From assembly GCF_000022145.1 (NCBI RefSeq), contig NC_011891.1, positions 1,934,001 to 1,998,000 of the forward strand: 64,000 nucleotides of DNA, written 5' to 3'. This DNA comes from Anaeromyxobacter dehalogenans 2CP-1. GTDB taxonomy: Bacteria; Myxococcota; Myxococcia; Myxococcales; Anaeromyxobacteraceae. The notes below the pieces were generated by a model, which was given only the letters and a program-made list of their open reading frames with translations, did not search any database and had not been told where the DNA came from. Positions 1 through 64,000 of this stretch are shown here, one piece after another; positions within the stretch are counted from its first letter, which is position 1; each line of letters begins with the position of its first letter. The position numbers and the translations under genes are program-made.

Positions 1-29
1 TTGATAGTCCCGTCGGGGCCAGCGTGATC

Positions 30-43
30 TTGATTTACGTCAA
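30..43. promoter_or_regulatory. FNR/ANR-like box
   Basis: The sequence TTGAT-TTAC-GTCAA matches the FNR/ANR consensus TTGAT-N4-ATCAA at nine of ten defined positions. It lies about 140 bp beyond the 3' end of the nitroreductase gene, so it would most likely serve a gene left of the window. The match is seen directly; its function is inference, and a single near-match in 64 kb can occur by chance. Confidence 0.3.
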
Positions 44-183
44 CGCGCGCGCGCTTTTCGCGGCGTGGTGTCGCAGTGGGTCGGCGGCGACCGCCGACTT
101 CGCGGAGGCTCCGACCCATGGCGATCGGTCGCGCGGCAAATCGTGCGCGAGACGCCGCCCGATCGCCGCGCGTCAAAGGCCGC

Positions 184-813
184 TTACGTGCCGGCGCCCT
201 CGAACCCGCCCTCGAACGCGAGCGCGGAGAGCGGGAGCCGGTCGCTGGGGCGCTCACGCGCGCGCAGCGCCTCCGGGAGCGCGGCCGCGTCGCCGCGGCG
301 GCCGATCGCCACGAACGCGTGCAGCGCGAGGCCGTCCGGCAGCGCCAGCGCCTCGCGGGCGCGGGCCGCGTCGAAGCCGCCCATGGCATGGGTGGCCCAG
401 CCCCAGCGCTGCGCCTGGAGCGCGAGCTGCGCCCACGCCGCGCCGGCGTCGAAGGCGTGGCTGGCGTTCGGCACCGGACCCGGGCGGCCGGGCAGCTCCA
501 TGGCCTCGCGGGACGCCACCGCCACCAGCGCCGCGGCGTTGCGCGCCCAGGCCTGGTTCGCGGGCGCGAGCGCGGACAGGAAGCGGTCGAACGCGGGCGT
601 GCCCCGGCGCGCCCAGGCGAAGCGCCAGGGCTGCGCGTTCATGGCGGAGGGCGCCCAGCGCGCCGCCTCGAGCAGGCCGAGCAGCGTGTCGCGCGGGATC
701 GCCTCGTCGGTGAACGCCCGCGGCGACCAGCGGGCGAGGAACGGCGCGTCGATGGGGTGCTCGGGCCGGCGGGCCGTCGCGGCGGCGGTCGGGGTGGCGG
801 TCACGGTGGTCAT
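184..813 (-). CDS. Nitroreductase family protein (FMN oxidoreductase fold)
   Basis: A 209-residue protein of usual length for the nitroreductase superfamily, which uses FMN and NAD(P)H to reduce nitro groups, quinones or flavins in the cytosol. Visible family signatures are the N-terminal RWSPRAFTDEAIP segment (the R(R/W)SxRxF phosphate-binding region), the helix LLEAARWAPSAMNAQPWRF that contacts FMN, and a GWATHAMGGFD stretch in the second half where flavin-binding residues sit. It is divergent from the LysR gene at 890, separated by 76 bp, which suggests control by that regulator. The substrate cannot be predicted from sequence. Confidence 0.9.
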   Translation of the reverse strand: MTTVTATPTAAATARRPEHPIDAPFLARWSPRAFTDEAIPRDTLLGLLEAARWAPSAMNAQPWRFAWARRGTPAFDRFLSALAPANQAWARNAAALVAVASREAMELPGRPGPVPNASHAFDAGAAWAQLALQAQRWGWATHAMGGFDAARAREALALPDGLALHAFVAIGRRGDAAALPEALRARERPSDRLPLSALAFEGGFEGAGT

Positions 814-845
814 GGTGCGCAGGCTAGGCCGTTGCGGGAGAGTGG

Positions 846-855
846 ACTAGATAGT
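846..855. promoter_or_regulatory. Small palindrome between nitroreductase and LysR gene
   Basis: ACTA-GA-TAGT is an A/T-richer palindrome in the 76-bp divergent gap. LysR regulators often bind short interrupted dyads in such gaps. This is suggestive only; the dyad is short. Confidence 0.25.
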
Positions 856-889
856 GAAGTCGGGAAAGACCGATGCGCGAGGAGCAACG

Positions 890-1795
890 ATGGACCTGAA
901 CCGGATCGCGGTGTTCGCGCAGGTGGTGGAGGCGGGCAGCTTCACCGCCGCGGCGGCGTCGCTGGGCCTGCGCAAGTCGTCGGTGAGCCGCGCGGTGGCG
1001 GCGCTCGAGGCCGACCTGGGCATCCGCCTGCTGCAGCGGACCACCCGCCGGCTCAGCCTCACCGACGCGGGCCGCGCCTACTACGAGCGGACCCGCGACG
1101 CGCTGGCCGGGCTGCGCGAGGCGAGCGAGGAGGCGGCGGCGCTCGGCGCGGAGCCGCGGGGGACGGTGCGGGTGACCGCGCCGGTGGACCTGGCGCCCGA
1201 CCTGGCGCGGCTGACGGACGCGTTCCTGCGCGCGCACCCGCAGGTGCGCGTGGAGGTGTCGCTCACGGCGCGGTACGTGGACCTCGTGAAGGAGGGCTTC
1301 GACCTGGCCATCCGCGCCGGCGTCCTCGCCGACTCCTCGCTGCTCGCGCGGAAGCTCTCGGACAGCGCCCTCGCGCTGTTCGCCGCGCCGTCCTACCTGC
1401 AGGCGCGCGGGCGGCCGCGGCGCCTCGCCGACCTGGCCGGGCACGACTGCCTGCTCTACCGCGCCGGCCCCGAGACCGCCGTGTGGCGGCTCACCGGCCG
1501 TCGCGGCGAGGAGCAGGTGACGGTGCACGGGCGCGCCGCCGCCGACGAGTTCGCCTTCGTGCGCGGCATGCTGGTCGCGGGCGCGGGGATCGCCCTGGTG
1601 CCCACCGGCATGGTGGCCGCCCCCCTGCGCGAGGGCGCGATCGAGCGGGTGTTGCCGCAGTACGTCCGGCGCGGCGGCCCGGTGAGCGTGGTCTGGCCGA
1701 GCCGGCGGTACGAGCCGGTGGCGGTGGCGCGCTTCCGCGACGCGATCGTGGCCGCGCTGGGCGAGCCCGGCGCCGGGGCGGAGGCGCGCGGCTGA
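890..1795 (+). CDS. LysR-family transcriptional regulator
   Basis: A 301-residue LysR-type regulator. The N-terminal winged helix-turn-helix spans about residues 1-60 (MDLNRIAVFAQVVEAGSFTAA, then LGLRKSSVSRAVAALE as recognition helix), followed by a periplasmic-binding-like effector domain. The ATG at 890 is chosen over an in-frame upstream ATG at 854 because a GGAG lies 5-8 bases before it and LysR homology begins exactly there. It is divergent from the nitroreductase gene, the classical arrangement for a LysR regulator and its target. The AAAAS-type HTH resembles the AaeR/DmlR-like subgroup. The effector is unknown. Confidence 0.92.
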   Translation: MDLNRIAVFAQVVEAGSFTAAAASLGLRKSSVSRAVAALEADLGIRLLQRTTRRLSLTDAGRAYYERTRDALAGLREASEEAAALGAEPRGTVRVTAPVDLAPDLARLTDAFLRAHPQVRVEVSLTARYVDLVKEGFDLAIRAGVLADSSLLARKLSDSALALFAAPSYLQARGRPRRLADLAGHDCLLYRAGPETAVWRLTGRRGEEQVTVHGRAAADEFAFVRGMLVAGAGIALVPTGMVAAPLREGAIERVLPQYVRRGGPVSVVWPSRRYEPVAVARFRDAIVAALGEPGAGAEARG

Positions 1796-1804
1796 GCGAC
1801 GCCG

Positions 1805-3049
1805 TCAGGCGGCGGGGCGCCAGGCGCGGTGCGCGAGCGCGACGGTGCCGAGCTGGACGGCCACCACCATGGCCACGCACGCGCCCCAGCCGCCCGCGTG
1901 CCAGGCGAGCGCCGGCGCGACGCCGCCGGCGGCGCCGCCCAGGTAGTAGCTCGAGACGTACAGGCCGGACGCGGACGGCCGCAGCCGCGGCGGCGCGGCG
2001 GTGCGCAGGAACGCGGTCGAGGCGGACTGGCTCACGAACACGGCGGTGCAGACCGCGGTCAGGCCCGCCACCACCAGCGTCACCGAGGGCGCCAGCGTGA
2101 CGAGCGCGCCCGCCGCCGCGACCGTGAGCGCGAGGGTGACCGCCCGCCGCGAGCCGACCCGATCGATCCAGCGCCCCGCGAACGGGGTCACCGCGGCGCC
2201 GATCAGGTACACGGTGAAGATCGACGAGAGCGCGGCGGTGCCGAGCCGGTAGGGCGGGGAGGCCAGGTGGAAGGTGACGTAGGTGAACACCGCCACCTGC
2301 GTGAAGAGCACGTTGAAGCCGACCGCGAACGTCGCGAGCAGGCGCGGGGCGCGGAGCAGGTCGCCGGGACGGGCGCGCGGCGCCGGGCCCGCGGGGCGCG
2401 GCCGGCGGGCCCGAGGGAGCAGGCGCGCGGCGGCCACGGCGGCGGCGGCGGTGACCAGCCCGAGCACCACGAACGCGGCGCGCCAGCCCCACCGCGCCGC
2501 GACGAGCCCCGAGAGCAGGCGGCCGGTGTACCCGCCGATCACGCTGCCGGTCACGAGCGCGGACATGGCGCTGCCGAGCGCGGCGGGCGGCCACTCCTCG
2601 GCGAGGAACGCCACGCCCACCGCGTAGATGCCGGGGAGCGCCAGCCCCTGCACGAAGCGCCAGCCCACCAGCACCGGGACGCTCGGGGACGCCGCGGCGA
2701 GCAGCGTGGGGATGGGCAGGAACAGCATCGAGCCGACGATCACCGATCGGTGGCCCCAGCGCCGGATGGCCCACCCCGCGAACGGCGAGGCCAGCGCCAC
2801 CGCGATCGTCGGGGCGCTGACGGTGAGCGCCGCCCCGGCCTTGGAGACGGCGAACACCCGCTCCAGCAGCGGGAGCAGCGGCTGGGTCGCGTAGAAGCCC
2901 AGGAACGCGCACACCCCGGCCAGCCCGATCGCGAACAGCCCCGCCGCCGGCCGGGCCACCTCCGCCGCGGCCTCCGGCACCGGCGCGGCCGGGGCCGGGT
3001 CCGCGGGGGAGAGGCGGGGGATGGGGACGGAGCGCGCGGCCTCGGGCAT
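1805..3049 (-). CDS. MFS transporter, YnfM-like exporter
   Basis: A 414-residue major facilitator superfamily protein with about 12 hydrophobic segments. The first helix reads AIGLAGVCAFLGFYATQPLL, typical of the YnfM/arabinose-efflux-like drug:H+ antiporter branch, and a GWAIRRWGHR loop matches the MFS motif A region between helices 2 and 3. The start at 3049 (MPEAARS) excludes an arginine-rich upstream extension that overlaps the neighbouring regulator gene. It is divergent from a LysR gene at 3132, mirroring the ynfM/ynfL layout in Escherichia coli, so substrate-induced efflux is likely. The exported compound is unknown. Confidence 0.9.
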   Translation of the reverse strand: MPEAARSVPIPRLSPADPAPAAPVPEAAAEVARPAAGLFAIGLAGVCAFLGFYATQPLLPLLERVFAVSKAGAALTVSAPTIAVALASPFAGWAIRRWGHRSVIVGSMLFLPIPTLLAAASPSVPVLVGWRFVQGLALPGIYAVGVAFLAEEWPPAALGSAMSALVTGSVIGGYTGRLLSGLVAARWGWRAAFVVLGLVTAAAAVAAARLLPRARRPRPAGPAPRARPGDLLRAPRLLATFAVGFNVLFTQVAVFTYVTFHLASPPYRLGTAALSSIFTVYLIGAAVTPFAGRWIDRVGSRRAVTLALTVAAAGALVTLAPSVTLVVAGLTAVCTAVFVSQSASTAFLRTAAPPRLRPSASGLYVSSYYLGGAAGGVAPALAWHAGGWGACVAMVVAVQLGTVALAHRAWRPAA

Positions 3050-3106
3050 GGGCCCGGGAACATGCGGAAGGACCGTCGAGACGTCCAATATATCTTTGCT
3101 CTCGTG

Positions 3107-3127
3107 TCGAGACCTCGTAGATCTCGA
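3107..3127. promoter_or_regulatory. LysR-type operator candidate
   Basis: A perfect inverted repeat TCGAGA-N9-TCTCGA sits four bases before the LysR start codon. The octamer GTCGAGAC also recurs as a direct repeat at 3075-3082 and 3106-3113, 31 bp apart (about three helical turns). Both elements fall in the 82-bp gap between divergent exporter and regulator genes, where LysR proteins typically bind for autorepression and activation. The repeats are seen; binding is inferred. Confidence 0.5.
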
Positions 3128-3131
3128 TGGC

Positions 3132-4022
3132 ATGGAGCTCCGGCACCTGCGGTACTTCGTGGCGGTCGCGGAGGAGCTGCACTTCGGCCGCGCCGCCGCG
3201 CGGCTCGGGATCGCGCAGCCGCCGCTCAGCCAGCAGATCCGCCAGCTCGAGCGCGAGCTCGGCGTCGAGCTGTTCCTGCGGGCCCGCCGACGCGTCGAGC
3301 TCACCGAGCCGGGGCGGGTGCTGCTCGGGCACGCGCGCGCCGTCCTGCAGCGCGCGTCGCAGGCGGCGGAGGACGTCCGGCGGGCGGCGCGGGGCGAGAC
3401 CGGGGCCCTCTCGGTGGGCGTGGTGGCGTCCGCCACCTATGGCGTCGTGCCGCGCGTGTTTCGCACGTTCCGCGCTCGCCACCCCGACGTGGCGCTCGGC
3501 GTGGCGGTGATGAGCACCGGCGCGCAGGTGGCCGCGCTCCGGGCCGGGCAGCTCGACCTCGGGCTGGCGCGCACGCCGTTCGGGGACGAGACGCTGGTGG
3601 CCGAGACCGTGCTGGAGGAGCCGGTGGTGGTGGCGCTGCCGGCGGGGCACCCGCTCTCGGCGCGCCGCGCGCTGCGCCTGGCGGCGCTGGCGCCAGAGCC
3701 GTTCGTCCTGTTCCCGCGCGACCGCCGGCCGGGCTGGTACGACTTCGTGCTGGGGCTGTGCCGCGAGGCCGGCTTCCGGCCCCGGGTGGCCGAGGACGCC
3801 CCCGAGCTCGCCACCGCCATGGCGCTGGTGGCGGCGGGGATCGGGGTGACGCTGGTGCCGGCGTCGGTGAAGGACCTGCGGCGGAGCGGGGTGGACTACC
3901 GCCCCATCGCCGCGCCGCGGGCGCGCACGCGCCTGGTGGCGCTGCGCCGCCCCGGCGAGCCGTCGCCGCTGGTGGTCCGCTTCGTCGAGGTGGTGCGCGA
4001 GGTGCTCCGCCGCGGCGGGTAG
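3132..4022 (+). CDS. LysR-family transcriptional regulator, likely controls the divergent exporter
   Basis: A 296-residue LysR-type regulator. It begins MELRHLRYFVAVAEELHFGR, the canonical start of the CbnR/BenM/CatM-like subgroup, with recognition helix LGIAQPPLSQQIRQLE at residues 24-39. The effector-binding domain follows from about residue 88. The ATG at 3132 is chosen because homology begins there; an in-frame ATG at 3021 would add 37 atypical residues. It is divergent from the MFS exporter with a dyad operator candidate between them. Confidence 0.92.
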   Translation: MELRHLRYFVAVAEELHFGRAAARLGIAQPPLSQQIRQLERELGVELFLRARRRVELTEPGRVLLGHARAVLQRASQAAEDVRRAARGETGALSVGVVASATYGVVPRVFRTFRARHPDVALGVAVMSTGAQVAALRAGQLDLGLARTPFGDETLVAETVLEEPVVVALPAGHPLSARRALRLAALAPEPFVLFPRDRRPGWYDFVLGLCREAGFRPRVAEDAPELATAMALVAAGIGVTLVPASVKDLRRSGVDYRPIAAPRARTRLVALRRPGEPSPLVVRFVEVVREVLRRGG

Positions 4023-4040
4023 CCGGCGGGCGGCGCCGCC

Positions 4041-4424
4041 TCAGGTCGCGTACTGCGCCTCGCCGTTCCCGAAGGACCAGTTCTCCTTCGCCACCTCGAC
4101 CAGGCTGACGATGACGTCCTCGCGGCGCACGCCGACCGCCGCGTGCAGGTCGTCGGCGATGCGCCGGAAGAGCGCGCGCTTCATCTCCACGGTGCGCCCG
4201 GCGTTGGCGGTGATCTGCACCACCACCACGTCCTCGCCGTGGTCGATGCCGAGGTAGCTCGGGGCGATGCTCAGCCCCTCGTCGCCGTGGCCGGCGATCA
4301 CCTGGAAGCGATCGTCGGGCGGGACCTTGAACGTGTCCACCAGGGCGCGGTGCACCGCGTCGCCGGCGGCGCGCCGCTGCCCGGGGCCGAGGCGAAGGGT
4401 GGTGTCGATCCGGACGAGCGGCAT
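4041..4424 (-). CDS. Tautomerase family protein
   Basis: A 127-residue protein of the tautomerase superfamily. After removal of Met1 the catalytic base would be Pro2 (MPLVRIDTTLRLGPGQ), the hallmark of 4-oxalocrotonate tautomerase-like enzymes. At about twice the 4-OT monomer length it fits the longer tautomerase_2 group, with beta-alpha-beta elements repeated (VVVVQITANAGRTVEMKRALF). The gene ends 18 bp from the convergent LysR stop codon. Its small-molecule substrate is unknown; a role with the neighbouring exporter in aromatic or keto-enol compound handling is only a guess. Confidence 0.85.
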   Translation of the reverse strand: MPLVRIDTTLRLGPGQRRAAGDAVHRALVDTFKVPPDDRFQVIAGHGDEGLSIAPSYLGIDHGEDVVVVQITANAGRTVEMKRALFRRIADDLHAAVGVRREDVIVSLVEVAKENWSFGNGEAQYAT

Positions 4425-4522
4425 GGGAGATCCTCCGAGCCCGCCTGTCTAGCACGGCGCGCGCCGGCGCGTCGCCGGTCGCGCGGGGCGCGGCGGCCCG
4501 CCGGTGCTCGGACGGTGCGCCG

Positions 4523-6424
4523 TCAGCCGCCCGCGCCGGCGCGGATCCCGGCCGGCGGCGACGCGACGGCCCGCTCGACCTCGTCCGGCCGCGGCGGCTT
4601 CGCGAGGTGCCGGTCGAAGCCGGCCTCGTGGGCGGCGTGCACGTCCTCGGGCAGCGCGTAGCCGCTGATCGCCACCAGCAGCAGGCCCGGCCCGCGCTCC
4701 CGCCGGAGCGCCCGCGCCACGTCGTAGCCGCTCATGCCCGGCAGGCCGATGTCGCAGAGCACCACGTCGGGCGCGCCGGCGCGCGCCGCCGCCAGCGCGC
4801 CCGGACCGTCGTGCGCGATGGCCACCTCGTGCCCGGCGTGGCGGAGCAGCTCGGCGAGCGTCTCGGCCGCGTCCACGTTGTCGTCCACCACCAGCACGCG
4901 CCGCGGCCCCGCCGCGCCGGCCGGCGCCGCCGGCGGCGCGAGCAGCGGCTCGGCGCCGCCGGCCGCCAGGGGCAGCTCGATCACCAGCTCGCTGCCGGTG
5001 CCGGGCCCGGCGCTGCGGGCCTCCACCGCCCCGCCGTGCAGCTCCACGATCCCCTTCACCAGCGACAGCCCCAGCCCGAGCCCGCCCGCGCTCCGCGCCA
5101 GCGACCGATCCGCCTGGACGAACGGCTCGAAGATCCGCCCGAGCAGCTCCGGCGGCATGCCCACGCCGGTGTCGATCACCCGGATCACCGCGCGCCCCTC
5201 GCGCGCCGCCGCGCGCACGGTGACCCGGCCGCCGGGGGGCGTGAACTTGGCCGCGTTGCTGAGCAGGTTGCCGACCACCTGCGCCACGCGGGTGGGGTCG
5301 GCGTCCGCCCAGAGCGGGCCGGCGGACAGCTCGACCTCGAGCGCGATGCGGCGATCGTCGAGCAGGTCGCGGTAGTCCTCGGCGGTGCGGGCGATCACCT
5401 CGGAGAGGTCGATGCGCTCCCGGCGCAGCTCGATCTTCCCCCGCGCGATGCGGGTGACGTCGAGCAGGTCGTCCACGATGCGGGTGAGGTGGTCCACCTG
5501 CCGGGCGATGACCTGCAGGGCGCGCCGGCCCTGCGCCGGGCTGGCGGCGGGGTGCGAGAGCAGGTGCAGCGCGCTGCGGATGGGCGCGAGCGGGTTGCGG
5601 AGCTCGTGCGAGAGCATCCCCAGGAACTCGTCCTTGCGCCGGTCGATCTCGGTGAGGCGGGCGTTGGCGCTGACCAGCCGCCCGGTCATCCGGTTGAAGG
5701 CGCGGGAGAGCGTCCCGATCTCGTCGGGCCGCTCCGCCCCCGCCACCTCGGCGGGGAGGCTGGTCTCGGCGATCCGCTCGGCGGTGCGGGCGATGTCCTC
5801 GAGCGGCCGCACCACCGCGCGCGCCGCCAGCAGCGAGAGCGCCGCGGCGGCGAGCAGGCCCACCACCACCGTGGCCGCCGAGATCCACAGGGCCCGGGCG
5901 CGGCGCGCCTGCAGCTCGACCACGATCCGGTCGAGGAAGCGCAGGTAGTAGCCGGACACGTCCTTCAGCAGCGCCTCGCTGCGGAACGACATCAGCCCCC
6001 AGCGCTCGAGGGCGCGCTCGAGCGCCGGCCCGCCGCCCGGCGCGGCCCGGCGGATCTCGGCGCCGAGCGCGTCCTGCGCGGCCCGGACCTCCACGTACTC
6101 GCGCCACACGTCCCCGACGCGCGCCGGCAGCGGGAGCGCCTCGATCTCGCGCATCAGCCCGGCGATGCGCGCGCCGGCCTCGTCGAGGCGCGTCTCCTGC
6201 ACGCCGCCGGGCGAGCGCGGCAAGGTCAGGAACCAGCGCTCCTCCTCGTGCGTGGCGTCGCCGAGCGCGAACGCCAGCGAGATGGCGGTCCGCACCGCCC
6301 GGGCGTCGCGCTCCAGCGTGCGCGCCTGCTGCGCGGACGACCACGCCGCGTAGGCCAGCGCCGCGCAGGCCACGGCGGCGAGCAGCGTGGTGGGCACGAG
6401 CAGCCGCCGGCCGACGGTCACCAT
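4523..6424 (-). CDS. Hybrid sensor histidine kinase with HAMP and receiver domains
   Basis: A 633-residue membrane hybrid kinase. Order: TM1 (about residues 8-28), a helical periplasmic sensor, TM2 (about 178-203), HAMP (about 204-256), HisKA with phospho-acceptor His273 in GMLSHELRNPLAP, HATPase with N390 (NLLSNAAKF) and DTGVGM/GLGLGLSLVKGI G-boxes, then a C-terminal receiver with phospho-acceptor Asp558 (VLCDIGLPGMSG). Its ATG overlaps the stop region of the upstream substrate-binding lipoprotein (7 bp shared), so the two are translationally coupled. No response regulator gene with an output domain is adjacent, so phosphotransfer partners lie elsewhere. The signal is probably delivered by the bound lipoprotein; this is inference. 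Confidence 0.93.
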   Translation of the reverse strand: MVTVGRRLLVPTTLLAAVACAALAYAAWSSAQQARTLERDARAVRTAISLAFALGDATHEEERWFLTLPRSPGGVQETRLDEAGARIAGLMREIEALPLPARVGDVWREYVEVRAAQDALGAEIRRAAPGGGPALERALERWGLMSFRSEALLKDVSGYYLRFLDRIVVELQARRARALWISAATVVVGLLAAAALSLLAARAVVRPLEDIARTAERIAETSLPAEVAGAERPDEIGTLSRAFNRMTGRLVSANARLTEIDRRKDEFLGMLSHELRNPLAPIRSALHLLSHPAASPAQGRRALQVIARQVDHLTRIVDDLLDVTRIARGKIELRRERIDLSEVIARTAEDYRDLLDDRRIALEVELSAGPLWADADPTRVAQVVGNLLSNAAKFTPPGGRVTVRAAAREGRAVIRVIDTGVGMPPELLGRIFEPFVQADRSLARSAGGLGLGLSLVKGIVELHGGAVEARSAGPGTGSELVIELPLAAGGAEPLLAPPAAPAGAAGPRRVLVVDDNVDAAETLAELLRHAGHEVAIAHDGPGALAAARAGAPDVVLCDIGLPGMSGYDVARALRRERGPGLLLVAISGYALPEDVHAAHEAGFDRHLAKPPRPDEVERAVASPPAGIRAGAGG

Positions 6425-7401
6425 CGCGCGTCCCCGGGGAGCAGCATGACCGCCTCGGGCGCCACCTGCTCGAGCAGGGCGGGCGCGACGAGCTGGTGCA
6501 GGTCGGGCGCGTCGCCGCGCAGCGCGCCCGCGGCGGTGAGCGCGTCGCGCTCGCGGCGCAGCACGTCCAGGAGCACGTTGTCGAGGCCGATCCCCCAGCG
6601 CACCCGCTCCAGCTGCGCGGCGAGCGCGGCGTCGCCGGTCTCCGGGAAGCGGCCGCGGATCAGCGCCCGCGCCCCCTCGCGGTCGGCGCGGACGCGCCGC
6701 TCGCCGCACGTCAGGCCCCGCAGCAGCGCCCGCAGCGCCGCGGGCCGGGCCGCCAGCACGTCGTCGCGGGTGACGAGGAGCGAGACCTCGACGTAGAGGT
6801 CGGTCTGGAACACCTGCGCGTCGGGTCCGAGGCGGCGCTCGGCCTCCTGCGCGGGCGGGTCGGAGAGGACCGCGGCGTCGAGCGCGCCCGCGGCGAGCGC
6901 CTCGATCGACTCGGCCGGCGCGCCGGGCACGAGCGCCACCCGATCGCGCGGGACGCCGCCCAGGCGGAGCGCCAGGCCGGCGAAGAAGTCGGCGTTCGTG
7001 CCGGGCGCGAGGCCGATCCGGCGCCCGCCCAGGTCGGAGAAGCCGCGGATCCCGCTCGCGGCGCGCACCACCAGGCGCGTGTTGCGGGTCGAGGTGTGCA
7101 GGGCGGTGAGCGCGCGGAGCCTGCCGTCGGCGTGGGCGGCCTGGAGCACCGGCGTCTCGAACGCGACCGCCACGTCGGCGCCGCCGGCGCGGAGCAGCGC
7201 GAGCGCGTCGCGCCCCAGGTCGAAGGACCGCTCCTCGACGTCCAGCCCCTCGGCGGCGAAGCAGCCGCTGGCGGCGGCCACGAGCGGGAGCGCGGTGGCG
7301 GGCTGCCGCACGGAGGCGAGGACCAGGCGCGTCCGCGGCGGCCGGCGATCCCCGCAGGCCACCAGCAGCGCCACGGCCGCGATCAGCGAGGCGAAGCGCA
7401 C
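6418..7401 (-). CDS. NitT/TauT-type ABC substrate-binding lipoprotein, kinase-coupled
   Basis: A 327-residue periplasmic-binding protein. A lipoprotein signal peptide ends in LLVAC with lipid-modified Cys16. The fold is the SsuA/ThiY/NMT1-like class: ASVRQPATALPLVAAASGCFAAEGLDVE opens lobe 1 (shown here in two family motifs: the start-of-strand and the cofactor-sized ligand cleft), and LGGRRIGLAPGTNADFF marks the hinge region. No ABC permease or ATPase gene lies nearby; instead its stop overlaps the start of the hybrid kinase gene. That supports a sensing rather than uptake role, comparable in principle to binding-protein/kinase pairs such as TorT/TorS. Ligand unknown. Confidence 0.85.
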   Translation of the reverse strand: MRFASLIAAVALLVACGDRRPPRTRLVLASVRQPATALPLVAAASGCFAAEGLDVEERSFDLGRDALALLRAGGADVAVAFETPVLQAAHADGRLRALTALHTSTRNTRLVVRAASGIRGFSDLGGRRIGLAPGTNADFFAGLALRLGGVPRDRVALVPGAPAESIEALAAGALDAAVLSDPPAQEAERRLGPDAQVFQTDLYVEVSLLVTRDDVLAARPAALRALLRGLTCGERRVRADREGARALIRGRFPETGDAALAAQLERVRWGIGLDNVLLDVLRRERDALTAAGALRGDAPDLHQLVAPALLEQVAPEAVMLLPGDARW

Positions 7402-7527
7402 GCGCTCCTCCGCTCAGGTCCGCCCCGGCCTGTGTACCACGCCGGGGGTCCGGGGGAGCGGTGATCCGCCGCCCGTGGCATCGCGCCGCTGGCGCCCGCG
7501 GCCGGGCGCTGGGCGCGCGAGGGGACG

Positions 7528-8481
7528 TCAGCCGGGGAACAGCTCGGCGAGGAGCCGGCGCCAGGCCTCCCGCTCGCGCGCGGGCTCGACGAGCGGGCGG
7601 GCGCGCGCCGTCGAGCGACGCAGCTGGAGCAGGAACGCGGGGTCCTCCTCCGCCCGGAGGAGGAGCCCGGCCAGGGCCTGAGGATCGCCCACCGGGAAGT
7701 AGCCGGGGTGGTCGGGGCCGAGGAGCCCGACGGTGCCGTCGATGCGGGTGGAGAGCACCGGGACGCCCGCGGCCACCGCCTCGGAGAGCGCGTTCGAGCC
7801 GCCCTCCAGGCGCGAGGTGATGACGAGCACCTGGCTTCCGGCCAGGATCGAGAGCGCCTCGCGGCGCCGGTGCTCGCCCAGCCACAGGTATCTCGGGTTC
7901 GCCGCCATCTCGGCCCGCGCGGCCGGGGCCGCGTCCGGATCGAGCGCGGCGCCGAGGTGCGCGACCTGGAGGCGCGAGCGGGCGGGGAGGCGGCGCGCGG
8001 CCGCGGCGGCGACGAACGCGTCCTTGACCGCGCGCACGTGCGCGAGCAGGCAGGCGCGGAACACGCCGTCCGGCGCCGGCGTGGGTGGCGCCGCGACCGC
8101 CGACTGCTCGATCACGCGGGCCCGGGGCCGGATCTCGGGCGGCAGCGCCTCGACGCCGCGCGCCTGCAGGACCGTGACGCGGGTGGCGAGCGCGAGCGAG
8201 CGCCGCGCCTCGGGCGACGCGGGCAGGTCCTGGTACAGGTCGGTCCCGGCCATGCCCACCACCAGCGGCGCCTCGGGGCGGGCCTCGCGCCAGCGGAGCA
8301 CCGAGGCGTGGCTCTTGGTCGCGTGCAGCGCCACGAGCAGGTCGCACCGCTCGCCGGCCCACGCGTCCACGAGGCCCACGTGATGGCCGAGCGCGCGCAG
8401 GTGGCCGGCCCAGCGGAGCGCGGTGACGCGGTTGCCCTTGTGCGAGCCGCGGGAAGCCGGCGTGGCGATCGCGATCCTCAC
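7528..8481 (-). CDS. senB: Selenosugar synthase SenB (glycosyltransferase)
   Basis: A 317-residue GT4-like glycosyltransferase matching the family first named TIGR04348 and later shown to make selenosugar from UDP-sugar and selenophosphate for selenoneine synthesis. Family features visible: N-terminal ATPASRGSHKGNRVTALRW, the LVVGMAGTDLYQDL motif, SLALATRVTVLQ, and the C-terminal donor-binding part TSRLEGGSNALSEAV with GTVGLLGPDHPGYFPVGD. The start is the GTG at 8481, which overlaps the TGA of senA (GTGA), so the pair is translationally coupled. Assignment rests on recalled family similarity plus the senA neighbour; no senC/selD gene is in this window. Confidence 0.85.
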   Translation of the reverse strand: MRIAIATPASRGSHKGNRVTALRWAGHLRALGHHVGLVDAWAGERCDLLVALHATKSHASVLRWREARPEAPLVVGMAGTDLYQDLPASPEARRSLALATRVTVLQARGVEALPPEIRPRARVIEQSAVAAPPTPAPDGVFRACLLAHVRAVKDAFVAAAAARRLPARSRLQVAHLGAALDPDAAPAARAEMAANPRYLWLGEHRRREALSILAGSQVLVITSRLEGGSNALSEAVAAGVPVLSTRIDGTVGLLGPDHPGYFPVGDPQALAGLLLRAEEDPAFLLQLRRSTARARPLVEPAREREAWRRLLAELFPG

Positions 8482-9602
8482 GCGGCGCAGGTCCGGAACC
8501 CGGCCCAGGGATCGCGGCGATCGGGCGTGTAGAAGTTGCGGAAGGTGGGCCGCAGCAGGCGCGGCGGCGTGGCGAAGCTCCCGCCGCGGAGCACCCGGTG
8601 CGTGCCGAACCAGGGCTGCGAGTACTCCCGGTACGGATCGGCGACGAAGCCGGGGTAGGGGAGGAACTCGCTCGCGGTCCACTCCCACACCCGTTGCACG
8701 GCGCCGAGCGGGGCGCTCTCCGCGGCAGCGGCCGCCTCCCACTCCGCCTCGCTCGGCAGCCGCCGCCCGGCCCACCGGCAGAACGCGTCCGCCTCGTGGG
8801 CGCAGACGTGCGCGACCGGCCGGTCCGCCTGCAGCGGCACGCGCCGATCGAACTCCCGCCGCGTCCACCCGCCCGCCCCGGGCTCCCAGTACGCCGGGTG
8901 CTCGGCGCCTTGCGCCTCGCGCCAGCGCCAGCCGGCGGCGCTCCACAGCGCGCTCCGGCGGTAGCCGCCGTCGTCCACGAACTCGGCGAACCGGGCCTCG
9001 GTCACCGGGGCGCGGGCGATCCGGAACGGCCGGAGCTCCACCGGGTGCGCCCACTTCTCGTTGTCGAACACGAAGCCGTCCCCGGGCGCCGCGCCGAGCC
9101 GGAACGTCCCGCCCGGCAGCGCCGCGTCGCCCTCGGGCCCGGCGCCGGCCGCGGCGGCCGGGAGCCCGGGCGGCGCCGGCCAGCCCAGCGTCTGGCGCGA
9201 GAACGCCATCGCCTCCCAGTGCATGTCCTCGTGGAAGACCGAGAGGCGCACGAAGTAGGGATCGGCCTCGCCGCGCTCGAGCAGCGCGAGCACGCCCGCC
9301 TCGACCTCGCGCAGGTACCCGATCGTCTCCTCCAGCGACGGGAGCGGCAGGTCCCAGCGCACGTCGTGCGGGATCGCGGTGGAGTCGTACAGCGCGTCGG
9401 CGCCGGCCCGGAGCGGCGGCCGGCCCGTGGCGTGGCGCAGCACCCAGCGCTCCTGGAACCAGGCCACGTGCCCGAGCTCCCAGAGCGGCGGGTTGACGAT
9501 CGCGAGCCGCGGGCCGAGCAGGCCGTCCGCCGGCAGCGACGCCGCGAGCCCGAGCGTCTGCGCCCGCGCGTCCCGCACCCAGGCCGAGAGGATCCGGTCC
9601 AT
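8478..9602 (-). CDS. senA: Selenoneine synthase SenA (EgtB/OvoA-like)
   Basis: A 374-residue non-heme iron enzyme with an N-terminal DinB-like helical domain and a C-terminal formylglycine-enzyme/sulfatase-modifying fold, as in ergothioneine synthase EgtB. Predicted iron ligands are His45 (ELGHVAWFQE) and the pair His124/His128 (FHEDMHWEAM), aligning with the three-His site of EgtB. The FGE fold ends with RVLRGGSFATPPRLLRPTFR and WAGFRTC. The DALYDSTAIPHDVRWDLPLP segment is characteristic of the SenA subgroup rather than classical EgtB. SenA joins a selenosugar to hercynine and yields selenoneine. It is followed by overlapping senB. Classical ergothioneine synthase remains an alternative if senB were not adjacent. 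Confidence 0.85.
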   Translation of the reverse strand: MDRILSAWVRDARAQTLGLAASLPADGLLGPRLAIVNPPLWELGHVAWFQERWVLRHATGRPPLRAGADALYDSTAIPHDVRWDLPLPSLEETIGYLREVEAGVLALLERGEADPYFVRLSVFHEDMHWEAMAFSRQTLGWPAPPGLPAAAAGAGPEGDAALPGGTFRLGAAPGDGFVFDNEKWAHPVELRPFRIARAPVTEARFAEFVDDGGYRRSALWSAAGWRWREAQGAEHPAYWEPGAGGWTRREFDRRVPLQADRPVAHVCAHEADAFCRWAGRRLPSEAEWEAAAAAESAPLGAVQRVWEWTASEFLPYPGFVADPYREYSQPWFGTHRVLRGGSFATPPRLLRPTFRNFYTPDRRDPWAGFRTCAA

Positions 9603-9736
9603 CCGCCTCTATGTAGCGGAAGGTCCCGGCCCGGGCGAGGCGTCTTCTCGGGCGCGCGACACCTGGGAGCGGCCTGGCGCGGGCGCCCCGGCGGCGGCAG
9701 ATCCGCGGGACGCCCACGCGGGCGCGGAGGTGGCGC

Positions 9737-11116
9737 ATGGCAACGGATCTCGACGTGCTGGTCCTCGGCTCCGGCCAGGCCGGCGTGCCGCTCGCGGCGC
9801 GGCTCGCCGCCGCGGGGCGGCGGGTGGCGCTGGTCGAGCGCGGCGACCTGGGTGGCACCTGCGTGAACGCCGGCTGCACGCCGACGAAGACGCTCATCGC
9901 GAGCGCGCGCGCCGCGCACGTGGCGAGGACCGCCGGGCGGCTCGGGATCCGCGCCGGCGAGGTGCAGGTGGACCTCGGGGCGGCGATGGACCGCAAGGAC
10001 GCGGTGGTGGCGCGCTGGCGCGAGGGCGTGCGCCAGCGGCTGGAGGCCGCCGCGCCGCGGCTGCGGCTGGTGCACGGCCCCGCGCGCTTCGTGGCCCCGC
10101 GCGAGGTGGAGGTCGCGGGCGAGCGGCTCGCGGCGCCGGTGGTGATCGTGAACGTGGGCGCGCGGCCGGCGGTGGCGCCCGTCCCCGGGCTGGACCGGGT
10201 CCCGTTCCTCACCAGCACGGGCGCGCTCGCGCTGCGGGCGCTCCCCGCGCACCTGGTGGTGCTCGGCGGCGGCTACGTCGGCTGCGAGCTCGCGCAGCTG
10301 TTCCGGCGGTTCGGCGCCGGCGTGACGGTGATCGACCCCTCGCCGCACCTGCTCGCCCGCGAGGACGAGGCGGTGAGCGCCGCGCTGGAGGAGGTGTTCC
10401 GGCGCGAGGGCATCCGGCTCGCGCTGGGCGCGGCGGCCGAGGCGGTCGAGGGCGGCGCGGGTGCGGTGCGGGTGCGGCTCGCGGGCGGCGCGGTGGAGGA
10501 GGGCTCGCACCTGCTCGTCGCCACCGGACGCCGCCCGAACACCGACGACCTCGGCTGCGACGCGGCCGGCGTGGCGCTGGATCGCCGCGGGTTCGTGGAG
10601 GTGGACGCGCGCTACTGCACCAGCGCCGAGGGCGTGTACGCGGTGGGCGACGCGGCCGGCGGCCCGCAGTTCACCCACAGCGCCTGGGACGACCACCGCA
10701 TCCTGTTCGACCTCCTGCTCGGCCGCGGCCGGCGGACGCGCGACGACCGGCTGGTGCCGCACGTGGTGTTCACCGATCCGCAGGTCGGGGTGGTCGGGCT
10801 GACCGAGCGGGAGGCGCGGGCGCGCGGCGTCCCGTTCGAGCTCGCCACGCTGCCGTACTCGGCGGTGGCGCGCGCCGTCGAGGTGGACGAGCCGGACGGG
10901 GTCGTGCGCGTGCTGGTGGACCCGCGCGACGAGCGGATCCTGGGCGCGGCGGTGGTGGGGGCGGAGGGAGGGGAGCTCGTGCACGTCCTCGCCGCGCTGA
11001 TGCAGGCGGGCGCGAGCGCGCGGGCGCTCGTGGACATGGAGATGGCCCACCCGACGTTCTGCGAGGGGCTCCAGTCCGCGGTGATGACGCTCGAGCGCTT
11101 CGCGCTGCGGCCCTGA
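9737..11116 (+). CDS. FAD-dependent pyridine nucleotide-disulfide oxidoreductase
   Basis: A 459-residue flavoprotein of the glutathione reductase/dihydrolipoamide dehydrogenase/mercuric reductase class. It has an FAD-binding GSGQAGVPLA motif (about residues 11-20), redox-active Cys42 and Cys47 in GGTCVNAGCTPTKT, an NAD(P)-binding GGGYVGCELAQ, the second FAD motif GVYAVGDAAGG, and a C-terminal HPTFCEGL with the His-Glu dyad. It lacks the C-terminal vicinal cysteines and the N-terminal metal-binding domain of MerA, so a mercuric reductase call is not justified. It is divergent from senA across 134 bp; a role in thiol/selenol redox is possible but unproven. Confidence 0.88.
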   Translation: MATDLDVLVLGSGQAGVPLAARLAAAGRRVALVERGDLGGTCVNAGCTPTKTLIASARAAHVARTAGRLGIRAGEVQVDLGAAMDRKDAVVARWREGVRQRLEAAAPRLRLVHGPARFVAPREVEVAGERLAAPVVIVNVGARPAVAPVPGLDRVPFLTSTGALALRALPAHLVVLGGGYVGCELAQLFRRFGAGVTVIDPSPHLLAREDEAVSAALEEVFRREGIRLALGAAAEAVEGGAGAVRVRLAGGAVEEGSHLLVATGRRPNTDDLGCDAAGVALDRRGFVEVDARYCTSAEGVYAVGDAAGGPQFTHSAWDDHRILFDLLLGRGRRTRDDRLVPHVVFTDPQVGVVGLTEREARARGVPFELATLPYSAVARAVEVDEPDGVVRVLVDPRDERILGAAVVGAEGGELVHVLAALMQAGASARALVDMEMAHPTFCEGLQSAVMTLERFALRP

Positions 11117-11223
11117 TCGGAGCCCCTCGGGCGCGGCCGTTTCGCCCCGCGCAACGATCCGGTGCGCCCCCGGACATTGCGCCGGACCGGGCCGGCCGGC
11201 ACATCCCGGGGCAGGAGATCGCC

Positions 11224-12084
11224 ATGACCGAACGCGGACTCGAGACCGTCGTCACCCCCATCGCCGCCAGCGACGGCGCCGGCGTGCGGCTGAAGCGCAG
11301 CATCGCCACCCGGACGCTCGACCACCTGGATCCGTTCTTCCTGTTCGACCACTTCGGCTCGGAGAACGCGAACGACTACATCGCGGGCTTCCCCATGCAC
11401 CCGCACCGCGGCATCGAGACCATCACCTACATGCTCGACGGCAGCGTCGCGCACCGCGACAGCATCGGGAACTCGGGCGTGATCGGCGCCGGCGACGTGC
11501 AGTGGATGACCGCCGGCAGCGGCATCCTGCACGAGGAGATGCCGAAGGTCGGGCCGCGCCGGCTCGACGGCTTCCAGATCTGGGTGAACCTGCCGGCGAA
11601 GCTGAAGATGACGCGCCCGCGCTACCAGGACGTGCCGGCGGCGCGCATCCCCGAGGTGGCCCGGGCCGGCGGCGCGCGCGTGCGGGTGGTCGCCGGGGAG
11701 GTGGACGGGGTGGCCGGCGCGGTGAAGGACATCTTCGCCGGCCCGACCTACCTCGACGTCGCGCTGCCCGCGGGCGAGACCTTCGAGCAGCCGGTGCCGC
11801 GCGGCCACACCGCGCTGCTGTACGTGTTCGAGGGCGAGGTGACCGTGGGCGGCGCGCAGGCCGGCCGCGCCGCGCAGGCGGTGGGCGCACCGCGGCTCGC
11901 CGTCCTCCGGGACGGCGAGGTGGTCCGCGTGCACGCCGGCGCGGCGCCGGCGCGCTTCCTGCTGCTCTCGGCGCAGCCGCTGAACGAGCCGTACGCGCGC
12001 TACGGGCCGTTCGTGATGAACACCGAGGAGGAGATCGAGCAGGCCCTCCACGAGCTGCGCAGCGGGACGTTCATCCAGCGCTGA
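11224..12084 (+). CDS. Pirin family protein
   Basis: A 286-residue bicupin of the pirin family. The metal site is intact: His59 and His61 (FPMHPHRGIET), His103 and Glu105 (GILHEEMP), matching the iron ligands of human pirin and E. coli YhhW. The C-terminal half holds the pirin_C cupin (HTALLYVFEGEV) and a closing GPFVMNTEEEIEQA. The start at 11224 follows CAGGAG seven bases upstream. YhhW-type pirins oxidise quercetin-like compounds in vitro; the physiological substrate here is unknown. It lies 107 bp after the flavoprotein gene and may be co-transcribed with it. Confidence 0.9.
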   Translation: MTERGLETVVTPIAASDGAGVRLKRSIATRTLDHLDPFFLFDHFGSENANDYIAGFPMHPHRGIETITYMLDGSVAHRDSIGNSGVIGAGDVQWMTAGSGILHEEMPKVGPRRLDGFQIWVNLPAKLKMTRPRYQDVPAARIPEVARAGGARVRVVAGEVDGVAGAVKDIFAGPTYLDVALPAGETFEQPVPRGHTALLYVFEGEVTVGGAQAGRAAQAVGAPRLAVLRDGEVVRVHAGAAPARFLLLSAQPLNEPYARYGPFVMNTEEEIEQALHELRSGTFIQR

Positions 12085-12443
12085 GAGAGCGTGAACCCAT
12101 CCCCTCCCGTCGCCGCGGCGGCCGATCCGCGGCGCATCGCGTCGTTGCTCCTCCCTCACATGCCGACGGGCATGCTCGGTCGTCGCGCCTCGCGCTGCTC
12201 GCGGCTCGACCGCCTGGCTCGGTCCCGGGATGGATTCACGCGCTCCGAGCGCCGGGCCCGGGCGCGGTGGTCGGGTGTGCGCGGCGCCGGGTGCGTGTGC
12301 GGCGCGGACGCAGCCGCGGCCCGGGCCGCTGGCGTTTTGCGCACGGTGGACGGCCGGCGTTCGCCTAGCATGCACGGTCCGTGTCGGAGGTGGACCGCCG
12401 GCGCCATGACGGCGCGCGCGGCTCCGCGTTCCCCGGAGGACCC
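12085..12443. other. 359-bp intergenic stretch
   Basis: No credible gene. It contains one clean stem-loop near its 5' end (12159-12174) and otherwise GC-rich sequence. The promoter for the PKD lipoprotein gene presumably lies in the distal half, but no clear -35/-10 pair stands out. Confidence 0.6.
12159..12174. terminator. Stem-loop after pirin gene
   Basis: CATGCC-GACG-GGCATG is a perfect 6-bp stem with a tetraloop, 75 bp after the pirin stop codon. It lacks a T-tract, so intrinsic termination is uncertain. Confidence 0.3.
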
Positions 12444-14351
12444 ATGCACCCCGCCCGCCGCCACGTGCCCGCGGCCATCGCGCTCTGCACCCTCCTCGCC
12501 TGCAGCGGTGGCGGGAGCGATCGGCCCCCGCTGCCCGTCATCCCTGGGAACGCGCCCCCGATCGCGCAGGCAGGCTTCGATCGCGCCGTCGCGAAGGGCG
12601 CGCTCGTCCAGCTCGACGGCTCGGCCAGCCGCGACCCGGAGGGCTTCCCGCTGAGCTACGGGTGGACGTTCGTGTCGCGGCCCGTCGGCAGCGCCGCCAC
12701 GCTCCAGTCCGCCACCTCCCAGCGGGCGTCGTTCGTCGCCGACGTGCCCGGCAGCTACGTGGTGCGCCTCCAGGTGTCCGACGGGCTGAACGCGCCGGTC
12801 TCGGACGACGTGGTCATCACCAGCCAGAACGTGGCGCCGACGGCGGCGGCGGGCGCCGACCGGGAGGGGAGCCGGGGGATCGCGGTCGCGCTCGACGGGC
12901 GCGCCAGCTCGGATCCGGACGGCGACGCGATCACCTACGCGTGGGCGCTGACGGCGCGCCCGCCCGGCAGCACCGCGGCGCTCACCGGGGCCGGGCTCTC
13001 CCAGGCCTCCTTCACGCCGGACGTCTACGGCAGCTACGTGGTCCGCCTCACGGTGAGCGACGGCGTGCTCGCGGCGCAGGACGACGTGACGGTCACCGTC
13101 CGCAACCACGCGCCCGTGGCGGACGCCGGCCCGGATCTCGAGTCCAACGCCGGGGCGACGCTCGCCCTGAGCGCCGCCGCCTCGAGCGATCCGGACCAGG
13201 ACCCGATCACCTGCGCCTGGGCGCTGGTGACGAAGCCGGCGGGCAGCAGCGCGGTCCTGTCGGATCCGGGCGCGTGCGCCCCGTCGGTCACCTACGACGT
13301 CGCGGGCGTGTACGCGTTCTCGCTCGCGGTCCACGACGGCCAGCTCGCCAGCGCCGCGGCGGACCCCGTGCAGGTCACCGTCCACGAGAAGGTGTGGATG
13401 CTCGGCCACGCGGTGGCGGACGCGGAGTACTCGCGGGCGCTCGACCGGATCGTGGCGGTGGGCGGCTCGAGGCTGTACGTCGCCGACCCCGTCGCCGGGA
13501 CGGAGACGTCGGTGGCGCTCCCGAAGGCGGCGCTCGCGGTGAGCGTCTCGCCGGACGGCCGCTACGCCGCGGTCGGCCACGACGCCCTGGTCTCGTACGT
13601 GAGCCTCGACGCGCCGCCGGCGCTGCTCGGCACGTTCACCACCAGCGTGATCCCGTCCGACGTGGTGCTGGCGGGCAACGGCTGGATCTACCTGTTCCCG
13701 ACCACGTGGGACCAGATCCACGGCATCCGGATCTCGACCGGCGTGGACACGCCGAGCACCGGCTGGAGCCCGTTCGACGGCACGAAGGCGAGGCTGCACC
13801 CGGGCGGCGCCGCGCTCTACGGCGCCGACAACTTCGTGTCGCCCGCCGACATCCGGAAGTTCTCGATCGCGAGCGGGGTGGCCTCGTTCCTGTACGACTC
13901 GCCGTACCACGGCGACTACGCCATGTGCGGCGATCTCTGGATCACCGAGGACGGGCTGCGCATCGTGACGGCGTGCGGCAACACGTTCCACTCGAACACG
14001 ACCCAGGGCTCCACCGCCGGCTCGGACATGACCTACGCCGGCGCGCTGGAGGGCACCGGGCAGGTGAAGTGGGCGGACCACTCGGCCGCGGCCGGCCAGA
14101 TCCTGGTGGTGACCGGCCTGCCGTACTGGCCGGCGGATCCCGACGCGGACGCCGAGCTCCGGCTGTTCGGCGACGACTTCCTGGCGCTCCAGGAGACCAT
14201 CCCGCTGACCCGCATCGGCGTGGGCGGCAAGGGCTACGTCTCCCACGGGCGCTTCGCGTTCTTCTCCGCCGACGGGACCCGCCGCATCGCGCTGGTCCAG
14301 GTGGACGCGAGCTCGGGCCTGCTCGCGCCCGACGCGGTGGTCGTCTACTGA
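12444..14351 (+). CDS. PKD-repeat surface lipoprotein
   Basis: A 635-residue exported lipoprotein. The signal peptide ends LCTLLAC with Cys20 followed by SGGG. Three PKD/Ig-like repeats of about 90 residues follow (around residues 36-320), each with the pattern N/H-APxAxAG, LDGxASxDPxG, Y-WxL/F, and GxYxxxLxVxDG. The C-terminal half (about 325-635) has recurring short beta-strand blocks such as SVSPDGRYAAVGHD that look like a beta-propeller. The ATG at 12444 follows GGAGGA closely (3-base gap). Such proteins usually sit on the cell surface and bind glycans or proteins; no enzymatic motif is visible. Confidence 0.85.
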   Translation: MHPARRHVPAAIALCTLLACSGGGSDRPPLPVIPGNAPPIAQAGFDRAVAKGALVQLDGSASRDPEGFPLSYGWTFVSRPVGSAATLQSATSQRASFVADVPGSYVVRLQVSDGLNAPVSDDVVITSQNVAPTAAAGADREGSRGIAVALDGRASSDPDGDAITYAWALTARPPGSTAALTGAGLSQASFTPDVYGSYVVRLTVSDGVLAAQDDVTVTVRNHAPVADAGPDLESNAGATLALSAAASSDPDQDPITCAWALVTKPAGSSAVLSDPGACAPSVTYDVAGVYAFSLAVHDGQLASAAADPVQVTVHEKVWMLGHAVADAEYSRALDRIVAVGGSRLYVADPVAGTETSVALPKAALAVSVSPDGRYAAVGHDALVSYVSLDAPPALLGTFTTSVIPSDVVLAGNGWIYLFPTTWDQIHGIRISTGVDTPSTGWSPFDGTKARLHPGGAALYGADNFVSPADIRKFSIASGVASFLYDSPYHGDYAMCGDLWITEDGLRIVTACGNTFHSNTTQGSTAGSDMTYAGALEGTGQVKWADHSAAAGQILVVTGLPYWPADPDADAELRLFGDDFLALQETIPLTRIGVGGKGYVSHGRFAFFSADGTRRIALVQVDASSGLLAPDAVVVY

Positions 14352-14489
14352 CGGTCGCCCCGGGCTTCGGGAGGCGCGAGAACGCCCACCCCCGGCGCGC
14401 GGATGCGCGCGCCGGGCGCTTGCCCTCGCGCGCGGCGCCGACTATTCGTGCGGCTCGCGCCGGACGTGGGCGGCGCCAAGGAGACCCGG

Positions 14490-15422
14490 GTGACCCGCCG
14501 AGGCTGGATCCTGTTCGTCGCGCTGGGCGTGCTGTGGGGCATCCCGTACCTGCTCATCAAGGTCGCGGTGCGCGACCTCTCGCCCGCCAGCCTCGTGTTC
14601 CTCCGGACCGCCGCCGGGGCGGTGCTGCTGCTCCCGTTCGTGCTCGTCCGCGGGAACCTGCGGCCGGTGCTGGCGCGCTGGCGCCCCATCGCCCTGTTCA
14701 CGTTCGGCGAGATGGCGGTCCCGTGGCTGCTGCTCGCCGACGCCGAGCGCCACGTGACGAGCTCGCTCGCGGGGCTCGTCATCGCGGCCACGCCGCTGGT
14801 CGGCGCGGTCGCCTCGCGCCTGAGCGCGGGCCACGAGCCGCTCGGCGCGCGCCGCATGTCGGGCCTCGCCGTCGGCCTCGCGGGCGTGGTGGCGCTGCTC
14901 GGGCTCGACCTCGGCCGCGGCGACGCGCGGGCGGTGGCGGAGCTCGCGGTGGTCGTGGTCGGGTACGCGCTCGCGCCGCGGATCGTGGCGCGCCGCCTCT
15001 CGGATCTCCCCGCGCTCGACGTGGTGGCGGTGTCGCTCGCGATGTGCGCGCTCGCGTACGCGCCGTTCGGGATCGCGCAGCTGCCCGGCGCCTGGCCGCC
15101 CGCCGAGGCGGTCGGCGCGGTGGCGGGGCTCGGCGTGCTCTGCACCGCGCTCGCGTTCACGCTGTTCTTCCAGCTCATCGCCGAGGTGGGCCCGGTCCGC
15201 GCCACGGTGGTGGCGTACGTGAACCCGGCGGTGGCGGTGGCGGCGGGCGTGACGCTCCTCGGCGAGCCGTTCACCGTCGGCACCGCGGTGGGGTTCGCGC
15301 TGATCCTGGGCGGCTCCTGGCTGGCGACCTCCGGCGCCGCGCGCCGCGCGGCGTCCCCGATTCCGGCCCGGGGCTCCGCGCCGGGCGCGGTCGCGCCGGC
15401 CGCCGCCGAGCGGGCGGGGTGA
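14490..15422 (+). CDS. EamA/DMT-family transporter
   Basis: A 310-residue, about 10-TM protein with two EamA repeats. The first helix ILFVALGVLWGIPYLLIKVA and the GLAVGLAGVVALLGLDL segment are typical of the drug/metabolite transporter superfamily (10 TMS exporters such as RhaT/YdcZ relatives). The start is GTG at 14490, set by AAGGAG six bases upstream and by the position of TM1; an in-frame ATG at 14403 would add a non-hydrophobic leader. The gene is followed after 12 bp by a LysR gene on the same strand, probably one transcript. The exported metabolite is unknown. Confidence 0.9.
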   Translation: MTRRGWILFVALGVLWGIPYLLIKVAVRDLSPASLVFLRTAAGAVLLLPFVLVRGNLRPVLARWRPIALFTFGEMAVPWLLLADAERHVTSSLAGLVIAATPLVGAVASRLSAGHEPLGARRMSGLAVGLAGVVALLGLDLGRGDARAVAELAVVVVGYALAPRIVARRLSDLPALDVVAVSLAMCALAYAPFGIAQLPGAWPPAEAVGAVAGLGVLCTALAFTLFFQLIAEVGPVRATVVAYVNPAVAVAAGVTLLGEPFTVGTAVGFALILGGSWLATSGAARRAASPIPARGSAPGAVAPAAAERAG

Positions 15423-15434
15423 CGCCCTCGCGCC

Positions 15435-16442
15435 ATGATCGCGGCTGACGCGAGCCTGGACGACCTCCGGCTGCTCGTGGAGGTGGTGGCGACCGGCGGC
15501 CTCACGGCGGCGGCGGCGCGCCTCGGCCTGCGCAAGTCCACCGTGAGCCGCCGGCTCGCCGCGCTCGAGGAGCGCCTCGGCGTCCGGCTCCTGGAGCGGA
15601 ACGCGCGCCGGCTGCGGCTCACCGAGGCGGGCCGCGCGTACCACGCCCGCGCCGCGCGGCTCGTGGCCGAGGCCCGCGCGCTCGACCGGGAGACCGCCGA
15701 GGCCCGCGGCGCGCCGCAGGGCACGCTGCGGATCGCGACGCCGGCCCTGCTCGGCGAGCTGCTCGCGCCCGCGGTGGCCGAGCTGCTGCTCCGCCACCCG
15801 CGCCTGGGGGTCGAGCTCGCGCTCGCGCCGCCGCACGTGGACCTGCTCGCGGAGGAGCACGACCTGGCGCTGCGCACCGGCCCGCTCGCCGACTCCTCCC
15901 TGGTGGCGCGCCGCCTCGGGACCCTGCGCACCGGCTGCTACGCGAGCCCCGCCTACCTGGCTCGCCGCGGCACGCCGGCCACGCCGGACGCGCTGCGCGA
16001 CGAGGCGGAGGCGCACGATTGCATCCTGCTCGCCGAGGCCGGCACCGACGAGATCTGGTTCTTCGGCGCGGGCGCCACGGCGCGGACGGTGCGCCCCGCC
16101 GGCCGCCTGCGCGTGCCCAGCGTGCACGCCGGGCAGCTCGCCGCCCGCGCCGGGCTCGGCGTGGTGCGCCTGCCGGCGGCGCTCGTCGCGGACGACGTGC
16201 GGTCCGGGCGGCTCGTGGCGGTGCTCGAGGCGGAGACGCCGCCGGGCATGCCGGTCCACGCGGTCTACCCGAGCGGCCGGCACCTCGCGCCCAAGGTGCG
16301 CGCCTTCCTCGAGCTGGTGTCGGGCGGCGCCGCGGCGCTGCCGTGGGATCCGCCGGGGCGCGCGCCGGCCGTGGGGCCGGGGGACGCCGCGGAACGCAGC
16401 GTTCCGGCGCGGCCGGTCGCCCCGGCGCGCCGCCGCGGGTAG
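15435..16442 (+). CDS. LysR-family transcriptional regulator
   Basis: A 335-residue LysR-type regulator. The DNA-binding domain covers residues 8-66 (LDDLRLLVEVVATGGLTAA, recognition helix LGLRKSTVSRRLAALE), and the effector domain follows from about residue 95 (GTLRIATPALLGELL). The C-terminal tail beyond about residue 300 is Pro/Ala/Arg-rich and longer than usual. It directly follows the EamA exporter (12-bp gap), so it is probably co-transcribed and may autoregulate the pair. The HTH closely resembles that of the LysR protein at 890 (both LGLRKSxVSRxxAALE), so they may be paralogues. Confidence 0.92.
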   Translation: MIAADASLDDLRLLVEVVATGGLTAAAARLGLRKSTVSRRLAALEERLGVRLLERNARRLRLTEAGRAYHARAARLVAEARALDRETAEARGAPQGTLRIATPALLGELLAPAVAELLLRHPRLGVELALAPPHVDLLAEEHDLALRTGPLADSSLVARRLGTLRTGCYASPAYLARRGTPATPDALRDEAEAHDCILLAEAGTDEIWFFGAGATARTVRPAGRLRVPSVHAGQLAARAGLGVVRLPAALVADDVRSGRLVAVLEAETPPGMPVHAVYPSGRHLAPKVRAFLELVSGGAAALPWDPPGRAPAVGPGDAAERSVPARPVAPARRRG

Positions 16443-16497
16443 ATCCGGTCCGCGCGGCGGCCGGGCACTCCGCCCGGCGGCGCGGGCGGAGGCGGCC

Positions 16498-16830
16498 ATG
16501 GCGAGCGGCGTGATGGACATCGGGGACGCGGAGTTCGAGCGCGAGGTGCTGAGCGCGGCCGAGCCGGTGCTGGTGGAGTTCACCGCGGCGTGGTGCGCGC
16601 CCTGCAGGGCGCTCGCGCCCACGCTGGAGGCGCTCGCGAGCGGCTACCGCGGCCGCGTGAAGGTCGCGGCGCTCGACGTGGAGCGGCACCCGGCCACCGC
16701 CGAGCGGTACGGGATCCGCGCGATGCCCACGCTGCTCTTCTTCAAGGGCGGCGCGGTGGCCCGGCAGCTCGTCGGCGCGGTGCCGCGCGCGCGCCTCGAG
16801 GACGTGGTGCGCGAGCTGCTGCCGCGGTAG
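16498..16830 (+). CDS. Thioredoxin
   Basis: A 110-residue thioredoxin of standard length without signal peptide, hence cytosolic. The active site is Cys33-Ala-Pro-Cys36 in TAAWCAPCRALAP, a WCAPC variant of the usual WCGPC. The cis-proline loop IRAMPTLLFFKGG (Pro77) is intact. Start ATG is preceded by GGAGG. It reduces protein disulfides using thioredoxin reductase; the flavoprotein at 9737 is not of the thioredoxin reductase class, so the reductase lies elsewhere. The Gly-to-Ala change in the active site is seen in several bacterial paralogues and may shift redox potential. Confidence 0.93.
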   Translation: MASGVMDIGDAEFEREVLSAAEPVLVEFTAAWCAPCRALAPTLEALASGYRGRVKVAALDVERHPATAERYGIRAMPTLLFFKGGAVARQLVGAVPRARLEDVVRELLPR

Positions 16831-16987
16831 GCGGGCGCACGGCCGGGTGGGAGCCCGAACCACCTCCCGCGCCGGGCGCGGGCCTGCGCGCGCCGGCGCA
16901 GGTCGGCGCTTCCGACGCCGGCGCCCGGAGGGTACTCTCGCTGCTCGACCGGGGGCGCGTGGCCCCCGGCGCCCCCGGAGCGCGAGC

Positions 16988-19540
16988 GTGAGCGGCGAAG
17001 AACAGCGGACCCCGGTCCCGGCCTGGGCGTCGTCGCGGGCGGCCCCGGCGCTGGTGGTGGCGGTCGCGATCATCGACCTGCTGGCCGTCCTGCTGGTCGG
17101 GTCCTCGGTCGAGCAGAGCCGGCTCCACCAGCACGAGCGCGCCACCGCGGCCACCCAGAACCTGGCCGCCGCGCTGGAGCAGTACCTCGGCGGCATCTTC
17201 GAGAAGGTCGAGCTGACGCTGCTCACGGTGGCCGACGAGTATGCGCGCGAGTCGGCCGCGGGCCGGCTGGACGCGCCGGTGTTCGACGACTTCCTGGCGC
17301 GCCAGCGCGGACGCATCCCGCAGGTCCACGCGCTCGAGGTCTTCGACGCGAACGGGGTGCTGGCGCACGGCCGCGACGCGCCCCCCGGGGTCATCAGCGA
17401 CATCTCCGACCGCGAGTACTTCCGGCGGCTGCGGGACGACCCCGGCCTCGGCGTGCTCGTCTCGAGCCCGCTCGTGGGACGGCTCACCGCCCGCCCGCAG
17501 CTGGTCATGGCCCGCGCGCTCCGGCGCGCGGACGGCGGCTTCGCCGGCGTCGCGGTCGCGAGCGTGCTGCTGGAGGACCTGGCCCACGCGCTGGAGGGCT
17601 ACGACGTGGGCGCGCGGGGCGTCATCGTGCTGCGCGATCCCGACCTGGGCGTGGTGGTGCGCCGCCAGAGCTCCGGCGCGCCCATCGCGCTCGGCGACCG
17701 CACCGTCTCGCCCGAGCTGCTGGCGCTGCTCCGCGACGGCCACCGCGCCGCCACCTACTCCGGCGTGGCGGTGGACGGCGTCGAGCGCACCTTCACGTTC
17801 CGGCGGATGGCGCGCACCGGGCACCTCGTCATCGTGGGGCTCGCGTGCGACGACTACCTCGCCGGCTGGCGCCGCTCCACGCTGCTCGCCACCGCCGTGC
17901 TCGCCGCCTTCGGCCTGCTCACCGCCGCCGCGGCCTGGCTGACGCTGCGCGCCTGGCGCCGGCACCAGGCGGCGGTGCAGGACCTCGCCGAGCAGGAGAC
18001 CCGCTTCCGCCTGCTGGCCGAGAGCGCCACCGACGTGATCTGGATGGTGGACGCGGCGCGCCGCCTCACCTACGTGAGCCCGGCGGTGCAGCGCCTGGCA
18101 GGGTGGACGCCGGAGGAGGCGTGCCGCGTCCGCTGGCCGCGGCTCCTGTCGCGGCCGTCCATCGAGCGGATCCGCTCGGCGCTCGCCCGGCTCGGCGCGG
18201 TGGCGCCGCACGCGCAGCCGTTCGCCGATGCGCTCATCGAGCACGAGGTGGTGGCCAAGGACGGCCGGCGGGTCCACGCGGAGTCGCGCTTCAGCCTCCT
18301 GTGGAGCGCCGACGGGCAGGTGCTCGGCGCCATCGGCGTGACCCGCGACGTCACCGAGCGGCGGGAGATGCAGGCGCGGGTCCAGGTCGCGGAGCGCATG
18401 GCGTCGCTCGGGACGATGGCGGCCGGCGTCGCCCACGAGGTGAACAACCCGCTCACCTACGTGTACGGCAACGTGGCGTTCGCGCTGGAGCGGCTGCGGT
18501 CGGTGGACGTCGCGCGCGGCCGGCAGGGGCCGGTCGACGAGGCGCTCCAGGCGCTGCGCGAGGCGCTGGCCGGCGCCGACCGCGTCCGCCACATCGTGCG
18601 CGACCTGAAGGCGTTCTCGCGCGCCGAGGACGGCCGGCTCGAGCCGGTGGACGTGGGGCAGGTCATCGAGGGCTGCCTCAAGATGACCGCGACGCTCACC
18701 GGCGACCGGGCGCAGGTGAGCGTGCGGCTCGGGCCGGTCCCGCGGGTCCTGGCGAGCGAGGCGCGGATCGGGCAGGTGATGCTGAACCTGATCGTGAACG
18801 CCGCGCACGCCATCCCCGAGGGCGACCCCGACGCGAACCGCATCGAGGTCTCCACCGCGCTCGCCGCGGACGGGCGCGTCGAGGTGGTGGTGACCGACAC
18901 CGGCACGGGCATCGCGCCCGAGGTGCTGCCCCGCATCTTCGACCCGTTCTTCACCACCAAGGGCGTGGGGGAGGGGACGGGGCTGGGCCTGTCGATCTGC
19001 CACGGGATCGTGAAGGGGCTGGACGGCGAGATCGACGTCGAGACGGCGGTGGGACGGGGGAGCCGGTTCCGCGTGCTGCTCCCGCCGGCGCCGGAAGGCG
19101 CCGTGGCCGCGCCGGCGGAGGCGCCCATCGCGCCCGCCGCGCCGCCCCGGCGGCGGGTGCTGGTGCTCGACGACGATCCGCTGGTGGCGCGCGCCATCGG
19201 CCGGACGCTCTCGCGCGACTGCGCGGTGGACGTGAGCACCGACCCGGTGCAGGCCCTCCGGCGCGTCCACTCGGGCGAGCGCTGGGACGTGATCCTCTGC
19301 GACCTGATGATGCCCGAGCTCGCCGGGATGGACGTCCACGCGTCCATCCAGGAGATCGATCCCGGCCAGGCGGCGCGCATCGTGTTCATGACCGGCGGCG
19401 CGTTCACCACCCGGGCGCGCGAGTTCCTGGAGCGCGTCCCGAACGCCCGGCTCGAGAAGCCCCTCGACCCGGCCACGCTGGCGCGGGTGCTCGAGGCGGG
19501 CGGCCGCGGAGCGCCGGGCGACGGGACGGCCGGACGCTGA
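16988..19540 (+). CDS. Hybrid histidine kinase with periplasmic Cache-like, PAS and receiver domains
   Basis: An 850-residue membrane kinase. TM1 (about residues 19-39) and TM2 (about 297-319) flank a 250-residue periplasmic domain with Cache-like features (VFDANGVLAHGRD, DISDREYFRRL). A PAS domain follows (about 335-460, ending GVTRDVTERRE), then HisKA with His483 (AAGVAHEVNNPL, the NtrB/ZraS-like H-box), HATPase (NLIVNAAHAIPEG, DTGTGIAPEVL, GTGLGLSICHGI) and a C-terminal receiver (LVLDDDPLV, phospho-acceptor in LCDLMMPELAG). The GTG start at 16988 is supported by GGAG seven bases upstream and by homology. A soluble small ligand sensed in the periplasm is likely. Confidence 0.92.
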   Translation: MSGEEQRTPVPAWASSRAAPALVVAVAIIDLLAVLLVGSSVEQSRLHQHERATAATQNLAAALEQYLGGIFEKVELTLLTVADEYARESAAGRLDAPVFDDFLARQRGRIPQVHALEVFDANGVLAHGRDAPPGVISDISDREYFRRLRDDPGLGVLVSSPLVGRLTARPQLVMARALRRADGGFAGVAVASVLLEDLAHALEGYDVGARGVIVLRDPDLGVVVRRQSSGAPIALGDRTVSPELLALLRDGHRAATYSGVAVDGVERTFTFRRMARTGHLVIVGLACDDYLAGWRRSTLLATAVLAAFGLLTAAAAWLTLRAWRRHQAAVQDLAEQETRFRLLAESATDVIWMVDAARRLTYVSPAVQRLAGWTPEEACRVRWPRLLSRPSIERIRSALARLGAVAPHAQPFADALIEHEVVAKDGRRVHAESRFSLLWSADGQVLGAIGVTRDVTERREMQARVQVAERMASLGTMAAGVAHEVNNPLTYVYGNVAFALERLRSVDVARGRQGPVDEALQALREALAGADRVRHIVRDLKAFSRAEDGRLEPVDVGQVIEGCLKMTATLTGDRAQVSVRLGPVPRVLASEARIGQVMLNLIVNAAHAIPEGDPDANRIEVSTALAADGRVEVVVTDTGTGIAPEVLPRIFDPFFTTKGVGEGTGLGLSICHGIVKGLDGEIDVETAVGRGSRFRVLLPPAPEGAVAAPAEAPIAPAAPPRRRVLVLDDDPLVARAIGRTLSRDCAVDVSTDPVQALRRVHSGERWDVILCDLMMPELAGMDVHASIQEIDPGQAARIVFMTGGAFTTRAREFLERVPNARLEKPLDPATLARVLEAGGRGAPGDGTAGR

Positions 19541-19543
19541 GGC

Positions 19544-19744
19544 TCAGGCCGGGCGCAGTCGCCCGAGCAGCACCGGCGCGCACGGGGGCGGCGGGGCCCG
19601 CTGGTCCCGGCGCTCCGACTCCCGCTCCGCCAGCACGGCCTGGCAGGCGGGGCAGGACACGGTGACGGGCACGATGGTCCAGAACCGGCCGTTCTCCGCC
19701 CGGCACGCCGCGCCGCCCGCCGCCTCCTCGTAGAAGTGGATCAT
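19544..19744 (-). CDS. Small hypothetical protein with CPAC motif
   Basis: A 66-residue protein, tail to tail with the kinase gene (3-bp gap). It has a single CPAC (CxxC) plus two further cysteines, one on each side, so a zinc or iron-binding knuckle is possible. A purine-rich GGGGGGA lies 4-10 bases before the ATG. No family is recognised. It could be a spurious frame, but the start context, the tight packing against its neighbour and the absence of a competing gene favour a real small gene. Confidence 0.5.
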   Translation of the reverse strand: MIHFYEEAAGGAACRAENGRFWTIVPVTVSCPACQAVLAERESERRDQRAPPPPCAPVLLGRLRPA

Positions 19745-19926
19745 CGCGTCCCCCCTGGTCGGCTAGACCCTCGACCGTGCCCAGCGTCGCCCGCCGGCGC
19801 TCGCGGCGGAAGTCGCGCGAGCGCCCGACCCGCACCGCCGGGACGCGCGGACGGGGGACAGATGGGGCACGCCGCCACGCGGCGGGGGTGGGCACGCGCC
19901 CGCAGCCGGGGTATGGATGCGCCCCC

Positions 19927-21534
19927 ATGGCGACCCCTGGCGACCGCGGCGGGCCCGACCTCGATCCGGCCGACCTCGCGGCGGCCCTCCGCGTGCTGGC
20001 GCGGGTGGCCGACGACCGCACCGTGCTCGCGCGCGTGGACGCGGACGCGCGCGTGGCGCTGCAGCGGCTCGCCGGCGAGGTGGCGCGGCCGGATCTCAAG
20101 GCCCGCAAGAAGCTGCAGAAGGCCCTGCTCAAGCAGGAGCACCGCGCGCGCCGCTCCCGGGACGCCGACCTGCGCCGGGACACCGGCATCCAGCGGCTCC
20201 GGCAGGCGCCGGTGTTCGTGGCGCCGCTCCCCGAGCTGCCGCCGCCCGGCGCCGACGCGTCCGGCTGGTGGCCGCGGCTGCCGGGCGCGGGCGACGCCGC
20301 CGCGGGCGCGGACACCGCCGCGGAGAACACCGGGCCGGAGCTGTCGGAGCCGCGCAAGTGCTACGTGTGCAAGGCGACGTTCCGCCGCCTGCACCCGTTC
20401 TACGATCAGCTGTGCCGCGCCTGCGGCGACGAGAACCAGGCGCGCCGCACCGCCGGCGTGGACCTGCGGGGCCGGGTGGCGCTCGTCACCGGCGCGCGCG
20501 TGAAGATCGGCTACCAGGCGGCGCTGCTGCTGCTCCGCGCCGGCTGCACCGTGGTGGCGCTGACCCGGTTCCCGCGCGACGCCGCGGCGCGCTACGCGCG
20601 CGAGGCGGACTTCGAGCGCTGGCGGGACCGGCTCTCCATCCACGGCGTGGACCTGCGCCACACGCCCAGCGTGGAGCTGCTCTGCCAGCGCCTCGACGCG
20701 ACGCTGCCGCGGCTCGACTTCCAGCTCCACAACGCCTGCCAGACGGTGCGGCGGCCGCCCGGGTTCTACGCGCACCTGCTCGAGGCCGAGCAGGTGGCGC
20801 CCTCCGCGCTGCCGCCGGCCGAGCGCGCGCTGCTGCGCGACTGGGAGGCGCTCCGCGACGCGCTCCGCGGCCAGGGCGGCGCGGCGGGCGTGACCGGGCC
20901 GGCGCTCCTCTCGCAGGCGCGCAGCGACGCGGACCTGCTCCTGCCCGGGAAGAGCGCGTTGGAGCTGTTCCCGCGCGGCGTGCTCGACCAGGACCTGCAG
21001 CAGGTGGACCTGCGCACGCACAACTCCTGGCGCCTCCGGCTGCACGAGGTGCCCACGCTGGAGCTGCTGGAGGTGCTGCTGGTGAACGCGACGGCGCCGT
21101 TCGTGATGGCGTCGCGGCTGAAGCCGCTGATGACGCGGGCGCCCGGGGCGCCCGAGGGGACCGCCACCAGCGGCGACGCGGCCCGCCACGTGGTGATGGT
21201 GTCGGCGATGGAGGGGCAGTTCTACCGCGAGCACAAGACCGACCGGCACCCGCACACCAACATGGCCAAGGCGGCGCTCAACATGCTGGTGCGGACCAGC
21301 GCGGCGGACTACGCGAAGGACGGGATCTTCCTGAACGCGGTGGACACCGGCTGGGTCACCGACGAGGACCCGGCCCACCTCGCCGCGCGCAAGGTGGAGG
21401 AGCACGCGTTCTCGCCGCCGCTCGACGTGGTCGACGGCGCGGCGCGCATCGTGGCGCCCATCTTCGACGGCTTCCGCACCGGGCGGCATCCGGCCGGGCA
21501 GTTCTTCAAGGACTACCGGCCGGTGCCGTGGTGA
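19927..21534 (+). CDS. SDR-fold oxidoreductase with N-terminal zinc-knuckle extension
   Basis: A 535-residue protein. The first ~140 residues form a charged helical region; Cys145, Cys148, Cys163 and Cys166 (CYVC and CRAC) make a four-Cys zinc-binding candidate; then comes an SDR Rossmann domain from about residue 180 (VALVTGARVKIGY, TGxxxxIG dinucleotide motif). Ser426 (VMVSAME) fits the catalytic Ser. At the usual YxxxK position, judged by the following KAALNMLVRTSAADYA and NAVDTGWV segments, the sequence is Thr444-NMA-Lys448, so the catalytic Tyr is missing there; an alternative Tyr433-REH-Lys437 lies 11 residues upstream. Start ATG at 19927 excludes an arginine-rich leader. Function unknown. 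Confidence 0.85.
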   Translation: MATPGDRGGPDLDPADLAAALRVLARVADDRTVLARVDADARVALQRLAGEVARPDLKARKKLQKALLKQEHRARRSRDADLRRDTGIQRLRQAPVFVAPLPELPPPGADASGWWPRLPGAGDAAAGADTAAENTGPELSEPRKCYVCKATFRRLHPFYDQLCRACGDENQARRTAGVDLRGRVALVTGARVKIGYQAALLLLRAGCTVVALTRFPRDAAARYAREADFERWRDRLSIHGVDLRHTPSVELLCQRLDATLPRLDFQLHNACQTVRRPPGFYAHLLEAEQVAPSALPPAERALLRDWEALRDALRGQGGAAGVTGPALLSQARSDADLLLPGKSALELFPRGVLDQDLQQVDLRTHNSWRLRLHEVPTLELLEVLLVNATAPFVMASRLKPLMTRAPGAPEGTATSGDAARHVVMVSAMEGQFYREHKTDRHPHTNMAKAALNMLVRTSAADYAKDGIFLNAVDTGWVTDEDPAHLAARKVEEHAFSPPLDVVDGAARIVAPIFDGFRTGRHPAGQFFKDYRPVPW

Positions 21535-21540
21535 GGTCGG

Positions 21541-22025
21541 GGCGGGGCGCAGCCCCGAGCGCGGCAAGGCCGCGCCCGCGGGGACGTCGTGCGAGCCCGC
21601 GCAGGCGGGCGCACGAGGTCACGGGACCCGCGCAGCAAGGTGGGGCGGGGCGCAGCCCCGTACGCGCGGCAAGGCCGCGCCCGCGGGGACGTCGTGCGAG
21701 CCCGCGCAGGCGGGCGCACGAGGTCACGGGACCCGCGCAGCAAGGTGGGGCGGGGCGCAGCCCCGTACGCGCGGCAAGGCCGCGCCCGCGGGGACGTCGT
21801 GCGAGCCCGCGCAGGCGGGCGCACGAGGTCACGGGACCCGCGCAGCAAGGTGGGGCCCCGCGGAGCTCCGCTCCGTGGGGCGGGGCGCAGCCCCGTACGC
21901 GCGGCAAGGCCGCGCCCGCGGGGACGTCGTGCGAGCCCGCGCAGGCGGGCGCACGAGGTCACGGGACCCGCGCAGCAAGGTGGGGCCCCGCGGAGCTCCG
22001 CTCCGTGGGGCGGGGCGCAGCCCCG
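21541..22025. repeat. Tandem array of 105-bp palindrome-rich repeats
   Basis: Four near-identical units: 21541-21643 (103 bp, lacking two bases), 21644-21748, 21749-21853 and 21879-21983 (105 bp each), plus a 17-bp partial unit at 22009-22025. A 25-bp segment separates units 3 and 4 (21854-21878) and recurs after unit 4 (21984-22008). Each unit contains nested hairpins: GGGGC-GCA-GCCCC, GCGGC-AAG-GCCGC, and a longer CGTGCG/CGCACG stem enclosing GCCCGC-GCAG-GCGGGC. The array fills the space between convergent genes (SDR and CBS), so it would lie in both 3' regions. Not a CRISPR: no unique spacers. Confidence 0.95.
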
Positions 22026-22030
22026 TCGGA

Positions 22031-22513
22031 TCAGTAGGCCGAGTTCGCCGCGTGGCTGAACATCGTGGTGATGGGCTCGCTCAGCTGGTGGGCGCGGCCG
22101 CCGCGGATGTAGCTCTCGAGCTGCTCGATGTCCGACTGCTTCTCCTCGACCACGAGGTCCACCAGGTCGAGCATCGAGATGACGCCGACCACCACGCCGC
22201 CCTCGCGCACCGCAAGGTGGCGGGTGCGGCGGGTGCGCATGAGCTGGGCGCACTCGGCGTCGGTGGCCTGCGGCGCGACGGCGGGGAAGTCGGGGCGCAG
22301 CACCGCGGCGAGCGGCGTCCTGGCGGGATCGACCCCGCGCGCGATGGCGGCGACCAGGTCGCGCTCGGTCACCAGGCCCGTGAGCGCCCCGCCGCGGCGC
22401 ACGCCGACCGAGCCGATGCCGCGGTCGGTCATGAGGCGGGCGGCCTCGGCGCAGCTGGCGGTGTCGTCGAGGGCGACGACGGTGCGGGTGACGCGGGTCT
22501 GGATCGAGGCCAT
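22031..22513 (-). CDS. CBS-pair domain protein
   Basis: A 160-residue protein made almost wholly of two CBS motifs (residues about 10-60 and 70-125), a Bateman module that binds adenosine nucleotides in other proteins. Visible elements are AARLMTDRGIGSVGVRRGGALTGLVTERD-type strands (for example GLVTERDLVAAIARG) and the second repeat HLAVREGGVVVGVISMLDLV. The C-terminal ~35 residues are polar. The ATG is preceded by GGAGGG. No enzyme or channel domain is attached, so it probably acts by binding a partner. It is convergent with the SDR gene across the repeat array. Confidence 0.9.
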   Translation of the reverse strand: MASIQTRVTRTVVALDDTASCAEAARLMTDRGIGSVGVRRGGALTGLVTERDLVAAIARGVDPARTPLAAVLRPDFPAVAPQATDAECAQLMRTRRTRHLAVREGGVVVGVISMLDLVDLVVEEKQSDIEQLESYIRGGRAHQLSEPITTMFSHAANSAY

Positions 22514-22676
22514 GTGCGGTTGCCCTCCGGGGCTGAGCGGCCGGGCGCGGCCCGGCGTGTTCCGGAGGCGATGATGCGCCCGCGGGCGCGCCGCGCCTCC
22601 ACGCAAGATCGGATGGACCATAGGCAGAGCTGATGGCCGGCTCCCGGCCGCGCAGGGGATCTGATAGCCTGCGCGG

Positions 22677-23579
22677 GTGCGCCGCCTCGATCCCCGCAAG
22701 CTCGAGACCTTCCGCGTGGTCGCGCAGGCCCGGAAGATCTCCACCGCCGCCAAGCTGCTCCACCTGTCGCAGCCGGCGGTGACCGCGCAGATCCGCGCGC
22801 TCGAGGAGGAGTGCGGCCGCGCGCTGCTGGTCCGCTCGTCGAAGGGCGTCACCCCCAACGACTGGGGGCTGCGGCTGCTCGACACCGCGAAGCAGGTGCA
22901 CGCCCTGCTCGGCGAGGTGGAGGGCGCGTTCCAGGACGAGCCGGGCGTGGGCGAGGAGGTGGTGCTCGGCGCGAGCATGACCACCGCCTCCTACGTCGTC
23001 CCGCCGCTCGTCGCCGGCTACCGGGCGGTGCACGGGCGCGCCCCGTTCCGGATGCAGGTCGCGAACACCGCGCGCGTGCTGGAGTGGGTGGCCGACGGGA
23101 AGGTGCCGCTCGGGATCGTGGAGGGCCGGCTGCGCTCGCCCCGCGTCCACCTGGAGCGATACCTGGAGGACGAGCTGGTGGCGGTCGCCGCCGCGTCCGC
23201 CCGCGATCTCCTGCGCATCTCCCGCGCGGCCGACCTCGCCTCGGCCCCGCTGCTGCTGCGCGAGCCCGGGTCCAACACCCGCGCGCTGGTGGAGGAGGCG
23301 CTGGCCGGCGTCCTCGGGGCTCGCTCGGTGCGGCGGTCGGAGCTCCTGTTCGGCTCCAACCAGTCGATCAAGATGGCCGCGGTGGCGGGGCTGGGCGTCG
23401 CGTTCGTCTCGCGCTGGAGCGTCCAGCTGGAGGTGGCCGCCGGCACGCTGCGCATCCTTCCGCTGCGCGACCTGCGGCTCACCCGGTCCTTCTCCTGGGC
23501 GACCGCCTCGCCCCGCCTCCAGGGGGCCGCCGGACGGTTCCAGGCCTGGGCCCGCCAGCACCCGCCGCCCAGGCCCTAG
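22677..23579 (+). CDS. LysR-family transcriptional regulator
   Basis: A 300-residue LysR regulator beginning at GTG 22677 (MRRLDPRKLETFRVVAQARK). The HTH is at residues 9-68 (KLLHLSQPAVTAQIRALEEE). The effector domain (VVLGASMTTASYVVPPLVAG onward, residues ~100-295) resembles the CysB/CbbR-like class that reads small sulfur or carbon metabolites. It is divergent from the CBS gene across 163 bp, so it may regulate that gene. The effector ligand is not predictable. Confidence 0.9.
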   Translation: MRRLDPRKLETFRVVAQARKISTAAKLLHLSQPAVTAQIRALEEECGRALLVRSSKGVTPNDWGLRLLDTAKQVHALLGEVEGAFQDEPGVGEEVVLGASMTTASYVVPPLVAGYRAVHGRAPFRMQVANTARVLEWVADGKVPLGIVEGRLRSPRVHLERYLEDELVAVAAASARDLLRISRAADLASAPLLLREPGSNTRALVEEALAGVLGARSVRRSELLFGSNQSIKMAAVAGLGVAFVSRWSVQLEVAAGTLRILPLRDLRLTRSFSWATASPRLQGAAGRFQAWARQHPPPRP

Positions 23580-23646
23580 CCCGGCGCGGAGCCGGGTCCC
23601 CGCGGCGCTTTGTCGGCGCCGGCCGATGGTGTATGGCTACGGCCCC

Positions 23647-24429
23647 ATGAAGACCCTGACCGAGCTGAGCGGCACCCTCATCCGGACGGCGGCGGCGGCG
23701 ATCGCGGCCGCGCGGCGCAACCTCCCGGCCGAGCCCGAGCCCGTCGCGGCGGCGCCTGCCCCCGCGGCCACGACCGAGGCGGCGCCCGATGCCGCTCCCG
23801 AGGCGGCACCGGCCGAGGCGGCACCGGCCGAGGCGGCACCGGCCGAGGCGGCACCGGCCGAGGCGGCACCGGCCACCGACGCGCAGCCCGAGGCGGCCGC
23901 GGCGGCCGCTGCGCCCGCTGCGCCGGCGCCCCAGGGCGAGAGCGAGGCCGTGAAGGCCGCGCTCGACGCGGCGGTGTCCGGGGCGACCGGGGTGTCCGGC
24001 GATCGCCTGGCGCTCCTCCGCGCCGCGGTCGAGGTGGTGGGACGCCGCGCCGAGGACGTCCGGCTGGTCCGGGTCTTCGGGGTCGAGGAGCCCGTCGCCG
24101 GCGCCAAGACGCTCGGCGACCACCAGTTCCTGGTGGACCTGTTCCCCGCGAGCATGAAGCAGACGGCCGGTGGCGACCGCGACGATCGCGGCGGGCGCCG
24201 GGGTGGTCGCGGCGGCCGGGGCGGGGGAGGCGGCGGCCGCGGCGGTGGCGGCGGCGGCAAGGGGGCCGGGGCGGCGACCGGCGGCTTCTCCATGGACTCG
24301 CTGCGCGAGGACCGCCGCAACGAGCGCGGCGGCGGGCGCGGGCGGCCGGGCGGCGGCGGCCGGCGGCCGGGTGGCCCGGGCGGCGGGCGCGGTCCCGGCG
24401 GCCCCGGCGGCGGCGCGCCGAAGAAGTAG
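23647..24429 (+). CDS. Low-complexity protein with AEAAP repeats and RGG-rich tail
   Basis: A 260-residue protein of three parts. Residues about 1-100 are Ala/Pro/Glu-rich with five exact AEAAP-type pentads; residues about 101-175 form a compact, conserved-looking domain (SEAVKAALDAAVSGATG to GDHQFLVDLFPASMKQ); and the last ~85 residues are Gly/Arg-rich with many RGG and GRG tripeptides. RGG tails bind RNA in eukaryotic and some bacterial proteins. The gene is 12 bp before a RIO-type kinase gene on the same strand, so the two are surely co-transcribed. The ATG at 23647 is chosen over 23626 because MKTLTELSG starts the ordered segment. No known family is recognised. Confidence 0.8.
   Translation: MKTLTELSGTLIRTAAAAIAAARRNLPAEPEPVAAAPAPAATTEAAPDAAPEAAPAEAAPAEAAPAEAAPAEAAPATDAQPEAAAAAAAPAAPAPQGESEAVKAALDAAVSGATGVSGDRLALLRAAVEVVGRRAEDVRLVRVFGVEEPVAGAKTLGDHQFLVDLFPASMKQTAGGDRDDRGGRRGGRGGRGGGGGGRGGGGGGKGAGAATGGFSMDSLREDRRNERGGGRGRPGGGGRRPGGPGGGRGPGGPGGGAPKK
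23800..23874 (+). repeat. Five perfect 15-bp tandem repeats inside a gene
   Basis: The 15-mer GAGGCGGCACCGGCC is present five times without a mismatch. It encodes Ala/Glu/Ala/Ala/Pro pentads in the low-complexity region of the RGG protein. The unit is a multiple of three, so copy-number change would keep frame. The perfect identity points to recent expansion. Confidence 0.95.
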
Positions 24430-24441
24430 CGCCTCTCGCGC

Positions 24442-25695
24442 ATGCACGACCCCCTCGCACCGCTCCTCGCCGACGGCGTGGTCGAAGCCGTCGGCGCGCG
24501 CCTGAAGACCGGCAAGGAGGCCGAGGTCTGGCTCGTCCAGTCCGGCGGCGAGGTGGTCGCGGCCAAGGTCTACAAGGCCCGCCAGACCCGCACCTTCCGC
24601 AACGACGCGGCCTACCGCGAGGGCCGCCGCGTCCGCGACAGCCGCACGCAGCGCGCCATGGACCGCGGGAGCCGCTTCGGCCAGGCGGCCGCGGAGGAGG
24701 CGTGGAAGGCGCGCGAGGCCGACGCGCTGCACGCGCTCCACGCCGCGGGCGTGCGGGTCCCGCGCCCGGTGCTGTTCTACGAGGGCGTGCTGCTCATGGA
24801 GCTGGTGGTCGGGCCCGACGGCCACCCCGCGCCGCGCCTGGTGGACGCGCGCGTGCCGCGCGAGCGCGCCGCCGCGCTCTACGCCGACCTGCGCGCGCAG
24901 GCGGTGCGCATGCTCTGCTGCGACCTCATCCACGGTGACCTGTCACCGTACAACGTGCTGCTCGGGCACGACGGCCCGGTGGTGATCGACTTCCCGCAGG
25001 TGGTCGGCGCCGCGCACAACGGGCAGGCGGAGGCGTTCTTCCGCCGCGACCTCGAGAACCTGCGCCGCTTCTTCGCCGCCCTCGATCCCGCGCTCCACGC
25101 CGCCGCCGGGGACGCACGGGAGATCTGGCGCGCGTATGTCCGGCGCGAGCTGACCCCCGACTTCGTCCCGTCCGGCCGCGCCCCGGAGCCCGCGCCCCGC
25201 GCGCCCGCGCACCCGTCCGCCCGCGCCGGGGGTCATGGACAGCCGCCGCGGCCGCACGCCGCGGCCCCGCGCGCCGCACCCGCGCACCCGGCGCCTGGCC
25301 CCGCGCACCCGACGCCCGCGCCCACGCACCCGGCGCCCCCGCGCGCTGCGCCCGCGCATGGCGACGCGCCGCAGCGGCGCGGGCCCGGGAACCGGCAGCG
25401 CGGACCGGGCGCCGGCGACCGCGGCGGCCGCCCGAGCGACCGCGGCGCCCGCCCTGCAGACCGCGGGGGCCGCCCAGCCGATCGCCGCGAGCACGGAGGG
25501 GATCGCGGCGGCGAACGGCGCCGCGCCGGCGCCGCCGCCGGACCCGAGGTGATCCGCGTCGAGCGCCTGCCGCTCGCCGCCCCCCGCGACCGGCCGGGCC
25601 ACGCGCAGCCGCGCCCCGGGTCAGGGGCGCCCTCCCAGCACGGTCGCGGGCCCGGGCCCCGGCCCGGGGCCCCGCGGCGCGGTCCGCGGCGCTGA
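24442..25695 (+). CDS. RIO-family serine kinase with basic Gly/Pro/Arg tail
   Basis: A 417-residue protein whose first ~230 residues are a RIO1-like kinase: nucleotide loop KTGKEAEVW (22-30), an ATP-contacting lysine in AAKVYKA (Lys42), catalytic loop HGDLSPYNVLL (His164, Asp166, Asn171), and metal-binding Asp183 in VIDFPQVV, the RIO replacement of DFG. The last ~170 residues are rich in Pro, Ala, Arg and Gly with several DRGG units, like the RGG tail of its operon partner. RIO kinases act in small-subunit ribosome maturation in archaea and eukaryotes; the bacterial role is poorly defined. Substrate may be the neighbouring RGG protein or ribosomal RNA-protein complexes (inference). Confidence 0.9.
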   Translation: MHDPLAPLLADGVVEAVGARLKTGKEAEVWLVQSGGEVVAAKVYKARQTRTFRNDAAYREGRRVRDSRTQRAMDRGSRFGQAAAEEAWKAREADALHALHAAGVRVPRPVLFYEGVLLMELVVGPDGHPAPRLVDARVPRERAAALYADLRAQAVRMLCCDLIHGDLSPYNVLLGHDGPVVIDFPQVVGAAHNGQAEAFFRRDLENLRRFFAALDPALHAAAGDAREIWRAYVRRELTPDFVPSGRAPEPAPRAPAHPSARAGGHGQPPRPHAAAPRAAPAHPAPGPAHPTPAPTHPAPPRAAPAHGDAPQRRGPGNRQRGPGAGDRGGRPSDRGARPADRGGRPADRREHGGDRGGERRRAGAAAGPEVIRVERLPLAAPRDRPGHAQPRPGSGAPSQHGRGPGPRPGAPRRGPRR

Positions 25696-25839
25696 CGGGC
25701 CCCTGCGTGCGGCGCGATGTCGCGCCCCGCCCACGCCCGCCAGAAGAGCCCTCGCCTCCGCCACTTACCCCTGCGCCGCGCCGGCCGTCGGCGGCGGGTT
25801 CGGTGCGCGTCCGGGACGCCCCTGGTGGTACCATGCCGC

Positions 25840-25857
25840 CGCTTTCCCCCGAAAGCG
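25840..25857. terminator. Stem-loop between RIO kinase and ccsBA genes
   Basis: CGCTTTC-CCCC-GAAAGCG is a perfect 7-bp stem with a 4-base loop, 145 bp after the kinase stop and about 53 bp before the ccsBA start. Without a T-tract it could equally be a leader element for ccsBA. Confidence 0.35.
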
Positions 25858-25909
25858 CCGCGCCGGCACACACCCCGGCCCGGAGCCCTTCCGCTGCAGA
25901 GGTCGTTCG

Positions 25910-28156
25910 ATGCCGAAGCTCCTCGCCCTGCTGTCCTCCCTCAAGCTCGCCGTGATCCTGCTCGTGCTGCTGCTGCTCGGGCTGTCGGCGGGCACGATCA
26001 TCGAGTCGCGGTCCGGCGTCGAGGTGGCGGGTCGGCTCGTCTACTACGCGCCCTGGTTCCTGGCGCTCCAGGCGCTGTTCACGGTGAACGTGGTCGCGTC
26101 GCTGGTCGCGCTGTTCCCGTACGGGAAGATGCGGATCGGCTACCTGCTCACCCATGGCTCGCTGGTGCTGATCCTGGTCGGCGCGCTCGTCACCTACTTC
26201 TTCAAGGTGGAGGGGACGCTCGGCCTGTGGGAGGGCCAGACCGGCAACGAGATCGACCAGGTGGAGAACGGCCAGCTGGTGGCGCGACACACGCTGCCGT
26301 TCTCGGTCCGGCTGATGGACTTCCAGATCGACCACTACCCGGGGACGATGCGCCCGGCGCAGTTCCGCAGCTACGTGGTCATCCTCGATGCGCAGACCGG
26401 GGCCGGCACGCCCGGCGCGCTCTGGATGAACCACCCGCTGGAGGTGGCGGGGTACACCATCTTCCAGTCGAGCTACCAGCAGGAGAACGGGCGCGAGGCG
26501 TCGGTCTTCTCGGTGTCGAAGGACCCGGGCCAGCCCATCGTCTTCGCCGGCTACGTGCTGCTGGTGCTGGGCATGTGCGTGGTGTTCGGCACGCGCATCG
26601 TGCAGCGCCGCCGCGCCGCCGCGCTGCTCGCGAGCCTGGCCGTGCTCGCGCTGGCGCGCCCCGCCGCCGCCGAGGATCAGGTGACGAAGGCCGATCTGGA
26701 GGCGCTGCGGCGCCTGCCGGTGCAGGCCGACGGGCGCCTCATGCCGCTCGACACGTGGGCGCGCGAGAACGTCTGGAAGATCACCGGCCGGCGGCAGTGG
26801 CAGGGCCGCGACTCGGTGGTGGTCGCGGCGGGCTGGCTGGCGAACCCGCAGGCCGCCGCGAACGAGCCGGTGATCGCGCTCGACGACGCGAAGCTCGCCG
26901 AGGCGATCGGGCTCCCCGGCGCCACGCACGCGGCGCTGGTGCAGGTGGCGCGCAGCCCGCAGTTCGGGCAGCTCATGCGGCAGGCCTCCGAGCAGGAGGC
27001 GCACAACGAGCCGCGCCGCGGCGTCCTCGCCGACGTCGAGAAGCTCTACGAGCGCGCCCAGCGCATGGGCGACCTCATCTCCGGCGGCGTGCGACCGGTG
27101 CCGGTGGGCGGGCCCGCCGAGGCGCGCTGGAACCCGGCGCCGCAGCCGGGGCTTCCGGGCCTGCTCGAGGTGGCCCGCGGGCCGCGCCTGGAGGGCTGGC
27201 CGTCGGCCGCCGCAATGGATCGCGAGGTCTCGTACAACGCCACGCGCCCGAGCCGCATCGCCTGGATCGTGCTGGTGGGTGCGCTGGTGGCCGCGATCGC
27301 CGGCTGGCGCACGCGGAACCGCACGCTCGACGCGGCCGCGGCGGTGCTGCTGGTGATCGGGTTCGGGGTGATGACCTGGGGCCTCGGCACCCGGTGGGCC
27401 GTCGGTGGCCGCGTGCCCGCGTCCAACATGTACGAGTCGATGCTGTTCCTGGCGTGGGGCGTGGGCCTGTTCGCGCTCGTCGCGCTCGTGTTCATCCGCA
27501 ACCGGCTGGTGCTGGTGAACGCGAGCGCCGGCGCCACGCTCACCATGCTGCTGGTGGACCTGCTGCCCATGGACGGCTTCATCCACCCGATGCCGCCGGT
27601 GCTCACCGGCACGCCCTGGCTCGCCATCCACGTGCCCATCATCATGGTGAGCTACGCGGTGCTGGCGCTGGGGGTGATCATCGCGCACATGCAGATCGCG
27701 TTCGGCGCGCTGGCGCCCAGGCGCGAGGACCTCATCGAGAAGATGGCCGACCTGAACTACTGGTACACGATGGTCGGGTCGATCCTGCTCATCGCCGGCA
27801 TCCTCACCGGCTCGATCTGGGCGGCGTCGTCGTGGGGCCGGTACTGGGGCTGGGATCCGAAGGAGGTCTGGTCGCTGGTCGCCTTCCTCGCCTACATGGC
27901 CATCCTGCACGGCCGCTCCGACCGGCTCCTCGGCCGGTTCGGCGTGGCGGCCTGGAGCATCATCGCGTTCCAGACCATCCTCATGACGTACCTCGGCGTG
28001 AACTACGTCCTCGGGACCGGGCTCCACGCGTACGGCTTCGGCGACTCGCCCATCGTGATCTGGATGGTGCTCATCGCGCTGGCCGAGATCGCGTTCCTGG
28101 CCTGGGGCGGGTTCGCCCAGCGCCGCGGCCAGGCGCGCACGCCGGCGGCCGGGTAG
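25910..28156 (+). CDS. ccsBA: System II cytochrome c biogenesis protein CcsBA (ResB-ResC fusion)
   Basis: A 748-residue membrane protein joining a CcsB/ResB-like N-terminal half (TMs near residues 8-30, 47-65, 75-95, then a periplasmic domain, a TM near 205-225 and another hydrophobic segment at about 235-250) to a CcsA/ResC C-terminal half. The tryptophan-rich heme-binding WWD motif is intact: SSWGRYWGWDPKEVW at about residues 640-654, flanked by histidines in LAIHVPIIM and in LHAYGFGDSP. The fusion exports heme and ligates it to CxxCH apoproteins outside the membrane. It would mature the c-type cytochrome encoded at 58825. Fused CcsBA occurs in epsilonproteobacteria, Bacteroidetes and some deltaproteobacteria-like groups. 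Confidence 0.93.
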   Translation: MPKLLALLSSLKLAVILLVLLLLGLSAGTIIESRSGVEVAGRLVYYAPWFLALQALFTVNVVASLVALFPYGKMRIGYLLTHGSLVLILVGALVTYFFKVEGTLGLWEGQTGNEIDQVENGQLVARHTLPFSVRLMDFQIDHYPGTMRPAQFRSYVVILDAQTGAGTPGALWMNHPLEVAGYTIFQSSYQQENGREASVFSVSKDPGQPIVFAGYVLLVLGMCVVFGTRIVQRRRAAALLASLAVLALARPAAAEDQVTKADLEALRRLPVQADGRLMPLDTWARENVWKITGRRQWQGRDSVVVAAGWLANPQAAANEPVIALDDAKLAEAIGLPGATHAALVQVARSPQFGQLMRQASEQEAHNEPRRGVLADVEKLYERAQRMGDLISGGVRPVPVGGPAEARWNPAPQPGLPGLLEVARGPRLEGWPSAAAMDREVSYNATRPSRIAWIVLVGALVAAIAGWRTRNRTLDAAAAVLLVIGFGVMTWGLGTRWAVGGRVPASNMYESMLFLAWGVGLFALVALVFIRNRLVLVNASAGATLTMLLVDLLPMDGFIHPMPPVLTGTPWLAIHVPIIMVSYAVLALGVIIAHMQIAFGALAPRREDLIEKMADLNYWYTMVGSILLIAGILTGSIWAASSWGRYWGWDPKEVWSLVAFLAYMAILHGRSDRLLGRFGVAAWSIIAFQTILMTYLGVNYVLGTGLHAYGFGDSPIVIWMVLIALAEIAFLAWGGFAQRRGQARTPAAG

Positions 28157-28226
28157 CGCGGGCCGCCGGGCAGCGTCCCCGGTCCCGACGCGCGATCGTC
28201 CACCCACACGCAGGAGGAGACAGCCG

Positions 28227-28727
<501 letters not shown>

Positions 28728-28870
28728 GGGATCACCCGGGGTGGCGGCGCCGGGCGCCGCGGCCCCGGCGCCGCGCCGGCCGCGCACGGCGCGGTTCCAG
28801 AAGCGCCTAGTGCCGACGGGCGCCCCCCCGGAAGCTTCGCGCCGCGACGCGCGGAGCCCACCCGGCGGAG

Positions 28871-28903
28871 GCAGGACCCAGGGTTCGGCCCCCAGGGTCC
28901 TGC
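28871..28903. terminator. Stem-loop between rubrerythrin and kinase genes
   Basis: GCAGGACCC-N15-GGGTCCTGC is a perfect 9-bp inverted repeat. It lies 144 bp after the rubrerythrin stop and 32 bp before the kinase start. It may be an operator or a leader hairpin rather than a terminator, because no T-tract follows. Confidence 0.35.
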
Positions 28904-28934
28904 GGCGCGTCGCCACGCTGAGCAGATCGCAGGC

Positions 28935-31469
28935 ATGCCCCGCCGCGAGGCAGAGCCGCCCGCCGGCAGCGAGCCCTCGCGCGAGGAGGCGACGGGCCCG
29001 ACCCCGGCCGATCCGCAGGTGTCGCTGCGCGAGCAGTTCGCGAGGCTGGCCGAGAGCGTGCCGGGCGTGATCTGCTCGTTCCGGCTCCGGCCGGACGGCA
29101 CCGCCTCGATGCCGTTCGCGACGCCCGCCGCGGAGGAGCTGTACGGCGTGTCGCGCGAGGAGCTCGCGCGAGACATGTCGGCCTGGGCGCGCAACGTCCA
29201 CCCCGACGACCTGCCCGGCGTGGTCCGGCGGATCGCGGCGTCCGCCCGGACGCTCTCGCGCTGGCACGACGTGTTCCGATACCAGCACCCGACGCGCGGG
29301 CTGCGCTGGATCGAGGGCTGGTCGTCGCCGCAGCCTGAATCCGGCGAGGGGGTGATCTGGCACGGCTACGTGACCGACGTCACCGCGCACAAGCAGCTCC
29401 AGGAGCACCTGCGGGAGAGCGAGCGCAAGCTGAGGGAGGTCATCCGCGCCTCCGGGGCCGCCTACTTCGAGCACTCCGCCGATCTCTCCAGCGGCTTCGC
29501 CACGCCGCGGATGGCGGAGATCCTGGGCTTCGCGCCGGAGGCGCTGCCGGTCTGCCCGGCGCTCGTCCCCTGGCTGATGGAGCGGCTGCACCCCGAGGAC
29601 GCGCCCGGCTTCGTGTCCGCGATGGCCGAGTACGCCACGGGCAAGGCCGCCGAGCTCGAGCGCGAGCTGCGGGTGCGCGGCCGAGAGGGCTGGCGCTGGG
29701 TGCGGCTGGTGATCACCGCGGTCACCCGGAGCGGGCACCGCCCGGACCGGAGCGCCGGGCTGGTGTTCGACATCACCGAGCGCATGGACGCGGAGGCGCG
29801 GCTCCTGGCCGATCGCTCCGCGCTGGAGCGGCTGCACGAGGTGTCCGCCCGCCTGGTGAGCGAGGACGCGCTCCCCACGCTGCTCGAGGCCGTGATGGAC
29901 GCGGCGCTGGCGGTGGCGGGCGCGCGCATGGGGACGCTCCACATCCTGGAGGAAGGCTCCGCCGCGCTCCGGCTCGTGGCGCACCGCGGGTTCCCGCCGG
30001 ACGTGGTGCGGTCGCTCGCGGACGTGCCCGACGATCCCATCGCTTGCCCGGAGCGGCTGCGCGGGAAGGAGCGGCACGTGGTGGAGGACGCGCGCGCCTG
30101 CGCGCACCTCGCCGGGACGCAGGCGCGGCGCCTGCTCGAGGACGCCGGCGTGCGGGCGCTGCAGTCCACGCCGCTCATCGCCCGCGACGGGCGGCCGCTC
30201 GGGATGATCTCCACGCACTGGCGCGAGCCGCACCGGCCCGACGACGTGACGCTGCGGATGCTCGACCTGCTGGCCAGGCAGGCCGCGGATCTCATCGAGC
30301 ACCGCCAGCGCGAGCAGGCGCTGCGCGACGCGGATCGGCGGAAGACGGACTTCCTGGCGGTGCTCTCGCACGAGCTGCGCAACCCGCTCGCGCCGATCCG
30401 CAACGCGGTCTACCTGCTGCACCACGCGCCGCCCGGCGGACCGCAGGCGGAGCGGGCGCGCGCGGTCATCGAGCGGCAGGCGGATCACCTGGCCAAGCTG
30501 GTGGACGACCTGCTCGACCTCAGCCGCGTGAACTTCGGGAAGATCGCGCTGCAGCGCACGGTGCTCGACGCCCGCGAGGTGGTGCGCCGCACCTGCGACG
30601 ACCTCCGGCCGCTGTTCGACGAGCGCGGGCCGGCGCTGCACCTCGACCTCGACGACCAGCCGGTGTGGGTGGACGCCGATCCGACGCGCCTCGGCCAGAT
30701 CGCGGGCAACCTGCTCACCAACGCGGTGAAGTTCACGCCGCCCGGCGGGCGGGTCGGCGTGACCGTGCGCGCGGAGGGTGGGGCCTGCGTGCTGCGGGTC
30801 CGAGACACCGGCGTCGGGATCGATCCGGGCCTTCTCGAGGCGATCTTCGAGCCGTTCGCCCAGGCGGAGCGCACCCGCTGGACCGCGCGCGGGGGGATGG
30901 GGATCGGCCTCTCGCTGGTGCGCAGCCTGGTGGGCATGCACGGCGGGACGGTGGTCGCCCGGAGCGAGGGGGCCGGCCGCGGCGCGGAGCTGGTGGTGAC
31001 GCTCCCGCTGGCGCCGCAGCGCGCCGGGGTCGCCGGGCGCGCCGCGGCGCCCGCCGTCCCGCGCCTCGACCTGGTGCTCGTGGAGGACGAGGCCGACGGG
31101 CGTGAGACGCTGGGCGAGATCCTGCGGATGCAGGGGCACGAGGTCCGCCTCGCCGCGGACGGACGCCAGGGGATCGAGGCCGTCCGGGAGCGGCTGCCGG
31201 ACGCGCTCATCTGCGACGTGGGGCTGCCCGACCTGAACGGCTACGAGGTGGTGGCGCGCGTCCGCGCCGTGCCCGGAGGCGCCGCGACGTACGCGGTGGC
31301 GCTCACCGGGTATGCGCAGCCCGACGACGTGCAGCGTGCGCGCGACGCCGGGTTCGACGCCCACCTCGCGAAGCCGCCCGACCTCGATCAGCTCGAGCGA
31401 CTGCTCGCGGAGGCCGCCGTGCGTCGGGCGCGCCGCGCGCCGGCGGCGGAGCCGGGACCGCCTCCCTGA
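28935..31469 (+). CDS. Soluble hybrid histidine kinase, PAS-PAS-GAF-HisKA-HATPase-REC
   Basis: An 844-residue kinase without transmembrane segments. Two PAS domains (about residues 35-155 and 165-285, closing with VTDVTAHKQ and VFDITERMD), a GAF domain (about 300-455), HisKA with His479 (AVLSHELRNPLAPIRN), HATPase (NLLTNAVKFTPPGG, DTGVGID, GMGIGLSLVRSL) and a C-terminal receiver (VLVEDEADG, phospho-acceptor in ICDVGLPDLNGYE). The kinase core and receiver closely resemble those of the kinase at 4523 (same HELRNPLAPIR, FTPPGGRV and HLAKPP segments), suggesting duplication with exchange of sensor parts. Signal is cytosolic; redox or small ligand. No cognate regulator with DNA-binding domain is adjacent. 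Confidence 0.92.
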   Translation: MPRREAEPPAGSEPSREEATGPTPADPQVSLREQFARLAESVPGVICSFRLRPDGTASMPFATPAAEELYGVSREELARDMSAWARNVHPDDLPGVVRRIAASARTLSRWHDVFRYQHPTRGLRWIEGWSSPQPESGEGVIWHGYVTDVTAHKQLQEHLRESERKLREVIRASGAAYFEHSADLSSGFATPRMAEILGFAPEALPVCPALVPWLMERLHPEDAPGFVSAMAEYATGKAAELERELRVRGREGWRWVRLVITAVTRSGHRPDRSAGLVFDITERMDAEARLLADRSALERLHEVSARLVSEDALPTLLEAVMDAALAVAGARMGTLHILEEGSAALRLVAHRGFPPDVVRSLADVPDDPIACPERLRGKERHVVEDARACAHLAGTQARRLLEDAGVRALQSTPLIARDGRPLGMISTHWREPHRPDDVTLRMLDLLARQAADLIEHRQREQALRDADRRKTDFLAVLSHELRNPLAPIRNAVYLLHHAPPGGPQAERARAVIERQADHLAKLVDDLLDLSRVNFGKIALQRTVLDAREVVRRTCDDLRPLFDERGPALHLDLDDQPVWVDADPTRLGQIAGNLLTNAVKFTPPGGRVGVTVRAEGGACVLRVRDTGVGIDPGLLEAIFEPFAQAERTRWTARGGMGIGLSLVRSLVGMHGGTVVARSEGAGRGAELVVTLPLAPQRAGVAGRAAAPAVPRLDLVLVEDEADGRETLGEILRMQGHEVRLAADGRQGIEAVRERLPDALICDVGLPDLNGYEVVARVRAVPGGAATYAVALTGYAQPDDVQRARDAGFDAHLAKPPDLDQLERLLAEAAVRRARRAPAAEPGPPP

Positions 31470-31557
31470 GTCCCCGGGCCCCGGCAGCGCCGCGGGCGCG
31501 GCCGCGTCGATCGGCGGACCGCGCGGACGCGCCGGCTCGACGGGCGCGCGGCCCGGC

Positions 31558-32028
31558 TCACCCCAGGGTCGCGGCGTCGCGCGCCGCTGCCGCGTCGCCG
31601 CGCTGGCCGCGCACCGGCGGCGCGAGCTGCGCCCGGAGCGCGGCCACGTCGAACCACAGCTCCTCCCGCGAGATCCGGTCGCCGCGCAGCTCGAACACGT
31701 GCAGCATCCGGAACGTGGCGCGCCCGGACCATCCGGCCAGCCCGCAGAAGCTCGCGTCGGCGATCGTCCCGGTCCACTCGGTCTCGTCCACCAGGAACCC
31801 CTCGCCGTACCGGCGCGCGATGGGGCGCACGCCCTCGCCGCGCAGATCCTCGAACAGCTGGCGGTAGAAGCCCCGGACGGCCTCCTTCCCGGAGAGCGGC
31901 CCGCAGGTCGATCCCACGCAGCGGTGCTGCAGGTCCTCGGTGAACGTGGACAGCACGCCGTCGAGGTCGTCGTGCGCCTCCTGCTCGAAGTGCCGGTCCA
32001 CCAGCCGATCCATCTCGTCCCGGGTCAT
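31558..32028 (-). CDS. SnoaL/NTF2-like protein
   Basis: A 156-residue protein with a SnoaL/NTF2-like alpha+beta cone fold pattern: N-terminal helix MDRLVDRHFEQEAHDDLDGVLSTFTED (given here as the segment from residue 6), GPLSGKEAVRGFYRQLFED helix, and strands GFLVDETEWTGTI and FRMLHVFELRGDRISREELWFD. A strong GGAGGAGG precedes the ATG by about five bases. It is divergent from the LuxR gene at 32234, so that regulator may control it. Members include polyketide cyclases and many orphan proteins; no catalytic assignment is possible. Confidence 0.8.
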   Translation of the reverse strand: MTRDEMDRLVDRHFEQEAHDDLDGVLSTFTEDLQHRCVGSTCGPLSGKEAVRGFYRQLFEDLRGEGVRPIARRYGEGFLVDETEWTGTIADASFCGLAGWSGRATFRMLHVFELRGDRISREELWFDVAALRAQLAPPVRGQRGDAAAARDAATLG

Positions 32029-32233
32029 GTCGCCTCCTCCGCCGGCGGCTCCGCCGCCGCGCCTGCGCCGAACCTCGCGCCGGCGTGGGGCGGACACCAT
32101 CCGACGGCCGTCGGGGAATGGGCCGCGCCGCCCGGCGCCGAACCAGTTGGAGCGGGCGCTGGCGCCGCGGCGGGCGAGGCGGCTATGGGGACCGCCACCG
32201 GCGGCGCCGCGCGCCCCGGCGGAGGGGGCCGCC

Positions 32234-33358
32234 ATGCCGGATCGCCGGGCGGGGACGGAGCGCGTGGAGCGGGACGTGGCGGCGCTGTGCCGGCGGGGCC
32301 TGCCCTGGACCACGCTGTGGGAGGCTGCCCGGGGCCGCGTCGCGGACGCGATCCCGTTCGAGGCGGCGGCGTTCGCGGCCACCGACCCGGCCACGCTCCT
32401 GCCCACCGCCGGCGTGCTCCACGAGCTGCCCGACCGCTACTGCGCCGCCATCCTCGACAACGAGATCCGCGAGGACGACTACGACAAGCTGTCCGCGCTC
32501 GCCCGCGGGCGGCGGCACGTGGGCGTCCTCGGCGTGAGCACCGCCGGCCGTCCCGAGCGGAGTGCCCGCTACCGCGACGTGCTCGCGCCCATCGGGCTCG
32601 GTCGCCAGGCGCGCAGCGCGTGCGTGGCCGGCGGCGGCTGCTGGGCCTGGCTCGACCTGTACCGCGAGCGCGGGCGGCCGGAGTTCACGGGGCCAGAGGC
32701 CGAGGCGCTGGGGCGCATCGCCCGGAGCCTCGCGGAGGCGCTCCGCGCGTCGCTGCTCCTGGAGGGCGCGTCGGCGCGCGCGCCGGAGGACGCGCCGGGG
32801 CTGGTGCTGCTCGGGCCCGGGCTGGAGCGGGTCGCGGCCGATTCGGCCGCGGAGCGTTGGCTGGAGGAGCTGGGCGGGGACGGGGCGGCGCCGCCGCTGG
32901 CGCTCCAGGCCGTCGCCGCCGCCGCGCGCCGGCGCGACGAGGCGGGGGAGGCGGCCGGGCCGCCGCGGGTGCGGGCCCGCGCGCGCTCCGGGCGCTGGCT
33001 GACCGTACACGGCTTCCGGCCCGCCGGCCGCGCGGGCGTGGAGCTCGCGGCGGTCATCGAGCCGGTTGCGCCGGTGGAGCTGGCGGAGCTGCAGGTCTGC
33101 GCGTTCGGGCTGACGCCGGCGGAGCGCCGGGTGCTGCAGCTCACGCTGCAGGGGCTCTGCACCAAGGAGATCGCGGCGGCGCTGGGCATCTCGCCCTACA
33201 CCGCGCGCGACCACCTCACCCACGTCTTCGACAAGACCGGCGCCCGCAGCCGCGCGCAGCTGTTCGCGCGCCTCGCCGCGGCGCGCCCGCCCGAGCGCGC
33301 CCGCGCCGCCGGGCCCGGCGCGATCCTGGCCGGACCCGGCGCGCGCGAGGAGGCCTGA
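32234..33358 (+). CDS. LuxR-type HTH transcriptional regulator
   Basis: A 374-residue regulator. The C-terminal GerE/LuxR helix-turn-helix occupies about residues 290-350 (LTPAERRVLQLTLQGLCTKE, then ISPYTARDHLTHVFDKTGA). The N-terminal ~280 residues look like a GAF-type sensory region (IPFEAAAFAATDPATLLPTA, GGGCWAWLDLYRERGRPEFT), as in other GAF-LuxR regulators. GGAGGGG lies 7-13 bases before the ATG. There is no receiver domain, so it likely senses a small ligand directly. It is divergent from the SnoaL-like gene across 205 bp. Confidence 0.88.
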   Translation: MPDRRAGTERVERDVAALCRRGLPWTTLWEAARGRVADAIPFEAAAFAATDPATLLPTAGVLHELPDRYCAAILDNEIREDDYDKLSALARGRRHVGVLGVSTAGRPERSARYRDVLAPIGLGRQARSACVAGGGCWAWLDLYRERGRPEFTGPEAEALGRIARSLAEALRASLLLEGASARAPEDAPGLVLLGPGLERVAADSAAERWLEELGGDGAAPPLALQAVAAAARRRDEAGEAAGPPRVRARARSGRWLTVHGFRPAGRAGVELAAVIEPVAPVELAELQVCAFGLTPAERRVLQLTLQGLCTKEIAAALGISPYTARDHLTHVFDKTGARSRAQLFARLAAARPPERARAAGPGAILAGPGAREEA

Positions 33359-33373
33359 CCGGCTGGGCCGAGC

Positions 33374-33408
33374 GCGATCCGCGCCTCCCGATGGTGATCG
33401 CGGATCGC
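33374..33408. terminator. Bidirectional terminator candidate
   Basis: GCGATCCGCG-N15-CGCGGATCGC is a perfect 10-bp inverted repeat centred in the 60-bp gap between convergent genes (LuxR stop 33358, lipoprotein stop 33419). Its position fits a shared terminator. Confidence 0.55.
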
Positions 33409-33418
33409 GAACGGTCGC

Positions 33419-34012
33419 TCAGGGGCAGGACAGCGCCGGGTTCCACTGCGCGAACGTGCCCGCCGGGTTGTTGCGCCAGATCCAGACGTGCAGGTCGTAG
33501 TGCCAGGGCTCGCCGGGCCCATGGCCCTCCATCGGCCCCTGGAACGCCTGCCCGAACAGGCTGGGACGCGGCGGAACGTCGGCGGCGTCGGGCGGGGTGC
33601 TCCCGATCCACGGGGCGCCGTCGTGGAAGATGGGCAGGACGTACTCGACGCCCACCAGCGCGAGCCCGTCGGCGGTGGGCAGGTACAGCAGCGCCTCGGG
33701 CGCGTCCGCCTCGATCGACGGATCGAGCAGCCGCGCCAGGTTGATGTAGTGGATCCCCATGGCGCCGGCGGGCGACGCGACGCACGGGCTCAGCGGCGCG
33801 AAGCCCTCCGCCTCGGCGACCGCGACGTCGTGGTAGCGCGCGCTCGCGGCGCGCGCGGCCGCCAGCGCCTGGCCCTCCGACGCGGCGCGCGCCGCCGCCG
33901 AGGCCGCCGCCTCGTCCTCCGGTGCCTGCCCGCCGCACCCGGCGACCGCCGCCGCCAGCGCCGCCGCGCCTGCCACCGAACCGAACCTCGTCCGCATGCT
34001 CCTCGAGCCCAT
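33419..34012 (-). CDS. Hypothetical lipoprotein
   Basis: A 197-residue exported protein. The signal peptide (MGSRSMRTRFGSVAGAAALA) ends at a lipobox VAGC with Cys26. The mature part has an Ala-rich helix, then a compact domain containing GAMGIHYINLARLLDP, GVEYVLPIFHDG and WHYDLHVWIWRNNPAGTF, with conserved-looking His and Trp residues that could hold a metal. The start at 34012 is preferred to 33997 because GGAGGG lies eight bases before it. No known function; similar small lipoproteins occur with oxidoreductase clusters, but no such neighbour is here. Confidence 0.75.
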   Translation of the reverse strand: MGSRSMRTRFGSVAGAAALAAAVAGCGGQAPEDEAAASAAARAASEGQALAAARAASARYHDVAVAEAEGFAPLSPCVASPAGAMGIHYINLARLLDPSIEADAPEALLYLPTADGLALVGVEYVLPIFHDGAPWIGSTPPDAADVPPRPSLFGQAFQGPMEGHGPGEPWHYDLHVWIWRNNPAGTFAQWNPALSCP

Positions 34013-34292
34013 TCGTCGTCCCTCCGCGAGCTTTCGCCCGCACCGTTCGGCGCCGCCGCCGCCGTGCCCCCGCACGCGGCCGTCGTCGCACATGGGCGCG
34101 CACGCTACGCCGGAGGCGATGGCGAAGACATCCGACGTTCGTACGGATCGTGCGCGGCCGGAGAGGGCGTAACCGCGCGCTGGCGCCCGCCCAGGCGCCC
34201 GTCTCGCCGGCGGGGTGGTCGTGGCCGCCCCGGCCTCCCCGCGTCGGGGCCGCCGCGCGGGCCGCGAGGCCGCGGATCGGGTAAGAAGGGCC

Positions 34293-35147
34293 GTGCGCGT
34301 CACCCCGTCCCCCGGTCCCTGGACTGCTTACGCCCGCGCGCTCCTCTCGCGGAAGCCCCGCGTCGCCGCGCCGGGGCAGGGAGGGTTCGCGCTGGAGCGG
34401 CGCGCGGCAGGGATCCGCTGCGACCCGCGGCGGCTCGCGACCTACCGCGACGTGTGCGGGTTCGCCGCCGGCCCCGACCTGCCGGTCACCTATCCGCACG
34501 TGCTCGCCTGGCCGCTGCACCTCGCGCTCCTCACCGCGCCGGAGCTCCCGGTGCGGGCGCTCGGGCTGGTCCACCTCCGCAACCGGATCGACGCGCTCCG
34601 ACCGCTGCCCGAGGGCGTGCCGCTCGAGCTGCGCGCGCGGCTCTCGGGCCCGCGCGAGGCAGGGCGCGGCCAGGAGCTGGACCTGGTGACCGAGGCATGG
34701 GCCGCCGGTGAGCTGGCGTGGCAGGAGGAGGCGGTGCTGCTCGCCCGCCGACCCGGCGCCGGCCGCGGTCCCCCTGCGCCGGGGGACGCGGATCCCGCCG
34801 GCGCGGACGAGCGCCGCTGGGAGGTGCCGGCCGCGACCGGGCGCCGGTACGCGCGTGCGTCGGGCGACTTCAACCCCATCCACCTCTCCGCGCTCACCGC
34901 CCGCGCGTTCGGCTTCGAGCGGGCCATCGCGCACGGCATGTGGTCGCTCGCGCGGATCGCCGCGGAGCTCGGCCCCGGGCTGCCGCCGGGGCCCGTCCGG
35001 CTGGACGCCTCCTTCAGGGCGCCGGTGCTGCTGCCGGCCGCCGTGACGCTGAGGCGCTGGGAGATCGCGGAGGGGCTCGGGTTCGCGCTGCGCGATCGGG
35101 GCGGGAGCCGCCCCCACGTGCTCGGCGCGCTCACGACGCGGCCCTGA
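34293..35147 (+). CDS. MaoC-like (hot-dog) dehydratase/hydratase
   Basis: A 284-residue double hot-dog protein. The hydratase-2 motif YARASGDFNPIH starts at residue 186, carrying the Asp and His used by R-specific enoyl-CoA hydratases, followed by FGFERAIAHGMWSLARI. The N-terminal half is a second, degenerate hot-dog domain (LPVTYPHVLAWPLHLALL). This layout matches MaoC-type proteins that hydrate or dehydrate acyl-CoA or act in fatty acid synthesis. The start is uncertain: GTG 34293 is chosen, with AAGAAGGG just upstream; an earlier in-frame start at 34215 would add an Arg-rich leader. It is divergent from the lipoprotein gene. Confidence 0.82.
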   Translation: MRVTPSPGPWTAYARALLSRKPRVAAPGQGGFALERRAAGIRCDPRRLATYRDVCGFAAGPDLPVTYPHVLAWPLHLALLTAPELPVRALGLVHLRNRIDALRPLPEGVPLELRARLSGPREAGRGQELDLVTEAWAAGELAWQEEAVLLARRPGAGRGPPAPGDADPAGADERRWEVPAATGRRYARASGDFNPIHLSALTARAFGFERAIAHGMWSLARIAAELGPGLPPGPVRLDASFRAPVLLPAAVTLRRWEIAEGLGFALRDRGGSRPHVLGALTTRP

Positions 35148-35283
35148 GCGAGCGGTTCACGGTGAGCGGATGTGCGTGGGGCGGCGCGCCGCGCGCAGGC
35201 CCCCGCATGACTCCCGTTGGGTACACCGGCGGTACTGCGACGCTGAGTCTTGACCTCCTAGGGGGGAGTCTCTTACGGTGAAG

Positions 35284-35374
35284 GGCACCACGCTTCAGGG
35301 CAATTCACCCGCACTTAGGGTGAAGCGCAAAGCCGCGGGTCCGGCGACGCCGGACGGCCGTGGCCGCCGTGGCG
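35284..35374 (+). promoter_or_regulatory. GEMM-class riboswitch (c-di-GMP-I type) candidate
   Basis: The element matches the GEMM layout. Closing stem CCACG (35288-35292) with CGTGG (35368-35372); conserved CAGGGCAA (35296-35303); P1b hairpin TTCACCC-GCACTTA-GGGTGAA (35304-35324); conserved GCGCAAAGCC (35325-35334, consensus GACGCAAAGCC); second hairpin GTCCGGC-GAC-GCCGGAC; then a GGCCGTGGCCGCC 3' segment resembling the usual GACAGCCGGGUUGCCG-type tail. The GNRA loop of P1b is replaced by a 7-base loop. The intact CAGGGCAA favours c-di-GMP over 3',3'-cGAMP, but ligand choice is inference. A possible -35 TTGACC lies at 35250. The element precedes the acetamidase gene by 105 bp. Confidence 0.8.
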
Positions 35375-35394
35375 AGACCGGTCCTCCGGCCCCA

Positions 35395-35450
35395 GCCCAC
35401 GTCTGCCCAGAGCACGCGTGGGCTTCGTCGTTTCGACGGGGCGGACGTGG
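35395..35450 (+). promoter_or_regulatory. Alternative stems after the riboswitch (expression platform candidate)
   Basis: Two stems share the same left arm and cannot form together: GCCCACG (35395-35401) with CGTGGGC (35417-35423), or CCACGTC (35397-35403) with GACGTGG (35444-35450). A smaller CGTCG-TTT-CGACG hairpin (35426-35438) lies between. The ribosome site AGGAG follows at 35467-35471. Pairing is seen in the sequence; a switching role is inferred. Confidence 0.45.
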
Positions 35451-35479
35451 TGAGGACGGACCAGCCAGGAGACGCGTCA

Positions 35480-36796
35480 ATGAGCGTGAAGCACGACAAG
35501 AGTCACGAGGCCGGGGCGACGCACGACTTCCACGGCGGCATCTGCGGCTGCTGCGGGCCGAGCGCGACGCGCGGGATGTCGGGCGCCGAGGTGGACCTCG
35601 CCGTCGAGCAGCGCGGCGAGCGCCTCACGCGGCTCGACGAGGTGCGCGGCGACGACGTGGACCACCTGCTCTCGGCGCGCAGCCGCCGCGGGTTCCTGAA
35701 GGCCGGCGGCCTGTTCGGCGCGCTGGCGGCGGCGGCGCCGGTCCTCTCCCGCGCCCGCGCGGAGGGCACCGGCGGCTTCAGCCTGTTCCAGCAGGGCGGC
35801 GGCCGGGTGCACGTGGTCGAGTCCACCTACGAGACCACGAAGTGGGGCATCTTCGACTCCAACCTGCCCGACATCGTCCAGATCGAGTCCGGGGACGTGG
35901 TCTCGTACCCGAACACCTGGAGCCACTTCCTCAACGACCTGCAGCCGGGCATGCCGATCGAGGAGATCGCGCGCCTGCGCCTCGCCCACCCGGGCGTCGG
36001 GCCGCACTCGATCATCGGCCCCGTCGGCGTGCGCGACGCCGAGCCGGGCGACGTGCTCGAGATCCAGTACCTGCGCGTCCGCCCCACCGACTGGGCGGTC
36101 TGCTTCAACAACCCGGGCGCCCTCGGCACCGGCGCGCTGCCCGACGCCTTCCCGCAGGGGCAGGCCAAGTACTTCGATCTCGACACCGCCAACAACACCT
36201 CCGAGTTCGCGCCGGGCATCCAGCTCCGGCTCGCGCCGTTCCAGGGCACCATGGGCGTCGCGCCGGCGAACGGCGTGTTCCCCACGCCCCCGGGCCACGC
36301 CTACGGCGTGATCAGCTCGGTGCCGCCGGGGCAGCACGCCGGCAACGTGGACTGCCGCGAGGCGGGCGAGGGCTCGCGCCTGTTCGTCCCGGTGTTCCAG
36401 CGCGGCGGCAAGATCTTCACCGGTGACTCGCACGCGCTGCAGGGCGACGGCGAGGTGACGCTCACCGCGATGGAGACCGCGATGAAGGAGATCCGCGTCC
36501 GCGTGATCCTCCACAAGCAGGTCGCGCTCGCCTGGCCGATGCACGAGACGCCGGACGCCTGGATCGTCCACGGCACGAACCCGGACCTCGACACCGCCTT
36601 CCGCATCGCCCTGCTGAACGCGATCGACTTCCTCGAGGCCCGCGCCGGCCTGACCCGCCTCGACGCCTACGCCCTCTGCAGCCTCGCGGTCAGCTTCCGC
36701 GTGACGCAGGTGGTGAACGGCCAGAAGGGCATCTACGGCGTCATCCCGAAGCGCATCTTCCACCCGCAGCTCCGCGCCGCGATGGGCGTGATCTAG
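35480..36796 (+). CDS. Tat-exported acetamidase/formamidase family protein
   Basis: A 438-residue protein of the acetamidase/formamidase (FmdA_AmdA) family, which hydrolyses short amides to ammonium and the acid. The family fold is visible in [15 protein letters not shown]-like strands (here [17 protein letters not shown]), [34 protein letters not shown] and [15 protein letters not shown]. It has a twin-arginine signal SRRGFLK at residues 68-74 followed by a hydrophobic [15 protein letters not shown], so it is exported folded. The n-region is unusually long (67 residues) with a His/Cys cluster [16 protein letters not shown] lies eight bases before the ATG. It is the first gene after the riboswitch and heads a chemotaxis gene pair. 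Confidence 0.88.
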
Positions 36797-36810
36797 CCCG
36801 CGGCCGGATC

Positions 36811-36840
36811 GCCGCTCCGCCGGGCTCCCGGCGGGGCGGC
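36811..36840 (+). terminator. Strong stem-loop between acetamidase and chemoreceptor genes
   Basis: A 13-bp stem (one T-G pair) with loop GCTC: GCCGCTCCGCCGG (36811-36823) pairs with CCGGCGGGGCGGC (36828-36840). It begins 14 bases after the stop codon. It may terminate or attenuate transcription, or protect the upstream mRNA, before the chemoreceptor gene 41 bp further on. Confidence 0.5.
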
Positions 36841-36881
36841 GGTCCACCCGTCACGCCCGCTCTTCTTCACCAGAGGTCACC

Positions 36882-38543
36882 ATGCGGAAGTTCTCGATCG
36901 GCGTCCGCCTCACCTTCGCCTTCATGCTCGTCACCGCCGCGTTCGTGGCGGTCGGCTTCTTCGCGCTGTCGCGCCTGGCCCAGCTCGACCAGGGGCTGGA
37001 CGAGGTGGCGCGCCAGCGCCTCCGCTCGCTCGAGATGGCGATCCGCGGGCTCCACGTGACGGCGCAGCAGGCGAACCACGTCGGCGTCATGCTCTCGACC
37101 GACGATCCCGCCGAGGCGCTCCGGCGCATCGAGACCATCCTCGAGCTTCGCAAGGAGGCGCAGCGGGCGAACGAGGAGGGCGACAAGCTCGCCGCGATGG
37201 AGGGCGGCATCACGGTGGTGGACAACGAGCGCACCAAGCAGGTGCTCGCGGAGCTCGCGGTGCGCCGCGCCCACCTGGGCAAGACGTTCCAGAAGACGCT
37301 CGAGACCGCCCGCACGCTGAACCTGGCCGAGACCAAGCGCGTGACGCGCGACGACCTCGTGCCGGCGCTGACCGCGGTCGAGTTCGGCTGGTCGGACTAC
37401 ACGAAGGCCCAGGGCGCGCAGATGCAGGAGGCGGCCGAGGCCGGGCACGCCATGTACGAGTCGGCCCGGGTGCTGGTGGTGGCGGTGCTGCTCTCCACCG
37501 CGGCGATCGCGATCGTGCTCTCGTTCTGGGTGACGCGCACCATCGTCCTGCCGCTCGGCAGCGCGGTGAAGGCCGCCGACCGGATCGCGGCGGGCGACCT
37601 GCGCGACGCGGTGGAGGTCTCCGGCCGCGACGAGCTGGGCAAGCTGCTCGCCGCGATGAAGACCATGGGCGAGAAGCTGGCGCAGGTGATCTCGGAGGTG
37701 CGCGCCGGCGCCGACGCGCTGGCGGGCGCCTCGTCGCAGGTCTCCTCCACCGCCCAGACGCTCTCGCAGGGCACCGGCGAGCAGGCCGCCAGCGTGGAGG
37801 AGACGACCTCCTCGCTCGAGGCGATGCACGCCTCCATCACGCAGAACGCGGAGAGCGCGCGCCAGACCGAGACCGCCGCGAAGGCGCAGGCGGGCAGCGC
37901 GGGCCGCAGCGGCACGGCCGTCACCGAGACGGTCGCGGCCATGCGCTCCATCGCGGAGAAGATCTCGATCATCGAGGAGATCGCCTACCAGACGAACCTG
38001 CTGGCGCTGAACGCGGCCATCGAGGCCGCCCGCGCCGGCGACCACGGCCGGGGCTTCGCGGTCGTCGCCACCGAGGTGCGCAAGCTGGCCGAGCGCGCGC
38101 AGAAGGCCGCCGGCGAGATCGGCACGCTGGCCGAGAGCTCGCTCTCGGTGGCCGAGGAGAGCGGGCGGCTCATCACCGACCTCGTCCCGGCCATCCAGAA
38201 GACGGCCGACCTGGTGCAGGAGGTGGCGGCGGCGTCGCAGGAGCAGAGCGACCGCGTCTCGCAGGTCAGCAAGGCCATGGGGGTGGTGGACCAGGTCACG
38301 CAGCGGAACGCCACCGCGGCCGAGGAGCTCAGCTCCACCGCCGAGGAGCTGGCGTCGCAGGCCGAGGGCCTGCAGCAGCTCATGGGCTTCTTCACGGTCC
38401 GCGAGGAGCGGAGGAGCGCGCCGCGCCACCTCCCCCTGCGCGCGCCGGCCCCCGCGCCGCTGCCGGCGCTGGACCGTCCCTGGCCGCAGCCCGAGCCGCG
38501 CAACGGCAAGCCCGCCGCAGCCGGCGAGTTCAAGCGGTTCTAG
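36882..38543 (+). CDS. Methyl-accepting chemotaxis protein
   Basis: A 553-residue chemoreceptor. TM1 (about residues 8-30) and TM2 (about 193-216) bound a ~160-residue helical periplasmic domain of the 4HB type ([20 protein letters not shown] in the middle). HAMP spans about 217-270, then the cytoplasmic coiled coil with the conserved hairpin tip [20 protein letters not shown] (residues ~366-385) that contacts CheW and CheA. The C-terminus ends in a Pro-rich tail and EFKRF without an NWETF-type pentapeptide. It is followed by cheW after 8 bp. Neighbouring amidase suggests it could sense amides, ammonium or acids (inference). Confidence 0.95.
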
Positions 38544-38551
38544 GGGCGGCC

Positions 38552-39127
38552 ATGCGCGACGCGGTCGAGGCGGCGGGCGAGCAGGCGCAGTACCTGTCGT
38601 TCCGGATCGACGGGATCGACTACGCGGTCCCCATCCTGAAGGTCCGGGAGATCCTGCAGCACGAGGAGATCACCCGGGTGCCGGGCACGCCGCCCTCGGT
38701 CCGCGGGGTGCTCAACGTCCGCGGGGCGGTGGTGCCGGTGGTGGACCTGGCCGTGAAGTTCGGCGGGTCCGCTTCCCGGCCCGGGCGCTTCACCTGCGTG
38801 CTGGTGGTCGAGGTGGAGGTGACGGGCGGCCGCCTCACGCTCGGGGTGCTGGCCGACGCGGTCAACGAGGTGGTGGCGCTCCGCGCCGACGAGGTCGAGC
38901 CCTCGCCGTCGTTCGGGACCGGCGTGAGCGTCGAGTACCTGGTGGGCATGGGCAAGGTGGGGCGCGGCTTCGTGCTCCTGCTCGACCTGGACCGGGTCCT
39001 GGCCGCGGGCGATCCCGAGCCGGAGCGCGCCGGCGACGCCCGGGCGGACGTGCCGGGCGACGCCTCCGAAGAGGGAGCGCAACCGCCCGAGGCGGTCGCG
39101 GCGGAGGGCGCCGCCGCGCCGGCCTGA
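38552..39127 (+). CDS. cheW: CheW chemotaxis coupling protein
   Basis: A 191-residue CheW. The SH3-like double barrel runs from residue 12 to about 152: QYLSFRIDGIDYAVPILKVREIL, ITRVPGTPPSVRGVLNVRG, VVPVVDLAVKFG and GRGFVLLLDLDRVL are family hallmarks (quoted as separate strands). A C-terminal Glu/Ala-rich extension of about 40 residues is longer than typical. It couples the adjacent receptor (8-bp gap, same operon) to a CheA kinase encoded elsewhere, because no cheA, cheR or cheB is nearby. Confidence 0.94.
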   Translation: MRDAVEAAGEQAQYLSFRIDGIDYAVPILKVREILQHEEITRVPGTPPSVRGVLNVRGAVVPVVDLAVKFGGSASRPGRFTCVLVVEVEVTGGRLTLGVLADAVNEVVALRADEVEPSPSFGTGVSVEYLVGMGKVGRGFVLLLDLDRVLAAGDPEPERAGDARADVPGDASEEGAQPPEAVAAEGAAAPA

Positions 39128-39156
39128 CGGGCGCGCGCTGCCCGGAAATCCGGCAT

Positions 39157-39180
39157 CCGGCGTCGCCGAGGCGACGCCGG
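39157..39180 (+). terminator. Terminator-like stem-loop after cheW
   Basis: CCGGCGTCGC-CGAG-GCGACGCCGG is a perfect 10-bp stem with a tetraloop, 30 bp after the cheW stop. It probably ends the amidase-receptor-cheW transcript, though no T-tract is visible. Confidence 0.55.
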
Positions 39181-39227
39181 CGCGTCGGCCGCGGCCGCAT
39201 CGCGCGGTTTCGCGGGCTGGGCCGCGC

Positions 39228-39242
39228 TGGCACGCACCGCGC
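39228..39242 (+). promoter_or_regulatory. Weak sigma-54-like promoter
   Basis: TGGCAC-N5-GCGC keeps the -24 GG and -12 GC dinucleotides at correct spacing (consensus TGGCAC-N5-TTGC). It lies 28 bp before the NifW-like start. nif genes are commonly sigma-54 dependent, which raises interest, but the -12 element is poor and no NifA site was seen. Confidence 0.3.
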
Positions 39243-39269
39243 ATCTCCGGCGCGCGGAGGTGCCAGGCG

Positions 39270-39527
39270 ATGGGACGAGCGCTGGAGGCGGTGCGGACGC
39301 TGGACCTGCCGCGGCTGTTCGCGTACTTCGGGGTGGAGGCCGACCTGCAGCGGGTCGAGGCCAGCCGGCTCGCCATCGCCACCCGGTTCGACGCGGAGGT
39401 CCGGGAGCTGATCCGGCTCTGCCCGGCGCTGCGCGAGCGGGAGCGCTTCACGGTGCTCCGCGAGGCGCTCCGGCTCGCGTACGAGGTCGGGACGCGGGCC
39501 GTCGAGGGCGCCGGCGCGCCCCGCTGA
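39270..39527 (+). CDS. Small NifW-like protein
   Basis: An 85-residue protein whose pattern matches the nitrogenase-stabilising protein NifW: RLFAYFGVEADLQRVEASRL corresponds to the family's sAEdFLxxFgVpyDxxVVxVxRL region, then FTVLREALRLAYEVGT matches the closing helix. NifW binds MoFe protein and protects it from oxygen in diazotrophs. No other nif gene is in the window, so it is an orphan here; Anaeromyxobacter relatives do carry nif clusters. It is isolated between cheW and convergent yebC. The match is to pattern only, at modest length, so an unrelated small helical protein remains possible. Confidence 0.55.
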   Translation: MGRALEAVRTLDLPRLFAYFGVEADLQRVEASRLAIATRFDAEVRELIRLCPALRERERFTVLREALRLAYEVGTRAVEGAGAPR

Positions 39528-39539
39528 CCTGCCGGGAGC

Positions 39540-40262
39540 CTACGCCAGGTTGTGGAAGACGTGCTGGACGTCCTCGTCCTGCTCGAGCGCGTCCACCAGC
39601 TCGAGCACCTCGCGCGCCTGCTCCTCACCGAGCTGCACCGGCGTCTGCGCCACGTACTCGGACTCGGCCGAGAGCACGTTGAGCTTCCGCTCCTCCAGGG
39701 CGGCCTGGAGCTGGCCGAAGCTCTCGAACGCGCAGCGGATGACGAGCAGCTTCTCGCCCTTCTCGCCGGTGCTCTCGCCCATCTCCTCCAGGCCGTGGTC
39801 GATGAGGTCGAGCTCGAGCGCGTCCTGGTCGATCCCCTCGGGCGCGAGGCGGAACACGCCCATGCGGCGGAACTGGAACGCCACGCTGCCTGTGTTCCCC
39901 ATGTTGCCGCCGTTGTTCTTGAAGTGCATGCGCACGTTCGCGACGGTGCGGACCACGTTGTCCGTCGCGGTCTCGACCATCACCGCGACGCCGTGCGGCG
40001 CGTAGCCCTCGTAGACCACCACCTCGTACGCCTGCTGATCCTGGCCGCTGGCCCGCTTGATGGCGGCCTCGACCTTGTCCTTCGGCATGTTGAGGTGGCG
40101 GGCGTTCTGCAGCACGCGGCGCAGGGCGGGGTTGTTGTCCGGGTTCGGGCCGCCCCCCTTCACCGCGATGGCGATGTCCTTGCTGATGCGCGTGAAGGCC
40201 TTCGCCATCTTGTTCCACCGGGCGAACATGGTGGCCTTGCGCGTCTCGAAGATGCGACCCAT
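39540..40262 (-). CDS. YebC/PmpR family transcriptional or translational regulator
   Basis: A 240-residue member of the YebC/TACO1 family. Typical features: [23 protein letters not shown]-type N-terminus (quoted from two motifs), [31 protein letters not shown]-like helix ([18 protein letters not shown]), [14 protein letters not shown] and the [16 protein letters not shown] loop. The family binds DNA upstream of target genes in Pseudomonas (PmpR) and aids translation of proline-rich stretches in other species. Its start region [18 protein letters not shown] is slightly divergent from the usual MAGHSKWANIKHRK, a common trait of YebC paralogues. It stands 183 bp downstream of the EamA gene on the same strand. 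Confidence 0.92.
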
Positions 40263-40415
40263 GGGCTGTCCTCGCTCCGGGGACCGGCGTCCAGCCCGTC
40301 GTCCCCGCGCCCGGCGGATATCTCACCCCCGGCCCCGGACGCAACACCTTCCCGCAGCGGCCCGCGGGCGGCGCCCGGCGGCCGGGCGGGCCGGCGCTGG
40401 CCCGGGCCGGCCGAT

Positions 40416-40436
40416 CGGTCCGGACCGGCCGGACCG
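40416..40436 (-). terminator. Stem-loop ending the liv/EamA transcript
   Basis: CGGTCCGG-ACCGG-CCGGACCG is a perfect 8-bp stem with a 5-base loop, nine bases past the EamA stop codon on the minus strand. Position supports a terminator of the long livK-to-EamA operon. Confidence 0.5.
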
Positions 40437-40445
40437 GCGGCGCGG

Positions 40446-41390
40446 TCAGGCGGTGGCGCGCCCCCGGCGCCCGGAGGTCCCGGCGAGCGTCACGCCGCCG
40501 AGCACCAGCGCCAGGCCGGCCAGGTGGAAGGGCCGGAACGCCTCGCCGAGCAGCGCCACCGCGAGCAGGGAGCCGAAGGCCGGCATGAGGTGGATGAACG
40601 GGCCGGCCCGGTTCGCGCCCACGCGCGCGACCCCCTCGTTCCAGAGCCGGTAGGCCAGCACCGAGGCGAACACCGCCACGTAGGCCACGCTCGCCACCGT
40701 CACCCCGTCGAGCGCCATCCGCGCGCCCGAGGCCAGCTCCCAGGCGTAGAACGGCGCGATCCAGGCGACGCCCACCGCCACCAGCGCCGCGAGCAGCGCC
40801 AGCGGGTCCACGCCGGCGGGCCGGCGCGCGAGGAGCAGGGTGTAGAGGGCCCAGCTCAGCACCGCGGCGAGCACCCACAGGTCACCGGGGCCGAACGCGA
40901 GCCCGGCGAGCGCCGACAGCGTCCCGCGCCCCAGGATGACCAGCACGCCGGCGAGCGAGACCGCGATGCCCGCCACCTGCCGCCGCCCCGGGCGGCCGCC
41001 GCCCAGCAGCGGCGAGAGCGCCGCGATGAACGCGGGGCAGGCCGACTGGAGCAGGAGCGCGCTGGTGGCGGTGGTGCGGGTGAGGCCGAGGTAGACGAAC
41101 AGGTTGAAGTTGCCGACGCCCAGGATGCCGAGCGGGATGACGATCCGCCACGCGCGGAGGATCGTCGGCCACTGCGCCGTCAGCGGGCGCCGCGCCAGCG
41201 GGAGGAGCAGCGCGAGCGCCACCGCCCAGCGCCAGAACGCGAGGCCGACCGGCGGCACGCGGCCGTGCACCGCCCGGCCCACCACGAAGTTGCCGGACCA
41301 GGACGCGGCCGCGAGCGCGAGGAACAGGTAGGCGGCGGCCGCGCCTCGCGCGCGCGGGGCCACGGCGGCCGCGGCCGGGGGCGCGCTCAC
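40446..41390 (-). CDS. EamA/DMT-family transporter linked to the liv operon
   Basis: A 314-residue protein with about ten TM segments and two EamA repeats (YLFLALAAASWSGNFVVGRA in helix 1, LGVGNFNLFVYLGLTRTTAT, and GPFIHLMPAFGSLLAVALLG near the end). Such RhtA/YdcZ-like proteins commonly export amino acids or other metabolites. The start is GTG at 41390, overlapping the TGA of livF (GTGA), so it is translationally coupled to a branched-chain amino acid importer. An amino acid export valve paired with import is plausible; this is inference. The last gene of the operon. Confidence 0.9.
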   Translation of the reverse strand: MSAPPAAAAVAPRARGAAAAYLFLALAAASWSGNFVVGRAVHGRVPPVGLAFWRWAVALALLLPLARRPLTAQWPTILRAWRIVIPLGILGVGNFNLFVYLGLTRTTATSALLLQSACPAFIAALSPLLGGGRPGRRQVAGIAVSLAGVLVILGRGTLSALAGLAFGPGDLWVLAAVLSWALYTLLLARRPAGVDPLALLAALVAVGVAWIAPFYAWELASGARMALDGVTVASVAYVAVFASVLAYRLWNEGVARVGANRAGPFIHLMPAFGSLLAVALLGEAFRPFHLAGLALVLGGVTLAGTSGRRGRATA

Positions 41391-42103
41391 CCGAGGTAGG
41401 CCGCGAGCACGCGCTCGTCGCGGGCGAGCTCGGCGGGCGTCCCCTCGATGGCGATGCGGCCGCGCTCCATCACGTAGGCGTAGTCGGCGACCTCGAGCGC
41501 GGTCTTCGCGAACTGCTCCACGAGCAGCATGGTCATGCCCTCGGCCTTGAGCCGGCGGATGGTCCGGAAGACCTCCTGGACGATCACCGGCGCGAGCCCC
41601 ATCGACGGCTCGTCGAGCAGCATCACCTTGGGCCGGGCCATGAGCGCGCGGCCGATGGCGAGCATCTGCTGCTCGCCGCCCGACAGCGTGCCGGCGGCCT
41701 GCCGGCGCCGCTCCTTCAGGCGGGGGAACAGCTCGTAGACGTGCTCCAGGTCCGCCGCGGCCCGGCCGTGGAAGCCGAAGAAGCGCGGCAGCCGCCGGTA
41801 GGCGCCGAGCAGCAGGTTGTCCTCCACCGAGAGCGGGCCGAACACCTTGCGCCCCTCCGGCGCGTGGGCGAGGCCGAGCCGCGCGATCCGCGAGGCCGCC
41901 TGCCCCTGCACCGGCGCGCCGTCGAGCAGCACCCGCCCGCGCGCGGGCCGGAGCAGCCCGGACACCGCCCGCATGGTGGTGGTCTTCCCGGCGCCGTTCG
42001 CGCCGATGAGCGCGACCACCGAGCCCGGCTTCACCTGGAGCGAGGTCCCCACCAGCACCTCGCTCAGCCCGTATCCCGCGTAGAGATCCTCGACGACCAG
42101 CAT
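41387..42103 (-). CDS. livF: Branched-chain amino acid ABC transporter ATPase LivF
   Basis: A 238-residue ABC ATPase. Walker A GANGAGKTT (about residues 33-41), Q-loop region, signature LSGGEQQML, Walker B VMLLDEPSMGLAP and the H-loop region MTMLLVEQF are all intact. The C-terminus matches LivF (YVMERGRIAIEGTPAELA). It pairs with the LivG domain of the livM-livG fusion as the heterodimeric motor of a HAAT-family importer. It is 13 bp downstream of that gene and overlaps the EamA gene by 4 bp. Confidence 0.94.
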   Translation of the reverse strand: MLVVEDLYAGYGLSEVLVGTSLQVKPGSVVALIGANGAGKTTTMRAVSGLLRPARGRVLLDGAPVQGQAASRIARLGLAHAPEGRKVFGPLSVEDNLLLGAYRRLPRFFGFHGRAAADLEHVYELFPRLKERRRQAAGTLSGGEQQMLAIGRALMARPKVMLLDEPSMGLAPVIVQEVFRTIRRLKAEGMTMLLVEQFAKTALEVADYAYVMERGRIAIEGTPAELARDERVLAAYLG

Positions 42104-42116
42104 CTGGGGCTCCGTG

Positions 42117-44075
42117 TCAGGCCGGCGCGCCGGCGGCGGGCTGGGGCGCCGGTTCGGGCGCCACGTTGCCGAGGTAGGCCTCGACCACCCTGGGGTTGCG
42201 CTTCACCTCGTCCGGCGTGCCCTCGGCGATGGGCCGGCCGCCGTCGAGCGCGGTCACGGTGCTGCAGAGCGAGGTCACCACGTCCATGTGGTGCTCGATG
42301 AGCACCACCGTGATGCCGCGCTGGTGGATCCGCCGGATCAGCTCCACCTGCTTCACCACGTCGGGGTGGGCCAGGCCGGCCGCCGGCTCGTCGAGGATGA
42401 GCACCTCCGGGCGCCGCGCCAGCGCGCGGGCGATCTCGAGGAAGCGCTGCGCGCCGTAGGTGAGGTCCCTGGCCGGCGTGCGCGCCTGGTCGGCGAGCCC
42501 GACGAAGTCGAGCAGCGCGAGCGCGTCGGCCTGCGCCCGCCGCTCCTCGGCGCGGCCGAGGCCGAGCAGCACGAGCGGGAGCGGCGCGCGGTAGACGCCC
42601 TGGAGCGCCACCATCACGTTCTCGAGGGCGGTGAGCCCGACGAACAGCTGCAGGTTCTGGAACGTGCGCGCGACGCCGGTGCGGGCGGTCTGGAACAGGC
42701 TGCCCGCGGGGAGCGGCCTCCCGCGGAGCGTCATCTCGCCGGAGCTGGGCGTGTACAGGCCGGAGACCACGTTGACGAGCGTGCTCTTTCCGGAGCCGTT
42801 CGGGCCGATGAGGCCGTGCACCGCGCCGGCGCGCACGGTCAGGCTCACGCCGTCCACCGCCTTCACGCCGCCGAAGTGGCGCTTCAGGTCGCGCAGCTCG
42901 AGGATGGCGGCGCCGTCGGCGGTGCGCGGCGGCAGGACGTGGTCCAGCGGGGCGGGGGCGGGGAGCGGCGGCGGGGCGACGCGGAACAGCCGCGCCAGGA
43001 ACTTGCCCGCGAAGCCCATCAGCCCCTCGGGCAGGCCCACCACCACCGCGAACAGCATCAGCGCGAAGATCGCCTTGCGCCAGTCCTCGGTGTTCTCGAC
43101 CACCATGCCGCCCACCACCAGCGCGCCGGTGGCGACGGCCGGGGCGATGGCCTGGAACGGCCGCAGGGTGCGCCGAGCCAGGCCGCGGCCGCCGGCGACG
43201 AGCGCCACCGCCAGGCCGAGGCCCGAGAACACCTGGAACAGGACGCGGTTGGAGAGCAGGTTCGGGAGCAGCGCCACCAGCGTCGCGCCCACGAACGCGC
43301 CCCACAGGCTCTTGCGCCCGCCCAGCACCACCCCGAGCAGCAGCGTGATGGTGAGCTCGTACACGAACGACTGCGGCTGCAGGTACTCGAAGTTGAACGC
43401 GTAGAGCGCGCCGGCCAGGCCGCCCAGGCCGGATCCGAACGCGAACGCGGCCACCTTGTGGCGGTACGTGCCGACGCCCATGGCGTCGGTGGCGATGGGG
43501 CTGTCGCGGAGGGCCTCGAACGCGCGGCCCCACTGCGAGGAGAGCAGGTTGCGCATGGCCCACCAGACGGCGGCGAGCAGCACCATGCACAGCCAGTAGA
43601 AGTCGCGCGGGCTGAGGTCGTGCCCGAGCAGCGGCGGCCGGTCGAGGCTCAGCCCCTGCGCGCCGGCGGTCAGCCACTCCAGCTCGTTCAGCGCGGTGGT
43701 GGTGAGCGCCAGGAAGCTGAGCGTGGCGAGCGCGAACTGCGGGCCCTCCAGGCGCAGCGAGGGCAGGGCCAGCAGCGCGCCGATCACGAACGCGACGGTG
43801 GGCGCGAGGAGGAGGACCGGCACGAGCCCCAGGCCGAGCTTCGTCACCGCGATGCCGGCGGTGTAGGCGCCCAGGCCCAGGAACGCGGCGTGCGCCAGGT
43901 TCACCTGGCCCAGGTAGCCGACGGTGACGTCGAGGCCGATGAGCAGGATGCCGTAGATGGCGAGCAGCGTGAGCAGGCCGAGCGCGTACGGGTTGTGCAC
44001 GGCGAGCGGCACCGCGGCGAGCAGCGCGAACAGCACCACCTCGGCGCCGCGGACCAGGAGCAGTCGTCTCAGCAT
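42117..44075 (-). CDS. livM-livG: LivM-LivG fusion: permease and ATPase of branched-chain amino acid importer
   Basis: A 652-residue fusion. Residues 1-~375 are the LivM permease (about 10 TMs; DVTVGYLGQVNLAHAAFLGL and LSSQWGRAFEALRDSPIATD are family motifs). After a Pro-rich linker (APPPLPAPAPLD), residues ~395-640 form the LivG ATPase: GPNGSGKST (Walker A), signature LTYGAQRFLEIARAL, Walker B VLILDEPAAGLAHPD, H-loop VVLIEHHMDVV. The signature carries LTYGAQ instead of the usual LSYGxQ, still plausible. Fused LivM-LivG proteins are known in HAAT systems. It is 12 bp from livH and 13 bp from livF. Confidence 0.94.
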   Translation of the reverse strand: MLRRLLLVRGAEVVLFALLAAVPLAVHNPYALGLLTLLAIYGILLIGLDVTVGYLGQVNLAHAAFLGLGAYTAGIAVTKLGLGLVPVLLLAPTVAFVIGALLALPSLRLEGPQFALATLSFLALTTTALNELEWLTAGAQGLSLDRPPLLGHDLSPRDFYWLCMVLLAAVWWAMRNLLSSQWGRAFEALRDSPIATDAMGVGTYRHKVAAFAFGSGLGGLAGALYAFNFEYLQPQSFVYELTITLLLGVVLGGRKSLWGAFVGATLVALLPNLLSNRVLFQVFSGLGLAVALVAGGRGLARRTLRPFQAIAPAVATGALVVGGMVVENTEDWRKAIFALMLFAVVVGLPEGLMGFAGKFLARLFRVAPPPLPAPAPLDHVLPPRTADGAAILELRDLKRHFGGVKAVDGVSLTVRAGAVHGLIGPNGSGKSTLVNVVSGLYTPSSGEMTLRGRPLPAGSLFQTARTGVARTFQNLQLFVGLTALENVMVALQGVYRAPLPLVLLGLGRAEERRAQADALALLDFVGLADQARTPARDLTYGAQRFLEIARALARRPEVLILDEPAAGLAHPDVVKQVELIRRIHQRGITVVLIEHHMDVVTSLCSTVTALDGGRPIAEGTPDEVKRNPRVVEAYLGNVAPEPAPQPAAGAPA

Positions 44076-44087
44076 GGGCGGCTCCGG

Positions 44088-44966
44088 TCAGACCTTGCGG
44101 ATGGCGGCCTTGCCGAACACGCCGGTGGGGCGGACGGCCAGGGCCAGGATGAGGAGGGCGAGGCCGGGCGCCTCGCGCCAGCCGCTGCCCACGTAGAAGC
44201 TCGCCAGGCTCTCCAGGGCGCCGAGCAGCACGCCGACGAGCACCACCCCGAAGCCCGAGTCGAGCCCGGCCACCACCGCGACCGAGAACGCCTTCAGCAC
44301 CAGCGCGGACGCCATGGTCGGCCCGACGGTGGTGATGGGCGAGACCAGGATGCCGGCGAGCGCCGCGACGGTGCCGGAGAGCGCGTAGGACAGCATCACG
44401 GTGCGGGTGGCGGAGATGCCCATCAGCTCGCCCGCGTCGCGATCGGCGGACACCGCCTCGAACGCCTTGCCGAGCAGCGTCCGGCGCTTGAACACCTCGA
44501 TGAGCGCCATCACCGCGAGCACGCCCACCGCGACGGACAGCTCGAGCGGCGTCACGTCCACGCCGAGCACGTGGATCGGGTCGGACGAGATGGGCGTGGG
44601 GAACGGCCGGTCGTCGCGGCCCCACACGTTCTCGGCGGCGGAGAACAGGAACAGCCCGAGGATGATGGTGAGGAGGATCCAGCCCTCGCTCCTCTGCTCG
44701 AGCGCGAGCCGGACCCCGGCGCGCTCCACCGCGAGGCCGAGCAGCGCGCCGAAGACGAGGCCGCCCGGCACCATGAGCCAGTACGGCACGCCCAGGTCGA
44801 GCAGCGTCAGGCTGAAGAAGGCGGACACCATCACCAGCTCGCCCTGGCCGAAGTTGAGGCTCTTGCTGGTGGCGTAGGTGAGCTGGAAGCCGTAGGCGAT
44901 GAGGGCGTAGACGAGCCCCATCAACGCCCCGCTGATGGCCATCTGCGCGATGATCGACGCTGGCAC
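44088..44966 (-). CDS. livH: Branched-chain amino acid ABC transporter permease LivH
   Basis: A 292-residue permease with eight or so TM segments. Family motifs: SGALMGLVYALIAYGFQLTY, NFGQGELVMVSAFFSL, and GLDSGFGVVLVGVLLGALES. The start is GTG at 44966. It lies 81 bp downstream of livK, with a strong hairpin between. With LivM it forms the transmembrane channel. Substrates are probably branched-chain or related amino acids; HAAT systems also take amides and other amino acids. Confidence 0.93.
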   Translation of the reverse strand: MPASIIAQMAISGALMGLVYALIAYGFQLTYATSKSLNFGQGELVMVSAFFSLTLLDLGVPYWLMVPGGLVFGALLGLAVERAGVRLALEQRSEGWILLTIILGLFLFSAAENVWGRDDRPFPTPISSDPIHVLGVDVTPLELSVAVGVLAVMALIEVFKRRTLLGKAFEAVSADRDAGELMGISATRTVMLSYALSGTVAALAGILVSPITTVGPTMASALVLKAFSVAVVAGLDSGFGVVLVGVLLGALESLASFYVGSGWREAPGLALLILALAVRPTGVFGKAAIRKV

Positions 44967-45006
44967 GCGGGTCTGGTCCTCGGGGAGGCGGGGGAGAGGC
45001 CTGCGG

Positions 45007-45037
45007 GCGCGGGGAGGAGGGGGACTCCTCCCCGCGC
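45007..45037 (-). terminator. Intra-operon hairpin between livK and livH
   Basis: GCGCGGGGAGGAG-N5-CTCCTCCCCGCGC is a perfect 13-bp stem beginning about 10 bases after the livK stop codon. Hairpins in this position often protect the binding-protein mRNA and let only part of transcription continue to the membrane genes, giving excess binding protein. Sequence is seen; the role is from general knowledge of ABC operons. Confidence 0.6.
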
Positions 45038-45047
45038 ACCCGCGCGG

Positions 45048-46280
45048 CTACATCTTCTTCTGGGCGCCCTGCGCGAGGCGGGCGCGGTCGGACTCGTTCG
45101 CGAACACCACGCGCCCGTCCTTGACCATGCCCATCACCACCTGCCCGCGGCGGAACGCCTCGTGCGTCTCGACGTTGGACGGATCCCACTTCGTGTACGG
45201 GTGGATCCAGGTCGCGATCACGCCCGGCACCGGCTCCTTCAGGTCCTCGAGCGCCTCGGCGATCTTGCGGCTGTCGGTGGTGCCGGCCTGCTTCACCGCG
45301 GCGGCGAACAGGTGGACGGCGTCGTAGCCCTGCGCGGCGGAGACGGGCGACGGGATCCGGGTCACGCCGTACGCCTTGTGGTACGCCTCGATGAACGCCT
45401 TCGCCTTCGGCGTGACCGGCTCCTCGATGAACGTCTGCGGCATGAGCGTGCCGTTGCCGTTCTTCCCGGCGTTGTCGATGTAGTTGGACATCGACAGCGT
45501 CCAGCCGCCGATGAGCGGCGCCTTGATGTTCAGCTTGGCCATGCCGTTCGCGGCCACGGCGAGCTCGGGCCCGATGCCCCAGATCAGGATCGCCTGCGCG
45601 CCGCCGGCCTTGGCGCGGAGCAGCTGCGCGGTCATGTCCTTGTCGCCGATGTTGAACTTCTCGGTGGCGATCACCTGGAGCTTGTCGCCCTGCAGCTTGA
45701 TCTGCCGGAGCAGGTCGTCGCGGCCGGACACGCCGTAGTTGGTGGAGTCGTGCAGGAGCGCGACCTTGGTGAACTTCCGGTTGATCGCCTCCTCGACCAC
45801 CATGGCGGCCTGGATGCCGTCGTGCGCGGCGAAGCGGAAGATGGAGAGCGTCTTCGGCCCCTCGGCGCCCTTCGCCCACTGGGTCATCGAGGCCGAGCCG
45901 GCGGCGGGCGTGATGATCTTGGTGATGCCCTTCTCCTGGAGGTGCTTGTCGCCGGCCATCACCACGCCGGTGTTGACCGAGCCGATCACGCCGGCGAGGT
46001 CGGCCATCGAGGCCAGCTCCTGGCCGATGAGCGCGCCGCGCTCGTTCTTGGCCTCGTCGTCGCGCTCGACCACCTCGATCTTCAGCTTGCGCGCGCCGAC
46101 CTGGACGCCGCCGGCGGCGTTGATCTCGGCGACGGCGAGCTTCGCGCCGTCCCGCATCGAGGCGCCCATGGGCGCGGACCCGCCGCTGAACGGCCCGGTG
46201 ACGGCGATCTTGACGGAGTCGGCTGCCCCGGCGGGCAGGGCAAGTGCACAGAGAAGCAGGGTACCCAACAGCTTGGTCAT
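45048..46280 (-). CDS. livK: Branched-chain amino acid ABC substrate-binding protein LivK
   Basis: A 410-residue periplasmic binding protein. A signal peptide MTKLLGTLLLCALALPAGAA is followed by the mature start DSVKIAVTGPFSGGSAPMG, the family opening strand and ligand loop. GDKHLQEKGITKIITPAAGS and GYDAVHLFAAAVKQAG are further family motifs. The start at 46280 is set by GGAG nine bases upstream; an in-frame ATG at 46319 would put a polar leader before the signal peptide. It heads the liv operon; ligand is likely leucine, isoleucine or valine but related amino acids are possible. Confidence 0.93.
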   Translation of the reverse strand: MTKLLGTLLLCALALPAGAADSVKIAVTGPFSGGSAPMGASMRDGAKLAVAEINAAGGVQVGARKLKIEVVERDDEAKNERGALIGQELASMADLAGVIGSVNTGVVMAGDKHLQEKGITKIITPAAGSASMTQWAKGAEGPKTLSIFRFAAHDGIQAAMVVEEAINRKFTKVALLHDSTNYGVSGRDDLLRQIKLQGDKLQVIATEKFNIGDKDMTAQLLRAKAGGAQAILIWGIGPELAVAANGMAKLNIKAPLIGGWTLSMSNYIDNAGKNGNGTLMPQTFIEEPVTPKAKAFIEAYHKAYGVTRIPSPVSAAQGYDAVHLFAAAVKQAGTTDSRKIAEALEDLKEPVPGVIATWIHPYTKWDPSNVETHEAFRRGQVVMGMVKDGRVVFANESDRARLAQGAQKKM

Positions 46281-46584
46281 GGATGGTGCTCCGTGGCTGG
46301 TGACGCGGAGTGAACGCAAAAAATACCTTGCGGGACACGCAAAATAAGCGCGAGCGCGCTACGCTAGCACGACGAATCGGTCACCCTGCTGGGGCCGGTC
46401 GATCCGAACCCGCCGGACTCCCCGTTCGCTGGAGCGAGAGAATGCCTGTGTCGTCAGAGGGATGTGCCCAGGACTCGGAGGGGCGGGCCGGGCGGCGCCC
46501 TCGGACGCTGGGTGAAGTGATCGGCGATCTGGGCGCGCCAGCCGTGCGCGTTCGGCCTGCGCGGGCTCGCGCGGAGGTGGGGGA
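46281..46584. other. 304-bp promoter region between livK and TSUP genes
   Basis: No gene. The part next to livK is unusually A/T-rich for this genome and holds the repeats described at 46314-46344; it presumably contains the livK promoter. The remainder is ordinary GC-rich sequence with the TSUP ribosome site GGAGGTGGGG at its end. Confidence 0.6.
46314..46344. promoter_or_regulatory. liv operon operator/promoter candidate
   Basis: ACGCAAAA occurs at 46314-46321 and 46337-46344, 23 bp apart, and CGCAA-N8-TTGCG forms an inverted repeat at 46315-46332. On the minus strand this reads with TATTTT-like A/T tracts suitable for a -10 element, 34-64 bp upstream of livK. An Lrp-type or other amino acid regulator could bind here; identity unknown. 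Confidence 0.4.
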
Positions 46585-47358
46585 ATGACCCTCGCCGAGG
46601 CGGCGCTGCTCTCGGCCGCGGCCTTCGGGGCGGGCGCCCTCAACGCGGTCGCGGGCGGGGGAAGCTTCCTCACCTTGCCGGCGCTGGTGGTGGTGGGCGC
46701 CTCGCCCATCGTGGCGAACGCGACCGGCACGGTGGCGCTCCTGCCCGGCTACCTGTCGGGCACCTGGGGCTTCCGCGAGGACATCCGGCCGCCGCCGGGC
46801 CTCTCGCTGCGCGCGCTGCTGTTGCTCGGCCTCGCGGGTGGCGCGGCCGGCGCGGCGCTGCTGCTCCTCACGCCGGCGCCAGCCTTCCGGCGGCTCGTCC
46901 CGTGGCTGCTGCTCGCCGCGACCGCGCTGTTCGCGCTCGCGCCGCGCCTGCTCCGGGCCGCGCGCGGCGAGGCCGCGCACGCGGCGCACGACGCGTCCGG
47001 ATCCCCGGCCCGCTGGGCGGCGGCGGGCGTGCTCGCGGTGAGCGCCTACGGCGGCTACTTCAACGGCGGGCTGGGCGTGCTCCTGCTGGCGCTGTTCGCG
47101 CTCCTGGGCCAGAACGACCTGAACGCGATGAACGGCCTGAAGAACCTGCTCTCGGCCGCGCTCGCCGCGATCGCGGTGGCGCTCTACGCGGCGGGCGGGC
47201 TGGTGCGCTGGCCGGAGGCGGCGCTGATGACCGCGGGCGCGACGGCGGGCGGTTACCTGGGGGCACGCGCGGCGCGGCACATCCCCGGGGCGTGGCTCCG
47301 CCGTGGGATCGTCGCCACCGGCCTCGCCCTGGCGGCAGTGTTCTTCGCGCGGGGTTGA
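46585..47358 (+). CDS. TSUP (TauE/SafE) family permease
   Basis: A 257-residue membrane protein with about eight TM segments of the TauE/SafE/TSUP family. Motifs: FGAGALNAVAGGGSFLTLPA in helix 1, VANATGTVALLPGYLSG, and the second repeat AYGGYFNGGLGVLLLALFAL with GLKNLLSAALA. TSUP proteins move sulfite, sulfoacetate or related organosulfur anions. GGAGGTGGGG lies just before the ATG. It stands alone; no sulfur-metabolism gene is next to it, so substrate cannot be refined. Confidence 0.9.
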   Translation: MTLAEAALLSAAAFGAGALNAVAGGGSFLTLPALVVVGASPIVANATGTVALLPGYLSGTWGFREDIRPPPGLSLRALLLLGLAGGAAGAALLLLTPAPAFRRLVPWLLLAATALFALAPRLLRAARGEAAHAAHDASGSPARWAAAGVLAVSAYGGYFNGGLGVLLLALFALLGQNDLNAMNGLKNLLSAALAAIAVALYAAGGLVRWPEAALMTAGATAGGYLGARAARHIPGAWLRRGIVATGLALAAVFFARG

Positions 47359-47543
47359 TCCCGTTGCCTCTTGCCCCACCGGCGTGGCGACTCGCCCCGG
47401 AACGTGGGGCGCACTCACCGTGCGCCCGACACCGTCCCACCGCCGCGATCCGGTGACACCGCACCGCGATATGCCGCGGCGCCGCGGAAGCTGAGCAAGT
47501 GGAGCGAGGGCCGGAGGGCCGGCGCCGCGTGCGAGGAGGCGGG

Positions 47544-48260
47544 ATGGCATCGGGCAACGACGAGCGTCGCCGGCTGGCGCGGATCCCGCTCGCCTGCCGG
47601 GTGGTCGTCACCGAGAAGCTGGCGGAGTGGACGGGCGAGACGCTCGACATCGCCGCCCGCGGCTGCCGCCTGACGGCGCGGCGGCCGGTGAGCCCGGGCG
47701 CGCTGGTGCAGATCGCGATCGAGACGGGGGGCTCGCCGCTGCTGGCGCTGGGCCAGGTGGTGTGGGCCCGCCGGACCGCGCCGCTCGAGATCGGCGTGGC
47801 GTTCGCGGGCGACGTGCGCGGCGGCCCCTCGCCCGAGGCCGGGCACGGCGCCTGGCTCGACGCCCTGCTGGCGGAGCGGCTCCGGACGGTGCTGCGGCGC
47901 GGCGGGCGCCTGGGCGCGCTCGGCGCCGTCCAGCTGCAGCTCGGGGCGCCGCCGGGCGTGGCGCTGGGCGACGCGGAGACGGCGGTGCTGCGGCGCGTGC
48001 GCCGGGGCGATCCGCTCGGCCTGATCGCCTGCTCGCAGTCCGGCGCGGACGCGGTGCTCGCGTTGCTGGCCGCGGGCACCGTCACGGTCGCGCGGCCGAC
48101 CGCCGATCCGGAGGGCTGGCGGCGGGCGTTCGCGGTCCTCACCGACTTCGCGCGCGAGGGCGCGCCGCAGCCGCCCGCGCCGGTCATCGTGCTCGACGCC
48201 GGACGCCGCACCGAGGCGATGGACGAGCTCATCCGCGAGTACCTGCGCGACACGGCCTGA
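47544..48260 (+). CDS. PilZ-domain protein, putative c-di-GMP effector
   Basis: A 238-residue protein with an N-terminal PilZ domain (residues 8-~110). The c-di-GMP motif is seen as ERRRLARIP (RxxxR pattern at Arg9/Arg13 or Arg8/Arg10) and DIAARGCRL (D/N-x-S/A-xxG at about residue 40). The strands LVQIAIETGG and LLALGQVVWARRT follow. The C-terminal ~120 residues have no recognised domain, with an alpha/beta look (GDPLGLIACSQSGADAVLAL). Start ATG 47544 follows GAGGAGGC. It may read c-di-GMP, like the riboswitch at 35284. Confidence 0.85.
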   Translation: MASGNDERRRLARIPLACRVVVTEKLAEWTGETLDIAARGCRLTARRPVSPGALVQIAIETGGSPLLALGQVVWARRTAPLEIGVAFAGDVRGGPSPEAGHGAWLDALLAERLRTVLRRGGRLGALGAVQLQLGAPPGVALGDAETAVLRRVRRGDPLGLIACSQSGADAVLALLAAGTVTVARPTADPEGWRRAFAVLTDFAREGAPQPPAPVIVLDAGRRTEAMDELIREYLRDTA

Positions 48261-49000
48261 GCCGGCGGCGTTCCGAGTTCTGCCGGCTCGGGTCATTCGC
48301 TCGCCCTGTGCATGTCGACGGGTAAGCGGGGGCCGCGTCCTCTCGAAGCCGGGTGGCGGTGGGTGCGGGTCCTCGTGGGCGCTCCCGCCCTCGCCCGCTC
48401 TCGCGACGTGGAGCCGGAATGCTCGGCGCGGGACTTCAGTCGTAGGACGCGCGCGGACGGCGTCCGACGCGGCTGGGCGCGCTCGCAAACTCGGCCGCGT
48501 GTATCGCTTCGCGACACGCGGCCTCAGACAGTGCTCGCCGCGCACGCCCGGCTGCGGCACGCGCGCGTGAGGTGAGCGTCGCGTGCTGCGCCTGCGCTGA
48601 CAGTCGCGGTCGCGGGCGAGGGCGTCCGCTTGGCGGACGGGGGCCGTACTGGCGGCTTCGAATGTTTCGAGGGCGCTGTGCGCGAGATCCGCTGCGCCCA
48701 CGCCCCCCATCCACGTCAGGCCGCCACCGGAGGCGATCTGGGCGTTCGCGCCGGAGCACAGCGCAGCAAGCCCACGGCACGTCCCCAGGATCCTAGAAAT
48801 GCACCGCCGTGGACAGCCGCTGCGCTGGCACCGGATCCGCCGGTGCCGGCCCCGAGTGCGCGGCTGGCCCGTCCGGTGCGTCGGCTCGACCGATCCCACG
48901 GCCCCGGTTCCGGCCATCCCTCCACGTCCCGGGCCTTGCGGAGCGAGCACCGCCGCGAATGCCCGGAGCGCCGACCTAGCGGCCCGCCTCCAGAACAGGG
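48261..49000. other. 740-bp gene-free stretch
   Basis: No frame here has a convincing start, length and codon pattern. It holds two clean hairpins: a 10-bp stem at 48493-48523 and GTCCGC-TTG-GCGGAC at 48624-48638. Base composition is a little less G/C-rich than the coding neighbours. It may hold an untranslated leader or small RNA for mqnD, or be decayed sequence. Confidence 0.6.
48493..48523. other. Perfect 10-bp stem-loop in gene-free stretch
   Basis: GGCCGCGTGT-N11-ACACGCGGCC. It lies 232 bp after the PilZ gene, too far for a typical terminator, and could be part of a structured RNA or a DNA-binding site. Confidence 0.4.
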
Positions 49001-49210
49001 CCCGCTGGACGCAAGGGCCCGCTGGACGCAAGGACCCGCCGGACGCAAGGACCCGCTGGACGCAAGGACCGCTGGACGCAAGGACCCGCTGGACGCAAGG
49101 ACCCGCTGGACGCAAGGACCCGCTGGACGCAAGGACCGCTGGACGCAAGGACCGCTGGACGCAAGGACCGCTGGACGCAAGGACCGCTGGACGCAAGGAC
49201 CGCTGCACGC
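49001..49210. repeat. 16/17-bp tandem repeat before mqnD
   Basis: Twelve full units plus a partial one. Consensus (C)CCGCTGGACGCAAGGA. Units 1-4 and 6-8 are 17 bp; units 5 and 9-12 have lost one C and are 16 bp. Only unit 1 (final G) and unit 3 (T to C) carry substitutions. The array ends 64 bp before the mqnD start, so it lies in the promoter or leader. The unit is not a multiple of three and no stop-free real gene crosses it. Confidence 0.95.
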
Positions 49211-49274
49211 CCGCGCGCCGGGGCGTATGATGCCCGGCCCGCGGCCGCGCCGGCCGCGCGGAGGACCGCGCCGC

Positions 49275-50105
49275 ATGAGGCTCACGCTCGGCTTCTCGCC
49301 CTGCCCGAACGACACGTTCATCTTCGACGCCCTGGTGAACGGGGCCGTGGACGCGGAGGGGCTCGACCTGGACGTCCGGCTCGAGGACGTGCAGACGCTG
49401 AACGAGTGGGCGCTCGCCGGGCGGCTCGACGTCAGCAAGATCAGCTACGGGGTGCTGCCGCTCGTCGCGCGCGAGTACGCGGTGCTCGCGTCGGGCGGCG
49501 CGCTCGGCCTCGGGGTCGGGCCGCTGCTGGTCGCGAGGCCCGGCCTGGGCGCGTTCGACCCGGCGCGGATGCGGGTCGCCATCCCGGGCCGGAACACGAC
49601 CGCGCACCTGCTCTTCTCGCTCGCGTACCCGGGCGCCGCGCACAAGCAGTTCATGGTCTTCTCGGAGATCGAGCGGGCGGTGCTCTCCGGCGCGGTGGAC
49701 GCGGGCGTGATCATCCACGAGGGCCGCTTCACCTATCGGGCGAAGGGGCTCGAGCGGCTGATGGACCTGGGCGAGCACTGGGAGTCGCGGACCCGGTCTC
49801 CCATCCCGCTGGGCGGCATCGTGGCGCGCCGGACGCTCGGGCCGGAGGTGCTGGGCAAGCTCGAGCGCCTGGTGCGTGCCAGCGCCGAGCACGCGCTGGC
49901 CCGGCGCCCGCTGGTCACCGAGTACGTCCGGTGCCACGCGCAGGAGATGGACGAGGCGGTGATGCGCCAGCACATCGACCTGTACGTCAATGCGTTCTCG
50001 GTGGATCTGGGCGAGGCGGGGCGGCGCGCGGTGGGGACGCTGCTCGACGTGTACCGGCAGGTGAACCCGGGCGCGCCGGCGCTGCCGGGCGACCTGTTCG
50101 TCTGA
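49275..50105 (+). CDS. mqnD: 1,4-dihydroxy-6-naphthoate synthase MqnD
   Basis: A 276-residue enzyme of the futalosine menaquinone pathway that converts cyclic dehypoxanthine futalosine to 1,4-dihydroxy-6-naphthoate. The opening LTLGFSPCPNDTFIFDALV is the family signature. Other conserved parts are VSKISYGVLPLV, AIPGRNTTAHLLFSLAYP and GVIIHEGRFTY, including the His in HEGRFTY used in catalysis. Length is typical. GGAGG lies upstream of the ATG. It supplies menaquinone for NarI and other anaerobic respiration. Partner mqn genes are not in the window. Confidence 0.95.
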   Translation: MRLTLGFSPCPNDTFIFDALVNGAVDAEGLDLDVRLEDVQTLNEWALAGRLDVSKISYGVLPLVAREYAVLASGGALGLGVGPLLVARPGLGAFDPARMRVAIPGRNTTAHLLFSLAYPGAAHKQFMVFSEIERAVLSGAVDAGVIIHEGRFTYRAKGLERLMDLGEHWESRTRSPIPLGGIVARRTLGPEVLGKLERLVRASAEHALARRPLVTEYVRCHAQEMDEAVMRQHIDLYVNAFSVDLGEAGRRAVGTLLDVYRQVNPGAPALPGDLFV

Positions 50106-50155
50106 GCGCCCTGTCGTGGCGCGGAGGCCGGGCCGGTCCGCGGTAGCATGCGGCC

Positions 50156-51004
50156 ATGGCGCGGCGGCGGGCGCGGGGCTCGGGGAGGACGGGGCGGCGG
50201 CGGTCCGGCCGCGGACGCGGGTCTGCGCGGCGCGGCGTCATCGCGCGCGCTCGCGCCTGGCTCGCGGCGCGGCGCTGGGCGGAGCTGCCGGTGGCCGCCT
50301 GGGCGCTCCTCGCCGTCGCGCTGCTCCTCGTGGTGAACCTGGCCGTCCAGGTGGTGCGCAAGCCGACCGAGCTGCTCGGCGCGGTCGTGCCCACCTCGCC
50401 GAAGGCGCCCGCCGAGACCTGGGCCGAGTACGGCCCGCTCTTCGAGGCGCACGCCACCGACCTGGTGCGGCCCGAGGTGCTCGCCGCGCTGGTGCAGCTG
50501 GAGAGCGCGGGCGACCCGCTGGCGCGGACCTACTGGCGCTGGCGCTGGACCACGGATCCGCTGCGCGTGTGGGCGCCCGCCTCCAGCGCGGTCGGGATCC
50601 TCCAGATCACCGACGGCACCTACGCGCAGGCGCGCCGGCTCTGCATCCACGATCACCGGGTGGCGCGCGACGGCGCCTGGTGGGACCCCGACGCCTGCTG
50701 GTTCAACGCGCTCTACCTGCGCACCGTGCCGAGCCACGCCGTGGAGATGACCGCCGCGTGGCTGCACGTGTGCGCCGCCGACGCGCTCGCCGGGTCGGGC
50801 ACCGCCGGGCCCGCCGAGGCGCGCCGGCTCGCCGCCGTGATCCACCTGTGCGGCCGCGAGCGCGGCGCCGCGTTCGCGCGGCGCGGGTTCGCCGCGGCGC
50901 CCGGGGAGCGCTGCGGCGATCACGAGCTCGGCGCCTACCTCGCCCGCGTGGACGGGCTCGCGGCGGCGTTCGCGCGGATGGGGGCGCAGGGCGGCCGGCG
51001 GTGA
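50156..51004 (+). CDS. Lytic transglycosylase-like (SLT) protein
   Basis: A 282-residue inner-membrane-anchored protein. A basic, Arg-rich N-terminus (residues 1-45) precedes one TM segment (about 46-66), then a periplasmic SLT-like domain: catalytic Glu in LVQLESAGDPLART, SAVGILQITDGTYAQA (the GLxQ-type motif), and a helical remainder ending LARVDGLAAAFARM. Several Cys residues suggest periplasmic disulfides. Such enzymes cleave peptidoglycan glycan strands. It follows mqnD by 50 bp on the same strand, but a functional link is not evident. Confidence 0.82.
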   Translation: MARRRARGSGRTGRRRSGRGRGSARRGVIARARAWLAARRWAELPVAAWALLAVALLLVVNLAVQVVRKPTELLGAVVPTSPKAPAETWAEYGPLFEAHATDLVRPEVLAALVQLESAGDPLARTYWRWRWTTDPLRVWAPASSAVGILQITDGTYAQARRLCIHDHRVARDGAWWDPDACWFNALYLRTVPSHAVEMTAAWLHVCAADALAGSGTAGPAEARRLAAVIHLCGRERGAAFARRGFAAAPGERCGDHELGAYLARVDGLAAAFARMGAQGGRR

Positions 51005-51035
51005 GCCGGGGCGCGCGGCGGCGCGTCGCCCCGGC
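51005..51035. terminator. Stem-loop between convergent transglycosylase and narK genes
   Basis: GCCGGGGCG-N13-CGCCCCGGC is a perfect 9-bp inverted repeat filling the 40-bp gap between two convergent stop codons. Probably a shared terminator. Confidence 0.55.
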
Positions 51036-51044
51036 ACGGCACCG

Positions 51045-52472
51045 TCACGCCGGGATCTCGGCCCGCGGCCGGGCGTAGTACCACCACACCAGCGCGATGC
51101 AGCCCGCGTAGTAGGCCACGAACGCCAGCACCGCGCCGTGCGGCGCGCCGGTCAGCTCCACCGACATGCCGAAGGTGCGCGGCACGAAGAACGCGCCGTA
51201 GGCGGCGATGGCGGAGACGAAGCCGACCACCGCGCCGCCCTCGCGGAGCGCGTCCTTCTGCGCCTGGGCCAGCGCGACCGGATCGGTGCCGGCGCGCCGC
51301 TGGTGGAAGGTGGAGAAGATCACCGGGATCATCCGGTACACCGAGCCGTTCCCGATCCCGGTCGCGGTGAAGAGCACCACGAACGCCGCGAGGAAGCCGC
51401 CGAAGCTGCCGGGCCCGCCGCCGCGGGGCAGCGCCAGGAGCACGCCCACCGCCGCGAGCCCCATCACCAGGAACGTGACCAGCGTCACCCGGGCGCCGCC
51501 CAGCCGGTCCGCGAGCCACCCGCCCACCGGCCGCGCCAGGCCGCCCACCAGCGGCCCCACGAACGCGTACCGGGTCGGGTCCACCGCCGGGAAGGACGCC
51601 TGGGTGAGCAGCGCGAGGCCGGCGGAGTAGCCGATGAACGAGCCGAACGTGCCGAGGTACAGCAGCGACACGAGCCAGTTGTGCTTGCGCCGGAAGATCA
51701 CCGACTGCTCGCGGAAGGAGGCCTTCGCGCTGGCGAGGTCGTCCATGCCGAACCAGGCGAGCACGGATGCGACCACGATGAGCGGCACCCACACGAACGC
51801 GGCGTTCTGCAGCCAGACCTGCTTGCCGCCGGGCAGCGCCTGCGGCCCGCCCGCGAGCGGGCCGAGCAGCGCGGCCGCCACCACCAGCGGGACCGCGAGC
51901 TGCACGCCGGAGACGCCCAGGTTGCCGAGGCCGGCGTTCAGGCCGAGCGCGGTGCCCTTCTCCGCGCGCGGGAAGAAGAAGCTGATGTTGGACATGCTCG
52001 AGGCGAAGTTCGCGCCGCCGAGGCCGGTGAGGAGCGCGAGCACCAGGAACGTCGAGTAGGAGGTGTCCGGGTCCTGCACCGCGACGCCGATGCCGATCGC
52101 CGGCAGCAGCAGCGAGGCGGTGGAGAGCGCGGTGAAGCGGCGGCCGCCGAAGACCGGGACCGCGAACGCGTAGAAGATGCGCAGCGTCGCGCCGGAGAGG
52201 CCGGGGAGGGCGGCCAGCCAGAAGAGCTGGTTGGTGGTGAAGCGGAAGCCGATGGCGGGCAGCTTCACCGCCACCACGCTCCACACCATCCAGACCGCGA
52301 ACGCGAGGAACAGGGCGAAGATCGACAGCCAGAGGTTGCGGCGGGCCACCCGGCGGCCCGCGGCGCTCCAGAAGGCGCGGTCCTCCGGGTCCCACTGCGT
52401 GATGAGGCGCGCGCGGCGGCGCGGGGGCGTGACGGGCTCGGGAACGGGCGCCGGGGCGGGGACGGGGCTCAT
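51045..52472 (-). CDS. narK: Nitrate/nitrite MFS transporter NarK
   Basis: A 475-residue, 12-TM transporter of the nitrate/nitrite porter family. The nitrate signature is present in GLGGANFASSMSNISFFFP (helix 5) and in the second half GGAVVGFVSAIAAYGAFFVP (helix 11). The N-terminal WDPEDRAFWSAAGRRVARRN matches NarK. It moves nitrate in and nitrite out. It is the last gene of the nar operon, 3 bp after narI. Confidence 0.95.
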   Translation of the reverse strand: MSPVPAPAPVPEPVTPPRRRARLITQWDPEDRAFWSAAGRRVARRNLWLSIFALFLAFAVWMVWSVVAVKLPAIGFRFTTNQLFWLAALPGLSGATLRIFYAFAVPVFGGRRFTALSTASLLLPAIGIGVAVQDPDTSYSTFLVLALLTGLGGANFASSMSNISFFFPRAEKGTALGLNAGLGNLGVSGVQLAVPLVVAAALLGPLAGGPQALPGGKQVWLQNAAFVWVPLIVVASVLAWFGMDDLASAKASFREQSVIFRRKHNWLVSLLYLGTFGSFIGYSAGLALLTQASFPAVDPTRYAFVGPLVGGLARPVGGWLADRLGGARVTLVTFLVMGLAAVGVLLALPRGGGPGSFGGFLAAFVVLFTATGIGNGSVYRMIPVIFSTFHQRRAGTDPVALAQAQKDALREGGAVVGFVSAIAAYGAFFVPRTFGMSVELTGAPHGAVLAFVAYYAGCIALVWWYYARPRAEIPA

Positions 52473-52475
52473 CGG

Positions 52476-53159
52476 TCACCTCGCGTCATGGGACGCCGCG
52501 GAGGGCGCTCGGCGCCACACCACCCGCTGCGGCGCGCGCCAGAGGTATGTGAGCGGCAGGCTGGTGGCGTGGACCAGGCGCGACACCGGCACGAGCGCGA
52601 GCAGCAGGAACGCGTTCACCACGTGCACCTTCACCAACGGTGGCAGCACCGCCATCGCGTCCACCCGCGGCGAGAGCGTCGCGAGCGAGGCGAGCCACGG
52701 CGCCGCGGTGTGCAGGTACCAGAGGCCGCCCCAGCGGAGCGCGTAGGCGATCCACAGCCCGGTCGCGGCCTGCAGGAGCAGCAGCGAGAGCACCACCCAG
52801 TCCATCGGCGTCGTCAGCCGGGCCAGCGCGGTGCGCCGCACGAGCAGGAGCGCGATCCCGAACACCGCCAGCATCGCCAGCGCCATCCCGGTGATCTCGA
52901 GCGCGTACAGCCGGGCCGGCGCGCCGAGCAGCCGGCCCCAGGCGCCCGGCGCGACCGCCGCGAGCAGGTGGGCGGCCAGGATGGCGAGGATGCCGTGGTG
53001 CCACGCGATCGAGCCCCAGCGCAGCGCGCGCCCCTCGATGAGCTGCGACGAGCGGGCGCTCACCGAGCCGCCCAGCGCCCGCCGCCGGTAGATCGCGCCG
53101 CCGACCGCGAAGACGGTCGCGAGGTAGGGGAAGACCGCGAACAGGAACGTGTCGCTCAT
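52476..53159 (-). CDS. narI: Respiratory nitrate reductase gamma subunit NarI
   Basis: A 227-residue diheme b cytochrome with five TM segments. Heme ligands match E. coli NarI by spacing: His54 and His64 (WHHGILAILAAHLL, 10 apart) and His179 and His197 (VKVHVVNAFLLLALVPVSRL then VH, 18 apart). It oxidises menaquinol and passes electrons to NarH. Its start overlaps narJ by 4 bp and it is 3 bp from narK. Confidence 0.95.
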   Translation of the reverse strand: MSDTFLFAVFPYLATVFAVGGAIYRRRALGGSVSARSSQLIEGRALRWGSIAWHHGILAILAAHLLAAVAPGAWGRLLGAPARLYALEITGMALAMLAVFGIALLLVRRTALARLTTPMDWVVLSLLLLQAATGLWIAYALRWGGLWYLHTAAPWLASLATLSPRVDAMAVLPPLVKVHVVNAFLLLALVPVSRLVHATSLPLTYLWRAPQRVVWRRAPSAASHDAR

Positions 53160-53704
53160 GGCCTCGCCTCCGCGCCGCGAGGCCGGGCGGCGGCCGGCGC
53201 GGCGAACACCGCGCGCACCGCCACCAGCAGCTCGCGGTAGGGGTTCGCGCGATCCGCGAACGCGTGGATCATCTTGTCGAGGGCCGGCGCGAGGCCGTCC
53301 TGGACCAGGTCGTCGCGCACCGGGCCCGGCCGCGCCACCGCGAGGAACCCGAGCACCTCGGCCACGTGGTCGGCCAGCTCCTCGCGCGGCCGGTAGCCCT
53401 CGGCGGCGTAGACCTCCGCGAGCTTCGCGAGCAGCGGGCCGCGCACCGGGCTGTCCTCGGCGAGCAGCTGCGCGCCCAGGTACGGCGCGCAGGCCGGGCG
53501 CAGGTCGAACGCGGCGGTGTACAGCTCCTCCAGCCCCTCGCGGCCGGCCTCGCGGGCGGCGCCCTCGAAGCGGCCCAGCGCCGCGGCGGCGGGGCCGGGC
53601 CCGGCGAGGCCCCGCGCCTCGTGCGCCAGCGCGGCGGCGTCGCCGGTCGGGTAGGAGAGCAGCGCGGAGAGGGTGCGGCAGAGCTCGGCGTGCGTGCGTT
53701 CCAT
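53156..53704 (-). CDS. narJ: Nitrate reductase molybdenum cofactor assembly chaperone NarJ
   Basis: A 182-residue, all-helical TorD-family chaperone. LCRTLSALLSYPTGD at the N-terminus and the AEVLGFLAVARPG and NPYRELLVAVRAVF segments are typical of NarJ. It binds the NarG N-terminus and aids molybdenum cofactor insertion and assembly with NarI. It overlaps narI by 4 bp and follows narH by 4 bp. Confidence 0.93.
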   Translation of the reverse strand: MERTHAELCRTLSALLSYPTGDAAALAHEARGLAGPGPAAAALGRFEGAAREAGREGLEELYTAAFDLRPACAPYLGAQLLAEDSPVRGPLLAKLAEVYAAEGYRPREELADHVAEVLGFLAVARPGPVRDDLVQDGLAPALDKMIHAFADRANPYRELLVAVRAVFAAPAAARPRGAEARP

Positions 53705-53708
53705 CGGC

Positions 53709-55178
53709 TCACCTCCCCAGCGGGCGCAGGAAGCCGAGCCCGCTCGCCGAGCGCGACTGCGGCTCCACGGTCGGCTCGGTCTCCGCCTCGCGCGCCATCG
53801 GCGGGATGACGATCCGCTCCTCCATGGGCGCGAGCGTGGTCATGCGGTGGATCTCGTCCGCCTGCTCGGCGCGGAGCCCGGCCGCCTCCAGCGCGGCCGC
53901 GGCCTGCGCCGGGCTCACGTCGCCCACCTGGCCGGCGCGGCGGTGCACGCGCACCGAGATGAGCCGGCGGTAGGCGGCCTCCACCACCGCCTCGTTCCCG
54001 CCGCCGAACAGGCCGGCCAGGTAGCGGAGCGGGAGGCGCGCCGACTCGAGCGAGGTGAAGAACCTGCCGTCCGGATCGGACGCCGAGCGCGCGAGCGCCG
54101 GGAGGAGCGGCGGCACGTAGAACAGCATGGGCAACGTGCGGTACTCGGGGTGGAGCGGCAGCGCGATCTCCCACTCCTTCACGAAGCGGTACACCGGCGA
54201 TCGCCGGGCGGACTCGACCATCGCGTCCGGCACGCCGCTGGCGCGCGCCGCCGCGATCACCGCCGGGTCGGAGGGATCGAGGATGAGCGATCGCTGCGCC
54301 GCGACCAGGTCCTGGTCCGGGCGCGACGCGGCCTGCGCGATCCGGTCGGCGTCGTAGAGCAGCACGCCGAGGTAGCGGATGCGGCCGACGCAGGTGTGGA
54401 AGCACGCCGGCGCCTCGCCCGCCTCGAGCCGCGGGTAGCACAGGATGCACTTCTCGGACTTGCCCGTCTCCCAGTTGAAGTAGACCTTCTTGTACGGGCA
54501 GGCCGAGACGCACATGCGCCAGCCCTTGCAGACGTCCTGCGAGATCAGCACCACGCCGTCCTCCCCGCGCTTGTAGATCGCGCCGGAGGGACAGGCGGCC
54601 ACGCAGGCCGCGTTCAGGCAGTGGTTGCAGATGCGCGGCAGGTAGAAGAACACCATCCGCTCGAGGTCGAACAGCTGCGTCCGCTCCGCCTCGGTGAGCA
54701 CGGCCAGGCCGGGGTCGTTCGCGGCGTAGGTGCCGGAGCCGCCCAGGTCGTCGTCCCAGGCCGGCCCGGAGGCGATGTCGATGGGCTTGCCGTCCACCAG
54801 CGACACCGGCCGCGCGGTGGGCTGCACGTCGCCGGCGGGCGCGGTGAACAGGTCGTCGTACTTGTACGTCCAGGGCTCGTAGTAGTCCTGGAGCACCGGC
54901 AGGTTCGGGTTGTGGAACAGCCGGCCCAGCGAGGCGCCGGGGCTGGCCTGGCGGAGCGAGAGCTCACCGCCCTCGACCTTCCAGCCGCCCTGGTGGCGCT
55001 CCTGGTCCTCCCAGAGCACCGGGTACCCGGTGCCGGGCCGGGTCTCCACGTTGTTCCACCACGCGTACTCGACGCCCTTCCGGTCGGTCCACTGGTTCTT
55101 GCAGGCGACGCTGCAGGTGTGGCACCCGATGCACTTGTCGAGGTGGAACACCGACGAAATCTGCGCGCGGACGTTCAT
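53709..55178 (-). CDS. narH: Respiratory nitrate reductase beta subunit NarH
   Basis: A 489-residue iron-sulfur subunit. The first cluster motif is Cys16-xx-Cys19-xx-Cys22-xxx-Cys26 (KCIGCHTCSVACK). Further clusters lie in ICNHCLNAACVAACPSGAI, VCKGWRMCVSACPYKKVYF and KCILCYPRLEAGEAPACFHT (with the Trp in CxxW for the 3Fe-4S cluster). It carries electrons from NarI hemes to NarG. GAGGACCCCC precedes the ATG. The C-terminal ~60 residues after the conserved core are charged and variable. Confidence 0.96.
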   Translation of the reverse strand: MNVRAQISSVFHLDKCIGCHTCSVACKNQWTDRKGVEYAWWNNVETRPGTGYPVLWEDQERHQGGWKVEGGELSLRQASPGASLGRLFHNPNLPVLQDYYEPWTYKYDDLFTAPAGDVQPTARPVSLVDGKPIDIASGPAWDDDLGGSGTYAANDPGLAVLTEAERTQLFDLERMVFFYLPRICNHCLNAACVAACPSGAIYKRGEDGVVLISQDVCKGWRMCVSACPYKKVYFNWETGKSEKCILCYPRLEAGEAPACFHTCVGRIRYLGVLLYDADRIAQAASRPDQDLVAAQRSLILDPSDPAVIAAARASGVPDAMVESARRSPVYRFVKEWEIALPLHPEYRTLPMLFYVPPLLPALARSASDPDGRFFTSLESARLPLRYLAGLFGGGNEAVVEAAYRRLISVRVHRRAGQVGDVSPAQAAAALEAAGLRAEQADEIHRMTTLAPMEERIVIPPMAREAETEPTVEPQSRSASGLGFLRPLGR

Positions 55179-55201
55179 GGGGGTCCTCGGCCGGGCCGCC
55201 G

Positions 55202-58200
55202 TCACCACTGCGGCTCGCCCTCGAGCTTGGTGACGCGGACGTAGGTGTCGCGGTTGTTGCCGGTGGGCCCCCAGTAGTTGAGGGCGAAGGAGAACTGGCC
55301 GTAGCCGCCCATCATCAGCGTGGGCTTCAGCCGGACGCGGGTGAGGCTGTTGTGGCTCCCGCCGCGCAGGCCGCCGCGCGAGGGCGACCGGGGGACGCCG
55401 ATGGTGCGCTCCGGCGCGTGGTACAGGTAGCAGACGCCCCGCGGCATGCGCGCGCTCACCACCGCGCGCGTCACCACCGCGCCGTTGTCGTTCACCACCT
55501 CGACCCAGTCGTTGTCGGCGAGCCCGATCTCGGCCGCGTCCTCGTCGTTCACCCACAGCGGGTGGATGCCGCGGGACAGCGTGAGCATCCGGAGGTTGTC
55601 GCCGTACGTGGAGTGGATGCCCCACTTGCCGTGCGGGGTCAGGAAGTTGAGCGTCAGCGCCTGGCCCGCGTCGCCGGTCGGGGCGGTGAGGTCTCGCACC
55701 GCGTCGCGCTCCGGCTTCGGCTTGTAGGTGGGCAGCGCCTCACCGAACGCGATGAAGCCGGGGTGGTCGAGGTAGAAGTGCTGCCGCCCGGTGAGCGTCC
55801 GCCAGGGCACCAGCCGCTCCACGTTCAGGCAGTACGCCGAGTACGTCCGCCCGCCCCCGGTGATCCCGGTCCAGCACGGGCTGTCGAGCAGCCGCCGCGG
55901 CTGGCGCGCCAGCTCCTCGAACGTGATGCGCACGCCGCGGGTCTTCTCGGCCAGGTCCGCGAGCGGGAGCCCGACCTTCTTCTCCTCCGCATGGTACGCC
56001 CGCCAGGCCGACTCGCCGTTCGTCTCGGGGGCGAGGTGCAGGATGGCGTTGGCCGCGTCGCGCGCCTCGGCGATGGACGGGTAGCGCGCGCCGCCCCACT
56101 CGACCGTGGGGCGCGTGCGCACCAGCTCGTCGTACAGGTCGTCCACCGGCCAGCTGATCCCGTGGGCCGAGAGGCCGGCGGTGCGGATCGTCGGGCCGAG
56201 CGAGACGAAGCGGTCGTGGAGGTGCACGTAGTCGCGCTCCACCACCGCGAGGCCGGGCATGGTCTTGCCCGGCACCGGCTCGCACTCGCCGCGGCTCCAG
56301 TCGAGCACCTCGCGCTGCGCCAGCTCCGCCGGCGTGTCGTGCATGAGCGGCGTCGCCACCAGGTCGCGCACCTTCTCCGGCAGGTGCGTGCGGGCGAGCG
56401 CGCTCACCTTCTCGGCGAGCGCCTTGAAGATGTCCCAGTCGCTCCTCGACTCCCAGCAGGGCGGCACCGCCGCCTGCAAGGGGTGGATGAAGGAGTGCAT
56501 GTCGGTGGTGTTGAGGTCGTCCTTCTCGTACCAGCTCGCCGCCGGCAGGATGACGTCGGAGTAGAGGGCCGTCGTGTCCATCCGGAAGTTCAGGTCCACC
56601 ACCAGGTCGAGCTTCCCCTCCGGCGCCTGATCGCGGAACGTCGCCTCGGAGACCGCGCCCTTCGCCACCTCCGGCGCCACCGTGCCATGCCGCGTGCCCA
56701 GGTAGTGGCGCAGGAAGTACTCGTGCCCCTTCGCGCTCGACATGAGCGCGTTGCCGCGCCAGATGAACCACAGCCGCGGCCAGCTCGCCGGCGCGTCCGG
56801 GTCCTCCACCGCGAAGCGGAGCTTCCGGTCGCGGAGCTCGCGCACCGCGTGCTCCACCACCTCGGCGTCGCTGCGCGCCCCGGCCGCCTCGGCCTCGCGC
56901 ACCACCTGCGCCGGGCTCCGGTCGAACTGCGGGAAGAACGGCAGCCAGCCGCGCCGCACCGCGCGGACCTGGTGGTCGAGCGTGTGACCCTGGGTGAGGG
57001 GGTGGCCGTTCCGCGCCGGGTCGAGCTGGCCGAGGTCGGCGGCGCCCTCGTAGCGCCACTGATCGGAGTGGACGTAGTGGAAGCTGGGGGCGTTCTGGAG
57101 GCGCGGCGGGCGCGACCAGTCCAGGCCGAACGCGAGCGCCTGCCAGGGCGCGACCGGCGCGAGCTTCTCCTGGCCGACGTAGTGGTTGAGGCCGCCCCCG
57201 TTCCGGCCCACGCAGCCGCACAGCACCAGGCCGGTGATGGCGGCGCGGTAGGCGAGGTCGGCGTGGAACCACTGGTTCACGCCGGCGCCGATGATGATGG
57301 AGCACTTGCCCTTGGTGCGCTCCGCGGTGCCGGCCCACTCGCGCGCGAAGCGGATCACGTCGCGGCGGTCCAGGCCGGTGTGGCGCTCCTGCCAGGCGGG
57401 CGTGTAGGCGGCGTCCGCGTCGTCGTAGCTCGCCGGGTAGTCGCCCGGCAGGCCGCGCGACACGCCATGTCGCGCGAAGAGGAGGTCGTGGACGGTGGTG
57501 ACGGTCACGGTGCCGCGCGCGGTGGGGATGCGCCGCACCGGCACGCCGCGCCGGGAGACCCGGCCGGTGGCGTGATCCACGAACGACACCTGCGCCACCT
57601 CGTCGTGCGCCTCGAGGAGGCCGAGGCGCGGCGAGAGCGCCGCGCCGTCCACGCCGTCCTTCATCTCCAGGTTCCACTGGCCCTTCTTCTGCTGCCAGCG
57701 GAAGCCGAGCGTGCCCTGCGGCATCCGCGGCGCGTCCGCGGTCTCGTCCCATACCAGGAACTTGAAGTCTCCGTGCTCCTCGCCGGCGTAGCGCTCCAGC
57801 CGGCTCGCCGGGAGCATGCGGCCCGGGGTCACCTGGCCGTCCTGCTCCTCCAGCTCGACGAGGAACGGCGCGTCGCTGTAGCGGCGCAGGTAGTCGGCGA
57901 AGAACGGGACCTGCCGGTCGGCGTGGAACTCCTTCAGGAGGACGTGGTTCACCGCCAGCCAGAACGCGCCGTCCTGGCCGGCGTGGACCGGCAGCCACTC
58001 GTCCGCGTACTTCGAGGTCATGCTGTAGTCGGGCGAGAGCACCACCACCTTGGCGCCGTCGTGGCGCGCCTCGGCCAGGAAGTGCACGTCCGGCGTGCGG
58101 GTCATCCCGACGTTGGAGCCCATCGAGACGATGTACTTGGAGTGATACCAGTCGGCGCTCTCGGCCACGTCCGTCTGCTCGCCCCACACCTCGGGCGACG

Positions 58201-58828
58201 CGTTGGGCAGGTCGCAGTACCAGTCGTAGAAGGACAGGTTCACCGCGCCGAGGAGCTGCAGGAAGCGCGAGCCGCCGGCGAAGGACAGCATCGACATGGC
58301 GGGGATGGGCGAGAACCCGACGATGCGGTCGGCGCCGTGGCGCTTCAGCGTGTGGATGGTGGAGGCCGCCACCAGCTCGAGCGCCTCCTCCCAGCTCGCC
58401 CGCCGCAGGCCGCCCTGGCCGCGCGCCTGCTGGTAGGCGGCGCGCGAGGCGGGGTCGTCCACGATCGAAGCCCAGGCGTCCACCGGGTCGGCGTGCGCCT
58501 TGCGCGCGGCGCGCCACAGGTCCATGAGCGTGCCGCGCAGGTACGGGTGCTTCACGCGCAGCGGGCTGTAGAGGTACCAGGAGGCGGAGATCCCGCGCTG
58601 GCAGCCGCGCGGCTCGTAGCCCGGCACCTCGCAGGAGAAGCGCGGGTAGTCGAGCGCCTGCGTCTCGAGCGCGACGATCCCGTTCTTCACGTGGATGTTC
58701 CAGGAGCAGCCGCCGGTGCAGTTCACGCCGTGCGTGCTGCGGACGACCTTGTCCACCTGGTGGCGGCTCCGGTACAGGTCCTCCCAGGTGCGCTGCGACG
58801 GGGCGATGACGTCCTCGATCCAGCTCAT
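55202..58828 (-). CDS. narG: Respiratory nitrate reductase alpha subunit NarG
   Basis: A 1208-residue Mo-bisMGD subunit of usual NarG length. The FS0 cluster ligands are His33, Cys37, Cys41 and Cys76 ([12 protein letters not shown] and EPRGCQRG), with the diagnostic His of NarG. Active-site Asp lies in the region [14 protein letters not shown], and [14 protein letters not shown] and [16 protein letters not shown] are further family motifs. No Tat signal is present at the start except a vestigial type common in NarG. The start at 58828 follows GGAGGAG and overlaps the upstream cytochrome c gene stop (ATGA). It reduces nitrate to nitrite on the cytoplasmic side. Confidence 0.97.
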
Positions 58829-59541
58829 CGGACTCCTCCCTGCGCGCGCGTGGCCTTCGCCGGCGCGGTCGGTGCGGCCTCCGTGGCAGACGCCGCGGGC
58901 CGGGTGGGCTGTGAAGGCCGCGTCCGCCGGGGCGGCGGCGCGAGGCGGGCGCGGGCGACCAGCTCGGCGCGGGCGGAGCCCGGGATGCGGCGCGCGCCGA
59001 GGCCGATGCCGGCGAGGCAGGCGAGCGCGATCAGCGCGGCGATCCACCCGGCGCGTCCGGCGCCCGGCTCCAGCTTCCCCGCCGCGCCGAGCAGGAACGC
59101 GGAGAGGTGGGCGCGCTCGTCCGGATCGATCGGGTGGCCGGCGTAGACGGGGACCATCGAAGGGAAGGGCGGGTCGGACAGCAGGCCGTCCAGCGCGGCG
59201 GCGTCGAGCCCGTCGAAGCTGGCGCGCAGGCCGGGGCCGAACGACGCGGCGAACGCGGAGCCCTCGCCGCCGATGGCGTGGCAGGCGCCGCAGGGCGCGC
59301 CGCCGTTCCGGAGCGCGCGCGCGCCGATGAAGAGATCGCGGCCGATGGCCGGGTCGCCGGGCGGGGCGGTGGGTTCGGGCGCGGCGGCGTCCGGGGCGGC
59401 TGCGGCGGCGGGCTCGGCCGGCGCGGGGGCGGCGGGCGCCGCGGCGGGCGCCGCGGCGGGCTGCTGCGCCGCGAGCCACGGGGACGGCATGGCGAGCAGG
59501 AACGCGAGCGCCCCGGCGCGGAGCAGGTGCTCGGAGGCCAT
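58825..59541 (-). CDS. Membrane-anchored monoheme cytochrome c coupled to narG
   Basis: A 238-residue c-type cytochrome. Signal peptide ([20 protein letters not shown]), an Ala/Pro-rich linker (about residues 27-62), then a heme-c domain with Cys84-GA-Cys87-His88 (CGACH) and a likely sixth ligand Met129 ([11 protein letters not shown]). A TM helix (about 164-183) and a basic tail follow, so the heme faces the periplasm. The stop overlaps the narG start by 4 bp, so it is the first gene of the nar operon. A cytochrome (NarC) precedes narG in Thermus and some others; whether this is homologous is unproven. Heme is likely attached by CcsBA. Confidence 0.9.
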
Positions 59542-60041
59542 GAGGCAGTCCTTTCGACGTCTCTGGGCAGCGGGTGCGCGGCAGCGTTCGGCGGGGCCTC
59601 GGCCTCGCCGTAAGCGGACGTTCGAACCATTTACGCGCCGTGTGCCAACGACGGCGGCGCGCCCCGCTGCGGGCTGCGTCCGGCTGGAAATCCGCCGTGA
59701 CGCTGCTCGCTTCCGCAAGGGAAGCGCCTCCCGCCTCCGAGGCGCCACGGCCCGGATGGAGCGCATCGGCGCACCCGCCGGCCGTTTGAACACCGAATGA
59801 TGGGTCGCAGTTCACCGAACAATGGGTGGCTCAATCGGGGATGGTGCGTTAAGTCCGCGAAATTGGACTGGTCCGGTCGATGGCAGGGCGCTGGCACTGC
59901 TGGACCACTGCCCGCGCTCCCAACGACTCTCGGTCGTCTCCACCCTGACCCCTCCACCCTGACCCAGAGTCGTTTGGCGGGCCGCCATGCAGCCCCTTCC
60001 GGACGGGTGCCCGAGCGCCCGCCCGCCCGCAGAGGAGCCGA
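59542..60041. other. 500-bp divergent control region, nar operon and PAS-hemerythrin genes
   Basis: No gene. It contains the tandem direct repeat at 59792-59827, a duplicated CCACCCTGACCC (about 59938-59964), and CCCAGAGTCGTTT at 59963-59975, a motif found again at 62275 and 62316. No FNR-type TTGAT-N4-ATCAA dyad was seen here. Confidence 0.65.
59792..59827. promoter_or_regulatory. Tandem operator candidate in nar divergent region
   Basis: ACCGAATGATGGGT (59792-59805) and ACCGAACAATGGGT (59814-59827) are 12/14 identical and start exactly 22 bp apart, two turns of B-DNA. They lie about 250 bp from each flanking start. Tandem same-face sites suggest a dimeric activator or response regulator. 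Regulator unknown. Confidence 0.5.
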
Positions 60042-60476
60042 ATGACCGACCCCGCCATCTACCAGCAGATCGTCGACGGCAGCCCGGACGCGTTCATCCT
60101 CGGCGATCGCGAGGGGCGCATCCGCATCTGGAACGCGGGCGCGGAGGCGATCTTCGGCTTCACCGCCGCCGAGGCGCTGGGCCAGTCCATGGACATCATC
60201 ATCCCGGAGCGGCTCCGCGGCCGTCACTGGGACGGCTACATGAAGACCATGCAGACCGGCAAGAGCCGCTACGGCGCGGGCGACGTGCTCGCGGTGCCGG
60301 CCATCACGAAGGATGGCCGGAACATCTCGATCGAGTTCACGATCCAGATGCTGCGGACGGCGGGCGGCGAGCTGCTCGGGCCGCTCGCCATCATCCGCGA
60401 CGTGACGAAGCGCTTTCAGCGCGAGCGGGAGCTCGCGCGGCGCGTGAAGGAGCTGGAGGCCAAGGCAGGGGCGTGA
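60042..60476 (+). CDS. Stand-alone PAS-domain protein
   Basis: A 144-residue protein that is essentially one PAS domain (residues ~5-125: IVDGSPDAFILGDREGRIRI, NAGAEAIFGFTAAEALGQSM, AVPAITKDGRNISIEFTIQM, IIRDVTKRF) followed by a short coiled-coil helix. No kinase or output domain. The fold can bind heme, flavin or small ligands. GAGGAG precedes the ATG. It is followed by a hemerythrin gene with a 2-bp gap and is divergent from the nar operon, so a role in oxygen or NO sensing for nitrate respiration is likely but inferred. Confidence 0.88.
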   Translation: MTDPAIYQQIVDGSPDAFILGDREGRIRIWNAGAEAIFGFTAAEALGQSMDIIIPERLRGRHWDGYMKTMQTGKSRYGAGDVLAVPAITKDGRNISIEFTIQMLRTAGGELLGPLAIIRDVTKRFQRERELARRVKELEAKAGA

Positions 60477-60478
60477 CC

Positions 60479-61027
60479 ATGCTGAACGTGATCGGAAAGC
60501 GGGCGGCGCCCGCGGACGCGGTGGACCTCCTGCTCGAGTGCCACGACCGCATCCGGCAGTTCCTGGCGCTGGGGCGCCGGGTGGCCGAGGCACGGCCGGA
60601 CCAGCTCGCGGAGGTGCCGGAGGCGGCGTCGCGGGTGCGCCGCTACTTCACGCAGGCGCTGCCGCTGCACGCTCAGGACGAGGAGCAGTCGATCCTGCCG
60701 CGGCTGCGCGGGCGTGAGGCCGAGGTGGACGCCGCGCTCGCGTCGATGGCCCATGAGCACGCTGAGCACGAGGAGCCCCTCGGCCGGCTGGTCGCCGCGT
60801 GCGAGGCGGTCGCCCGCGAGCCGTCCCGCCACGCGGCGCTCGCCGGCGCGATGGGCGCCGCGGTGGGCGAGCTCGAGCGTCACTTCGAGATCCACCTCCG
60901 GCGCGAGGAGGAGATCATCTTCCCGGCCATGCGGCGGCTGCTGGCGGGCGCGCTCGACGCGGAGATCGTGCGCGAGATCCGGGCGCGCCGCGGGGTGGCC
61001 GAGGCCTCCGGGCAGACGCCGCCCTGA
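60479..61027 (+). CDS. Hemerythrin-domain protein
   Basis: A 182-residue four-helix hemerythrin-like protein. Candidate diiron ligands are His22 (LECHDRIRQF), His64 with Glu68 (LPLHAQDEEQSILP), His94 or His97 (AHEHAEHEEP), and His135/His139 with a following Glu (LERHFEIHLRREEEIIFP). Such proteins bind O2 or NO or, in the RIC/YtfE group, repair iron-sulfur clusters; the N-terminal RIC Cys domain is absent. ATG 60479 is preferred; a GTG at 60473 overlapping the PAS stop is possible. It is convergent with the acyltransferase gene by 2 bp. Confidence 0.88.
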   Translation: MLNVIGKRAAPADAVDLLLECHDRIRQFLALGRRVAEARPDQLAEVPEAASRVRRYFTQALPLHAQDEEQSILPRLRGREAEVDAALASMAHEHAEHEEPLGRLVAACEAVAREPSRHAALAGAMGAAVGELERHFEIHLRREEEIIFPAMRRLLAGALDAEIVREIRARRGVAEASGQTPP

Positions 61028-61029
61028 CT

Positions 61030-61647
61030 TCAGGGCGCGGCGCCCGGACGGAAGCGGATCTCGCTCGCCTGGGCGGGATGACGTCCGATCTTGCCGGCAT
61101 ACGCAGCCCGGATCTCCGCCAGATCGATGGCCTCGTCGCCGCTCAGGTCGAGGTACCGCGACATGCCGATGGTGCGGCTCCGGTAGTCGATGAACGCGAG
61201 CCCGACCGGCACGCGCGCGGCCAGCGCCAGCCGGTAGAAGCCGGATTTCCAGTGATCCGTGCGCGCGCGCGTGCCCTCCGGCGCGAGCGCCAGCCACATC
61301 CAGGGCGCCTCGGCCAGCTCCCGGCCGAGCTGGGCGAGGAAGCCCGTGGGCGCACGACGATCCACGGGGATGCCGCCCATGCGCCGCAGCAGGGCGCCGA
61401 ACGGCGGACGGAACAGGGAGTGCTTCCCGACCCAGCGCACCGGCAGCGCCGCCGCGACCTTCGCGAGGTAACCGAGCACGAAGTCCCAGTTCGAGGTGTG
61501 CGGGTAGACGACGATCACGCAGCGCGGGCTGGAGGGCCAGGGCAGATCCACGCGCCATCCTGCGGCGCGGAGGACGGCCCGGGCGCAGCGCTGGGCGAGC
61601 GACGGGTGGGCGGGCGGACGCGGAGCGGGGGAAGGGGAGCCGGACAT
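61030..61647 (-). CDS. 1-acyl-glycerol-3-phosphate acyltransferase-like protein
   Basis: A 205-residue PlsC-like acyltransferase. The catalytic HX4D motif is His50-TSNW-Asp55 and the second motif appears in ALAPEGTRARTDHW (PEGTR). KHSLFRPPFGALLRRMGGIPVDR lies between, quoted here as the GGIPVDR block. It is shorter than PlsC of about 240 residues and fits the short acyltransferase group near lipid A or glycerolipid metabolism. Likely membrane-associated. No lipid gene is adjacent, so the acceptor is unknown. Confidence 0.88.
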   Translation of the reverse strand: MSGSPSPAPRPPAHPSLAQRCARAVLRAAGWRVDLPWPSSPRCVIVVYPHTSNWDFVLGYLAKVAAALPVRWVGKHSLFRPPFGALLRRMGGIPVDRRAPTGFLAQLGRELAEAPWMWLALAPEGTRARTDHWKSGFYRLALAARVPVGLAFIDYRSRTIGMSRYLDLSGDEAIDLAEIRAAYAGKIGRHPAQASEIRFRPGAAP

Positions 61648-61684
61648 TCGCCCGGATGCTACACCCGGGGGCCCGGCCGAGCGG

Positions 61685-62095
61685 CTACGGTGTGCCCGCG
61701 GGCGTCACCGGCTTCACCGCTCCGCCGCGCTCCCCGCCGGCGCCCGGCATCCGGGTGGAGCCCTGGAACACGACACCCTTCTCGATGGAGAGCGACGGGG
61801 TCTCGATGTCGCCGCGGACGCGTGCCGTGTGGTGCAGCTCGACGGAGGTCTTCGCCTTGATGTCGCCGTTCACCTCGCCGTGGACGATGACCGTTCCGCA
61901 GGTGATCTGCGCGTCGATGCGCGCCTGCTCGCCGACGACCAGGACATCCTCGGTGGTGATGGAGCCCGTGAACTTCGCGTCGATGCGGACGGTGCCGGCG
62001 AAGGTGAGCTTGCCGTCGAACTCGACCCCCTTGCCGAGCAGCAGGTCTCCGGCCGGCGCCTGCATGGGGTCGTCGCGCTTCTGGATCATGGCCAT
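61685..62095 (-). CDS. Bactofilin
   Basis: A 136-residue bactofilin: a short polar N-terminus, a DUF583 beta-helix core (residues ~18-115) built from short repeats such as GKLTFAGTVRIDAKFTGSI, VVGEQARIDAQI, VIVHGEVNGDI and VRGDIETPSLSIEKG, and a Pro/Gly-rich tail. Bactofilins polymerise without nucleotides into cytoskeletal filaments; myxobacteria have several (BacM-P). AGGAGAG lies about nine bases before the ATG. The gene stands alone. Confidence 0.92.
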   Translation of the reverse strand: MAMIQKRDDPMQAPAGDLLLGKGVEFDGKLTFAGTVRIDAKFTGSITTEDVLVVGEQARIDAQITCGTVIVHGEVNGDIKAKTSVELHHTARVRGDIETPSLSIEKGVVFQGSTRMPGAGGERGGAVKPVTPAGTP

Positions 62096-62272
62096 GGGTG
62101 GTGCTCTCCTGACGCGGGCGGTCGGCCGGGTCACCCGGCCGCGCTGTGAGTTAGCCACCCGCCGCCGGCGCGGCCAGCCGCGAACCCCGAAGCAGGCGAG
62201 GCCCCGCCCGGCGGCTGGCGCGAGCGCGGGAGTGCGCCGCCGTCCCGTTCGGCTACACTCCCGATACGTCCC

Positions 62273-62330
62273 GACCCAGAGTCATTTCGCCGGATACAGG
62301 ACCCCGGACACCTGCCCCAGAGTCGTTTCG
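62273..62330. repeat. Two copies of a CCCAGAGTC[G/A]TTTCG motif
   Basis: GACCCAGAGTCATTTCGCCGG (a 21-base tract at 62273-62293, core CCCAGAGTCATTTCG) and CCCCAGAGTCGTTTCG (62315-62330). A third copy, GACCCAGAGTCGTTTGGCGG, lies at 59961-59980. The lengths and context do not show a known transposon end. Confidence 0.7.
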
Positions 62331-62390
62331 TCTGTCACCGGTCCTGCGCCGGCGGTAGTCGTGCCGGATGGATCATCCGATGGAGGGGGC

Positions 62391-62621
62391 TTGAGCTCCT
62401 GGAGTTGCCGCTACGAGTTGAAAGGCATCTGCAAGAAGGTCGTGGGCGCGTACTGCCGCCCCGGCATGAAGGGATGCATCCTGGTCGGGAAGGTGAAGTT
62501 CCAGGACGGCCAGGTGCCGGCTCCCATATGGCCACCCGGAGCGAAGCCCGGACGGGACCCGGATGAGGCCGCGCCGAGGGAGCCGGGGGACGCGAGCGCT
62601 CCCGAGGACGCCGAGCCCTGA
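62391..62621 (+). CDS. Small Cys-rich conserved protein, TTG start
   Basis: A 76-residue protein with the pattern WSCRYELKGICKKVVGAYCR then PGMKGCILVGKVKF: four cysteines in a C-x6-C-x8-C-x6-C-like layout that resembles short proteins seen widely in deltaproteobacteria-like groups (CxYExxGxC...CxPGxKGCVLxGKFxF). The start is TTG 62391, supported by GGAGGG four to nine bases upstream; no ATG or GTG lies between that site and the conserved part. The tail is acidic and Pro-rich. Function unknown; a zinc or Fe-S site is possible. Confidence 0.65.
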   Translation: MSSWSCRYELKGICKKVVGAYCRPGMKGCILVGKVKFQDGQVPAPIWPPGAKPGRDPDEAAPREPGDASAPEDAEP

Positions 62622-62646
62622 GTCGCGGCGCGAGGACCGCGCGCCC

Positions 62647-63057
62647 TCACGGCGCAGTGCGCGGGGACGCTTCGTTCGGCGGCGGCGCCACCGTTCCGGT
62701 GGCGGGCGACACGCCGGCGCGCACCGGCGGAACCTGGCCCGAACCATCCTTCTCGCGGGTCATGCCTCGGACCGACACCGGCACGCACCGCATCCCGCCC
62801 CCCGGCGCCTCCTGGCACACCTGCTCCGCCGCCGCGGCCTCGCACATGCCGTTCACCGGGTTGCACACGGTGCCGCCGGTGCAGGTCGCATAGCAGCCGC
62901 CGCTGGCGCGCTGGCCTGCAGCGACCCCGAGCGCGAGCGACGTGTTCACGGCTGCGGCCCCGAGCGTGTACGGCGCGGACGAGGAGCACGCCGCGAGGCC
63001 CGCGGCGGCGCTGAGGAGCACGACGAGGCCGATGGCCGGGCGGGAGGCGAGAAGCAT
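62647..63057 (-). CDS. Hypothetical Cys-rich lipoprotein
   Basis: A 136-residue lipoprotein. The signal peptide (LASRPAIGLVVLLSAAAGLA) ends in a lipobox with Cys24 (GLAACSSSAP). The mature part has a Cys-rich knot-like segment GGCYATCTGGTVCNPVNGMC plus VCQEAPGGGMRC, seven cysteines in all, of the kind seen in myxobacterial surface lipoproteins, then a Pro-rich tail. Start at 63057 is chosen for the signal peptide; an in-frame ATG further up would add ~18 polar residues. It is divergent from the methyltransferase gene. Confidence 0.78.
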   Translation of the reverse strand: MLLASRPAIGLVVLLSAAAGLAACSSSAPYTLGAAAVNTSLALGVAAGQRASGGCYATCTGGTVCNPVNGMCEAAAAEQVCQEAPGGGMRCVPVSVRGMTREKDGSGQVPPVRAGVSPATGTVAPPPNEASPRTAP

Positions 63058-63114
63058 GCGAGAAGCGTAGCGCGTCCCGGCGCGGGGGTGGGATTCGCGT
63101 ATCATCCGCCACCG

Positions 63115-63960
63115 GTGCTCCCCGAGATCCTTCGACATCTGCGCTGCCCCGTCTGCCGGGCACCGCTCACCGCGGTTCCCGGAGCCGTGCGCTGTCCGGC
63201 GGGGCACGCGTTCGATCTCGCGCGCCAGGGCTACGTGAACTTGCTTCGCGGCCGCTCGCCGGGCACCGGCGACGACGCTGACATGGTCGCCGCCCGCGAG
63301 GCGTTCCTCGGCGCGGGACACTTCGCGCCCCTGGGGGCGGCGCTCGCGCGCGCGGCCCAGGCGCACGCCGGCCCCGACGGCATCGTGCTGGAGGTCGGCG
63401 CGGGGACAGGACACCATCTCCGCTCCGTGCTCGAGGCGCTTCCGGATCGCTTCGGACTCGCCCTGGACCTCTCCCGCCACGCCGCGAGGCGGGCCGCGCG
63501 GGCACACCCGCGCCTGGGCGCCGTGGTCGCCGACGCCTGGGAGCCGCTGCCGATCGCGGATGCGTGCGCGGCGCTGGTCCTCGACGTCTTCGCGCCCAGG
63601 AACGTCGCGGAGTTCCGGCGCGTTCTCGCGCCGGGCGGAGCGCTGCTCCTCGTCACCCCCGCGCCCGCGCACCTCGCCGAACTGCGTAAGCCGCTCGGGC
63701 TGCTCGAGGTCGACCCCGACAAGGCGCGCCGGGTGTCGGAGGCGCTGGAGGGCCGCTTCGCACTCGCGGCCTCGGAGTCGCTCGAGTGGACCCTCTCCCT
63801 CCCGCGGACCGACGTCCTCGCCGCGGCTCGGATGGGCCCGTCCGCCCACCACACCGCCCTCGACGTCCTCGCTGCGCGCGTTGCCGGGCTCGACGAACCG
63901 GTGCGTGTGTCCGCCGCGGTCCAGGTGCAGGTGTACCGGCCGGCGGCGAGCGCGGCGTGA
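63115..63960 (+). CDS. rlmA: RlmA-type 23S rRNA (guanine-N1)-methyltransferase
   Basis: A 281-residue SAM-dependent methyltransferase. The N-terminal zinc finger matches RlmA: Cys11, Cys14, Cys27 and His31 (CPVCRAPL and CPAGHAFD), followed by the signature DLARQGYVNLLRGR. The SAM loop is VLEVGAGTGHHL (about residues 92-103), then DLSRHAARRAARAHP and the LVLDVFAPRN motif. RlmA enzymes methylate a guanine (G745 or G748) of 23S rRNA helix 35. The start is GTG at 63115. The fit is to family pattern; target base is not determinable here. Confidence 0.85.
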   Translation: MLPEILRHLRCPVCRAPLTAVPGAVRCPAGHAFDLARQGYVNLLRGRSPGTGDDADMVAAREAFLGAGHFAPLGAALARAAQAHAGPDGIVLEVGAGTGHHLRSVLEALPDRFGLALDLSRHAARRAARAHPRLGAVVADAWEPLPIADACAALVLDVFAPRNVAEFRRVLAPGGALLLVTPAPAHLAELRKPLGLLEVDPDKARRVSEALEGRFALAASESLEWTLSLPRTDVLAAARMGPSAHHTALDVLAARVAGLDEPVRVSAAVQVQVYRPAASAA

Positions 63961-64000
63961 CGGCTGCGATGACGGCCACCGCGCCTCGACGCCCTACGAA

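Follow-up and report, generated by a model that had tools for sequence, protein, structure and literature searches.

Kinases of the RIOB type occur in some eubacteria, where their function is undetermined, and carry two signatures, SGKEA and IDxPQ (PMC7749174). Together with the NCBIfam family NF041645 ("PA4780 family RIO1-like protein kinase") and the structurally solved RIO1 kinases of archaea and eukaryotes (PDB 1zp9 and 4otp), they are the closest described relatives of one of the two genes considered here; the other is best compared with the general class of RGG/RG-box RNA-binding proteins. We analysed a stretch of 64,000 nucleotides of the Anaeromyxobacter dehalogenans 2CP-1 genome (the window; NC_011891.1, positions 1,934,001 to 1,998,000 of the forward strand), in which a gene for a 260-residue protein with an Arg/Gly-rich tail (the RGG gene; 23647..24429, + strand, ATG at 23647, stop codon at 24427-24429) precedes a gene for a RIO kinase of 417 residues (24442..25695, + strand, ATG at 24442, stop codon ending at 25695). 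Both genes are coding according to a codon model, and the RGG stop codon is separated from the kinase start on the same strand by 12 bp. A first-pass annotation had described a low-complexity protein with an RGG tail lying 12 bp before a RIO1-like kinase, and our analysis agrees with it on the protein, which does contain a low-complexity linker and an RG tail, on the gap, and on the kinase.

The kinase matches the RIO1 family of Pfam (PF01163) with an E-value of 9.5e-38 and 130 bits, against a Pfam cut-off of 22, and is the one PF01163 gene found in the genome. It can be aligned with the solved archaeal and human Rio1 proteins over residues 7-213, a region that includes the P-loop (K22-TGKEA), K42, the H164-GDLSPYN171 stretch and IDFPQ at residues 182-186, all encoded within 24442..25695 on the + strand. 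K22, G24-A27, K42, D166, N171, D183 and Q186 are invariant across 18 aligned kinase proteins. Judged by its residues (the catalytic Lys K42, D166 and N171 of the HxD..N element, and the metal-binding Asp D183), the kinase appears to be catalytically intact; it shares the catalytic Lys, Asp and Asn and the metal Asp with archaeal and eukaryotic RIO1, but has IDFPQ where these have IDMGQ. Its TGKEA and IDFPQ correspond to the RIOB signatures, with a T/S difference at one position, and most close relatives have SGKEA. The match to NF041645 covers the full domain (2.6e-86), and the RIO domain, the GKEA P-loop and the IDxPQ metal-binding signature are all shared with that family. These features place the kinase among the bacterial RIOB kinases, a known kind, and near the PA4780 family, from which it differs in its long basic tail, in a score below the curated cut-off (289 bits vs 350), and in its position behind the RGG gene in its clade. 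The PA4780 cut-off is passed in 7 of 195 Myxococcota genomes, whose kinases possibly represent a sub-branch different from that of the window kinase.

The kinase tail (25177..25692, + strand) comprises 172 residues with a net charge of +21, and its Pro/Arg/Ala/Gly composition marks it as disordered. At its C-terminal end it contains a recurring PEVIRVxRP-like stretch that is also found in many relatives. Myxococcal RIO kinases carry long, basic and repeat-rich tails, whose length is very variable and can exceed 400 residues. Although tail alignments are uncertain, dN/dS for the tail was 0.6-0.7 in two distant comparisons and 0.29 in a near one, compared to 0.05-0.26 for the kinase domain. The basic Arg/Gly/Pro tail noted in the first-pass annotation is present, but its sequence is under loose constraint only.

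The RGG protein consists of two confidently modelled parts and two disordered ones. An N-terminal strand-helix (residues 1-30, beginning MKTLTELSGTLIR; 23647..23736, + strand) is conserved in relatives, has AlphaFold pLDDT values of 81-97, and belongs to the ordered domain; it is followed by a variable, acidic Ala/Pro/Glu linker (residues 31-95; 23737..23931, + strand) with pLDDT below 50, dN/dS of 0.2-0.55 and 15-bp tandem repeats in the underlying DNA. The core domain (residues 96-167; 23932..24147, + strand) is predicted to form two helices and three strands in the order alpha-alpha-beta-beta-beta, with pLDDT above 90 in the full model and a mean of 85.5 when modelled alone. Most of the strand-helix and core taken together exceeds a pLDDT of 90, while the linker and most of the Arg/Gly-rich tail (residues 176-260; 24172..24426, + strand) are predicted to be disordered. 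Within the tail, the motif GGFSMDSLREDRRNERGG (24280..24333, + strand), in which G, F, S, M, D and R are invariant throughout the family, is modelled as a short helix with modest confidence.

Relatives of this protein were found in 34 of the 195 Myxococcota genomes: 17 in Anaeromyxobacter's own family, 11 in a second family of the same order (f7), and 6 elsewhere. The architecture is the same in 25 close relatives, and more distant ones are spread across the phylum; throughout the family, an N-terminal TLTEL/TVTQF strand-helix is followed by a variable linker of acidic character, the core closes with a hairpin of the VRLVRVF...YVVD type, and the invariant GxFSM[DE]...DR motif lies in the RG tail. 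One genome of Anaeromyxobacter's family (G011) has a second, shorter copy that lacks the RG tail (L070:8979-9467) and is possibly decaying. Searches of Pfam and NCBIfam with the RGG protein and its relatives, and of PHROGs with the RGG protein, gave no family above cut-off, and no RRM, KH or DEAD domain was found in the protein with Pfam. The closest candidate, DUF3606 (PF12244), was rejected: it scores 12.2 bits against a cut-off of 24.3 and has no member among 31 relatives, and the likeness, a weak helix match seen in 16 of 27 core sequences with a best E-value of 0.0025, covers 16 residues of one helix in the protein encoded here. Sequence comparison with the PDB gave weak or low-complexity matches only, and structural searches with Foldseek and VIA-align, using the full model and the core, returned nothing with E below 0.001 or Z above 3.5; such an absence of structural matches is no proof of a new fold. 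Taken by sequence and predicted structure, we regard the RGG proteins as a conserved, unnamed and undescribed Myxococcota family with a confidently predicted domain.

The composition of the RGG tail is kept across the phylum, and the tail is under purifying selection: the two comparisons that were informative, those with G005 and G003, gave it a dN/dS of 0.15-0.17, compared to 0.12-0.15 for the core. Since the two values are close, we consider the tail a selected feature of the protein. The tripeptide RGG itself occurs six times, compared to a mean of 3.9 in shuffled tails, and six or more copies were reached in 258 of 2000 shuffles; the count is no higher than the Gly and Arg composition gives. 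The protein has the Arg/Gly-rich disordered region that defines RGG-box proteins, and it resembles the general class in that this tail is conserved and under purifying selection, but differs from it in that the tail belongs to a protein whose folded domain has no recognised relative. Its composition suggests that the protein probably binds RNA via the tail.

How firmly the two genes belong together can be judged from their distribution. Adjacency is found only in five genomes of Anaeromyxobacter, a genus of soil bacteria, with same-strand gaps of 12 (G000, the window genome), 7 (G002), 29 (G003), 27 (G005) and 27 bp (G007). In a further member of the genus (G006) the two genes lie ~417 kb apart, and in another (G004) the kinase is present and the RGG gene was not found. 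No adjacency was seen outside the genus, where at least 16 genomes have both genes apart: nine in Anaeromyxobacter's family, four in f7 and three more distant ones. One genome (G021), whose kinase is truncated at the end of a contig, was left out of this judgement. A strong kinase match is missing in 11 of the 34 RGG genomes, one of which (G020) has part of a kinase gene at the end of a contig, so that ten count as lacking the kinase; single absences are weak evidence because many of the surveyed genomes are drafts or MAGs, from which GC-rich genes are easily lost. With kinship ignored, the co-occurrence of the two genes over the 195 genomes (kinase present/missing in 23/11 genomes with the RGG gene vs 92/69 without it) is not significant (Fisher p = 0.34). 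The genes are apart or alone in almost all relatives, so they do not form an obligatory two-part machine, and relatives with both genes do not generally keep them adjacent. Of the first-pass annotation, the two-gene unit stands as an operon, but its reading as a module is not supported; a lack of conserved adjacency in relatives, named there as evidence against the idea, is what we observe outside one genus. What was taken for a module is thus an operon at the level of one genus, joining a known kind of kinase to a conserved but unnamed RG-tailed protein. The surroundings of the pair differ between G000/G002 and G003/G005/G007, yet the pair is kept, so co-expression may bring some advantage. 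At each of the 11 f7 loci examined (L086-L096), a gene for vitamin B12-dependent ribonucleotide reductase and the RGG-family gene are divergently oriented; this neighbour was not seen outside f7, Anaeromyxobacter included.

The upstream regions offer a possible account of how the pair arose. Before the RGG gene we recognised by eye, from its conservation, a promoter-like element (23610..23637, + strand) composed of TTGTCG (23610-23615) and, after 16 bp, an extended -10-like TG-TATGGC (23630-23637). An element of the form TTG[CT]CG ... TGTATGGCT is found upstream of most Anaeromyxobacteraceae RGG genes and ends ~9 bp before the ATG, so that the RGG mRNA may be nearly leaderless. Scanning with a strict sigma-70 consensus found nothing, and the putative promoter is therefore inferred from conservation only. 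Three distant RGG-family genes (L159, L160 and L161) share a GTGATAGGCGGCG stretch directly before the ATG, which suggests nearly leaderless mRNAs there as well. In the vicinity of the RGG gene, a search for RNA elements gave no Rfam match except a tRNA. Unlinked kinase genes have a promoter-like site of their own: in Anaeromyxobacter's family, TTGACC occurs 39-55 bp before the start in seven of nine of them, followed by TCTAAT/TCTACT or a CAATA stretch, whereas it occurs in none of the five paired kinases (expected frequency 0.007 per 90 bases). The short gap and the missing TTGACC suggest that the paired kinase is under the RGG promoter and would be co-transcribed with the RGG gene. In a phylogenetic tree the paired RGG genes group together (support 81/88), while the kinase tree leaves open whether the pair arose once; most likely, the kinase came under the RGG promoter once and recently.

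Based on this, we suggest that, within a single Anaeromyxobacter clade, two independently evolving genes came to form an operon, and that the RGG protein serves independently as an RNA-binding chaperone or adaptor; we give this reading a probability of slightly under 60%. The basic RG-rich tail around the invariant FSM motif would most likely bind RNA, and the folded domain together with the FSM motif would most likely bind a protein partner. In most of the Myxococcota that have it, the RGG protein would work by itself; in the paired genomes the kinase would be read from the RGG promoter and so be co-expressed, without the RGG protein having to be its target. A role in ribosome maturation would be an analogy with RIO1/RIO2 of archaea and eukaryotes, and none of our observations links either protein to ribosomes.

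The same operon could be read as a functional pair in Anaeromyxobacter, in which RIOB phosphorylates the RGG protein, for example on the Ser of the FSM motif, and thereby controls its binding to RNA or the ribosome. The spacing of 7-29 bp held in five genomes despite rearranged surroundings, the intact kinase residues, and the basic disordered tails on both proteins are all compatible with such a relationship. However, genomes that have no kinase keep the FSM Ser just as strictly, so that the kinase does not account for its conservation. The separate positions of the two genes in one congener and in at least 16 genomes of other genera, and the lack of significant co-occurrence, also speak against this reading, which we consider unlikely. 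A further reading, which we find quite improbable, is that the RGG family is a new bacterial RNA-binding adaptor with an unseen fold that organises RNA in Myxococcota, and for whose regulation by phosphorylation RIOB was recruited in Anaeromyxobacter.

A further alternative concerns the nucleic acid that is bound. The helix-helix-strand-strand-strand order of the core recalls HU, which is why we considered that the protein might bind DNA rather than RNA, as a nucleoid-associated protein descended from an HU-like ancestor; a TGxS stretch is likewise reminiscent of HU, the Foldseek list includes HU chains among its low-ranking entries, and the basic tail would suit DNA as well as RNA. Against this, hhalign profile-profile comparison with the HU-family proteins of Anaeromyxobacter and other myxobacteria gave a probability of 4.5% over 27 columns, and no HU-like chain gave a structural Z higher than 2.0, a value reached over 41 residues. 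HU ancestry seems improbable to us, and HU/IHF profile similarity, with hhalign probabilities of 4.5% and 0.4%, was rejected. It could also be argued that the low-complexity tails are functionless by-products of a very GC-rich genome, as the other frames of the kinase-tail DNA likewise read Arg/Pro/Ala, dN/dS of the kinase tail is 0.6-0.7 in distant pairs, and the RGG tripeptides do not exceed what composition gives. For the RGG tail, the low dN/dS and a composition and an invariant FSM motif kept across families of the phylum speak against this; as an explanation of both tails we hold it to be very improbable, and much of the kinase tail is the one part to which it could plausibly apply.

Were the kinase nonetheless to regulate the RGG protein as an adaptor, the latter would be the first natural substrate for bacterial RIOB kinases; bacterial RIO kinases are widespread, and in this operon one of them has a candidate partner that can be tested. 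Apart from the kinase, the RGG family is a reasonable subject for structural and RNA cross-linking work in Myxococcota, because it is conserved, has no name, and contains a confidently predicted domain to which our searches found no relative.

Elsewhere in the window, an array of GC-rich repeats of 105-130 bp, 96-100% alike, lies between two genes at 21534-22026. The repeat has 57 matches, mostly scattered over the genome, and its unit folds as RNA better than all 200 shuffles (z -3.1); it looks like a dispersed REP/BIME-like repeat.

Follow-up and report, generated by a model that had tools for sequence, protein, structure and literature searches.

Motility genes are classic targets of GEMM riboswitches, and aptamers for 3',3'-cGAMP, including the Geobacter GEMM-Ib type, carry A rather than G at position 20. 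Structurally, two papers describe the docking of a GNRA tetraloop in a P3 receptor as a main tertiary contact of the class (PMC3764141, PMC4744006), and a third names position 20 as the selectivity position, describes an inter-helix pair C44-G83, and states that a loop mutation in Cd1 abolished binding (PMC9262584). Judged by titles and abstract openings, none of the papers found has the locus described here as its subject; the single one that joins Anaeromyxobacter, riboswitch and c-di-GMP deals with globin-coupled cyclases, and the word "riboswitch" is absent from the main text of the 2008 genome paper on strain 2CP-C.

Here we describe a leader RNA of Anaeromyxobacter dehalogenans 2CP-1, located in a window of 64,000 nucleotides (the whole stretch of DNA analysed, whose numbering is used throughout; all features lie on the + strand). 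Judged by sequence and predicted structure, it is a member of the c-di-GMP-I class whose target is unusual and whose aptamer is reduced. We posit, with a probability of roughly 0.6, that it is a GEMM-I riboswitch that turns an amidase-MCP-cheW operon OFF at high c-di-GMP, most likely through transcription termination. The class and the unusual target put forward in the original prediction are supported, and we add the loss of the tetraloop receptor, a predicted four-arm platform, a promoter-like site and a phylum-wide comparison.

Class membership and layout of the leader RNA

An Rfam covariance search placed a match to RF01051 (c-di-GMP-I, GEMM-I) at 35289-35371, with 36.3 bits against a gathering score of 35 (E 2.4e-4, computed for 8 kb against 4227 families), a margin of only 1.3 bits. 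RF01051 was the sole Rfam family above its own cut-off in the 64-kb window, and its one match in the single-contig genome of 5,029,329 bases was at this locus, with two Anaeromyxobacter orthologues scoring 38.9 and 35.6 bits (cut-off 35). A same-phylum model, R1, built from 23 Myxococcota GEMM aptamers with the three Anaeromyxobacter ones left out, found 35288-35372 at 50.5 bits (E 3.1e-12 in 121 kb searched, E-values being rough by the tool's own warning) and the orthologues at 51.2 and 50.3 bits, with no further match at E ≤1 in those 121 kb. R1 holds only 11 pairs, RNAalifold having left all of P1 and much of P3 unpaired; two-sided changes occur in 8 of the 11 in its alignment, and the three Anaeromyxobacter sequences alone show no covariation to speak of. 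The GEMM assignment, for which a covariance-model search had been named as the check, thus stands narrowly above the RF01051 threshold with the Rfam model and is clear with R1.

The aptamer (35288-35372) contains the elements on which the assignment had originally been based: the conserved core segments CAGGGCAA (35296-35303) and GCGCAAAGCC (35325-35334), a 7-bp stem, a second GC hairpin and a closing stem. The closing stem P1 pairs CCACG (35288-35292) with CGTGG (35368-35372). The P2 hairpin (35304-35324, earlier called P1b) joins TTCACCC to GGGTGAA (35304-35310/35318-35324) in 7 bp, and its 7-nt loop GCACTTA (35311-35317) replaces the usual GNRA, as predicted. P3, delimited by the covariance alignments at 35332-35365, bears a continuous upper hairpin, GTCCGGC-GAC-GCCGGAC, which is the second GC hairpin and spans 35339-35355.

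Upstream, a predicted sigma70-type promoter, TTGACC - 18 - TACGGT (35250-35279), recognized from a phylum-wide pattern count, ends 8 nt before the aptamer. Of 47 GEMM-I places in Myxococcota, 32 carry TTGACN-17/18-TANNNT no more than 75 nt ahead of the aptamer, where 500 shuffles of those stretches yield a mean of 0.02 and a maximum of 1, and a less tight pattern gives 33 of 47; the related genomes among these do not count as independent cases. Downstream lie a predicted intrinsic terminator (35395-35433; GC hairpin 35395-35423, tail TTCGTCGTTT 35424-35433) and a Shine-Dalgarno-like AGGAG (35467-35471). Seven sites in the 64 kb, counted on both strands, have 6 or more T in 10, and the terminator site is the one of lowest energy, at -21.9 kcal/mol for a stretch that includes an extra small hairpin; the next-best reaches -14.7, and the terminator hairpin with its outer A-T pair comes to -19.7 kcal/mol. 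The T tail is weak (6/10), a scan requiring 5 T in 8 does not list the terminator, and standard consensus promoter and terminator scans returned nothing at 35100-35520 or 36600-39600. With 107 nt between the aptamer end and the ATG, the RNA occupies the position of a cis leader with a predicted promoter and expression platform.

A predicted four-arm expression platform

The pentamer CCACG and its complement recur in P1 and in the terminator hairpin, giving four arms that are invariant in three Anaeromyxobacter genomes: arms 1 and 2 are the 5' and 3' sides of P1 (35288-35292 and 35368-35372), and arms 3 (CCACG, 35397-35401) and 4 (CGTGG, 35417-35421) lie within the 5' and 3' sides of the terminator hairpin. 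The pairings 1:2 plus 3:4 and 2:3 plus 1:4 are mutually exclusive. Mechanistically, with ligand bound, stem 1:2 would close the aptamer and leave arm 3 free to form hairpin 3:4, at which transcription would stop. Without ligand, the emerging arm 3 would take arm 2, and the released arm 1, carrying along part of the ligand-contacting CAGGGC segment, would capture arm 4, a pairing that would prevent the terminator and let the operon be read. Such a device would be an attenuator-like switch whose terminator takes over the 5' aptamer strand together with part of the ligand-contact segment.

Energetically, the antiterminator is the lowest-energy fold up to the tail in all three genomes, tied at the 2CP-1 locus with a terminator fold without P1 (both -76.0 kcal/mol), and the aptamer-plus-terminator fold is higher by 2.2 kcal/mol in 2CP-1 and by 8.6 and 8.6 kcal/mol in the orthologues. 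The duplex between the 5' aptamer strand and the terminator reaches -26.0, -31.6 and -31.6 kcal/mol, values attained by 4, 0 and 0 of 500 simple shuffles, and the CAGGGC segment matches the complement of the terminator loop exactly in both orthologues and with one mismatch in 2CP-1. In a growing-transcript calculation (equilibrium at each length, the ligand being an assumed 8 kcal/mol bonus on P1), the ligand-free RNA passed from P1 to 2:3 to 1:4, with P1 in 2CP-1 falling from 0.73 at 91 nt to 0.01 at 119 nt and 2:3 rising to 0.81. Once the 2CP-1 transcript reached the tail (150 nt), 3:4 was 0.30 without and 1.00 with the bonus, the values in the two orthologues being 0.00 without and 0.53 with it, even though P1, despite the bonus, fell to 0.11 (2CP-1) and 0.00 (orthologues) at 130-131 nt, before arm 4 emerges. 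At full leader length (206-207 nt) the OFF sign is lost, as the difference vanishes or reverses (3:4 at 0.66, 0.52 and 0.37 without the bonus, and at 0.38, 0.40 and 0.43 with it). Because of this result and the tie at -76.0 kcal/mol, we hold the OFF sign with moderate confidence.

The loss of the predicted OFF preference at 206-207 nt counts in favour of a reading in which the same aptamer works with the opposite sign (ON), or at the level of translation through the Shine-Dalgarno-like element at 35467-35471, and one paper reports GEMM-I riboswitches of both signs (pilM, Cd1) and a translational one, Vc2 (PMC9262584). We regard this reading as a serious competitor, if somewhat unlikely: the usual ON switch needs arm 2 in a terminator, whereas hairpin 2:3 is followed by TCTG and no T run, and it is 3:4 that forms the window's strongest hairpin-plus-T-tail site. 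Termination at high c-di-GMP remains our preferred reading. An ancestral antiterminator common to the phylum was also considered and proved not to be general, with 9 of 30 loci having no terminator-like site. Among the 21 loci with such a site, 11 form a duplex that no more than 5% of simple shuffles (≤25 of 500) equal, namely the three from Anaeromyxobacter, L008, L011, L015-L018, L022 and L030, several of which are near-identical.

Predicted ligand selectivity

The ligand and the direction of switching are what we infer for this locus, and for the former the contact bases favour c-di-GMP over 3',3'-cGAMP, because the aligned aptamer has G20. In Vc2 numbering, the RF01051 alignment shows G20 (35299), A47 (35329) and C92 (35367) all present, the latter two being bases that we take to be ligand contacts, together with the bases of the inter-helix pair, C44 (35326) and G83 (35357), for which the alignment speaks to base presence only. 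The mark of the cGAMP type (GEMM-Ib), A at position 20, is absent.

An aptamer sensing 3',3'-cGAMP, or both cyclic dinucleotides, is the next reading to weigh. The 2CP-1 genome has 10 GGDEF matches, 7 of them readable by pattern, with Asp after GHxxG in six and Ser in one; because of that Ser, a cGAMP synthase in the genome is possible. The Ser position is presumably equivalent to that in GacA. In GacA the corresponding residue is a serine (PMC6456294), and another paper treats position 20 as a selectivity factor and no hard filter (PMC9262584). Against this, the RNA has the G20 of c-di-GMP aptamers, a base shared by 29 of 30 Myxococcota aptamers, the exception (L029) having A, which makes cGAMP sensing improbable here and c-di-GMP the ligand we favour. 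Two related observations concern single loci. In the 2CP-1 genome, one GGDEF domain, at L097 (G000:C1:1751151-1751612), has GHLSGS and GGDEY, a pattern resembling that of cGAMP-making Hypr enzymes, and L029 (G156:C580:9146-9225) combines its A20 with a P2 loop of 7 nt and a clear terminator whose tail is rich in T.

Loss of the tetraloop dock

In the covariance alignment, RF01051 positions 51-54 and 67-69, which form the tetraloop receptor in P3, are deleted, as is also seen in L012. The docking of a GNRA tetraloop in P3 is thus absent on both sides in all three Anaeromyxobacter genomes; the original prediction had noted the missing loop and did not mention the missing receptor. The P2 loop is GCACTTA in 2CP-1 and GTACCCA in the other two genomes. 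In the three-genome alignment, the 7 variable aptamer columns are all confined to the loops of P2 and P3 and to the innermost pair of P3, and the core, P1, the P2 stem and P3 apart from that pair are invariant. Variable columns number 29 of 93 in the upstream spacer, 7 of 92 in the aptamer and 2 of 61 in linker plus terminator; the aptamer value is not lower than that of the amidase gene (73/1339) and is close to that of third codon positions (40/439).

Across 30 aptamers of the phylum, the P2 loop is GNRA in 19, GAAAG in 3, an AAA triloop in GGAAACC in 2, and other in 6 (the three of Anaeromyxobacter plus L007, L028 and L029), so an absent GNRA loop is uncommon yet not unique. Since L007, whose P2 loop is GAAG and which lacks these receptor positions as well, passes the RF01051 cut-off (45.9 bits), we did not take the dock as a requirement for membership. 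Evolutionarily, many relatives, mostly of one family (f6, probably Myxococcaceae), have the receptor-less RF03167 as their best model and still retain GAAA, which would fit a stepwise loss of the dock.

These same features could mark a decaying aptamer, one that has lost its dock and binds weakly or no longer, leaving an attenuator-like leader alone, as three genomes are without both the GNRA loop and the receptor and a loop mutation in Cd1 abolishes binding (PMC9262584). We nevertheless consider decay quite unlikely, given that the core, P1, the P2 stem and most of P3 are invariant in genomes whose upstream spacer varies at 29 of 93 columns, and that a receptor-less P3 is also the consensus of RF03167, the best model by E-value for most relatives displayed. 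Weakest of all is a chance GC-rich fold with no riboswitch, for which one could cite the window's GC content of 75.6% and the less striking plain folding energy of the aptamer stretch (z -1.95; 7 of 200 shuffles equally stable or more), and which we dismiss as it is contradicted by E 3e-12 with the independent phylum model R1 and by a promoter-like site, a position and a terminator-like site that are all as expected. As a class member, the 2CP-1 RNA is ordinary; if it binds c-di-GMP, it would be a natural experiment on how much of the GEMM-I fold an aptamer requires, because a contact essential in Cd1 is gone here.

Distribution and targets across Myxococcota

R1 at E 0.01 matched in 70 of 195 Myxococcota genomes, and RF01051 at E 0.001 in 39 of 195. 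Within Anaeromyxobacteraceae, R1 matched in 3 of 24 genomes, the same three as found by RF01051, which at E 1 gave three matches above its cut-off and three weak ones in those 24. Elsewhere in the family, weak RF01051 matches (L031-L034, 16.9-23.3 bits) did not firm up on re-examination. Additional observations include a weak c-di-GMP-I-GGC-like match at L031:134-231 (26.8 bits against a cut-off of 59), in which CGCAAGAG replaces CGCAAAGC; six GEMM-I matches in genome G190 (contigs C479, C523, C39 and C218, two of which carry two each); and two Acido-Lenti-1 RNA matches above cut-off near a GEMM-I locus (L009:1334-1378 and 1184-1229).

The 47 Myxococcota GEMM-I places that we fetched are followed by a beta-propeller gene in 37 cases, by an amidase gene in 3 and by neither in 7 (1.7 kb downstream, same strand, E 1e-6 or better). 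All three amidase-type places are from Anaeromyxobacter, which bears out, within Myxococcota, the earlier view of the gene set as unusual for the class. The propeller proteins downstream of GEMM-I (e.g. L007, L015-L022, L025-L030) are secreted-looking; of the queries compared with Pfam, one (L007) matches PD40 and another no family. One propeller query was found in a single genome (G032) of nine from the genus and is absent from the three riboswitch genomes, and because of that absence either the riboswitch changed target in the Anaeromyxobacter lineage or the operon was acquired together with it.

Three Anaeromyxobacter genomes combine the riboswitch with the Tat-type FmdA/AmdA amidase, the chemoreceptor and cheW, with the order amidase-MCP-cheW kept, and neither the riboswitch nor close orthologues turned up in the rest of the family genomes covered (24, or 9 in the case of the chemoreceptor). 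One genome-contig scan had as its sole result a 98% identical amidase locus in Anaeromyxobacter sp. PSR-1. Elsewhere in the 24 family genomes, the amidase has only a 31% identical partial relative, in G032. Outside the three loci, the next-best matches by score are 57% identical for cheW and 56% for the MCP (the latter among 9 genus genomes), and are probably paralogues. Across the phylum, the next amidase relatives are 40-46% identical, align only from residue 82 or later and sit in genomes without a GEMM-I match, and weaker ones are 29-33% identical. Next to the yebC orthologue of each of five other Anaeromyxobacter genomes (~10 kb each), tblastn at 1e-5 returned no match to the amidase, MCP, cheW or the neighbouring maoC; because the locus is not syntenic in those five, no clean insertion site can be read.

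The predicted amidase-chemotaxis operon

The gene set is as originally claimed. It comprises an FmdA_AmdA family amidase of 438 aa with the Tat-type motif SRRGFLK (35480-36796; PF03069, E 9e-36), a methyl-accepting chemotaxis protein of 553 aa with MCPsignal and HAMP domains (36882-38543; 4HB_MCP_1 at 26.9 bits is just below its 27-bit cut-off), and a CheW of 191 aa (38552-39127; PF01584, E 2.1e-33). Gaps of 85 nt (amidase to MCP) and 8 nt (MCP to cheW) separate them, and the consensus scan gave no promoter and no terminator between the three. We infer both transcription as an operon and the substrate of the amidase. By sequence, the latter is named from its family (PF03069) only, as it scores 84.2 bits with the formamidase equivalog NF045496, far under the 500-bit cut-off. 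Its nearest PDB relative is 3b9t, a "Twin-arginine translocation pathway signal protein" (E 6e-31), with which a retained stretch of 11 residues aligns.

Functionally, low c-di-GMP usually goes with the motile state, and in 2CP-1 it would accompany a secreted amidase, which would release small acids, along with an extra chemoreceptor and CheW. Since formate and acetate serve A. dehalogenans as electron donors (PMC3831638), exporting an amidase next to a chemoreceptor is plausible as a means of freeing and finding such acids. The outcome would be a "cut and taste" module: the amidase would release formate or acetate in the periplasm, to be sensed by the co-transcribed chemoreceptor and CheW. 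That all parts hold jointly, with a natural dock-less GEMM-I aptamer that works, a four-arm switch and control of this secreted module, is a tentative proposal that we offer as possible rather than probable. If c-di-GMP binds, the locus would link this second messenger to chemotaxis and a periplasmic amidase in a soil bacterium that reduces metals.

Comparison with known systems

Compared with RF01051, the leader has the two core segments, P1, P2 and P3, G20, A47, C92, C44 and G83, and a score above cut-off, but it differs in its 7-nt P2 loop, its P3 without receptor and its target operon. The P3 without receptor is shared with RF03167 (c-di-GMP-I-GGC), whose consensus differs in having G where A47 stands here (GACGCGAA vs GCGCAAAG) and in retaining a CGAAAG loop; the 64-kb window holds no RF03167 match above that model's cut-off of 59 bits, and 35329 is A, not G. 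For the PSR-1 orthologue (L023), the best clan match by E-value is RF03167, at 31.4 bits against the cut-off of 59. RF03167 is likewise best by E-value for 16 of 18 non-Anaeromyxobacter loci scanned, 14 of the 16 lying under its cut-off. It is best despite A47 at L002, L004, L006, L008-L011, L013, L016, L017, L019, L022, L025, L026, L028 and L029, and as L002 and L004 pass the cut-off with A47, the model name alone would misname them.

The other Myxococcota GEMM-I RNAs share the phylum and the promoter layout, and most of them match the receptor-less model best; they differ in that most keep a GNRA-type loop and that 37 of the 47 places precede a beta-propeller gene. Among systems described elsewhere, Geobacter GEMM-Ib cGAMP riboswitches have the same fold (PMC9262584), but their regulons include cytochromes and pili (PMC6456294, PMC9262584). 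In its predicted mode of action, the 2CP-1 leader would resemble Clostridium difficile Cd1, compared here by description only, which is reported as a transcriptional OFF switch whose antiterminator unfolds the pocket (PMC9262584), and from which it differs in that Cd1 has the tetraloop contact and controls flagellar genes.
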